A DNA stretch of 64,000 bases. Origin: Glandiceps talaboti. Taxonomy: Eukaryota > Hemichordata > Enteropneusta > Spengelidae. Below are positions 1 through 64,000 of this stretch, in pieces; within the stretch, counting starts at the first letter, position 1, and each line of letters starts with the position of its first letter. The stretch spans positions 12,835,410 to 12,899,409 of the forward strand of contig NC_135556.1 of NCBI RefSeq assembly GCF_964340395.1. The letters run 5' to 3'. The position numbers were made by a program, and so were the translations under genes. A model generated the notes under the pieces. The model saw nothing but the letters and a program-made list of their open reading frames with translations. It ran no database searches and was not told the DNA's origin.

Positions 1-2330
1 GGAGTTTTAACATTATTTCCTAAGTTGGTAACCCAACCCAACCAGGTTTTGCCATTTGCTAGCCCGAGACTTCTCAGATCGGTAATTCAACCAAACCAGG
101 TTTTGCCATTTGCTAGCCTGACACTTTCAGATCACAATATGCATGCATTATAAATATGTATTAGGTAATGACCTTGTCTGTATCCATGGTAATACATAAT
201 GAATAGTTGCTAACAGGTTGACCTTGTTTTTCAATTTATTATCAGTCTGTATCATTGTGAGCATGGAGTTATAAAAGCAAGAAGGCCCTCTCACTTATAA
301 CTCCATATTGAGAATTTACATAATTCGGTGCTTTCCTATTGAGAATGGTCTAGCAGTATACAATATGTCATAATAAATAATATTTAGGCAGCGGTCTTTT
401 TTTCCATCTATATATTATGACCACTTAGAGACATATAAATTAATACCTGGCCAAAAAATATACAGACATGTATAATATAAAAAAACAACTTTCAATATGA
501 ATTTGTGTACTCATATTTGAAATTGTTAAAAAGATATTGCCCACTGCACAGGATCATTAAGGCTTATAATTGCTACGTAATGATGGGTTTTTCTATGGTA
601 TCAAATTTGTCATTAAATACAGGCAAGGCCTATGTTTAATGGATGTCTTGGACTTTCAATCAATTTTATGCCCATTAATATTAGTCTCAATACATGTGTT
701 CTTCACAATGACATTTTGGTATCCCAAGGGAATTGTTACTTGATACTCCAGCCACGCTAAAAATTGAAGTGTAATTATGGAGTCAGCGGGAGTATAATTG
801 AGAGATGATAATGAGAGTGGTCAGAGTGGTCGGCATCTCAAATAAGTGAAAGAACCTCTTTCACATTTTCATTTCTCTTGAGATATAACTTTTAAGTCGT
901 TATCATCATTATCATTCACCTTCCCTTGAACAACAACCATGTGTATGTAGCTGACCGTTCATGAACTGAATTTGTTTGCCATGATGATCAGTTCCTTGTT
1001 AGAAATATGAGAATTGATCATTGAACTGTCAATTTATCATTCAGTCTAATCAGGTCTGTGCCTCTCACTTCCGTGTAGATAATGTTATTTATTAGTCACC
1101 CCAAGGGAGTGATATTACAATGGCTCCGTCCATCTGTTCATCCATGCATCTGTCCATGTGGGTGTATGCATACATATGTCTGTGCCTGTATATGTCCATA
1201 TGTAATATGTCATTTCTCAGACATGCAATATCCAATTTCTTTCAAACCCGATACAAAGGTGACATATTATGTGGGACACATGCACGATCAATTTGTTTTT
1301 TGATATATGCAAATTTGAGCGAATGGGTGACCATATTTGTAGTTAATTATCATATTTATTGCATAACTCAACAACTGTAGTACACAGACACTCCATTCAA
1401 ATGTCTACCCCCATATTACCAGATGCAAGCTATCTTTGGAGATCTTGATCTTGACCTTCAGAGTCGATTATCAAAATCAAACCAATTCCTACCTATCACA
1501 GACACACTGCAGTATTTACATATTGCCAATTTCTTTTAAATCATGTTTACAAGTAACATTGAAGAAAGGAAGTATACACCAGCATTATTTTTGGTGCTCA
1601 TGTAATTGTTACTGAATGGCAGCCATATTTGTAGTGAACAGTCACTATGTTTGATACTGCATAACTGAACAATTTTAATCATAGACTCTATTCATAGACC
1701 ATCAAAATTAAACTATTAATTACATATTGCAGACATGCTGTAGCAATTATGTGTGGCTAATGTCTTTTAGATCATGTCTATAGATAATACAGAACCAGAT
1801 AAACATACACATGTATTATTTTTGGTGCTCATGTAACCTTTTACTCAATGGCAGCCATATTTGTAGTGAACAATCATGATTTACTAATTAACTAAAAAAA
1901 ACATTAATATATGGAGACTACAGTAAAGTGTCTACTCCTATATTGCCAAGTTTAAACTTTCTTTTTAGACATTGACGTTTGACCTCGACCTGGATCTTCA
2001 CGTTCACTGAAATTCAGCAATTCCCTGCATTTTCACAGACATTTTGTAGTATTTATTTGTTGCCACCAATTTCTTTTAAATCATATCGCCATTCAGTCAT
2101 ATTTGAGTGGGGGCTATGTCTTCTATGAAGACTTGTTCATATATTTATTTCAGACAAAATTCCAAATAAAAAACAAAATGGGAAATAATGGTACGAATTA
2201 TAGAGGAAATTAGAATATCCCCATACATTAAACATTCCACAATGTACTGTGAACAAAATTTATTTTAAGGATCAATTTCACTAATAATTTATATTTCTTG
2301 TTTATTAATGAATTTTGTTGATTTGTCCAC
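1..2330. other. USP46 intron sequence, no exon seen
   Basis: No exon of the upstream USP46 coding region (for example the GNTCYCNS catalytic box) can be read here. The stretch is AT-rich intron or intergenic DNA. Its second half is a degenerate tandem array, listed separately. Confidence 0.6.
1195..2140. repeat. degenerate tandem array, monomer about 240 bp
   Basis: Three to four diverged copies follow each other. Recurring landmarks are CCAATTTCTTTTAAATCAT, TTTTTGGTGCTCATGTAA and CAATGGCAGCCATATTTGTAG followed by TGAACA, at about 1590-1650 and 1830-1880, with weaker matches at about 1220-1340 and 2050-2110. A related single copy appears at about 15125-15310 after a poly-C tract. The terminal motif GGGGGCTATGTCTTC recurs near 37590-37635, so this is a dispersed family. 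Confidence 0.55.
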
Positions 2331-2335
2331 AGCAG

Positions 2336-7519
<5,184 letters not shown>

Positions 7520-7729
7520 TGGTCACATGATTATCACATGGTCTATATGTACATAGTGCTTCTTGGACCTTCTTTACCTTGAACTTTGACATGGTTGTGA
7601 TACAAATGAGTGACTAAAATATTTCCCAATGCTACAGACAAAAATACACATTCGAGCCAAACATGTTTGCGTTTTATAACTGGACAGCCATCCAAGTTTC
7701 CTGGGGTCAAGGTGAAGATCAAGTTTATA

Positions 7730-8095
7730 GTGTATCAGTCAGGTTGACACAGAACTTCATATCTTTAGTGGGTCAAGGTCATAGAGTATTCAGTCAGGTT
7801 GACTGAGCTTCATATCTTTAGGATCAATGTCAAGAACATAGTGTAGTCAATCAGGTGTACGTTGAGCTTTGTATCTTCAGGGTCAAGATCACAGTGTATC
7901 CAGTCAGGTTGACATTGAACTTCATGTCTTTAGGGTCAAGGTCAAGATCATTGTGTATTCAGTTGTGTTGACATTGAACGCCATGTCTTTCCGGTTAATG
8001 TCAAAGTCAGAGTATTCAGTCAAATTGACATTGAGCTTTATACATTTAGGGTCAGGTTCAAATTTGTATGATATCAGTACACAGTCAGGTAAAAG
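7730..8095. repeat. minisatellite, about 60-bp unit
   Basis: Five or six degenerate copies of CAGTCAGGTTGACATTGAAC followed by TTCATATCTTTAGGGTCAAG. It lies directly downstream of the USP46 stop and may be in its 3' UTR. Confidence 0.65.
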
Positions 8096-8559
8096 AGTAT
8101 CAGGGCTCTCACCTGAAAGAATTTTACCACCTAGGTGCATCATGAAAGTAACCATGATGGACAATGATTTCACTCTACACTTTACACATGCATTACTATA
8201 GCACACACGATTCAACCTTATGGACCCTCTAGCATGAGGTTAAATGCTATTACAGGTACTGAGAACTATGTCAATGGAAATTACGAATGGTACACTTAAA
8301 AAATTTCACCTACAAGACTGACCAATGGCACTCGGAAAGACAATCAGCATTGCTGTCAGATATTCACTTTATTTAGCACCACTGTCCTGTCTGTCAGATA
8401 CACTGTAGTGCCATTGGTGTAGAAATCTGGAATACTGAAAGAGCTGTGATTACTTTACTATTCTGAATAGTAAAGTAATTCATCTCTCTCCTTGAAGTCG
8501 ATGCTTTCAATGCTAGTGCCCCCAAACAACTACCACCTGCCATTATCCAGCAGAGAATT

Positions 8560-8860
8560 GACCAATCATAGAGTTTCTTTTATACCATCGCCATGTCAAC
8601 TGTTTTTCCAATATGGTTGCCTCCGACAATGAATTTGAATACAAAGTAGTTGAAATGTAATTTGACGTAAAGATACTGACACCGCTTGAGCAGCAAAAAT
8701 GAGACCACCTACAATTTAGGTAATGTTTGAATGTTATAGAATCAACAAGGTATAGGGGTTGTCATCTTTAAAACGAGTAAACAAAATAAGGCACCCAATC
8801 TTGCATTGCGTTGTTGATGGCAGTCAATCAAGTTAAGTGTTTGGTGTGGGGTGGGGTTGA
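8560..8860. repeat. dispersed repeat, copy 1 (other copy at 61262-61545)
   Basis: Shared words in the same order are AATTGACCAATCA(T/C)AGAG, TTCTTTTATAC, GTTGTTGATGGCAG and CAATGGGAGAGAT or similar. There is no open frame and ends are not defined. The repeat is old, judging by divergence. Confidence 0.5.
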
Positions 8861-8899
8861 CATGGTAACCGTACAGCTTTGATAGCTTTAACTACTTCA

Positions 8900-9890
8900 A
8901 TGGGAGAGATCAATTATAATGAAATCAGATCACCACGGCTACTGTTGTCGTATAATTTTGGGCGCTGGATTTAGTTCAGCTGAATACATACAAAAGCTTT
9001 TTCTGTGGGCATAGGCCTGTCTAACATACATAACATACTTTACAAGTTGTCATATTTCATCAACAGTTGTACTGAATACATCAAACTGGTCAGATCAGTT
9101 ATTTTAGAAGTAGTGTCTACTTTCCTCTTGCACTGTCTGCTAAATTAAAGTATGCCTAACACGTCCTAAATTGCCATTTCACCAAATTTTTCATCTATGT
9201 TTAAGGTATTTAAGATGAGTTATAATGACCTCCCCATAGCGTAGTGGTCATCATTGGCCACTAAGCCATGACATGCCATGACATTTTAAAGTAATGGAAT
9301 CACGCAAAATGTACAGTTCTGCTGTCACAAAATGTTTATATACAAATACTGAAACTTGTTTTTGTTAAATTTTATGTGCTCTTTTTCACATACTACTTGC
9401 GGTCAAAAGTTATTTCAATGAGGTTCACTGCCACGGTTTCAATGTGGACTTATTTCAAGTGGAGTTTTAGTTTCCTCCTTAGATCAATCATATAGATTGT
9501 AGTTATTTTTGACAGCAGTGTCACAAGAGAGCGTACTTTCCTCGGTGCAAAAAAGAGGGATAAAATGACATGGCAGTACATAAACCAGTCAGCAAAATGT
9601 GGCTAAAACAACTAAAAAATGATGCGATGTGAAACAAATGAGAGTGCAACCAACTTTTGCCGTGAAACACTGAGAAATGATGAATTTTTCAACAGTCAAG
9701 ATGTATTATTGTCCTCACTTCTGGTCCAAAATGGTTCTGCTGAACAGCACTCCGAGTGGCCAAACCATACAATCTTTTGTTTTTAAGATAACCAGAATAT
9801 GGTGTGTTGGATATCAGGAAAAGACGGCTCACAATGTATCCATAATACATTCCAGAGTCAAGAAATTTGTGATTTTATAGAATCTACATG
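8900..9890. other. no gene or clear repeat seen
   Basis: AT-rich intergenic or 3' UTR sequence. An isolated tRNA A-box-like word (TAGCGTAGTGGTCA, about 9238) has no matching B box. Confidence 0.5.
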
Positions 9891-9894
9891 CTAT

Positions 9895-11280
9895 ATGGCC
9901 TACTTCATCTGAGATTATGTAGGTATGCGTTATCTGGCCCATGATATAACATTTTGTAGCAAGGTGTGCATTATCTGGCCCTTTGATATGGCATTATGTA
10001 GGAGTGTCTACACTATCTGACCCCTGGATATGACATTATGTAGCAATGTGTACATTATCTGGCCCCTGGGTGACATTATGTAGCAATGTCTACATTATCT
10101 GGCCCTGGATATGGCATTATGTAGCAATGTCTACATTATCTGACCCCTTGATATATTACATTATGGAGCAATGTGTACATTATCTGGCCCCCTGGATATG
10201 GTATTATGTAGCAATGTCTACATTATCTGGCCCTGGATATGGCATTATGTAGCAATGTCTACATTATCTGGCCCCTGGATATGACATTATGTAGCAATGT
10301 CTACATTATTTGACTCGGACATATGACTGCATACTGTCATGATGTGAGACTGTGAATCAATGTATACATACCATCTTACTCCTGTATGTATGACTGCATC
10401 AATCTATATATACTATTTGGCCCCTAGATGTGAGACTGAACCAATGTATACATAATTTGACCCTTCAGTGTGAGACTGTGCATCAATGAAGACAAAATAT
10501 CTGGCCCCTAGATGTGAGATGATATAGCTATACATAGGCACTATCTGTTTGTTGGGTGTGAGACTATCAATGTATCCGCACCTCCTGACTAGCATTTGTA
10601 AGACACAGTAGCAACTAGTTTGCATACTTCCTTTGAGATTGTATAGCAATGCTCACACACACTTGCCCATCCCTGGATTGGGATTATGTAGCAATGTACA
10701 TACATGTACACGTACCCTGCCCATCCCTGGATGAGACTGTATAACAATAGCAATGAATATTGTACACACACCTGCCTACCCCAGGATATGAGACTGTTTA
10801 GCAATAGCAATGTACATACCCTTGCCCACCCCTGGATATGGGACTGTGTAGCAATGTATACATACCTGTCCACCCCTGGATGTGAACCTATGTAGCTATA
10901 GCAATATACACACACTTGCCCACCCCTGGATATGAGACTGTATAGCAATAGCAATGTACATACACTTGTCCACCCTGGATGTGAAACTGTGTAGCTATAG
11001 CAATGTACATACACTTGCCCACCCCTGGATGTGAGCCTATGTAGCTATAACAATGTACACACACTTGCCCACCCCTGGATATAATTGAGACTGTGTAGCA
11101 ATGTATACACACCTGCCCACCCCTGGATGTGAAACTATAGCTATAGCAATGTACACACACTTGCCCACCCCTGGATTGAGACTGTGTAGCAATGTACACA
11201 CACCTGCCCACCCCTGGATTGAGATTATGTAGTAAATGTACACACACCTGCCAACCCCTGGCGTGAGATTATACAGCACT
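9895..11280. repeat. large minisatellite, units about 41-56 bp
   Basis: The left block (about 9895-10320) repeats TGTAGCAATGTCTACATTAT then CTGGCCCCTGGATATG. The right block (about 10640-11280) repeats TGTAGCAATGTACACACAC then CTGCCCACCCCTGGATGTGA. The two variants share the TGTAGCAATGT...CC(C)CTGGAT...GACT framework, so they are branches of one array with about 25-30 units. The complementary strand stays open for up to 141 codons, which is a by-product of the periodicity. Confidence 0.9.
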
Positions 11281-11289
11281 TTCAGACCT

Positions 11290-12600
11290 ATTGATACAAT
11301 TGTAGCAATGAATGTAGTATCCTAACCAAGATTTATGAAATGAGTGAAACTGAATGAAAGCATACAATTGCCATAAAGAGAGATACTGAATGCAATGAAT
11401 TAATTTTCTCTTTGTCTTTTATATACTGATGTTGTAAAAATTGTTGTAAAATACTATTATATCACAAATATTATTGTTCAATATGTCTGTTCCAATAGTC
11501 TAGCAGCAGATTTGATTTTAGTTGGATCTATGTCGGAGCTACAGTAAAATTCACATTTATAGCTGTTAACAGACTTTATGATATAGTGCTTTAATAAAGA
11601 CAATGTTTATACCGAGAGAATGGAGTCGGATTATTTTTTTAGCAAAGCTGAACTGAGGTTCAATAGTGCTGCATGTGTGTTGAAGCATCAGTATGTATGT
11701 GTGTGTGTCTGTGTGTGTGTCTGTGTAAACAAAAAGTTCAAACCAGCTATGAAATGGTTCAGTATAGCAAGACCCATGCAGCATTCTATCTTGTAGCCCT
11801 CCATGTATATTTTCCATTGACTTCCAGTATTTACACACGTGATTACACTGGTATCATCAAGGCACACCACAATCACACTACCATAGAACTTGTGTTGGGT
11901 GATCTTGATGATGTACTTCTCAACACATGCTTTAATGAATTCGATGTTTTGTTTTAAATGAAGCAGCAGCCAGAAAATGAGTGCAAATATTGGATCTTAA
12001 ATCGTCCTTGTGCATCACATGACGTTGGTAGTACAGTAATGTGATGTGATGTGAACGTTAATGAACTAACATCAGTTGACAGGTACATACAGCCAATAAC
12101 ACACAGAAACATTTTCTGGAGAACATAGCCAAGATCAACTTAGCTGAGATTTTAAGCTACTTTTAATTGACACTCGCAAGCTGTTTTGAAATGACAAAAT
12201 GGTGATGGAGTCTGACAGCAAACAGAGTTCACAAATGAGTCAACATTCATTTCTTTCTAAGTTTTATTCAATAACCTCTTTGTAGAAATGTTTCACATTC
12301 ATTGCAGGGTTTTTTTCCCATATGTCATATCTTCATAACATATACTTTAAAAAATAACTTCATTATCAAAATCTCTTGCTCCTCAATAAGAGGTGATAAA
12401 GCTGGGCGAGTGACATGAAAAAAAGGCTACAGATAATAAAAGATTTGCAGTCTTTGTGGGTATAACTTTAACTTGTTTACAAACTGAGTGTGGAAATTGA
12501 TAAATTCACTGCTGTTTAAAAAAAAAAAGATGACATCCAAATTTGACACTGATGAAGACAAATTTCTGTTCTGTATTTTCTATTATGAGAATTACCTGTA
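11290..12600. other. intergenic, no gene seen
   Basis: A short TG/TCTG tract lies at about 11695-11727 and an AATAAA at about 11592. No exon with flanking splice sites or protein similarity was recognised. Confidence 0.5.
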
Positions 12601-12620
12601 ACAAATATTGGGGCTGCTCT

Positions 12621-13095
12621 TAGACTGGCACCAGTCTCCCTTGGGAGATTTTTTTTGTCTCATAATCTTCAAATGTTTTAAATTTGTTATTCATTTCAAA
12701 TTTTGGGAAGGAAAATGTCAACTTTTTAAAAACATTTCCCATTTACTAGTAGCCTCCCAAGGGTCCCTTTGGGAGGCTACTAGACTGTTGACAGTCTTTC
12801 GTGCCTTTTTGCTACGTTTTATCTAAAACTAAAGTCATTGCCTCACTCCGATCTGGAACAATACTATAACGGTGTACTGATCAGCGAATGTCAGAGGCAC
12901 AAGCGACTCGTTTGTGCCTTCAGCAATCACAGTTCCTATCAGTACGCATTAGTATTCAGTGCTACGGAGCGAGGCAATGGCTTTGATTTAGATGAAATGC
13001 AGCAAAAAAGGCACGAACGACTGTCGACAGTCTAGGAGGCTATTAGTAATTGTGAAAAATTAAAAACAATCTCCCAAGGGACTGGTGTCAGTCCA
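12621..13095. mobile_element. nested fold-back (MITE-like) element
   Basis: Outer inverted repeats pair GACTGGCACCAGTCTCCC plus TTGGGAGATT with AATCTCCCAAGGG plus ACTGGTGTCAGTCC. Inside lies a second inverted pair: GGGAGGCTACTAGACTG, TTGACAGTCTTTCGTGCC and CATTGCCTCACTCCG on the left are complementary to GGAGCGAGGCAATGG, GGCACGAACGACTG and TCGACAGTCTAGGAGGC on the right. A partial relative sits at about 48660-48820. There is no transposase, and the 65-codon frame inside is a by-product. Confidence 0.8.
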
Positions 13096-13099
13096 GGCA

Positions 13100-14830
13100 G
13101 TAAAATGTGTTATAACATGAAATGTACCTTGAAAGTAAACTGTTTAAATTTTTGCCATTACTTTGTTCAAGAAAACGCCAACCCATTCTCAGTTAAAATC
13201 AAGCAAGCAAATCAGGGGTCACCATACAAATTTTTGAAATAAGAGGTCAAAATGTTATCAAAATTGAGCCATTTTCGAATCCAATATGGCTACCAAATAT
13301 TTTAGAATCCAACATGGCTACCAAACATTGTGTTTTTAACTCTATGGGGAAAATAAAAGATGGGTAATTTTCATGAAAACAAGACAATGAAACTCCAAAT
13401 TTCTTTTAGTATTTCAGAAGAACCAGAAGCACACTTCCATATGGCAAATTTTGGAGATATTTCAAGAAATTTGATTTTCAGTGAAATTTGTCCCTGAGGC
13501 CCCTTCTACCTTAGGATTCAGATGATGCACAGTATGCTAGATGACTTTGACCATGAACATGCTCACAGAGCTCGTAGAGTGTCTATGAAACTTACATTTT
13601 AGAGAGCATTACAGATTTGTTTTATCTCCTAACCATAGACTACGATACTATGAATATGCAGGAAAGAAATCTGTCACTTTTTAAAAAAAAGAAAATTAGT
13701 GACATTTTGGGGACTGTAATTGTGAAAATGTTGGCCTGATAGATGTTGGGAAGTGTCAAGATACTGACCACGGATTGAAAATCATCCCTTTAAACAAGCA
13801 GAACTGATCATCAGTCTGATAAATCAACTAATTATCCAGTAGAGTAGACTGCTGAAGTCCCTGAAATTGTCAAGAGTATTTGGCAAATGACAGAGCATAC
13901 CATGTCTAAACTACAAATACATTTCACATACGTTCTCACTGAATGTGTTATTTGAAATGCTGTGTACACATTGACAGAATCATACAGCTTGTACTGCAGG
14001 TGTAGTATTGTATGATATGACAACAACAACAACAAAAACACAAATACCCTTATTGTTGCAGACACTGACAAGCTGATGGGAAGTAAAGATACAATTTTTA
14101 ATTTTTTTAAAATTTTATGATACATTGCCTACAGATTCAACATTGTTTGTGTTCTCAGTATCAGATGAAAAGACGAGAACAATGATATACATGGTATGTG
14201 ATAGTACCATGTACATGGTCAGACACAGTTTTGGTCAATTTTGTATGTTTTCTTTTCAAAATGCTAGTATATTTGGTGTCAAAGTAGAATCCATACATAA
14301 TGTATTGTACAACCCATAACACTGAAGTAAAATGATTCCACTATGTGCCACACTTTGTACAACCCATAACACCCAAGGAACGTAATTGCCAGTGTGCCAT
14401 ACTCATTTATTGGGTTCATATCAAATGTAATATAATACAGATTCATTTTCTTTAAATATGCCAGGTATGTGGCCCTTCTATAAACGTACTAATCTGTAGG
14501 CAATGTTGCTTGCTAATAGAAAGCCCTGAGTGGGCTTAAGTTAAGTAAATGATAACTTTACAACTGTATATCTAGCTCTTAGTGACATCTAGATGATGTT
14601 TCACGATGTTTGCACTTTAGAAACTCACTATTAATTAATTGCTTTGCAATGGTAACACTGTTTACATGTATAAATTTGGAATCAGGTTCACATTGGGTTG
14701 TAATACACACTATCTTTACACACCATACTTTTATATTATTGAGGTACATAGTGGAAGTGTTTTACTTGGGTGTTAAGGGTTGTAATACGCACTGTTTTTA
14801 ACAGTGCACGAGGTTAGAAATAAATAAATC
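13100..14830. other. intergenic between USP46 and SPCS3
   Basis: No gene seen. Small local duplications occur (ATCCAATATGGCTACCAAA twice at about 13278-13325; TGTACAACCCATAACAC twice at about 14307-14370). The right end probably contains the SPCS3 3' UTR. Confidence 0.5.
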
Positions 14831-14837
14831 AACCATT

Positions 14838-17426
14838 CTATTGCTTGTACTCTCTTGGAAACTTTAAGATATAGTCTCCGGGTCCCTTTAGCCTTGGTAG
14901 TGTTCCTGCATTGGGTATAACATTCCATGCTAAGGATAGTGTTACATTCTGATTACCTCTGTAACAGAAACAAGAACAGCAAATGTTTATTGATCATTAG
15001 GTAGAATGCATATAAAGCAAAATATGATTGATTTACATGCCTTTAAGTCAGCGATATAATTTAATATCCAGTGAAAGACACAATACAACCCCCCCCCCCC
15101 CACCCCCCCCCCCCCCCCCCCCCCCGAGAGTCACTGATATCGCTAATGTGCAATGGCCAATTTCATTTAAACCTGACACAAAGGTGACATATTATATGAA
15201 GTCTTGTATTGTATTCATAATTTCAATATGAATCTGATTCTCAATCTGACACAAACTATATACAAAATGTATATATTGGTGGCTAGCAGGTTATGTCGAC
15301 CTTTGACCTACCTGAGTCCATTTCCATCATCAAAGAAGTAATATTTTGTATTCATGCTCTTGAAATCCAGTTTGGTATTTTCACCTCTTTTGATTATTTT
15401 ATCCCATAAAACAACTTGGTTTAGTTTCTATAGAAACAAACAAATAAACAGGTGGTTATCTGATCAAATCTACTTGCAAAAGTTGAACGAAATAAATACA
15501 AAGTGAACAAGACACGGTAATGTTTTTCTCTGCAGTAAGGATCACTTGATTGTTGTCTTTTAATCCCACTGTGAACCATACATTTCTAGCCCAAATATTT
15601 TGAGGTGACTGAGTTCTTCTTCATCAGTAGGCCTCCAGATCTGTCAAACAAATCAAGCTCTGTTACACTGTGACTAAGTACTGAACTTAAAAGCTATTGT
15701 CATTTGTTACTCTTGTCTTGGAATGGTATGAGTATCAAATCCAGCTAGCTATTGGATACTAATGAATGGTTGAAATTTGGGTTGCTGTGGTTGAAATTTG
15801 GGTTGCTATGGTTGAAATTTAGGTTGCTGTGGTTGAGATATTGGTTGCTGTGGTTGAAATTTTGGTTGCTATGTTTGAAATTTAGGTTGCTGTGGTTGAA
15901 ATTTGGGTTGCTATGTTTGAAATTTAGGTTGCTGTGGTTGAAATTTTGGTTGCTATGTTACTGTTTTCTATTAACACCATTGATGAGCATGTCTAGTATG
16001 AATATCTACATGGACTTGTGTGGTTAGTGGCAGGTCTTATTTGGGGTATACTATTTTTTTCAATTGATATAATTTGTGTGTAATGGATTGGTACTGGAGA
16101 CCCATCGATGAAAAGCAGCTCAGTCCCATTGAAATAATTGGGTTAGAAAAGTATGGTTCACAATGATGTTATTTATAGAAAGAATCTGAATGTCAAATCG
16201 TTTACTCCCATTATGGCTTAGACAAAACTTCTAGTCCTGGGATTACACATACAATGACTTCACACAACAAGATCATGTTACATCATCATGGCCATCATCT
16301 TGAGTCAAGGTGGATTTTATGTTGTACATTATTATCCATAAGCAGTGTGTGAAATTAAAGGAAAATGACTATTGGTCATAAGGACCGATAGGTAGCAATA
16401 GCTATCCGTGTGGGAAACTGCTGGTCTAATACTCAATGGAGATTATGACACGTATCTACAGCTACTACCCCCCACCCCCACCCCACCACCACCACCACCA
16501 CCACTACCATGAAGGTCAAATGATTAAACTTTTAACATGACACATTGTTTTTCGCTGTAATAAAATTGTAATAAAATATGGGAGTACAAAGAATAGTTTA
16601 AGGTGGGTCACAGCTAATTCGCTTCATGTTACTTTTTTGTGATCGGTAATCGGCCCACTATCTCATTATTTATTCAAATACATTGTTCGCAAGTTTGAGA
16701 CCACTTGGATCTCATACTGAGAACGTAGTCATACTGACCAAATATATCTGACTCCGTACTCAAGTCAGAGCCTCTTCAGACTAATGTGATCAGTGATAGG
16801 CACATGTCGACACAGTCATATTAATTATTAATTATTAGTTTTATATACTTACATTATTTGTTGTTTCATATTCTGCTGTCAAGTACAAGAATAACTGTTT
16901 TGTATTCCAATTGAATAAGGGTGCAAGGTCAACATGAAGGTCAAAGGCAATCTGACCCAGGTCATTTTTCTCTCTTGTTGATGCTGCAAAGTTTGCCACA
17001 TTTTTTCTGTTGGGAGGATTACATGAGACACTTTATTTAATTTCTTGATTTTCATAATTCACATGAGCGCCCCCCCCCCCCCACAACAACAACAGTGCTC
17101 CCACTACAACCACAGACTCGTCTATAATACAACACAACCATGGAAGGAACACTCTTCCATCATTTAGAGACAGACTGCGATAAGATTTCGAAGTAAATGA
17201 GTGTGTTTGCTCGAGAGCGTATGTTTTCGTTTCTGCAGTGGTGTAGAAATTGAAATGAATGATCATATTCATGATATACTTACACGACGGCTTTTGTAGT
17301 TCCTATCTCTACGGGGGCAATACTGTCATTGAATACCGTTGTCAGAAAACAGCCGAACGTTAGAGCAGCCAACACACTCAGTGTGAAGGCAAATATTGTG
17401 TTTACACGTGAAAGAAATGTGTTCAT
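14838..17426 (-). CDS. SPCS3: signal peptidase complex subunit 3 (SPC22/23)
   Basis: An accessory subunit of the ER signal peptidase, which removes signal peptides from nascent secretory proteins. Four exons on the complement, in reading order 17284-17426, 16853-17006, 15312-15427 and 14838-14958, are joined with phases that fit. They give 177 aa against 180 in human. The start is [20 protein letters not shown], which forms the single N-terminal membrane segment (about residues 11-32) of this type II protein. The luminal part shows [44 protein letters not shown] and [18 protein letters not shown], all family hallmarks. All donors are U2-type (GTAAGT, GTAGGT). Introns carry simple repeats and a minisatellite. 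It faces USP46 tail to tail. Confidence 0.97.
15088..15310. repeat. poly-C tract plus copy of the 1195-2140 repeat
   Basis: About 35 nearly uninterrupted C residues, then ATATCGCTAATGTGCAATGG and ACACAAAGGTGACATATTAT, matching the array at 1195-1300. It sits in the last SPCS3 intron. Confidence 0.6.
15765..15962. repeat. 21-bp minisatellite in SPCS3 intron
   Basis: Nine copies of GGTTGAAATTTGGGTTGCTG and close variants. The unit is exactly seven codons, so a frame of repeated WLKF-LL residues stays open, but there is no gene signal around it. Confidence 0.9.
16716..16790. mobile_element. half copy of palindromic element (family B)
   Basis: ACTGAGAACG, TCATACTGACCAAATATATC, TGACTCCGTACT and TCAGAGCCTCTTCAGACT match the right arm of the palindrome at 29790-30000. 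It lies in an SPCS3 intron. Confidence 0.65.
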
Positions 17427-17990
17427 CTTGCTCGAAGTATGTACAATCTGGTAGGTAAAGCAACGTGTATTTTCTTCCTGTTTTTCAAAGGGTCAACGAT
17501 TGGTGTCGCTGTTTCATTTACATAGATCAACTGAAGAGGGCGCTGATTAATTCAAAACACAGAGTTAAAACACATGATAAAGCACCAGTTTTCGTATCCC
17601 TACATCACAATTTCATTCATTGTAAACGTTCGAAAAATCAAAGTATTAATCATATTTTGAAAGAGGCACGTAAAGTGCACACATGAAACAGCAAACAAAG
17701 GATGAATGGCAAACAGTACCCTCTCGTCTAAGGGAGCCGTCATTATTTACGGTTGGGGGGGGGGGTGTCGGAGGAATTGGTTGATAAGAAGTGGAAATTC
17801 AACTGCCCCCCCCCCATCCTGCAGGGAAAACATCAATGACCCCCCCACCCGCCTTTAGAAATTTGGATGACCCCCCCCCCCCCCCGTTTCCATTATATAC
17901 ATGAAGTGGTGGATATTAAAGAGAGGAAATTATATTATTTATATTGGTACAATTGTATTATTAATGATTATTGGGGTACTTACAAAACAA
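17427..17990. other. SPCS3 upstream region with G/C homopolymer tracts
   Basis: Holds the SPCS3 promoter and 5' UTR by position (no motif assigned). From about 17750 to 17885 come runs of G and C with ATGACCCCCC words, which look like part of a low-complexity dispersed repeat. Confidence 0.4.
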
Positions 17991-17997
17991 CTTCATT

Positions 17998-18650
17998 TCA
18001 GTAAGAATACTTATTAAGAGCATTCCGCCATGAGCCAGCTTTTCTACCCCCCCTTGTTACAACAACTGATTCAGTCTGACTGACACAGTCACTTTCCTCA
18101 CTCTCACTGTCAAGGTCTCTCATTACAACATCATCTTCATCACTGTCATCTGGCCCACTTTCAACACAATATTTTGTTTTTGAAAGCTTTGCATTGTCAA
18201 CAACTGACTTTCGAAGACAGTCAGCCATAATGGCTTTCATTTTATCTTCTTTTTTCCCTTTCTTTGATAAGTTATGTCTTTCAAGGTATTTGTCCAATTC
18301 TTTAACTTTGAGTTTTGAAAGTGTTCCACTGAGAGTTAATGACAACCAATCTTACATTTCATATGTCAAAGCATCTTCCTCTTCCCTCTTCCTAAATCTG
18401 TCCGTCGATCTTATCTTTGCAGTCTGCTGCAGTGCCTCTAGATGGAGGACACACATCCTGACATGTTCTTCTGACACAGCTAATGTCTTAGCTATGTCAG
18501 ATATGGTTGCAGCTTGGTCACTCAGATATGCCAAACAAGCCAGAACTATAGTAAACATGGCCAAAGTTAATGAAGATCCAAGTGGAAGATTAATACGAGG
18601 TCAGTCTGTAATACCATCAGTGAAAATGACTTTCTTGCATAATTTTTGAA
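17998..18650 (-). pseudogene. fragment with HTH-like and SAP-like segments
   Basis: On the complement an interrupted reading frame first gives a helix-turn-helix-like stretch (TISDIAKTLAVSEEHVRMCV, about 18410-18510). Then comes a basic SAP-like helix pair (LKVKELDKYLERHNL then SKKGKKEDKMKAIM, about 18220-18320), followed by an acidic Ser/Asp/Glu segment and a GGRKAG end. It has no clear start, the frame is broken, and no splice structure that would rescue it was found. It may be a remnant of a transposon-borne or multicopy gene. No family was recognised. Confidence 0.4.
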
Positions 18651-19362
18651 TAGATAACTTGGTAGATTAATCTAGCAGATTCACCAATGTACATTTTGTA
18701 ACACTGTTATATGCACACAAAGAAAAAACCATTGAACTAATATATAAGAGTCTTAGACTTTAATACTTGAGTACTCCACATCATTGAGATGGAAAGACGT
18801 GTCGAACATCGTAGCGCATACATCCAGAGCTGCTGTACCCCCTACTATAGTACCCGGTGTCAACTTGGAATGGCATGCGCACCACTTGTCTCAAACTATC
18901 GTCCAACGCTGTAGCCAATCAAATGGCTACTCCAGAACTTGTGACCAATCAGGCTGGTCATGAAAATCCCACGAAACAAGATTACGTCATCTTGCCACTT
19001 ACATAATTTGTATCAAAATAATAATATCCTCTCCAGATCCAAGGCTCAACCTAGCTAGCTACATAGGCCATGGGCCATGCCAACAAAACAACATTTTTAC
19101 CCATTTCGAATCTGCTTTTGTTTCTACAAACTGCATAATGTGTAGAAATTAAAAATCTCACGCACTGTACTTGTCATACCGGTTTGCCATTGGTCGAGAC
19201 GCGTTCTACACAAAATGTCGTTTTTCATGTTCATGTGTTCCATCGCCCTATGTGACGTAATAGACGATCGTTTCACTGGTTTTGTGAAATGTTCCACTCT
19301 CGCGCTCCCAGTTTCCGGTCGAGTGCAGTGCGGCGTGGACGTGCAAGAAATTAGCCGTCATC

Positions 19363-21619
19363 ATGAAATCTTCTATCATATTGGGATTCATGGCCGTGGT
19401 TGTCATCTGTACAATTTTTCATCCAGTGAATGGAAACACTCTGAAGTCAAAAGGGTCTGTCCAAGATGAGCCCGTGCCCAAGGAGAAAGTTAGACCAGCA
19501 GTTGACTTCAATTCGGCACCTGTTCGAGACAGACCCGTCCCCAAGGAGAAAAAGAGACCAGATGTCGTCGACTCGGCACCTGTTCGAGACGAACCCGTCC
19601 CCAAGGAGAAAAAGAGACCAGATGTCGTCGACTTGGCACCTGTTCGAGACAGACCCGTCCCCAAGGAGAAAAAGAGACCAGATGTCGTCGACTCGGCACC
19701 TGTTCGAGACAGACCCGTCCCCAAGGAGAAAAAGAGACCAGATGTCGTCGACTCGGCACCTGTTCGAGACAGACCCGTCCCCAAGGAGAAGAAGAGGCCA
19801 GATGTCGTCGACTCGGCACCTGTTCGAGACGAACCTGTCCCCAAGGAGAAAAAGAGACCAGATGTCGTCGACTCGGCACCTGTTCGAGACGAACCCGTCC
19901 CCAAGGAGAAAAAGAGACCAGATGTCGTCGACTCGGCACCTGTTCGAGACGAACCCGTCCCCAAGGAGAAAAAGAGACCAGATGTCGTCGACTCGGCACC
20001 TGTTCGAGACGAACCTGTCCCCAAGGAGAAAAAGAGACCAGATGTCGTCGACTCGGCACCTGTTCGAGACGAACCCGTCCCCAAGGAGAAAAAGAGACCA
20101 GATGACGAGTATAACGTCGACTCGGCACCAGTTCGAGACGACGAGACGAATCTTAACTCCCGTCTTGCTTCTGAGTGTGGACAAGAACGGGTTGCCGGTG
20201 ATAGTGTAAGTTCAACTTCATTTATATACCGTGTCTACGGCGCCCGCTGTTGAGATACGCCGTTAGCTGGTCGTAACTCCTACTTGCCCGGAGAATATGG
20301 GGGCTACGATGTATCTTGACAGCTCCGTAAACAGGCTACTTCATTTCAAATAATTTAATAATTCAAATAATATACTTTATTTATATAATGACTGTGAACT
20401 TTAACTTTAAGGAGTGCAATATATAATAGACGCTTACTACAATGTTTTAACTTTTTTTTTTATTCTACCAGATTTGGCAATCTCAGGGAATCTGTGCAAG
20501 TGTGCATCAGGGAATACATTTTCATTTTAAACGAGTCTATACAGAGTAATTTCATGAATTTGGGGAAATATGATAACGAATTCAAAACCCTATTTATATC
20601 ATACCAGTATATTGATGGCGCAAATCGTGAGATCTGATTGGTCTAGACATCGAACTAGCGCGTCTAAAATTAAGCAATAAACCACCCCTGGGGATGGTAT
20701 ACCAAGAGGTTTTGACCAGTGAACGAAATATATATTAAGTTCACTGGTCAAAAACGAGTGGTATACCATTCCCAGGGGTGATTTATTGCTAATATAGTAA
20801 TATATTATACCAGTATATTGAAAATGTCGGAAACAAGATAAGACGCATCATTTTCTGGTTTCATTTGTGCTCCCATCCCTGCACGGACTACAACGTTCGT
20901 AGACGAACAGTGAGTGAACATTAAAATTTGGATGCGTGCCAACTGTGCATTATCGCTCATTTTAGACGTGCTAGTTCGATGTCTAGACCAATCAGATCTC
21001 TCCATTTGCGCCATCAATATACTGGTATAATATAATGAGCGATAATGCACAGTTGGCACGCGTCCAAATTTTGATGTTCACTGTTCGTCTAGAACGTTGT
21101 AGTCCGTGCAGGGATGGGGGCGCAAATGAAACCAGAAAATGTTGCGTCTTATCTTGTTTCCGATATTTTCAAAATGCTGGTATAATGTAATAGCGATAAA
21201 CCACCCCCTGGGAATGGTATACCACTCGGTTTTGACAAGTGAACTCAATATATATTTCCTTCACTAGTCAAAACCTCTTGGTATATACCATCCCCAGGGG
21301 TGGTTTATTGCTTAAATATATATTCGCAATAATTCCATAATGCATATTGGAACCACAACCGGTCTATTGTATTGATAATTATCTGTGTCCTGCATGGTGA
21401 AATCAGTATGTTGTGTGATGAATTTGAAACACAAGTAGTGTCATTTTACTTAAGCTAAGAAGTGTTTTTTTTAACCTGTCTTATACTTAGTGCACCCTAC
21501 CAAGACGTCCTTCTAGTGCTGCTGTGTATGAAGCCTGTTGCAGCACTTCTGAGGTACTGGCTTGTAAGAAACAAGAACATGGTGGTAGCCAATGTGTTGT
21601 AGTTAGAAATAGAACCTAA
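19363..21619 (+). CDS. secreted tandem-repeat protein with six-cysteine C-terminus (unrecognised)
   Basis: Two exons, 19363-20205 and 21491-21619, join in phase 0 (GATAGT|GTAAGT ... CTTAG|TGC) into 323 aa. Order: a hydrophobic signal peptide (residues 1-24, likely cut after PVNG), a short spacer, a degenerate unit, ten near-identical 20-residue units (SAPVRDEPVPKEKKRPDVVD, with R or E at position 7), an acidic linker, then a tail with cysteines spaced C-x9-C-x14-CC-x7-C-x9-C. The C-C-CC-C-C order is that of cystine-knot-like small secreted domains, though fold and function are unknown. The start has a good context (ATCATGA) and is the only frame with a signal peptide and a usable donor. Each unit holds Lys-Lys-Arg, a possible convertase site, but the following Pro would hinder cleavage. 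It could be a matrix, defence or peptide-precursor protein; none is shown. Confidence 0.75.
19511..20110 (+). repeat. 60-bp coding tandem array (10 units)
   Basis: Ten 60-bp units start at each TCGGCACCTGTTCGAGAC. They differ at only a handful of sites, such as AGA/GAA (Arg/Glu) after GAC, CCC/CCT, and one TCG/TTG. Because 60 is a multiple of three and the unit lacks stops in most frames, several frames on both strands remain open. Confidence 0.97.
20601..21312. mobile_element. nested fold-back elements in the intron of the secreted-protein gene
   Basis: Two copies (20673-20790 and 21192-21312) of a palindrome of about 120 bp begin AGC(A/G)ATAAACCACCCC and end GGGGTG(A/G)TTTATTGCT. Between and around them are longer inverted arms. 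A (20601-20670, ATTGATGGCGCAAAT...CTAGACATCGAACTAGC) is complementary to 20959-21030. B (20808-20957, AATGTCGGAAACAAGATAAG...GTGCCAACTGTGCATTATCG) is complementary to 21031-21185. The order is A-C-B-A'-B'-C. No transposase gene. Confidence 0.9.
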
Positions 21620-22270
21620 AGGTATAGCAAACATGATTTTTTTTTTGTAATTAGTTACACTTGCTGTAATGCACCATGTCTACCAACTTTTTGGCATATT
21701 TTCATGAGGGGACAGACAGACTCACAAAAATGGAATTTCTGATGTCAACGACAGCACAACAAAACGTGATTTAGATAGTTGAATGGTTGAGGGCGCTCTC
21801 AAGCATTGCCACTGGCTGAATGAACTTGGACTTGCCAGTAATTTACCAAGCAATACCAGCTGTCATGCGACACGACATGAGACATCGTCCAAATTCAAAC
21901 GATGACATCTCGAAGAAAAAAATTGCTTCGACTCTCGTTGCCAAATAAATTGATTTCCAGTTGCTCTTTGAAAAAACATTTGCTTTTTTTTCAAGTTTTG
22001 GTGGCCAAAAAAATCATCGTTGGCTCAAAATCCTTCAACCCCCAGATATCACATGGTTTACCCCTTATCAATTCGAAGATGCAGTCAAGACCCCCCCCCC
22101 CCCCCATGACACTAATCTTCTTTGTCTGTTTCTTCATCAGAAGCAATAAGTTGCAAGAGTCAAGGGCAGTGAAGAAAACCACAAAATGCTGCAATTGAAA
22201 TTGTGAACTTTAAACATCATCATGGCCTCTGTCAATAAACACCCTTATCAAAATAACACAATGTTGTGTC
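21620..22270. other. intergenic, probable 3' UTR of the secreted-protein gene
   Basis: No further exon seen. Includes short poly-C (about 22090-22104) and A/T runs. Confidence 0.45.
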
Positions 22271-22329
22271 TTGTGTGTACTAGTTATTGTCTGGCTTGAC
22301 ACGATTTTTTTAAATAAAAAAATGTTACA

Positions 22330-22500
22330 TTTGAATCCCAGTTCAGATTAGGATTAAAATCATGAAAAAAAAACCCAGTTGGCCTCATGAGTGAAAAAGT
22401 TGGTTGTGAACAAAAGAATAATCCTATGTAATCCTTATGTAATGCCACTGATAAGATAATACTAAAGAGAACCTGGGATTGAATCATGGGTCTTTAAGGG
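22330..22500. repeat. dispersed repeat (family C), copy 1
   Basis: GAATAATCCTATGTAATCCT, CCACTGATAA, ACCTGGGA and TGAATC...GG(C/T)(C/T)TTTAA occur in the same order at about 29175-29265. The neighbouring part (ATCAGGACCAACTT...CAACACCT) occurs at about 29015-29075 and 59385-59440. Confidence 0.6.
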
Positions 22501-22789
22501 TGTAGATCACCCAAAGGAAATATAGCCGTGTTAGTTAACTAAGATTGTTGTCAAGCCTGATAACGACAATCAAATGTTTCGTTCGTACTTACCACAAGCA
22601 AGCAAATGCATCAGTATTTTTCCAGGGGTTGTAGTATGATTTGACAATTTAGTGAATGAGGGCAAATGAATCATTGAGGTGGGGTTCTGTTGACCAAATT
22701 TATAGTCCAATAGGTCAATGAAGTTAGTGGTGGTGATACAGTGAGTGCCAGTAGTGCTGGTTGAGGGCGGTGGTGGTGGGGGTGGGGGT

Positions 22790-23165
22790 TCTGCGTCTCC
22801 TACTTGTTTGTAAGATATTCTCACATTTTGGAACTCATGTCAAAAGAATTTCAGGTGGTGGTATGTGTGTGTGTGTGTGTGGGGGGGGGGGTGTCTTATT
22901 GGTTTATCATTCTCATATTTTGAAATATACATCTCAAGTCAAAAGAACCCCAAGTGGTGGTTGGGAGGTGTCTATGTCTCCTCCTTTGTATCATATCATA
23001 TCATATCATATATCAAGAATTTATTATATTTTTAGGGACAATATTTTGAAACGCAAGTCCGAAGAACTTCAGATGGTGGTGTTAGGGGGTCTGTGTCTCA
23101 TTTGTATCATCACATTTTTAAATACATACCTTGAGTCAGAAAAAACATCACACAAATCTCCTTTA
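22790..23165. repeat. tandem repeat, about 105-bp unit, with GT and G runs
   Basis: Three to four copies of TTCTCACATTTTG, AACTCATGTCAAAAGAA, then CAGGTGGTGGT and GTGTCT...CTT. One copy has expanded a (GT)n(G)n tract (22866-22891) and another an ATCAT pentamer run (22990-23013). Confidence 0.65.
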
Positions 23166-23169
23166 ATGT

Positions 23170-24380
23170 AAAAAGGGTTTATTTCTCATATTTTTGGGGG
23201 ACAACTGCTAAAAACTCTGGTGCCATCTTGGATACTTTCCAATACTAACTTCTACCACAATATTTGTAGTTAACAAAACTAAACAAAAGAAGCACACATT
23301 GCCTTGAATAAAACTTACAAAAAAAATTGTCGTCCCTACATAAAAGTTATAACACACATAAAATATGTGCTTGAAAAGCTGACGAAACATATACATTACA
23401 GAGCAGTAGAATATTTTACTTAGACTGAGATATTAGCTGTTGTGTAAACACCTTTACTTGTGTTTAGCATCAATAATGATGAATCTTTCAGCCTAAACTC
23501 AATCTGATTAAAATCTGATGTATACAACTCAATTTCTTTATTTACCTTTAGGTCTTTCGATGACTGTGTTTTTCAATTTTGTTGTTCTGAGTGAGCACCT
23601 CTTTGTCACCGAATACCACAGGTGTTCACATTCAAATCTAATGTTTTGAGTTACCCACTATACCAATAAGAAGACGTTTTCATTTACATCTACAACTGAT
23701 GGGTGCAGTATCTCAGGATGTTCCGAGAGCTCAAGCACAGAGACTGGAGTGTCAACTGTAAGATGGATTTTGATTGGCTACATGTACGTGAGGGATTTGA
23801 ATGTGAACTTGTATTGTATTCAGTCAGATGGAACGAGGCACTCACTCTCAGAATGACAAAATTGAAAACAAACGACAATAAATGACGGATAGTGAGGTGA
23901 ATAAAGAATTAGAGGCATACTCACGAACTACATCTGATTTTAATCAGATGTAGTCTAAACTTGGCTGGGCAATTGCAAGAACTTGTTGTACAACTACAGT
24001 ACAAATGTATATGGTATTGTTTGAAAAACAAGAGTTTCCCTTCCACATACATTTCACATAGCTCATATCAAATGAAAGTACCCCAGTACTCTATTAATTA
24101 TATGACACAGGAAAACGGGATTCTGTTGGGTGAGAGAGCTAGAGGTGCTCCTGCAACAAGATTACACAACTGAATAGAGTTAAAAATTACATTGTCAATG
24201 TGTGAATGGCTGTGCTGACAAAGAAGTTCTCAAACTTGACTACGTCTGTAGGGAAGTCGTTTGATGGGAATTATAACCCCAAAGTTGACTATTAATGTCT
24301 CTGATCAGAATGTCATATGATGGGTATATATATAACTTGGCAGCATCTTTCCATTGAAAATCCGTTGTATTCCATGATAT
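23170..24380. other. intergenic and SMU1 3' UTR
   Basis: No gene seen. The part adjoining 24382 should be the SMU1 3' UTR on the complement. A small hairpin ACATCTGATT/AATCAGATGT lies at about 23930-23952. Confidence 0.45.
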
Positions 24381-24381
24381 C

Positions 24382-30518
<6,137 letters not shown>

Positions 30519-30744
30519 GTTGAATGTTCGTACCCTACCTCGTTCTAAAAATATTTTAAAACTATTTCAATGTTCACTTAAATTTTCTACTAAAGCTAAT
30601 AATTATATTATTCAATATTGAAAAATTACATAGTCGTTATCAAAATGTAACTATTTATTTTAACTTCAGGTAAATTATATATTTATATAAATCAGAAATA
30701 ATTTTAGTGCACGAGGTTGGAAATGTCCTCATTAAGTATTCAAA
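30519..30744. promoter_or_regulatory. short head-to-head gap SMU1/WDR61 (putative bidirectional promoter)
   Basis: Only about 226 bp separate the SMU1 start codon (complement) from the proposed WDR61 start codon. The gap is AT-rich, with no TATA box assigned. The call depends on the WDR61 first exon proposed at 30745-30747. Confidence 0.5.
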
Positions 30745-33700
30745 ATGGTGAGTATCGTAGCGATCACGCTTCGGATGTTGTTGTAATATTCAGTCGCAAA
30801 TGCATATTGTTTTCTTTTGTTGTTGCGATCTTTCTCCTTTTATCGAAACAGCTGACTGCGTTCTTTCTATTTCTGACAAATGATGCCGCTCTCAGTTCTC
30901 TATGTGATCGTAGTTACTGTGACTTCCGGTTTATTTACTGTTGACTGTTGTGTTGTTGTACCTTAGACATATCTACATGTAGGCCTAGTATGTAGTATGT
31001 CTGAGATACAAGCTTTTATTAGCACAGTGTGTCTATGCTTTGTTATAAGTGTAGAGCGAGTTGCTTCTCGGGTATCACTTGTGAAGACTGACTTTCTCAA
31101 GAATGTACATTTGTCTATTTAGTCCTGCTTGCAGACGAAGTAAGTCTGGTCTCGATTCTGCTAGATTCTGACATTGGAGGTACAATGTCTCATTCCTTCT
31201 CCCCTGATATTTAGAGTCATTGTCAGAATCGAGTCCCATATTCCGTCTGCAAGCAGGACTAGTAGTAACTTAGCAAGTGAAAAAAAGTATGCATTGTGTA
31301 AAATGTTATACATGTACTTTTTGTCAAGTTTTATTTCCCAAAATATATTGGACTTGCAGCTTTGTCACTTTTTGACTCAAGTTGTACTTGTATACTTACT
31401 TACCCATGTTATTCATTCCTATCATACTAACCAAGCTGTCTCAAACTCACTGAAAGACAAACTACTTTTCTGATAAACACTTTGTTAAAAGTAGAGTAAA
31501 ACATGGCACATCATTTGGTGAGTTAAGTTGTTTAACCAGTCTAGACATGGAGTGAATCCTCTGCATGAATCTGTACATCCATTGGATTAATAGTCCCTCA
31601 AACTAGTCGTGTGTGGTTGTTTCTGCAAAATGATGTTGTAGACCTGACCCACCCCTGTTGTTTATCCATACAGTGTGGTTTTTATATGATATGACATACA
31701 TCTATGGAAGGAACATCTACACAACGCCAAGTCCTGTTTGCACATGGAGTACAGAGATTAGGTTCTGATATTGTCCCTGTACAAAAGGATAGGAACAATA
31801 TCAGAATTGAGTCCATACTCTGTCTGCAAGTAGGGCTATCCAACTCTCCAGTAATCTGTCACTAATTACAAATGGTATACATGTTAAGTTAGTCTCTAAG
31901 GTGCACCAAGTGCTGGCACTTTATTAGTAATTACTGATGTGATGACTGATAGAGCAGTGTGACATGGTGTATCTTACAGACCAGTTTTGAAATATAGTTG
32001 ATGCAGTTATCTGTGTTATCACACACTGACCATGTGCTGTTTTCCTGCACATACCATATTACATCTATAAACAGTTAGATACCAAAATTGTGTACAGTAG
32101 TATGACAAGCAGGATTCTATTCACTCATTGATAGTGTAATTGTACAACCAAGTACAAGACTGCTTGTCAGTGAATTTATCTTCATATGACAAGAAATATA
32201 CCACTGTCAAGTCTCAAAAATTAATTAATTTCATTTTCCCAACTTTTAGTTTTTAGTGTACATAGAAATAGTACCCCCCCCCCCCCACCCCTGGTAGAAA
32301 GAGAATTAACGTCTCATTCTGTGTCTATCTTCTCTAAGAGTAACTACAAGTAATTCTCCATGAGATTAACGGTTGGGTGAACACCTACAGCCCTTCAATT
32401 GCTTATTTTGTGGAAAATTTTCTGAAATACTTTGTAACAGTTCTGATGTCAATATTGAATTTATAATTATAGCAAAAGTAAATTTGTGTTGTATTTTGAT
32501 AAGAGAAAAAAATGTTTATAGCACATGATTGTAAGAGTTTATGGACATTGATTTCAGTGGTTACAACTGCAACCTTCATCTTTATAATTATTTTCTCTTT
32601 TTAATCCAGTACACAGTTCAGTTTAAGCAGGAACAAGCCCATGAAGACAGTATCTGGAGTGTAGCCTGGGCTAGGAGTGAGAACGATGGCACGGAATACA
32701 TCGTCACTGGGTCGGTAGATGACTTGGTTAAAGTGTGGAAATGGTAAGTAGTATTGTAACCTACCTAAGTAAGATAAATCTGTTTTTATGCCAGGTTAGT
32801 TGAATAGCTATGCTAACTAGTTGATAATTGATTTTTGAGGATCCAAATTGGAAAAACAAAGAACAAACCAACAATTAAATAACACTGTATATTGTTCATC
32901 ATGGAAGCACTATGATTCATACACAAGTTCTCTTCTTTCACTTTTGATTGCGAAAACATGTTTTCGAACAAATCACTTCTTCAGTGTCTAACTGTATCTG
33001 ACAGAAAGATTAAGATCCATAGTAGATGGATCAAAGTGTCATTCATTTTTAATTTACCATTCCAAAGTATAGTAGTAATTATATATTACAGTATATATTA
33101 ATTATATATTAATTTACTGTGAACGACAAATCATTATTAGTTGCTAGAGTTTCTGTTCCTCATGTTGTAATTCATGTCTTGTATTTTTACACAGGGAGAA
33201 TGATCAGTTAGAATTGAAAAGTACGCTGGAAGGCCATCAACTTGGTGTGGTGTCAGTTGATATCAATCCTAGTGGCACTAGAATCCTTTTATCATAATTA
33301 ATCTACCATTTTTAACTTCCATAAGGCTAAGACCACAATTCTTTTTGTGGTCTGAGCGTAAGGGAAGGATAGTTTTGGATAGTATGGGGACGTCTGTCTC
33401 AGTGTATATGTCGGTGTCTGTCTGTGCTGTCCTTTTCTCAAAAATAGCTGGCTCAATTCCAACAAAATTTGGAATACATATTGTTCAGGGTAATCACCAG
33501 AAATGATGAGGTTTTATTAAATATTCTATGAATATTAATGAGATATTTGCATAAGTAAGGATTTTCAATAAATTGGCCATTGGTGATTCATAATCTACTG
33601 TTTGATTGGTTGTGAATATATTAGCCAATTAAATATAACTGAGAATTTATTACACTAGCAAAGTCATTAATAATGTGTGTAGAAGTCTTGACAAGTATTT

Positions 33701-36700
33701 TAGTGAACTTTCTGAGGTTACCAGAGAATGGTCTTGAATTGTGTTCTATATTCCTGAAGTACTAGTATTTCTCATGTTTTCAAATCCAAAATTTCACTTG
33801 TGCTAAGTTTAATCTTGAGTGTGTGATGCTGCCACGAACATCTTTTAATATCAGTGATGCAAAGCTCAACTTTTCACAATATGAAAAGATGTTCATGTAC
33901 TTGTATCAACCAATATTTCATATTTGTCAATTTATGATTGCCAGTACTTTAAACGTTATTGTAAGATTTTTATAATACCCAGTAAATAAACCAGTATTTC
34001 TAATAAATTTTATAAATCGAGGATGTAGATGTGAGCTGGTTGCTGGCAAGAACAACCAGCTACTCTGCAATTTCCTGCCAGCTTGCTACTTTTCCAGGAA
34101 TTGTTATTTCAACTACTATATCAGGGTTCGTACACTTAAAACAAAACAAAATTCCAGGACTTTCCAGGGGTTTTTCGTCAGTTTTCCAAGGGTATTCATA
34201 TTGATTTTGGCCATTTTCCAGGGGTGTTGACACTAAAGTAATGACTAATTAAAAAAAAATTTGCACTGCTACTCCATTTGAAAAAAAAAATTGATGCAGG
34301 ACTGACAGTAGAAAGAAAAAATTGCTGTCACTGGACTGGAAAAAAAATTGCTCCCGTACCTACTGCCTCCATACCCCCCCCCCCCCAAATCAAATGGTTC
34401 TCCCCTAAGTAGCCGTTTCGTCAAGCTGGTACACTGATCGTGTAAGATTGAGTCGCAGCATTCGTCAGTCTAATTCAGACATATACAGAAAAATAAATAA
34501 TTTTTTTCTTCAAAATTTTGAATGAAAACGTCATTTACGTAACGAAATTTCGAGCTATGAATAACTGAATACATTCATCGCTTGCGTCTCGATGTTTATG
34601 TCCTGATGCCACGAGTTGCGGAACATCGCGATTTCTCAACTCAACTTGACCATTGACGAATGTTACTGTACCGAAAACATAAAACAGTAGTTTATTCTTT
34701 TAGAACATGTAACACAAATACCCATTTATCGACGACATAAAAGTCAAAACCGTACTTCCACAACCCGGAAATTCAACTGCACTTCCCTAGGCCGTAGTAT
34801 TGCCATGCCTGAGTTTCTAGTAGTAGTATGTCGGACTCGTGCGCCGAACTTGTAACAATTTCTAGTCGTGGTTGATGATGCTTTGATACTCGCTACAATG
34901 TTACGATAATCTTGTTAACAGACCCACTGTTACCCCTGGCCGGGACTGTTACAATATCATGTCCCTGAAATGGCGACTGGGAGATGGAGTAGCAATATGC
35001 AAGATCGAAACAAACACTGCGCGCTGCGGTGCCCATTCAACTACGCATAGGCACGGTCTGTGGGGAAAAGTGTTTCGTGGAACGATCGTTTGACTGTCTG
35101 GGTCTAATCGGCGTGAATTTTGATTCACCACCGTGGCGAATGACTTTGAAAATATTTTCGACATTTTACATTTACGAGATTCAGAATCATATGAATGGGT
35201 GGCTCGAGCACAGACATGACGATCGTCAATATTAATTGATCGATTGGTCATGATCATTTTCCAGGGTTTTCCAGGGGTAGGGCACATTTTCCAGGGTTTT
35301 CCAGGGTTTTCCAGGGAGGGTTTGAAATTCCAGGGTTTTCCAGGGTTTTCCAGGACCGTACGAACCCTGTATATATCAATCATTGGACTGATTCATGAGT
35401 CTCCCTCATAGGTATAACTGCCTACTTTTCCAATTTTTCATGCTACTCTTAAAATTAGATACATTCCATGATTCCTGTAAATACAGTGATGTATAAAAAA
35501 AAACACTTGTAGAGTCTACAGACCAACTATATTCTTTCAAATCATTGATTTCCTTGACTGATAACTACAGTTGCTGGTTCTAGTTCCTTAGACAGTCACA
35601 TTAGGTTATGGGATTTAGAGAGTGGTAAACAGATGAGATTGATGGATGCAGGTCCTGTTGATGCATGGACTATTGCTTTCTCTCCTGATGCCAGGCATTT
35701 AGCCACAGGAAGCCACACTGGCAAAATTAATCTGTTTGGTGTGGAAAGTGGAAAGAAGGAACATGCTCTGGATACCAGAGGAAAATTTACCCTCAGTATA
35801 GCTTATGTAAGTATTTGTCTGGATTGTTTAGGCAAATAAACATGATGTATGATGGTGTATTATTTTCATTTTCTAGACTAGTAACAATAAAAAACAAAGA
35901 ATATTCGACTAAAACCACATTTTAGTTACCTAGTAAAATCTACCCTGGTTTTCCCTAGTTGCCCAAAACTTTGTTATGTATATGTCATATTTTGATATGG
36001 TTTGAAATTCAGAAAGAAACAACAAATGTAGTAAATCCAAGAAAACGAAATTTCAAGAACATTGATACCAACCCCACCTTCTGTTATTGTAACAGGAACA
36101 TTTTGTTATTTGGCACAAGATTTGGAGAAATACATCATTTTACTTTGTACTTAAATATTGTTGTTGGAGTGTTCATACAGCTAATGTTATGTTTCAGTTT
36201 ATGTTTATGATACAGTTGAAGAAATGGCAAAACAAAATGTACAGACTATTAATGTGCGAATGTTTGTGGATCAAAAAGTTGAACACCTACAGAAAAAAGT
36301 AACTGTAAGCAATAGTACCATTTAGACAAGTGACTGGAACCACAGAGGTTCTTATAGTGGTCCGAGTTGGAGCTAAGCGTTAATCATAGACTAGTGATAC
36401 AGATTGGGCCTACTGAGGCAGTTCAACTAAGCTGGAGCGAAACATCTTGGCCAGAAATGTCTGCTGATAACTATTTATGATTCAGAGATAATTTGTATGT
36501 TATTTGTTTATGATATAGTGATATTTCCTACGTTGTATTTCATGTCTTATTTATGATTTAGTGATATTTCCTGACATTTTGTTTGTCTACATGTATGTTT
36601 TGATTCAGAGTCCAGATGGTAAATACATAGCTAGTGGTGCCATTGATGGAATTGTTAACATATTTGATATACAAACTGGTAAACTTATTCACACATTGGA

Positions 36701-39206
36701 AGGTTGGTAACATTTAATAATTATTATTCACTAACAATTTTATAATGAACTCATTGGGAGACATTGAAAAGATTTGTTAGAATGAAGTGTTTGCTATAGT
36801 GAAGTATGTATGCCATTGGAAATACAAGTTTGGGGGCATGACAGGGTGTTTGTTATTACAGAACGTTCACTATAGCAGGGTTCATTATAAAGAGGTTGCA
36901 GAGTAATTTGAATCAGAGACAACTTTCACTTCGTCTACTTTGACATATAATACAATGGTATATCAAATACTGCTTTAAGAATCTTAATATATGTGCAGAT
37001 AAACTGAAGAGCTTCTGCTTAAAATTTTCTAATAATCACCACTTGTTTGAAGGAAGGTTGTGCACTCACCTGGGCAGGGAGAGTGGTGGTCAGTCCTCCA
37101 ATCACCAATTTCAGGTTTGAATAAACTACTCTTAGGGAAATGCTAGGTGAGAGGGGAGACAATAGTCAAACTCTCAAGACTTGACTGTAAGTTAAATCAC
37201 CATATCAGTGCTGGAATAGATTGGCAATAGTTTAGCAAATATGGTTATAACCACTCTTCCCACTGTACCCAACCAAAACAATGTGCCAGGGACCAGACTA
37301 CAAGTAAGAACAAGCTAGGATTAAAAAGCTCTCTACCCTACAGTAAACAGAGGATTAATTACTGGTATTCTCTCTATTTGATTTCTATCATGACAGGTCA
37401 TGCTATGCCTATCAGATCACTGTGTTTTTCACCAGACTCCCAATTATTAGCCACAGCATCAGATGATTGGCATATTAAAATCTATGATGTGTAAGTATTG
37501 ACCAATCAAATGATTTCATTTGAACAGTAATTCTAAGTTCCTACTGGAAATGAAGCAGTTATGTGCATTTACTTTTGGTGCTTAATGTATGTATGATGGG
37601 GGGGGGGGGCTGTGTCTTTGACGAAGACTTGTTTATGTGTGTTAGTATTCAGTCTTGCAAATAAAGGAAATTAATCATCATCACCCAGAGGACTGTCAAC
37701 AATATGTCCCAGTTTGTTTCTTGTGTAATCACATTTTATCACCAATGTTTATAGACTGTAAGATACGTCGTGACGTTTCGCCCTCACCGGCCTCCTCTCA
37801 TGTGTTAGGGGTTGCCCGATGTTTGAGGGTGCCCCGTCACGGCGTACCTTACAGACTGCAATGTTTACAGTCCTTTCCAAATAGAACAAATACAGTTTAG
37901 TCCATTAGAAAATGCAGATTAAAGTAAACTTCAAAGAAGGCCACTGTATGGCATACACAATTTATTTCGGTTGTTATGATTTCGTTTCAGACAACATGCA
38001 AATTTGGCAGGTACACTTTCAGGTCATGGGTCATGGGTAACGAGTGTCAACTTCAGTCCAGATAATACTCATTTTGTATCATGGTAAGTGTCATTTGTTA
38101 TGTAATAAATCTGATATTGTCAGATGAGTGTCAAATAAACTTTGTGTCTTGTAGCTGGGAAAATAAAGATTGTTTGAATCTTGTAAATTTATCATTTCAT
38201 TAGTGTTGTTATACAGTGATGGAGTTGGTTGATTGGAATTGTGTCAATTTATAAACTACACTTTAGTGTAAAATGTATTTATCAATCAATCAATCAGTGA
38301 ATTAAAAAAATTGCCAGTTTCCACTACGATGTAGAGTTCAGAGGTGCTGTACAGTTAGAATGCTCTGGAGAATAGATATGTCTTTAAGTTCTTTTTGGAG
38401 GTGTTAGCTGTTCTTTTTGGAGGTGTTAGCTGTTGGTTTTTGTCGCATTTCCAATGACAGTGCATTCCATAAACAGGGTGCAGCACGTGAGAATGCCTGC
38501 CTGCCATATGACAATAGTTTGTACTTCGTTTAATGCAATAAACATTTGGCAGGTGTCCTGGGAGTTGGCTTCATGTGAATTATGTCAGATATGTAGGTTG
38601 GCAATAGTGCTATCTAACATTGCTGTTGACCAAACAAGGTTGCTGCAAAGTTGGTACAGTCATGACCACCAGGCCTGTAGTGTACAGGTAAATGAATTCA
38701 GACCTGTAGATTTCTAGCTGTGCGTATAGATTTACCGTACCAGCTGTTCTTGTAACAACCCATTCTTGTTTGATTTTGATAGTTCTTCTGATAAATCAGT
38801 GAAGATTTGGGATGCAGGTAGCAGGCAGTGTGTAGCTACATTCTATGACCATTATGACCAGGTGAGTATTGCAAACCTGTACTGAGTGATAAGGTCAGAC
38901 GTTTAGCCTTCAAACTCTCTGATATTATTCCCCAATATTTTGTTGTTCAGCCAACAAAATTACTTGTGAGTCACAGATAATTAGTCCCGAGACTTGGCTA
39001 TCTTGCTTGACATGTTGAGCCAAAGCAATATCAAGCTAGTAAGCTAAGTCTCTGGGCTAACAGATCATCTCATGATTTGTTAATGTTGTCATTTGTCTGT
39101 GTTTTGTCTGTTGTAGGTGTGGCAGGCCAAATATAATGGCAATGGATCCAAGATTGTATCAGTTTCTGATGACAGAGCAGTACATGTTTATGACTGTCCT
39201 TTGTAA
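30745..39206 (+). CDS. WDR61: WDR61/SKI8 WD40 protein
   Basis: A seven-bladed WD40 protein of the Ski complex (cytoplasmic RNA decay with the exosome) and of the PAF1 complex (transcription elongation). Exons: ATG at 30745-30747 (proposed), 32610-32743, 33195-33280, 35571-35806, 36609-36702, 37397-37490, 37991-38083, 38783-38861 and 39117-39206. Total 302 aa; human has 305. Hallmarks are [105 protein letters not shown] and the end HVYDCPL. The first exon places ATG directly against GTGAGT and is inferred from phase alone. An earlier ATG at 30723 opens a short overlapping frame. Intron 33281-35570 is U12-like with a GA donor. A polyadenylation signal may be AATAAA at about 39907. Confidence 0.95.
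31121..31260. mobile_element. 140-bp MITE-like element (family D), copy 1
   Basis: A 17-bp perfect terminal inverted repeat (AGTCCTGCTTGCAGACG and its complement) plus a second inner pair around GTCTCGATTCTG / CAGAATCGAGTC. First WDR61 intron. Confidence 0.85.
31730..31837. mobile_element. MITE-like element (family D), copy 2
   Basis: AGTCCTGTTTGCA...GTTCTGATATTGT and complementary ACAATATCAGAATTGAGTC...TCTGCAAGTAGGGCT. Diverged relative of 31121-31260, about 470 bp away. Confidence 0.75.
32925..33015. repeat. dispersed repeat (family E), copy 1
   Basis: ACACAAGTTCTCTTCTTTCA, CTTTTGATTGCGAA, ACATGTTTTCGAACAAATCA and TTCTTCAGTGTCTAACTG match 43455-43555 in the same orientation. Confidence 0.75.
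33281..35570 (+). other. WDR61 intron 2, U12-type with GA donor
   Basis: The 3' end has TTCCTTGAC at 35550-35558, a perfect U12 branch-site match, ending 12 bp before the AG at 35569-35570. The only reading-frame-exact donor is at 33281, with intron sequence GAATCCTTTTATC. This is one base away (A for T at +2) from the U12 donor GTATCCTTT. Splicing there restores NPSGT-IAGSSSLD, the same spacing as the human protein. A U2-style alternative at 33272 (GTGGCA) would drop three residues. Confidence 0.7.
34122..35369. mobile_element. 1.25-kb non-autonomous DNA element, hAT-like ends
   Basis: Begins CAGGGTTCGTACAC and ends CCGTACGAACCCTG, giving inverted ends of about 12 bp. Both ends are filled with TTCCAGG and TTTTCCAGGG words in inverted orientation. 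CAGGGTTCGTAC-type ends are typical of animal hAT elements. The flanking 8 bp do not form a clean duplication. The inside has higher GC from about 34600 to 35230 and no recognisable transposase. It sits wholly inside the WDR61 U12-like intron. Confidence 0.75.
37753..37857. mobile_element. 105-bp MITE-like element (family F), copy 1
   Basis: Ends AGACTGTAAGATACGTCGTG ... and the complement of CACGGCGTACCTTACAGACT. The inner pair is CGCCCTCACCGG / GAGGGTGCCCCG. A GC-rich element in a WDR61 intron. The second copy is at 54586-54682. Confidence 0.8.
38925..39080. mobile_element. diverged family A-like element
   Basis: Left end TATTATTCCCCAATATTTTG and TTCAGCCAAC resembles family A, while the inside has a different hairpin (GAGACTTGGCTATCTTGCTTG / AAGCTAGTAAGCTAAGTCTC). 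Last WDR61 intron. Confidence 0.45.
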
Positions 39207-39209
39207 TAT

Positions 39210-40910
39210 TATTATGTACAGACTGAAAACCAACAGAACTGCTTGGATATCTTCATATTACCATCTTTGGAATATTCTTAAAAAACTGCATCCATACTGA
39301 GGAGTCACCTGAACTGTTACATTATGTGTAAATAGTATTATGTATTGCATAACAAACGACAGGTATCAAGGTGACCAGGGACAATGAAGTTATGTAACTT
39401 TTTTTGAGTGTCATATGCAAGGCTTTGAGCAGTCATTTTTGATGTCAGCTTCCAAAGTATGTTTATTTCAACATACAATTTTAAATGTATGGAATTAAAG
39501 TCTAAGCACTGTCAAGAGTTATGACGCAAATGCTTATGTAACAAGTGTCGTCCACTCACCAAGTCTATTGTACATGCTTGCAACTACAAATCAGTTTTCA
39601 TGTCTTCATACCTGGACTGCTATTCTTACGCTTTGCCTACTTTGAACGTGTACTTATATGAGATGTGTTGTCATCTCCTCACCAAGACAGTTGTACATGT
39701 TTGCAACTCCCAAATCAGCTTTCATGTCTTTAAACCCAGACTGTTATTCTTGAAGAACATCAACAATACAATACAAATTGACAATGAACATATTTCATCA
39801 ATTTTAAACAGTCAGGTTTCATGTCCTCATACCCAGTAAAAACACTTCTCGCTTAGTTTCAAACTTTTTATTTGGAAACTTGAAAATGTAACAGTTCAAC
39901 TGTATAAATAAATCACAGATTTTCATTTCTATTGTATGTTGTGAATGTTGTCTATAAATGTGGTGGCATATACAACAATGGCAAGCCAACTACCGGCTTG
40001 CTAATGCCATAGACGTAGAGCATCTCTCTCCAACATCTATGCTAATACAGACACAACTAAGACTATTATAGTAACATGTTGATATCAGTTATCAATGGAC
40101 AATCATGCAATTACACTCACACAAGGGATGCATCAGTAAGTTTTTCTCAAGTGGCCACACATTTGGGGACTTTCAGTGTTTTACACTATCTTAATTACAG
40201 GGTGTGTATATCCATATAACCACAGCACTGCTATCACCCACTTGTGTAATCTACCGCATTCATCAACAGTTTTATTTGAGTCTAACTTAGTTTGCCAATA
40301 GCTTGCTTCCAAAGTAATATCATCATTAACATTTATACACCTTTGTGGTAACATTAATAGTTCAAATACACATCTACTATATACCAGTATTATGTGCAAG
40401 AAGGGACTCGATGATCAATTTACTGCAGTAATCCCATCTGCAGTTGCTATTTTTTATACTTTTACAAAGTACAATATATTACCCTCAACTCTCCGATTTA
40501 TGCTCTTATCTCCTTGAAATCAGACAAATCTCACCATTCTCCATTGCTAGGAAATCCGTATTCAAAAGTCAGTTTTGTACAGCATAATTAAATCATTACA
40601 TTATCACGTTTATCTATTTTGTTGTCTTGACAGTATATGCTGTATCAACTACTTTCATTTGTTGAATCATTGGTAGGGAAAGGCAATCACTATTTCAAAC
40701 ATTTGATGATAAATGGATGACAGTAAAATCTGTCCTATCTCTCAGCTTCATTACAGCTTCATTGTATCAAAAAATCTTACAGTAACTACCAGCATTGTAA
40801 ACTGAAAGATTCATAATTGTACGCATACCTTTTAACACTCAACTGAACACAATCTGTACATTGGCACAGTGAAAATACAAGGTACTGTCTGTTGATGTTC
40901 AATACGTTTG
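39210..40910. other. WDR61 3' UTR and intergenic DNA
   Basis: Starts with the WDR61 3' UTR, probably to near the AATAAA at about 39907. A short direct duplication (CTCACCAAG...TTGTACATG, then CAAATCAG.TTTCATGTCTT) recurs at about 39556-39610 and 39676-39735. At 40460-40540 is a fragment of the family A flank (CAAAGTACAATATATTACCC). Confidence 0.5.
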
Positions 40911-40914
40911 GTTG

Positions 40915-41240
40915 TAGGTTTGTCAGTGGCTTAGTGGTTAGTTTGTATTTCTCTCACCACTGCAGTCTGTGTTCAAACCCACCAAGCATTGGCTGTGTTT
41001 TGATTTTACAATTTCCCAGATCTGTATATAAGAAGTGTGGTTCTCAGTTTGAGTGTACTACACACAATGCAACTTTCCCCCAGATACTCTGGATTTCTCT
41101 GCGTTAACACTAGGGCACTTGGGTACTATACAAGTGGCAGCCATATTTTAATTTCTGAATTCCATTCAAATTAATAAAGTACTCAGCATACATTATCATT
41201 ATTATCATCATTACATATAAAATATGTTGATTGATTAATA
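40915..41240 (+). repeat. tRNA-derived SINE-like element
   Basis: TGGCTTAGTGGTTAG (about 40926-40940) fits a tRNA A box, and GTGTTCAAACCCACC (about 40969-40983) fits a B box at a natural distance. The downstream body ends in an ATTATCATT simple tail (about 41200-41215). Intact promoter boxes suggest a SINE rather than a functional tRNA, since no cloverleaf closes. Confidence 0.55.
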
Positions 41241-41671
41241 CTTGATGCGTTTATAAAAGTTTCAACAACATTTTGCAACCTGTTCTACTGTAGTGTGTTT
41301 TCATTAAATTATGTACTGTCATATCAGCCTGTGGCCTTAAGACGACAAAATATACGAGTGATTACAGGAGAACTCACAATATAACAAATCTTTGAGTCTA
41401 TCGGTATCACATACAATGTAGTTAGTGTCTTCATTTATTTGTTATCAAGACTAGTTAGTATTTCAGTGACCATTCAATGGTAACTAATCCCAAAAATGGT
41501 AAAATATATGGATTCTCATTTAGAAACAATTTAGAAACTGTCCACATCAGCTGATACGATGAGTCTTCACTGTGTAAATAATACAATGTCTTCAGTGTTT
41601 CCTCTAAGACTTGTAGAAATGAAATATATGGCTGATGCAGTTGTAAGGGAAGGTCTGGACACCACAGTTCA

Positions 41672-41830
41672 TTAATATTATTCCCCAATATTTTTCTTTG
41701 CTTAAGCAAGGAAAATATGAGTGACCTAAGGGGTCTTGTCACTATGAGTCAAAGATGAGAAGTGACAAACCTATAGGTTACAAGTATTTTGCAGCTGAAA
41801 GAAGGAAAACATTGGGAATAATATAATTAT
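41672..41830. mobile_element. family A element, copy 3
   Basis: TATTATTCCCCAATATTTTTC, GAGTGACCTAAGGGG, TCTTGTCACTATGAGTC and, on the right, complementary AAGTGACAAACC...GGAAAACATTGGGAATAATA. Downstream of the LRR gene. Confidence 0.75.
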
Positions 41831-42164
41831 ACCTGCATAAGCTTAATTTATGAAAAACATTATGATTAAGAGTAATGGGGACTTTGAACATTTTTACTAA
41901 TATTTTTGAGCACTACACAATGGATGTTGCTGTGAAGTAGAATGACTAGTGTACGAAACCCACATTTTGTGTTTGAATGTGTTCAACTTGCACGTCGTAT
42001 AAAACATTTTTGCAATGAATGTATGATGAGTTACTCAAGTCACAACAGTTCATACGAGTTTGAGATTTCGGCCTGCAACTAACACATCTTAGAGGAAACA
42101 CAGACATTTCATCTCAGCCAAATCATATAGAAGTACTTGTGATATGTATGTCATCCAGTAAATA

Positions 42165-45100
42165 TCATGTACTATCAAGACTATAAGGCACTGCAGGCTT
42201 TCTCTTCTTTTTTGATCTCTGTAAACGATAAAAGAAGAAATTTTGTGTTGAATTAAGAACTATGGCTCTCGTATGGTTAGTGTACGTAACAAAATGAGAC
42301 ATAGTACATCCCTAACATCAAATTAAAAAGATAGTTTGTTTTCGATAACACAACCAACTCTAGTTTAAGCTGCCAACCTCAAACATTTATTTTACATTCA
42401 AAAAGGTCAAATGGTGGGAATTACAATTACTTCTATTTTCCTGTAAATCTTCTTGTCTTGCCAACCAAAGTATCTTTGGCCAATTTTTAAAACAAAATCC
42501 AATTCCTGAGAAACCAGGTCTTTTCAGACTGTAAGTTAAATCTATACGACACAGTCTGTATATTTTGTTTGTCTAATTCAAATATAATTATCTCCATTTA
42601 CACTCTATCAAACTATCACAGAAATATTGTGACCAACTAGTACCTTGTCTGTTGGTGCGAATAAATTCTCAAAAAAAAAAACCCAAAAACAAAAAAAAAT
42701 TCCAGCCTACCTACCCTATTTTCTGAAGTTATGCTATCACAAACAATTTTAACAAACCCAAGGTAGAATGTGACTTGGGGCCAAATACATAAAGAAGTGG
42801 AAAAATTCATAATGAACTTGACTTTCTCATCAGTAAAATGCTTCTGATGATAAAAAATGTAAAATGAAATTATGAATTTGCTCTTGGGTCATAATACATG
42901 AACTTAAATGAATGCATTGGATTATATATTCCTTTACTGTTACATATTGTTTGTTTGCCAGCTTGGAAATGATCTGGTGCAGCAATATTTAATCAAACTA
43001 ACCTTTTGCTGCAAACACAATCTCCTGACAAAAACTGAAGTGTGTAGTCATTATAACTTCGGGTAACAATTTTCAATTTTGTGTTTCAGTGGAACAAAAG
43101 TTTACGTTAATACAATGGTTTACCAACACAGGTAAATTTGTGTTTGAGTATTACACTTACAGAACACATTGAGACTGAATCTGGTATTATTACAAATCTT
43201 ACCTTCTTCCTTGCTGAATTTTCACTACCACTCTGGACTGGAAGCTGTCGGAAAATTCTCTCTGCCTCTTTTCTTTCATCAGGCTCTATTTTATTGTCAT
43301 CTAGTACTTCTAAGTTTGGTAACTGACTTATAACATATTGTCTGGTGAAAAGGGATGGAAAAAATCGATATTATATTAAATAATAATAAAAATTTATGTT
43401 TTGTCATTTTGGAATTTAGATTTGCCACTTCGAGTTATTACCTACAGACATACTGTATACACAAGTTCTCTTCTTCCACTTTTGATGGCGAAGCAGACAT
43501 GTTTTGAACAAATCACTTGTCCTTCTTCAGTGTCTAACTGGATCTGACAGAATGATCCAAATTTACTGGAGGTGTTGAGTAACTAGAGAGGTGTGAAAAG
43601 GTTAGATTCAATATATGTAAATTCAGGTGTGAAAGTACTTGTCAGTTATGTACATCTACTGTTGCAAATCATAATTAATTAATTAATTTATTTATTTATT
43701 TATATATTGATGTATGTATTTACTGAAGGTAATTATGTATATTGTTAATTATTATCATTTTATGTGCATAGATATAGTATGGAAACTGTTTCTTGTAGCA
43801 CTGTCAAGTAAATCTGAAAAAAAAAAGTGTCACTTTCATACCTGTATTCTCTATATTGTTGATACGATCCACCATTGAAGTAGCTTGGTGCTGCAGGATT
43901 GTTCATCATACAGAGATAGCGTAAATTTGGAAATGACCTTGACAGCATATCAATGAAGATGGTCAAGTTTGAAATCTTATTCTGATTCAGCCACAGACAT
44001 GTTAGACTTGACAATGGTGGAAACTTGGTGTGAGACTTAATGTTATTATTGTCCAGAATCAGAGTGTTCAGATTCACAAAGTTCTCCAGAAATCGGACCT
44101 CACTGTAGGTTTATGTTAAGGATGATGAATGGGTGAAAACATTTGAACAGTGAGATTGAGGAACACAGTACAACACTGTTGTCCAGTTTCTTAACATGTC
44201 CAACTTCAGGACAGCTTGTTTGCAAAACTGTATTCTGCCATTGTCATACAAATTATCACAGGTTTCTTAGCACACTAGTCAACACTAAAAACATACAGTT
44301 ATTGCAAATATGCTTGTGGTTTGCAATTTACATAATTTTAATGAACTTCAAGATCACACTGCGTATGAAAATTAGTGACTGGCTGACATTCTTTTGGGTT
44401 TGGGAAGAATCTCCTCTGTCATACCGTACTTCACATTAAAAGTGTAGGTATGTAAAATGTAATTCTGTAGTAGATATGATTCTATTTTGCCTCTGTACAC
44501 CATCATACACATTTAGTATGCATATAATTTTTATGCAAATCCTTGCACATCTACAATACCACTCCATGACGAATCATGGGTTGCTTTTTATGTAATGGGA
44601 TGCCACTAATATATAGTGGAAACTAGGAATCTATCCACTATAGAATGTTCAAATTGTTGTCATGGTAGTGGGCCAGGGGCACAAATATGACACTATTAGT
44701 AAAGACATAATTTACATTCTTCACTTTTGGAAGAACATCGCTATTACATTGCATTTACATTTTTCAAATTTAGTTATGACACTACTGAAGCCCAGTCCTT
44801 ATCAGGTGCTTTCTGTGTTCCCTTGTCTGTCTTTAGAATACTTTCTCTTTGTGCCTCCTCTTTTCTGGCTTTTGGCCCCCATCAGATTGTTATGCACGTC
44901 TTGTCAACTTGAAACTTTCCAAAGCTGCATGGCAGCTATTGCCTTTACACGTAGGACATTTTCACATTTCCAAACTACTTGGCAATGGCAGCAAAAAAGA
45001 CCCACTATCATCAGTAATTGTTGTGGGTGGTAAAGACTAATTGATATTGCATAATTTATTGATCCTTGAGTAGCTGGTTGACTTTAAAATAATGATTGAC

Positions 45101-45428
45101 CTATATTTGCTTAGAAAGGTGTCCTATCAGCTGTCACTGTGTCAGGTGAGTACCATGACAATACCACTGTGAGGTGTTGTTGCATATTAAAACATGTGCA
45201 TATTATTACTATTATTGTAAACTTGATTATTTATAATTGTGCAAAATCAACTGATGTAGCAAAAACAGTACAATGTCATTATTGGCAGTAAGACTGCATA
45301 AAAGGATACGTAAACAGGTTATGACTTATGTCTAATTCTTCCAAAGTCTCGGCCTGGTCTCCGAGATATTTGACTGGAAATTCCGTCAGCTCCTGAAAAG
45401 CAAGCGACAGTCTCTGCCTTTCTCCCAT
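42165..45428 (-). CDS. small leucine-rich-repeat protein, LRMDA (C10orf11)-like
   Basis: Four exons on the complement in reading order: 45310-45428, 43842-44102, 43203-43341 and 42165-42218. They are in phase and give 190 aa (LRMDA about 198). The start [18 protein letters not shown] leads into LRR units [39 protein letters not shown] and [19 protein letters not shown], then the LRR-capping part [20 protein letters not shown] and [16 protein letters not shown]. It ends in a Lys/Arg-rich tail (RSKKKRKP). The cap and NxxYRxYxxxxLPNLxxLD pattern fits the LRMDA group, but other short LRR proteins cannot be excluded. The first intron is a textbook U12 intron: donor GTATCCTTTT, branch TCCTTAAC. It starts head to head with the TBC gene. 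Confidence 0.85.
42340..42710. repeat. dispersed repeat (family G), copy 1, about 370 bp
   Basis: Collinear with 58385-58750: AACAC(A)...TAGTT(T)AAGCT(G/A)CCAA, TTTACATTCAAAAA, TACTTCTATTT, GAGAAACC, CACAGTCTG(T/C)ATATT, then CAACTAGTA(C/T)CTTG. It lies in the last intron of the LRR gene. Confidence 0.75.
43450..43560. repeat. dispersed repeat (family E), copy 2
   Basis: TACACAAGTTCTCTTCTTCC, CTTTTGATGGCGAA, ACATGTTTTGAACAAATCAC and CTTCTTCAGTGTCTAACTGG as at 32925-33015. LRR gene intron. Confidence 0.75.
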
Positions 45429-45857
45429 TTCTCAAAAGTCAAACCTGTAAGGTACCACCAGTGACGCGTTTCAATGACTCATCGTATTTGGTTTAGATGG
45501 CAAGGAAATGCCTTGATAGCTACCGGTCTAAATGTAAATGAACAACACACGAACGGTAAGTTACTCATCTAGTCAGGTGATTAAAGATGACGTACATATT
45601 ATTTCAACTTTGACATATATGGACAAAACCATTACATAAAAGGTGGGGATGATTTGTCAAACGCATCTAATTATTGTAAATAAATAACATTTTGAGCTAT
45701 CCAGACATTGAATCTACTATAAATGATTGCATGTTATACTAAAATCATAAAAACAGTTTAAAAATCTGCTTGTTATAGCCAATAGAAACTCAGAACATCA
45801 TTTCTCCCCACCGTACTAAAGTCAGTGCAACTTCGATAGAAAATTGCCATAAGTATA
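45429..45857. promoter_or_regulatory. head-to-head gap, LRR gene and TBC gene
   Basis: 429 bp between the two start codons, read outward on opposite strands. The LRR side has CCTTACAG just upstream of its ATG, so it may have a 5' UTR intron. No core promoter motif is assigned. Confidence 0.5.
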
Positions 45858-47898
45858 ATGGCGACCGTATCGCAAGTACCTCTGACACGAACATGCAGTT
45901 GGGACGACACTTTTGAACAGGTAACTACAAAAATATTATTATTTTTTGAAAATTCTAACAACAAATGTTTGATATGAAATGGTGATGATCACAAAAGTGG
46001 TCATATATATAATTCCATTCATGTAATTCCTCGATACGCCAGTGCATTGTAACATACATATTTGACGATGTAATTTGTAAACAACGTCTTCCGCATGTTC
46101 CTCATTTTCCTTGACCCGTCCTCGACATTTTTAATCCTAACGTTATTCGTTCTTATTATCGATCAAATACAGGTCGATTACAGTGATCCATGGTCAGTGG
46201 AAACAGTTGATGACAATATTGTCAGAAGCGATCCACTCGACAGAGAACAATTCAATAAATTATTTGATACCGATGGGAGACTTGTGGAAGAACATTCATT
46301 TCGGGCAGCAGTTTTCAAGGGTAGGTGGAAAGAGAGAAATGTAATTTGTACACATATTATAAGGAAGATGAATATATTTAATCGATTTCACATTCAAATA
46401 TATTCGTCAATAAATCAATGACATTGAGAAGAAATTACTAATATTATCTCATGACATGTTTGAGTTACCTGATAACGAATATAGGGCAGTCGGCTGTGAC
46501 AGAAGATTGGCTCTCAGCTTGGGTTGGGAGTATAGGGGGATTGGAGGGACCATAGATCTCTGGAATGGAATGATACCTACTACATCCCTGTTCACCTCAT
46601 ATGCTGTTTATAGGCACAGTTTAGACAGAACAATAGGTAGACCATATTGTTTGTACTGTTTTTGCTTTGCTTTTGGGGAAGCCAGGTAACTATATAAAGA
46701 TCAGATAAAACTGGCAAAGCTTGTGATAAGATGGAGCATATATTTCATTTGGGAACTGCACTAAAGTGACTTAGGAATTCAGGTAGATTGTACCATCCCC
46801 TCCATTGTCTATGATTGTACCTACTTATTGTTGTTATATTATACTAACAAAGAAGTGAAATGTACACTTTTTAGAATTTGTTTATACAATGTGTATTGTT
46901 TAAATGTTTGGTGTAACTGTAGTACTACAATGATGCAATACTTTAAAAGTGGCATATAATAACACAAAAAGACTGGATCATTGACACATACAAATTTTAC
47001 CTACTACTCACCCAATAATACTAACTGTACCACATGCTGCAATGTATTGTTTGGTTATGAAACATTCAGCTAAATCAATGCTATGACAGAACCTCATGAG
47101 TGCAAGTGTGGGTACTCAAAGTATTTGCAATGCTCTCTGTGGTAAGTGCAACAGAAAATACTTAGTATTGCAAGCATGTGTGTAAATATCCCCAAGTACC
47201 CACACACTGGCATTCACATGGCATGGGGTTCTGTTATGTTTATATCCAAAATAGCAAATTTCCATGAAATTCATGTTGTGCGAACATGTGATTTTGTGTG
47301 TATAGGAATGATTGTACGCAATATTGTTATCATTATCAGTATTGCTCTGAAGTGCAAATACCACGAGTATACATGGGCATTGGTACAAGTACTCACTGGT
47401 ACTGTGGTACATATGTAATGATGTTCAGTAAAACAAAACTGAAACTCGCCATCAAAACTACATAGAATTGAGACAAAACATATGTTATGATATCATATGT
47501 ACTGCTGCTAACAGACTGTTTGCAATATATGAAAGTTTGTATAGAATATCAAATTAACTATACAACGAAATCCAGAGCTGTGACACATGAGAACCATTGC
47601 ACTTGTACATTTATTTGCGTATTTGTAAATGTGGACATAGACTACTCTGTGCTGTAGCCTTAAAATGGTCTCATTGTATACACACTGAAACTGTTCTGAT
47701 GTTCACAGCATGAAATATGTACATGTAGATTACATTTATGTATGCTGTCGCCAGAATGTATGCACCATTGTGTATGTAATGGTACCAGTAACTTTACTGT
47801 GTCATTTCAAGTTCAGTAAGTCAGAATGTAATGAAAATAAGTCATTTATATTATTACAAGCATGTATTAAATGTAGTATTTCACTTTTATCATGCATG

Positions 47899-47976
<78 letters not shown>

Positions 47977-49010
47977 GTATAGATTGACATTTATGATGTA
48001 GTACAAGAATAACCTTATAACCTACAACCCATGTGCATCATATGATCCTACCATTATAGTATGGAATTAAATAAACTAACTAATAATTTACAAAAGACAA
48101 ATATAGAATTTTTTATGCACCTTGTATTCATCCAGTAGTCAGCTGTGTGAGATTAATGTGTTACCTAACAACAGAAATATTAATGAGACCATTGGTTAAA
48201 TTGATTATGACACTTCTGCATATTGATTGCAATTGTCATTCTAAAATTGCATTCATTGTCACATAATGTATATTTAATTCAATGTATGATATCAATAATT
48301 AAAAATTTATGATCAGTTTTGTTATGTGCAACAATAGAATGCTCATTCATTTAGACTTAAAAAAAGCGTGATTTTTTGCCTTCTGAGACTGGTCTCAAAT
48401 GGCTATTTTTTGCAGACTGAGACTCTCAGTTCATGGTCTCAGTTTAATGTTGTAGGTACCCTTACATACCACAAAGAATTGTCAGCTGTATAGCAGATTA
48501 TTACAGGAGCTCCCACAGTGAAATCTTTTAGTGTAGATTTTCTCATGTCTCCAGGCTTTTTTTATTCTTTATTTATATAAAATATATTTTTGGTTAAAAA
48601 TATGAGTGTTTGTGTATGTGATACAATGACCTGAGTGAGTGATTGCAAAACAGTTTTTTAGATGCATAGAGCCCTTGGGAGACTATTTGTAACTGGGTTT
48701 TTTTTTTTTTAAGTTGGACATTTTCCATTTACAACACTAAAAATGAATAAAAAACTCAAAATAATTGAAATATGAGTTGACACTTACAAAAATAAAATCT
48801 CACAAGGGACTGATGCCAGTGTGTCTTCCCTTGATGTGTGAACAGTGCATTGTAACACATTGTGATTGGTTACATAATTAATTTTATACCGGGTAAAATA
48901 CATTTGTAAATGGTAAAAACACTTATAATATAATAGGGTGCTAACATTGTGGTCAAGTATGGCATTTCAGGAAATATTCAGTTTTTTAGCACAACTGAAC
49001 TGAGTTAAAG

Positions 49011-49095
<85 letters not shown>

Positions 49096-52000
49096 TTCTG
49101 TTTGTATTTCTGTCTGTCCGACTGATATCCCAAGCCCTTCTCTTCATGCGACTGGTCGATCAATGTAACACATTATAATTGGTGCAGTTACTTAATAAAT
49201 TTGTAAATGCTAAAAGCACATAGGGTGCTAATGCCATGATCAAGTATCATATTTCAGGAAATATTCAGGGTTTTTTTTGCATTTAGCTCTTTTTTCTAAA
49301 AGAAAGTGTCAAATAAGGACTTGTATTATAGAAATATTGAAATTTAGCTCCAAAACATCCAACATGTATGACAAGTTCAATGGACAATATGTATGCAGCA
49401 GGGTATGTAATAAAATTCATGTCACAATAGTGTAATCTTTTTCTCTCCCTTATTTCAACAGGTGGTATATCACCGGAAGTACGTAGAGATGCATGGAAAT
49501 TCCTTTTTGGACTTTATCCATTTTCATCCACAGCCAGGTAAGAAATACTTCCTTGTTAACAACTCACTGATAAATCTGTCTTTCTATTGTAAATATATAC
49601 TGAATGACTTAATGGTAAACTTTCTCTCTTTGTTATTACTTTCTTATTTTATTCTGATCGCTTCAGAAATATTTGATAATCCTAGTAACCAATGTACCAT
49701 TGAAATGTTATCATGTATTAATATTGTATGAAACCACGAATGAAAAGTGAATAATCGCAACAAAAAGTCAACTCAAAAAGTTTCCTGAAATATTGGCGAG
49801 CTTTCACACTGTTTACAGAGAGCATCCTCAGGTCAGTAAGATAATATGACATGAGCTGTAATGGTGTGAGTATCATAAAGTACAACATACAGTCATTTGT
49901 AGGTTATATGCTATCTCTGGTGTTGAATCTCAAAATCTCTCTTCACCCAATCTAGCTCAATACGAAATTGTGAACTAAAAGTTACTCATGCAAATGAGTA
50001 AACTCCCACTTGTTAGAATAATGTAAACAGTGTATATGTAGCATTCTGATATGACCATATATGGACATTATGTTACTGACAACCAATAAACACTAACTTA
50101 TTAGGCATAATTCTGTTATTGATTAACAAAGAGATGATGCTAATGACTGTGGGTAGCTTCATCTGATTTTGATATTTCATCTCAGGACCTCATTGAGCAA
50201 GACTTGAGAAGAGATTCAAAGCCTTGGATAGCCTCTAGACTACAGTCATTGGTGCTGCTTCGTCAATCTCAACCACATTAGAGACACCATCCACAAACTA
50301 CTATTTCTCATAGACCACTTGTTTTACGATAGAGAGTGGGATTCTTCACTGTCTATGGTTTTACTGATACTATTTCATGTGTTTTCTGCTTGTTTACAAT
50401 GTAATATTTTTCTGTTCAAGTACAAACATATTTTTTTTGTTCTTTACAGTGAAAGGGAAATTCTTGCCTTAGAATACCATTGCCGATACCAAGCATTGAA
50501 GACAAGATGGAAAGGTTTACTAGCACAGGTGAAACCACCAGCTGATGACGATGAAAATCCCTTAAAACCAAGCTATCTAGAAGGAATTGGAGATGATGGA
50601 GGTAAATAATGATTGTACATTCACTTATAAACACATTAGCACAACAATACTTATACTATTTTAGGTTTGAAAAGTAAACAAGTCCATTTGTCTTTGGCAA
50701 AATTACTTTATTTCCTATATTTTGGCCATACACATAGATGCCCTTCTTCAGGGAATAGAACTAGCAGTGAAAGAATGCTTGTGCCTTGGCTTATCATGCT
50801 AGGCATTATTTATATTTCGCTACATTGCATATTCTGTAAATATTGAAATGTCTCTGTTTTCTTCATATTTATTGTCTTAGAAAAACCACAAAAAAGGACA
50901 TAAATAAATAAACACCAAATAAACACAAACAATATAAAGATTGACACCTGATGTGATTTACTTACAGGAGGTGAAGGTGAGAATGAGGAAGATTCCATCC
51001 ATAATATCACAGTCAGTGGTGATGATAGACTCAGTGAAAGAGTGAAACAACAAAAACAGTTTGCAGACATACAAGCACAGGTCAGTATGAAAGACCGTCA
51101 AGAGTTATTGCATGATAATCTTTCCTTTGCTTGTTTTGAGTTTGGTTTCATTCAGACAAGTCAGTGTACTGAAGTAGTTTCTTGAAATGATTTGAGATCT
51201 TTAAGAATTTGACCTTCAAGTGTTGCAAGATATTGGCTGTCTAACTTTCAGGTAGTTTCCTTATTTGGAATTTTTCACTTGCTTGTACTAGCACCATCCT
51301 TTGCCAATACAGAGTAACTAGAGATGACATTGTCAGAATTTATCAGTCCAACATCGTAATGATATAGTACTGCTTGGTAAACCAGTCTCTCTGACTCTCA
51401 GTCAGTAACTCATGAATCTCTCTTCCTATCTGTTCAATGACAGGTATATGCTGGACGTCAAACTCATGACATAAATCTACTTCTCAGAGCAATAAGGGTT
51501 ATAGACAAAGATGTACCCAGGACAGATAGAGATCATGAATATTTTGTGTAAGTATATAGTGTAGATCTCATTAAATTACATGGACAATGTTGTACAAGTA
51601 CATGCTATGATGTCATAGATGATAGCATGCAAGCATATGCTAGGTGATGTCATATGCTTGCAAATATTTACATTTTTCAAGTACATGGATACTGACATAA
51701 GTAATATGCCAGTACATAGTTCATGTCAAGTCATACACTTTTCCTTGTCCATGCATACATGTGTAATGTTGGACAGGTACATAGGTGAGATCATACAATT
51801 ACATAGGTGATGTGTTACAACTAACATGGATGATATCATAGGTGATGTCATACAACTACGTAATGTTTTACAACTATGTAGATAATGTTGTACAACATGG
51901 ATGATGTCATAGGTGATGTCATACAAGTACATAGGTGATGTCATACAAGTACATACTGTAGCTGATACTGTATATCATGTTATTATTAAAAGAACATAGA

Positions 52001-55000
52001 TACAGGAGGAATTGTGTATTCCATTTTTTTAACCCAAAATCATCCAAGTTGTAGAGACTATTACTTCCACACCATTAGTTTGGATTAGTGTATTGACCTG
52101 TTTAATAAACTACATTCCCCTTTATTTCTTTAGAGGAGACAAGAATCCAAAATTACAAGTACTCAGAGATATACTTGTAACCTTTTCTGCATTTCATCCA
52201 GGTAAGTCATCGTAGTTAATACTGATATTAGTCTAGATGCTATCCATGGCATCAAGTCTCAAGATCTCTCTTCATGTCTAGCTGAATGAGGTACTGATAA
52301 TCAATCACAGAATTCTGCCCAATGATAAGTTAGTATTTATTGTGGGTAGTTACACTAATGTCCTAATATGGTACATTTGTCAGCTCAAGATGCTACTTAT
52401 ACACTGTTTACATCATTCTAACAGTTGAAGGTTTACTCATTTACATAATGTCCATATATGGTATATTTGTCAGCTCATGATGCTACTTATACACTGTTTA
52501 CATCATTCTAACAGTTGGGGGTTTACTCATTTACATAATGTCCATATATGGTATATTTGTCAGCTCAGGATGCTACTTATACACTGTTTACATCATTCTA
52601 ACAGTTGGGGGTTTACTCATTTGCATGAACAACTTTTGGTTCATAATTTCTCATTGAGCTAGACGGGGTGAAGAGATGAATTGATATCATGGATAGCATC
52701 TAGACTATGCTGATATAGAAGTGATTTTAAGCATACATGTGTCGTGAACTTTTATCTCATATCCATCTAACCTTTGTAAACGTCCCTGCTGATACATGGG
52801 TATAGTATAATGTCATGAGCCAGCATTAATTTATATAAGAAGCTTTTTTAACTGTTTCATCAGCAATTTACCTCACCCATCCCAACCCACGTCACTCCGT
52901 ACTGCCACCTCACCCCACCCCACCCCACCCCATGTCAAACAAATCAACATACCCTAAGAAATCGCTAGGTAAATGAAGAAAAATCTAATCCAAGACTATT
53001 TGCTGCATTTCTTAATGCTTCGTGGACCAAGAAAATCATTTTCACAAATCCTGCCCTTCCGATCTCTCTAAAGTCAAGCTATGAAAATGAGCAAATCTGG
53101 CTCATAACTTCCAAAGAGATGTGCTGTATAAATGTGTGAGACTTCCTGGCAAGTAAACAAAGTTTGGTGCTTCACACCTACTGAAACAATTGCCTGGGGA
53201 TTTCTTGGGCACTCAAGAAATTTGTGTTGATAATTTTTTTTTTAAAATAATCACAGAATCTCTTTCTTATTTTTAACAGATGTTGGATATGCTCAGGGAA
53301 TGAATGATATACTAAGTAGGTTTCTGGTTGTTCTGGACTCAGAAATGGAGGCTTATTGGTGTTTTGTTAAATACATGGATGATGTGTATTCAGACTTCCT
53401 GGAGTCAGGAATGCTTAGGAAAATAAGTAAGTCTATGAAAATGAAGTGTTGAATAAATAAGTGAGTCTGTGAAAATGAAGTTTAGAAGATATTAGTGAGT
53501 CTATGAAACTAAAGTTTTAGAAAAAATAAGTGACAGTTTTTGAAAATGAAGTTTAGAAAAAATTAGTAATAGATAGTGAAGTTAAGAAGAAGAAATATGT
53601 AAAGGGAACGTGCAGAATTTATGGAGGGGGTAGGCTGAGGAGAAAATTGTTTTGGTCAAAAAACTTTTCATTTCTCCCTTGTGCTCTCCAAAAAAAATCA
53701 TGCTCTACCCCTCCCAGAAATGAACCCAAAAGTTTTCTGTTCTTTCCCTAAGCTTATGAGAGTGAGATATAGAAGATTAATGCATAAGTTGTCAAAAATG
53801 AAGTTTATGAAAATTAGTTAATCTTTGGAAGTGAAATTTTAGAGAGTGATGTGTAGTGAAATTGAGTACCACACAGTAATGATAGAAATGAAAATACCTA
53901 GTACATATACTGTGCATTTTTTCTTTAAATTGCTTCTAATCTTTTTGGTCACCTGAATAATGAAATGAAACATCAAGAATTTGGACAAATGATGTCTAAC
54001 ATCACAAGTCACTGATATTCAATCAATCAGTTAATCAATCAAAAGAGTTTGCATAGTGTCAAAATCCGATATGATGTAATGTTCTCTGGCGTTGAACAGA
54101 AACAATAGTAGATCATTGTAAAGAGTTTGAAAGCTCTTGCAAACAGATGTGTCTTGACATTCAGACATTTGACATTCTGTCTTGTTTTTTCTTTTCTCTT
54201 CAGAACTTTTACAAGATCTTTTACAAGAGTTAGACAGTGTATTGTACAAACACTTAGAAGGCTGTCATGTGTCTGATCTCCTGTTTGCACACAGGTGAGT
54301 AGGTGTCAGTAGATAGCAAATCACAACTACACTTGATTTTATTCAATTTATTCAGTTTATCAAATAAGGATATGACAGAACCCCATGACATGCGAGTATA
54401 AGTTTCGCGTATTCAGGGTATGAGACAATGCATGTCCATGGCAAGACCCTACACTGAACAATGTATGGGGAACAAGTTTCAGCTCAGTGTTTCTGATAAT
54501 TGTGCATAATGTAAGTGATGAGATGACTCTCCAAAATCAAAAGTAAACAAAAATAGCCTTTATTTCCAGAAGTGATGTTCCCCCTAGACTAATATACGTC
54601 ATGTCGCTCGGCCCTCACTGACCTGCCCTGAAAGGGTTGACCGACGTGTGAGGGCGCTCCATCACAGCATACCTTACAGACTACATTCCCTTATAATTAC
54701 TGTAATAATAGCATTCCAATGATACACTACAGTAACCATGATACATAACTCTGACTTTACTTACAGGTGGTTGATGTTATCATTCAAACGAGAGTTTCCG
54801 TTTGATGATGCATTGTTAGTTTTTGAAGTCATCAATTCACACTATATGGAGCTGCACTCAGTACTTGCAGAGAGAGAAAGGGATTTAGAGCGAGCTCGAG
54901 ATTTTCAAAGAGCAGGTGAGTTTATGTTTCAAACTTCTGTCTTTGAAATGCAAGACGTCTGCATGGTTCTAAAACCTGTTCATATATCATAACCAAGTAA

Positions 55001-56583
55001 TATGACAGAGCATGACATACCAAATGAAAATTTTTACTCACAGAGTCAAAAAATTCCTTAGAAGTGAATCTGAAATGTTTAACTAAATAAAGGTTATTTT
55101 CGTCATGGGTGTACTGCAATGGGTTGGTGATGCTGACAAGTCAGCAAAAATTTTGGATTCGTTGCCAAGAAATTACTTGACTCGGATGGAGTTAGTAGAA
55201 ATTTCCGTTTCATATGAATAACATGGTGTCCATGAACATTCATTCTCATAGTATATGATGTGTTAGTGCCAGCGTGAGTTACTGATTTGCACAAGTACTT
55301 GCGATCTTTTCTTTGGCAGTACTTTATGCTCACGAAAGTATATGATGAATATATAAACATTTTACAGTGTGCTTCAATGTTGAACACAAACATACATTAT
55401 GTAAATAACTATGCTGTTGATGGACACATTGAAGTCTGTTCATAATGTTACACTTTGCATCTGTGACAGTATTATTAAACATTGTTGTTATTTGTTTCTC
55501 TTCAGAAGGTGGCAAAATAAGGGTTAATGAAGTCAGGACCAACATGGATTTCACCTTTGATCTGTTTATATGTATAGCATTCTTAATTAATATGAGACAA
55601 GTCATTCTACACTGTGAAGACACGGCAGAAGTTTTCCTCACTGTCAACGGGTAAGTTCTCTATTTATGATTTGAATTACGGGTGTGTAAAAGAAAGTAAT
55701 GTGTCAGTGGTAAGAACATTGTGCTTTTGAGAAAATGCTGTACCAAAATTGGAATTATCTATGGATTGCAATAATCCAGAATGGCAAGAGAGTAAAAAAT
55801 TTGAGTAAAGCTATGTGTCAGGTAGCCTCCATAGTAATAATAATAATAATGCAAATTTATAATGCACCTTTTCTCCTGAGAGCTCAAGGCGCTCACAGTT
55901 ATTACCCCTGGTACGGATCAATGGCCCTTTATACTTCCTCAACTCCCTGGGGAGCATATAATCCATACTATGGCTGGATAGTTGACTGACATGCATTCTC
56001 TCCACACAGCCTGTGAACTTGTGTATTGAAAACTCAGTAATTTTTTTATGGATACTATGTGTCAAAGCTGATTGGTTCAATAAGTCACATGATGACTATA
56101 TTACCAGTATGTTGACTATGTCAGATTACTGGGATGTACTCTAGTTGGTTGTATGCAGCAAAGTGATGATTGTACAATTACCCTCGAATATCAGTACATG
56201 ATTTTATGGTGACTTGTCCTCACAGTTAGATAGTGAGACATAGCCAAAGATACTAGGTTTTCAATATTGTGTTCATAGGCTGTGTGAAGAAAACACTTAC
56301 CAGGTCAACCATCCAGCCTGTTAAAGAGGCTATGTATCAAGGTGATTGCCATTCTGCTTTTACGATGTCATGGCAAGTGTACTGTAAAAATGTGATTAGT
56401 GATGAAATGTCTAGTAAAAATAGATTGCAATAATAGTGAATGTTATCGAATTCTACTCACAGGGCATTCTGTAGTTCATCGTTGGATGAAGTGTTATGCC
56501 GAGCAGAAAGTGTGTTTTTGACATACTGTCGGAAATCAGCATTAGACAGTTTCCAACTCATAGACTACCCAGCTCCATCATGA
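45858..56583 (+). CDS. TBC-domain Rab GTPase-activating protein (TBC1D15/17/25-like)
   Basis: Stimulates GTP hydrolysis by a Rab protein in membrane traffic (family role). Twelve exons in phase: 45858-45920, 46173-46320, 49462-49537, 50450-50601, 50968-51080, 51444-51547, 52134-52201, 53280-53426, 54204-54294, 54767-54915, 55506-55650 and 56463-56583. Length 458 aa. The domain opens at about residue 68 (FKGGISPEVRRDAWKFLFGL). The arginine finger is IDKDVPR (Arg210) and the glutamine finger YAQG (Tyr245, Gln247), so both catalytic residues are present. Other marks are YWCFVKYMDDV and FKREFPFDDALLVFEV. The C-terminal cap is FDLFICIAFLINMRQVIL and LCRAESVFL. An acidic insert (about residues 118-183) splits the domain before the arginine finger. 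Closest by eye to the TBC1D15/17/25 group; the exact orthologue is not settled. AATAAA at about 56862 may end the transcript. Confidence 0.93.
47900..47975. repeat. (CA)n microsatellite
   Basis: About 36 CA units in the long second intron (46321-49461) of the TBC gene. The rest of that intron shows no exon. Confidence 0.98.
48655..48825. mobile_element. partial relative of the 12621-13095 element
   Basis: CCCTTGGGAGACTATTTGTA on the left and AAATCTCACAAGGGACTGATGCCAGT on the right resemble the outer terminal repeats at 12621 and 13095, with a short unrelated AT-rich centre. TBC gene intron. Confidence 0.5.
49015..49097. repeat. (GTCT)n microsatellite
   Basis: About 20 GTCT units after AACTGAACTGAGTTAAAGT. 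TBC gene intron. Confidence 0.98.
49930..50250. mobile_element. fold-back element (family H), copy 1
   Basis: Left AATCTCAAAATCTCTCTTCAC and CTAGCTCAA pair with right TTGAGCAAGACTTGAGAAGAG and GATAGCCTCTAGACTA. It shares TGACTGTGGGTAG and TTACTCATG(C)AAATGAG with copy 2 at 52232-52715. TBC gene intron. Confidence 0.6.
51590..51965. repeat. minisatellite around ACATAGGTGATGTCATACAA
   Basis: About ten imperfect units of roughly 25-35 bp (GTACATAGGTGATGTCATAC and variants), just downstream of the exon that encodes the arginine finger. Confidence 0.8.
52232..52715. mobile_element. fold-back element (family H), copy 2, with internal 90-bp triplication
   Basis: Inverted ends TAGTCTAGATGCTATCCATG and CATGGATAGCATCTAGACTA are almost perfect. 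Inside, a 90-bp unit starting TTACATAATGTCCATATATG stands three times in tandem (52351-52620), with the last two nearly identical. TBC gene intron. Confidence 0.85.
53417..53590. repeat. tandem repeat containing copies of the exon 8 splice donor
   Basis: The exon end and donor AAAATAAGTAAGTCTATGAA plus AATGAAGT is followed by AATAAGTGAGTCTGTGAAAA, ATTAGTGAGTCTATGAAACT, AATAAGTGACAGTTTTTGAA and further decayed copies, spaced about 30-40 bp. Weaker copies reach about 53840. Confidence 0.8.
54586..54682. mobile_element. MITE-like element (family F), copy 2
   Basis: AGACTAATATACGTCATGTC, GGCCCTCACTGACC and, on the right, GTGAGGGCGCTCCATCAC and GCATACCTTACAGACT. Same layout as 37753-37857. TBC gene intron. 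Confidence 0.8.
55838..56000. repeat. (AAT)n-headed dispersed element
   Basis: AATAATAATAATAATGC, then AAATTTATAATGCACCTTTT and GAGAGCTCAAGGCGCTCACA. The phrase 'ATTTATAA(A)GCGCCTTTT...CTCAAGGCGCT' is a widespread invertebrate repeat signature. Last intron of the TBC gene. Confidence 0.6.
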
Positions 56584-57655
56584 TGGCAGTGAGGTTATGT
56601 AAACAAAACTGAAATAGAGTTGTGATATATATTTATATCTAACTAACAGTTTTACACAGAGTTATAATCCATGTACTTGGATGATGTCAGTCTAAGGTGA
56701 CATATCACCATTCAGAGTTTCACAGATCTTGTAACATTTGGTATTTTGTACATGAATTAATCTGTTTATTTCAGAACAATAAGGCCACAGGCCCAAAGAG
56801 CAAACAATGTTACTAACGTTTCAGTTCATAAAGGGAGATTCCTCTGTAATTTTCATTGCAAAATAAACAAATGAAGCTAAATTATTTAAATAGGTTACAT
56901 TATCAGAATTCAAAAGTGAAATGAACTTATCATAGGAAGGGTTTGAACAAAACCACCTTGGAAACAATTCATTTCAAAGGTCATTGAGGGCATCTTTAGT
57001 GAAGCATTATCACATTTACCAGTATATCTCATATTTTCCTTGTCCCAGTAAAAGTTTTTACTCGCACAACTTTTGTGGACTTTTGTAAGTATTTTGTATA
57101 TAATGACTATGTAAGATTTCTTGAGTATAGAAATACTTTCACCATCAATGTGTTGTAGTGAGGTAGATCTGAATGTATGATATACAGTTTGATGATTTCA
57201 TGGTCAAATACATGTACAGCTGTTTGATAAGATTCATTGCCAAGTAATTGTAATGTTTAATACGTCAAGTGAATTTCAACTTTATCACACTCAGATAAGC
57301 ACTTCAAACTTGACTTTCTTGTTCTTATTAACATTGTAATTCAATGCTGCAAGGATAGTGTATATCAATATATATATATATCTCAGAGATAAACAGGAAT
57401 ACATAGTGATAGAGTACATTAGTGTGAGAATAATACAGAAAAATCAGAAAAGACCAAAATGAAATCAGTGATATAGGGATTAGTTGATAAATAGCATGTC
57501 TTATTTGCTTATTCAGCAATAATTTATCAATGTTACTCAATTTATTCAGGATTGATGGTATTTACTCTGATGAGAGATTATTACACTGACCTGACGTCAC
57601 AGTTTATACAACACACAAGTAAAGTTGACTGCATTCAAAAGAAAATGGGGTTGAT
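56584..57655. other. TBC gene 3' UTR and intergenic DNA
   Basis: Candidate poly(A) signal AATAAA at about 56862. No gene beyond it. Confidence 0.5.
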
Positions 57656-57659
57656 AACC

Positions 57660-57905
57660 TGATCATTCTCTGTCATGACAACATGTTTATGTCATTGGGT
57701 CGGCAGTACTCAAAGTATGATTAGAAACATTGAAAATCACTATTATTTTGACCAATTTTTCATAACATAATCTTGCCCAGGTATGATTATATTATTCGCC
57801 GATATTTTTCTTCATTCAGCTGGAAAATACTCATGACCTAAAGGTTATGACACTACTAGTATTTTCCGTGGTTGAACCCCCCAAAAATATTGGACATTAA
57901 TATCT
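57660..57905. mobile_element. family A element, copy 4
   Basis: CTGTCATGACAACATG, GTATGATTATATTATT, ATTTTTCTTCATTCAGC, CTCATGACCTAAAGG, then GTATTTTCCGTGGTTGA and AAAAATATTGG. The centre is deleted relative to 6683-6835. Confidence 0.7.
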
Positions 57906-58384
57906 AAATATGTGAATCATACTCAGCATTACACATAGCTCCATGGAAAGTCTGTGATACCTCGTATGTTGTATTTTAATTGCAGTGCCTCTCCACAGTG
58001 TATTGTTAGTAAGTACAGAGAAATGTTCAATCTGTATTGGTAATTCTGAAAGCTTATTTTCATTGAAAGTGATCAAATATTTTACATACAGTATACTCCA
58101 CTACAAGTGTGAAGTTTTGTTTTGAATACATCGACACATAGTCAAAGATGTTCCATTAGGACTGAACAATTGAAAGATATATTTTGCAGTTTTGAAGACA
58201 CTCACCTGTAACCTCAAATTACTTTAAAAAGAAATTTCGTCGGGGAATGACTTGTGTAAAGTAACATTAGGGTGTCTGAAAGAGTTGTTATAAAGATGGC
58301 AAAATCATTCATTTTTTCCAAAGTATATTTTGGTAGCCTGTACATTTGAATGATATGCATTAATTAGGCCGAATAAAAAAAATG

Positions 58385-58750
58385 TGTTTCCAATAACCTG
58401 CCCAACACTAGTTAAGCTACCAATCCTAAATATTTTTTACATTCAAAAATGTAAAAGTGGTGAGAATTTACTTCTATTTCCATGTAATTTTTTTTGCCGA
58501 AGTTTCAAAATTTTATTATCCTATTCCAGAGAAACCTCGTCTTTTAAGATTAAGTTGAACAGCACAGTCTGCATATTGTGTTTGTGTACATAATATATAA
58601 TTGTCTTCATTTTAATACTTCTTTTACACCTCATCAAACCGTCATAGAAGTGTTGCGACCAACTAGTATCTTGCCTTAGCATTGAAGCAATTTCTTAGAA
58701 AAAATAGAAGAAATAGAATGAACCTACCTATCGTGTTTTCTGAAGATATG
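58385..58750. repeat. dispersed repeat (family G), copy 2
   Basis: Collinear with 42340-42710 in the same orientation, with moderate divergence. Confidence 0.75.
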
Positions 58751-58759
58751 TTATCAGAA

Positions 58760-60190
58760 ACAAACATCTCGTTTATTTTTGCCTTGATATGTTCATTGAA
58801 TTCAGCATTAGTCATTTTGTGATATCAATTCTATGTCATTATTCAGAACATTTAATTTTTGTTTGAATTTTGAAGATAAAGCAACTACTTAATTAGAAAT
58901 TGCTGTTTATGATATGAATCTATCACCAGTAAATGAGCACAAAAACAACTGTGTGAATCTTTGACTAGTTTCGCACCTCAGATAGCCTAGGAGTTGAATT
59001 TGAATTTGTTTGTGAATTTACTGGTACGAGTGACTCTGCAATATCATTATATGAGCTACAACTATATATGCTGCTATTTAAAAATTCTATAATCCAAATA
59101 CTGCTCTGAATGTGCTCAAATGCAAAAATATTTGAATAAATTAGCATAAATTATCATACTTCTTGAGTACTACAAGCTTGCATAATGACTTCATTTGAAT
59201 AATCTGATGTACTATATCTACATTTCATTTCGACCAATCAACATCTCCATAGGATTTCCCTATAATGGGTATTTTGAAGCTATACAAGCTTTGATGATAG
59301 AACAGTGTTGCTGAGTGCACCACTAAAGGCCATGGTTCTCTTATCAACAGAGCCAAGCAGGATTTCATAGGATTGTTTTTTTTTATCAGGACCAACTTCT
59401 TCTATAGGTCTGCCAGTAAACTGTTTCAACACCTACATTCTAATCCTAATCTGAACTGTGCCAAAAAAACAAGTCAGAGCTCACCAATAGTCTTCTTGGT
59501 CAGTATGTCTTCATATGTTTCCTCAAATATTTCATGAGACTTTGCTAGCAGTGTAGAGTTGGTATAATGTTAGACCAACACGTAGACTGCAAAGTACACC
59601 ATATCATTCAGCTCTGTTTAATATCCATCTTCTCTTTACTTGTGGGTGCTGGCTAATAGACATGGCACAACATGTCGTATCTTACAGACTAAACCGACAT
59701 GTAACAAAAGTAAAAAAAGTCAGCAAACTTTCAAAATTTTGCCAGTTTTAATTTTTGAATATAGTTGTTTCTCTAGAGTTTTTAAAATAGTATAAACAGA
59801 GACTTCTAAGATACTTTATTTTAACAATATCAACAAAGTTATTATGTACATTTGGAGATTTAGGCAACATAGATATGTTTGAGTTCTATGTTCAGTTTTC
59901 TGTAGTAGTTATGATGATTTTATTTCAGAAACTAGTGAATATTTTGGTTGTGAAACTTTTGTGAAAAGTTATAGATTTGTTTCCAAAGCACATTCTTGTT
60001 TTACATTTTTGTTTAAATGTTATTAATTTATATGGTGATGTGTTGTTTTCTGTCAGAAATATTCATGAATGAGAGCTTGTATGTCTGTATGCTATTTATG
60101 TGTGCCTATGTATTGGCCTATATATACAGCTGGTATTTCACTCTAGATTGATTTCAGGGTACTATGGGCAGACTCCTGCGGTGGTTAATT
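58760..60190. other. intergenic, no gene seen
   Basis: AT-rich. Contains only a family C fragment at about 59385-59470. Confidence 0.5.
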
Positions 60191-60194
60191 TCCA

Positions 60195-60395
60195 TGTATG
60201 TGTGTGTGTGTGTACATATGTATGCATGCATGTAAACAGGATGTATGTATGTATACGTATGTGTGCATGTATCTATACACATACATGTTTGCATGCATGT
60301 ATGTATGTCTGTTTGTATGTATGTATGTATGTATGTTTGTTTGTTTGTATGCATGCATGCAGGTACATGTATACATACATATGCACATTAGTCCA
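60195..60395. repeat. (GTAT/GCAT) simple repeat
   Basis: TGTATGTATG, GCATGCATG and TGTTTGTTTG runs. The frames it opens are low-complexity by-products. Confidence 0.9.
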
Positions 60396-61261
60396 GGTTA
60401 TGTGTGCATGAATGTTAACTCAAATTTCTGTTCACATTATTTTATCTTTTTATGTAAACTGTATAAACACTCATGAAAAGATTTGTTTGTAATTATTATT
60501 TATGTAATTATCACAAAAAGTGGCTAAATTACAAAATGTTATTTGTCCTTGCCTTTAATACCTGATTATCTCAAAACATAATTCATTTCATAATATATAA
60601 GACAAGCTGTAGCTATGCCTAGCTATAGCAAGTATAAGCACGTTTTTCCTTTGTGAGAAAAAAGTATTTGACAATGTTTTATTTCATAGAGGTCTTTGTA
60701 AGTTTATCCATATTTTTTTCTGGTTTATGGTATTACACATACAAAGCGATATATCAATAGTTATGTTAGTTTTCTCACTTGTGGTTTGATTTTTTTTGGC
60801 GACGTTCCTGATTGATGTTGTGATGTTTGTATGATAGATTTTGGAAAGAGAATCTTTCCATCGTCTATGGTTTCAGTATACTATTGCATAGCTCTTTTAC
60901 AATGTGCAATAACTTTATTCAGGAAATCCACACTGCTGTAAAGAATTGCGAGACACCAATAATAAAGCAAATGATTTGTATTTCAATGTGCTACAAATAA
61001 AAGTTTTGTATTTTCAAATTCCGAGTGCCTTTTTTCTTTATTAGTTACTTTCGCGACAGTCTTCAGATATATTGTTAATTGGTGGGGGTTTCCTCATTTG
61101 GACCACTTGCCAAGTGGGTTTCATTGACTACACACATCTGGAGTAATCAAGGTATTGTGACTATAATATCTATCTCTCAGTCATCTGCCTTGAAGGAAAG
61201 TCATTGAAATTTAAATATCTTAAATCATCCTCAAATGGTTATGACATATTATTATTCAGCA

Positions 61262-61545
61262 GCAAATTGACCAATCACAGAGTTCCTTTTATACTTTCAA
61301 TGTTGATTGCTTTTCTCACATGGCTGCCCCATGACAAATTTAACTTTGAAGTTGTTGAAAGGTGCTTCAACATAATGATGTTGGCATACCTTCAGAGCAA
61401 AGCATTCCAAATATTCTTAGTGGGAAGTTCATGTTTTTGATAAGCCCTATGTGTTGTGGAAAGTCAACTTGTTACAATACACAACAACACATCCATTGAG
61501 TTGTTGATGGCAGCCAATTAGGTTAGCCGTTTGAGGGCGATCTAA
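61262..61545. repeat. dispersed repeat, copy 2 of 8560-8860
   Basis: AATTGACCAATCACAGAGTT, CTTTTATAC and GAGTTGTTGATGGCAGCCAA in the same order as copy 1. Confidence 0.5.
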
Positions 61546-62097
61546 CTTACATGAGTTTCAATGAGATTCCTTCAAGGCTGTTGACAGAGAGATAGATATT
61601 GTGGTCCAATGTCTTGTTTATTCAAGGTTGTTAGCACTTCTGTTAACCATAACTTTGTAACAAGTGATAGGAGTGTACACAACAATGAATCTATGTGTTG
61701 TCTATTCCCCTAAAACATACTTTTGTGACAGCTATGAAAATCTGACCCAAATCAACAAAAAACATACACTCCCATTTGTGACTGGATTGAAAGCTTTAAT
61801 GTCTACTACAGGAAAATAATGGAAGAAAGTAAAACTATGTACAAAGATGAATCGATCAATTTGCTGGTGATGGTAAAACTACAGCTTGGCATCCATGCTG
61901 TTCTTGGACAGGTACAAATTTGTCCAGAATTGGGTATAGGTTCCTGGCTAAGTGTTTCCTTGTGGTATGTGTACAGGTACTTGGTAGTTTGTATATCGCA
62001 ATGGCTGTTACACATCAAAAGATCCTTATTTCCATTGGTGATATGTAAAAGTTGCTTGGTTTGCAATGAACTGTCCTGTATTTATCATACACAGAGG

Positions 62098-63431
62098 TCA
62101 ATATCCTTTACGACCTCTGAACCTTTGTCTGTTGTCAAGCTGGGGGGAAAAAAGTAAATAGAATATCTCAATTATTCACAAGGTGAGAGTAAAGAAGAAG
62201 TATGTGCTACAGGTACAAACAATACATTGTATTCAAGCATATTATCACAGTGGCCTAACAAACTCTACTTGTATCTGTGACCTTGACTGACTACTATGCA
62301 TTTGTGGTACAGTCAGAGAGAAGGTCAAATCTACTGTTATACCTATTGAAGCAATTGTGTTAGATTTATTCAAGGTTAGAGCCATGGTGCTGCGCATATA
62401 GGGTATGTATATTGTGGTACAGTCACAGAGGTCAAGTCTATTCTTGTGACTATTGAAGCAACTGTATTATTATTAGATTCATTCTAGGGTAGAGTCATGA
62501 TGCATATTGGGTATTTTTTACTTTACTATTACTTGTTGAAACCATTGTATGTCATCCTTGAGTTTCTATGAAAATTATATCAGCATTCTCCCCCATTAAA
62601 GAGAAAGCACAGTGATAATACTGCCCTTGCCACCCAGGCCACCATACTTGGCAGGTTTGTGCTGTGCTTCAAAAGTGTTCTACCATCCTTGAGCTTTTAA
62701 TAATTTTTAACTGCTCTCACACGAAAAATAGCTAATCCCAATGTTCATGAGTATGAGTGACTGAGTATGTTTTAATGTTTAATACACCATCACATACATA
62801 TTATAATATTCTGATCATAATGCAAACCATTATGCAAATTATACTATGTTAATTTATACATAGATTATTATGCAAATTATACCATGCTAATTTATATATA
62901 AAGTATTATGCAAATTATACCACGTTAATTTATACATAAACCATTATGCAAATTATACCATGTTAATTTACACATAAACCATTATGCAAATTATACCATT
63001 AATTTATACATAATAAGAGTATAATTATGTAAATTAGCTGCCATCCTTGCAATCTTCACAGAGGAGAACACTGTATATCACAAGACTACAGTATTGCATA
63101 CAATTACATATATTATGTAAACTGCTGTTCAAACTTATTCTGTTGGTCAAGAAATTTAATGAACAGAGGTAAAAAATTCTCTCACAATATACAACGTATA
63201 CAGTATCAAACGCAATGTAGGCTGTATTGACTGTTGACTATTTACATTATTTATATGTTTATAATTATAAGTAAAAACCGAGATTACTAGATTACTTCAT
63301 TTAATCAGTTTTGCTAAATGAAACTGGCTACTCACCAAAGATCTCTTGCATTCAAAGAAGGCAAAATGTAAAGCTTTACACTCCTGGTCAATTTCACCTA
63401 GACGTAGACATTCTTTTGGAGTTTTACCATC
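62098..63431 (-). CDS. COA5: cytochrome c oxidase assembly factor 5 (PET191 family), C-terminal part
   Basis: A small cysteine-rich protein of the mitochondrial intermembrane space needed for complex IV assembly. Two exons on the complement, 63336-63431 and 62098-62139, join in phase 0 (TCTTTG|GTGAGT ... CCCCAG|CTTGAC). They give the last 45 residues of a family usually about 74 long. They read DGKTPKECLRLGEIDQECKA, LHFAFFECKRS and LLDNRQRFRGRKGY, the last nearly identical to human. The C-x9-C-x9-C spacing of the twin-CX9C fold is visible. The first exon with the remaining cysteines is not found up to 64000 and should lie to the right. Confidence 0.95.
62285..62510. repeat. tandem duplication, about 115 bp, two copies
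   Basis: TGTGGTACAGTCAGAGAG...GTCAAATCTA...TATTGAAGCAA(T/C)TGT...TAGATT(T/C)ATTC...AGAG(C/T)CATG occurs twice in the COA5 intron. Confidence 0.75.
62822..63020. repeat. 40-bp minisatellite in COA5 intron
   Basis: Five full units of ATTATGCAAATTATACCATG then TTAATTTATACATAAACC, with one or two shortened ones. Each carries ATGCAAAT, the octamer bound by POU factors. Confidence 0.9.
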
Positions 63432-63475
63432 CTGTAAATAAAGAATAATGGTTGTAGTACCTCAACTCAAGCTTC

Positions 63476-63600
63476 ATTGTCTAGAAGTGGAACTGTGTCT
63501 GGTTTGAAAAAAAAAAAAACCTTTCGGGGCAAGCCCCAAAGCAGAAGTAGAACTGTGTCTGGTTTGAAAAAACCTTCTGGGGCAAGCCCCAAAGCAGAAC
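63476..63600. repeat. 60-bp tandem duplication with small hairpin
   Basis: AGAAGT(G/A)GAACTGTGTCTGG, poly-A, then GGGGCAAGCCCCAAAGCAGAA, twice. GGGGC-AA-GCCCC forms a perfect short hairpin. First visible COA5 intron. Confidence 0.85.
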
Positions 63601-63604
63601 GCTT

Positions 63605-64000
63605 GACTATCATTTTGTGATATGGTCTATACAGTATAACATAATGTGTTAGAATCAGAGCTACAGATAAACTATTAATATCAATATTAATATTAATATA
63701 TGAATGGTTCGGCATGATATGTCTATTTTATTATTGATAAATGAGCATGTTGATCAAAATTTATAGATTGCAGCAGGTAACTAGTACATGTACATGTACA
63801 TGTAAGCATTGTAGCTCTTTTTGTTATGAACACATTCTTTACAGTCATTACATGTATTTCATTTACTAGTACATATAAAGAATTGTTACCAGGGATGAAC
63901 AAATCATTTTGTGAACTGGTGGTCCCTGGACCAGTGCCTTAAAAAATCCAGTGGTCCTGCTGAAAGAATTAATGGTACAAGGTAAAACTTGTGCAGGTCC
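63605..64000. other. COA5 intron or upstream, no exon seen
   Basis: AT-rich, with TACATGTACATGTACATGTA at about 63785-63803. The missing COA5 first exon is not recognisable here. Confidence 0.5.

What the first reader, a model, noticed from the sequence alone, without database searches (positions are those of the whole stretch)
19363..21619. Unrecognised secreted repeat protein with a six-cysteine tail
A signal peptide, ten 20-residue Pro/Lys/Asp-rich repeats and a C-C-CC-C-C cysteine tail on a separate exon, joined in phase 0 with good splice sites. No known family came to mind for this architecture. It is the only non-housekeeping gene in the window and may be lineage-specific.
Basis: partly seen in the sequence, partly recalled or inferred. 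Interest (0 to 1): 0.78.

Follow-up and report, generated by a model that had tools for sequence, protein, structure and literature searches.

The report
Secreted tandem-repeat protein gene
A gene in what looks like an animal genome probably makes a secreted, floppy, highly charged repeat protein, possibly with a cysteine-rich end; such secreted repeat proteins are common, so it looks like an ordinary orphan of unknown role.

Summary
The sequence is as described, with corrections. Exon 1 (19363-20205) encodes a clear signal peptide, then eleven PVPKEK-headed units: nine of exactly 20 residues between diverged units of 21 and 22. It is probably a real gene: the signal peptide leads in frame into the array, and a 2.6-kb CpG island covers its 5' end in a CpG-poor window, as near 4 of 5 other islands' genes. 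An open frame across the array proves little: all five other frames have open runs of 199-261 residues. The cysteine exon (21491-21619) is only moderately supported: a phase-0 acceptor at 20472 scores better but adds one cysteine, and over half of the intron is a foldback-type repeat. No significant Pfam or PDB match was found. Exon 1 is predicted disordered. Eleven of 12 dibasic sites precede proline, against a multi-peptide prohormone. Best reading: a secreted, disordered, charge-balanced matrix- or mucus-type protein with a possible disulfide-rich C-terminal module; a new member of a common kind. Organism, transcripts and homologues could not be examined; the genome search did not complete in eight tries.

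The parts
18851..21450 (.). CpG island covering the presumed promoter, exon 1 and most of the intron
   Evidence: 133 CpG in 2600 bp; window CpG o/e 0.38, median of 500-bp windows 0.30
19363..19434 (+). Signal peptide, residues 1-24 (MKSSIILGFMAVVVICTIFHPVNG), cut before N25 by my reading
   Evidence: translation; hydropathy and simulated-sequence control; AlphaFold2 helix 4-19
19435..19470 (+). Short spacer NTLKSKGSVQDE
   Evidence: translation
19471..20139 (+). Eleven-unit Val/Pro/Lys/Asp/Arg/Glu-rich array: unit 1 of 21 aa, units 2-10 of 20 aa, unit 11 of 22 aa
20140..20205 (+). Non-repeated end of exon 1 (DETNLNSRLASECGQERVAGDS) with the first tail cysteine
20206..21490 (+). Proposed intron; donor AGT|GTAAGT, acceptor TTAG|TGC
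20594..21327 (.). Foldback-type repeat inside the proposed intron; 20670-21315 aligns to its own reverse complement at 84% identity
20472..20546 (+). Rival terminal exon (25 aa, one Cys) at the best-scoring listed phase-0 acceptor
21491..21619 (+). Proposed exon 2: 42 aa with five cysteines, then TAA
21944..21949 (+). Candidate polyadenylation signal AATAAA (others at 22234 and 22313)

Best explanation
A genuine gene for a secreted protein of 323 residues if spliced to exon 2. The signal peptide directs it out of the cell. The eleven Pro-rich, charge-balanced units form an extended, disordered polyampholyte that probably acts as a hydrated spacer or binding region in an extracellular matrix, mucus or mineral. 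Three disulfides in the C-terminal module would anchor or cross-link it. Shown: the sequence anatomy. Supported by computation: secretion signal, disorder, CpG-island 5' end. Inferred: splicing to exon 2, the disulfides, and the matrix-type role.
For: In-frame signal peptide. Eleven in-frame units; the end units differ from 60 bp by +3 and +6. Of five variant codons among the nine exact units, three are silent in this frame; the other plus frames give 1 silent to 5 changing and 1 to 4. On my coding score the array gives +95.7 bits over 180 codons and the non-repeated end of exon 1 +17.6 over 34. A 2.6-kb CpG island at the 5' end, with 28 CpG and o/e 1.01 in the 563 bp upstream of the ATG, outside the array; 4 of the 5 other islands lie at or near evidence of another gene. 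Mature chain 43% charged, 68 basic against 61 acidic, 15% Pro. AlphaFold2 on exon 1 without an alignment: mean pLDDT 50.9, nothing beyond the signal helix. Exon 2: GC contrast to its flanks at the 96th percentile; 3 of 1368 AG-led ORFs of 25-60 aa on both strands (exon 2 meets the rule) combine a comparable pyrimidine tract with 5 or more Cys. Secreted disordered tandem-repeat proteins occur repeatedly in shell matrices (PMC6003135, passages).
Against: No transcript, homologue or tissue was seen. All five other frames across exon 1 have open runs of 199-261 residues, so openness is weak evidence, and one minus-strand frame has the same 3 silent: 2 changing ratio. The signal-plus-spacer stretch itself is CpG-poor (o/e 0.29, 1 CpG) within the island. 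The signal plus first unit scores only +3.5 bits over 57 codons. The exon 2 acceptor scores poorly and a rival acceptor scores better. 5 Cys in 42 has P = 0.035 alone, before allowing for choice. Exon 2 scores -0.5 bits, and 256 of 743 AG-led open stretches of 42 or more codons in the window score as high; but the score is poor, since 4 of 6 stretches that I took for exons of neighbouring genes were negative too. The organism is unknown, so shell, mucus or other matrix cannot be told apart.
Confidence: 0.5

Rival explanations
1. Same secreted repeat protein, but without the cysteine module: exon 1 reads through to a stop at 20251-20253 (296 aa) or splices to 20472 (306 aa).
For: The acceptor at 20472 is the best of the three listed phase-0 acceptors (7.0, against -2.2 for 21491). 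Both alternatives also leave an even number of cysteines (2).
Against: The 25-aa product scores -4.2 bits against -0.5 for exon 2, on a poor model; the read-through scores +0.6 over 15 codons, which is slightly in its favour. Five Cys, a pyrimidine tract and a local GC rise together are unusual at 21491-21619.
Confidence: 0.27
2. Precursor of a small cysteine-rich peptide (hormone, antimicrobial or toxin-like): the repeats are a propeptide and the 50-60-residue disulfide-rich C-terminus is the active product.
For: Signal, pro-region, then a C-terminal mature peptide is the conotoxin precursor layout, and C-C-CC-C-C is their framework VI/VII (PMC4278219, passages). A-superfamily conotoxin genes have two exons and one intron of 0.9-1.4 kb (PMC3862624, passages), like the 1285-bp intron here, and one A-superfamily precursor with framework VI/VII is reported.
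Against: No convincing dibasic cut before the tail: 11 of 12 dibasic sites are followed by Pro, and the twelfth is inside the tail (that Pro after the site hinders cleavage is recalled; monobasic sites were not assessed). The intron splits the module, with the first Cys on exon 1. No significant Pfam or PDB match.
Confidence: 0.1
3. Multi-copy neuropeptide precursor in which KKR sites release repeated peptides.
For: KKR recurs once per unit in units 2-11, in a secreted precursor with near-identical copies.
Against: All ten KKR sites are followed by Pro; the units contain no Gly, so no amidation signal.
Confidence: 0.04
4. Non-coding 60-bp minisatellite in a CpG island that happens to be open.
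For: All five other frames across the array have open runs of 199-261 residues; near-identical copies are typical of minisatellites.
Against: Signal peptide in frame upstream, open non-repeated sequence downstream, end units differing by +3 and +6 bp.
Confidence: 0.09

Closest known systems
Secreted intrinsically disordered tandem-repeat matrix proteins (e.g. of mollusc shell)
   Same: Secreted, low-complexity tandem repeats, predicted disorder (PMC6003135, passages)
   Different: Organism and tissue unknown here; the composition is balanced Lys/Arg and Asp/Glu with Pro and Val, not the strongly acidic, Gln-rich or Ser-rich kinds mentioned in those passages
Conotoxin precursors with framework VI/VII (C-C-CC-C-C)
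   Same: Signal, pro-region, C-terminal cysteines; the order of cysteines. The two-exon, one-intron plan with a 0.9-1.4 kb intron is that of the A superfamily
   Different: The O superfamilies, which carry most framework VI/VII peptides in the table seen, have three exons; here a long repeat array stands in the pro-region and the intron falls inside the module. The window's GC averages about 36%, against 42.9-43.8% for two Conus genomes
Insulin superfamily
   Same: Two cysteines, then CC and two more (2+4 order); VYEACC looks like the start of an A chain (recalled)
   Different: CC-x7-C-x9-C instead of CC-x3-C-x8-C (recalled); no Pfam hit
PEVK-type elastic segments of titin (recalled)
   Same: Pro/Glu/Val/Lys-rich, charge-balanced, disordered (recalled)
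   Different: Intracellular muscle protein; no Pfam relation of exon 1

Membership tests
Secreted disordered repeat (matrix-type) protein | N-terminal signal peptide | tested here: met
   by simple rules of my own, not by a signal-peptide program
Secreted disordered repeat (matrix-type) protein | Tandem repeats, predicted disorder | tested here: met
   AlphaFold2 mean pLDDT 50.9 for exon 1, weak support because no alignment was available
Secreted disordered repeat (matrix-type) protein | Presence in an extracellular matrix or mineral | not testable with these tools
   no proteome or expression data
Conotoxins, framework VI/VII | Cysteine order C-C-CC-C-C | tested here: met
   conceptual join only; depends on the unproven exon 2
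Conotoxins, O superfamilies | Three exons, roughly signal, pro-region and mature peptide | tested here: not met
   two exons, signal and array on one exon, phase-0 intron against PMC3862624 passages
Conotoxins, A superfamily | Two exons with one intron of 0.9-1.4 kb | tested here: inconclusive
   two exons and 1285 bp here fit PMC3862624 passages; intron phase and position of that superfamily were not seen
Conotoxins | Superfamily signal-peptide sequence | not tested
   no conotoxin set was compared
Insulin superfamily | CC-x3-C-x8-C A chain (recalled) | tested here: not met
   CC-x7-C-x9-C; no Pfam match
Multi-copy neuropeptide precursor | Cleavable dibasic sites between copies | tested here: not met
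   KR followed by Pro at 10 of 10 repeat sites; the rule that Pro hinders cleavage is recalled
Xin repeat proteins | Xin repeats in the coding frame | tested here: not met
   the hit (E 1.8e-13, no single stretch passing) is in another frame than the ATG; exon 1 in its own frame has no such hit

The most novel reading that the evidence does not exclude
A previously undescribed six-cysteine secreted module (spacing 9-14-0-7-9) displayed on a polyampholyte stalk: a new kind of matrix cross-linker or a new cysteine-rich signalling peptide.
Probability: 0.1. Interest if true: 0.45.

Novelty: new member of a known kind. Interest (0 to 1): 0.2.

Why it matters
If transcribed as proposed, it is one more secreted repeat protein without known relatives, lying beside conserved genes, useful for studying how orphan genes and coding minisatellites arise. 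By itself it answers no long-standing question.

Tried and rejected
Pfam, PDB sequence and PDB fold searches of the tail gave nothing significant: Pfam's best was Ribosomal_L26 at E 0.22, 12.5 bits against a cut-off of 28.8; PDB sequences 0 matches up to E 10; PDB folds 1 match at E 9.5. The exon 2 model had mean pLDDT 64, so the fold search means little. Back-translated scans of bacterial/archaeal and viral contigs with exon 1: 36 and 6 pattern matches, no relative confirmed; exon 2 was not scanned, and these collections are not meant to hold animals. Text search for five repeat strings: 0 papers in the open-licence library. Rfam: no match at gathering scores. Codon/composition score: uninformative, since 4 of 6 stretches that I took for neighbouring exons scored negative (only the SMU1 stretch 27851-28165 was confirmed by a search, the other labels are recalled). 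Xin repeat: rejected, wrong frame and summed over tandem copies. A counter line ('dibasic followed by') was mis-indexed; I used the listed sites instead.

Control on the cysteine exon: in about 12 kb downstream, 12 phase-0 AG-led ORFs of 20-80 aa carry 5 or more Cys, 21491 among them, so cysteine number alone is weak. Adding a pyrimidine-tract rule leaves 3 of 1368 AG-led ORFs of 25-60 aa across both strands; the cut-off was my choice and exon 2 only just meets it (0.762 against 0.76).

Full report
Observation. Exon 1 runs 19363-20205 and codes for 281 residues; the proposed exon 2, 21491-21619, codes for 42 residues and a stop. The join is in phase 0. The array has eleven units headed by PVPKEK: a 21-residue first unit, nine of exactly 20 residues, and a 22-residue last one. 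Tandem Repeats Finder gives 10.8 copies of 60 bp with 94% matches.

Is it coding? Length alone cannot say: all five other frames across exon 1 have open runs of 199 to 261 residues. Four things support coding. First, an in-frame signal peptide. By simple rules of my own, the real window holds 8 signal-like ATG ORFs, one of them of 250 aa or more; ten first-order Markov windows held 0 to 4 each, none longer than 80 aa. The length comes from the array, so the signal peptide itself is the evidence, not the length. Second, non-repeated sequence on both sides of the array is open in the same frame, and the end units differ from 60 bp by +3 and +6. Third, among the nine exact units the ATG frame has 3 silent and 2 changing variant codons; the other plus frames have 1:5 and 1:4, the minus frames 0:5, 2:4 and 3:2, so this is weak. 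Fourth, the 5' end lies in a 2.6-kb CpG island with 133 CpG, in a window whose CpG o/e is 0.38. The array gives about five CpG per unit (52 in 648 bp), but the 563 bp upstream of the ATG reach o/e 1.01 without it; against this, the signal-plus-spacer stretch is CpG-poor (0.29).

Islands mark genes here. Six islands were found. Of the five besides this one, four lie at or near evidence of a gene. 17051-17800 holds the start of a signal peptidase subunit gene (SPC22 profile start at about 17426, minus strand). 30151-31150 lies about 0.7 kb upstream of a LisH match at 29402-29479, minus strand, which I take for the start of SMU1 (identified from the ORF at 27851-28165, E 1.3e-40; that SMU1 begins with LisH is recalled). 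34201-35450 ends about 130 bp before a plus-strand WD40-like match at 35579-35803. 45201-46500 lies upstream of a minus-strand LRR ORF (43760-44110) and contains a plus-strand ORF at 46074-46421 without a Pfam match. The island at 12651-13200 is unassigned.

The cysteine exon. The donor AGT|GTAAGT ranks 154th of 4185 GTs; the acceptor ranks 653rd of 3496 AGs; both ranks rest on recalled splice-site frequencies. The best listed phase-0 acceptor is at 20472 and would add 25 residues with one cysteine. Over half of the 1285-bp intron is a foldback-type repeat (20670-21315 matches its own reverse complement at 84%). In favour of exon 2: 5 Cys in 42 codons has P = 0.035, local GC contrast is at the 96th percentile, and 3 of 1368 comparable ORFs, exon 2 meeting the rule, combine Cys number and pyrimidine tract. 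Against: its coding score is -0.5 bits, reached by 256 of 743 open AG-led stretches, and its acceptor is poor. All three 3' models give an even number of cysteines. I put the 21491 junction at about 0.65.

What it may do. The mature chain is 17% Val, 15% Pro, 12% Lys, 12% Asp, 11% Arg and 8% Glu, with 68 basic and 61 acidic residues in 299. AlphaFold2 without an alignment shows no structure after the signal helix; exon 2 alone gives a low-confidence model with one short helix, and a fold search finds one match at E 9.5. The KKR triplets would suggest prohormone cleavage, but all ten are followed by proline, as is the RR in the tail; the twelfth dibasic site, KK, lies inside the tail. This favours an uncut, extended, charge-balanced spacer. 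The tail, if real, would be a disulfide module for anchoring or cross-linking. These last steps are inference.

Known relatives. None significant by Pfam or PDB sequence. Conotoxin framework VI/VII shares the cysteine order (PMC4278219, passages). O-superfamily conotoxin genes have three exons, unlike this; A-superfamily genes have two exons and an intron of 0.9-1.4 kb, like this (PMC3862624, passages). The window's GC of about 36% (mean) is below the 42.9-43.8% given there for Conus genomes, so a cone snail is not suggested. Insulin spacing (recalled) is not met. Tandem-repeat, disordered, secreted proteins recur in shell matrices (PMC6003135, passages). Other papers were seen only as search listings. 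A search for five repeat strings gave 0 papers.

Limits. The organism was not identified; that it is an animal, and perhaps a marine invertebrate, is my reading of the gene and repeat content, not a result. No animal sequence collection was available, and the genome search did not answer in eight tries. So lineage-specificity, transcription and conservation remain untested.

Noticed in passing
17998-18600 (-): Two ORFs in one frame separated by a stop, with a sub-threshold SAP domain (E 0.0019) and a sub-threshold Sigma70 region 4 match (E 0.0013; helix-turn-helix, recalled); possibly a broken mobile element or a degraded gene.
   Followed up: partly
19568-19597 (best stretch), + strand, frame other than the ATG: Xin-repeat match (E 1.8e-13 in sum, no single stretch passing) in another frame of the array: probably a chance 10-residue likeness multiplied by the tandem copies.
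   Followed up: yes
20594-21327: Nested foldback repeat in the proposed intron; 20670-21315 matches its own reverse complement at 84%, and CpG o/e is 1.03.
   Followed up: partly
22395-22497 and 29156-29261: Two copies of a dispersed repeat, 80% identical; the second lies between the LisH match (29402-29479) and the ORF at 28592-28933.
   Followed up: no
whole window: CpG o/e of 0.38 with six discrete CpG islands, five of them at or near evidence of a gene (this one included): a CpG-depleted genome with what look like island promoters.
   Followed up: partly
16850-17426 (-): Signal peptidase complex subunit gene (SPC22 profile, E 6.6e-30 in one frame, 3.1e-11 in another).
   Followed up: no
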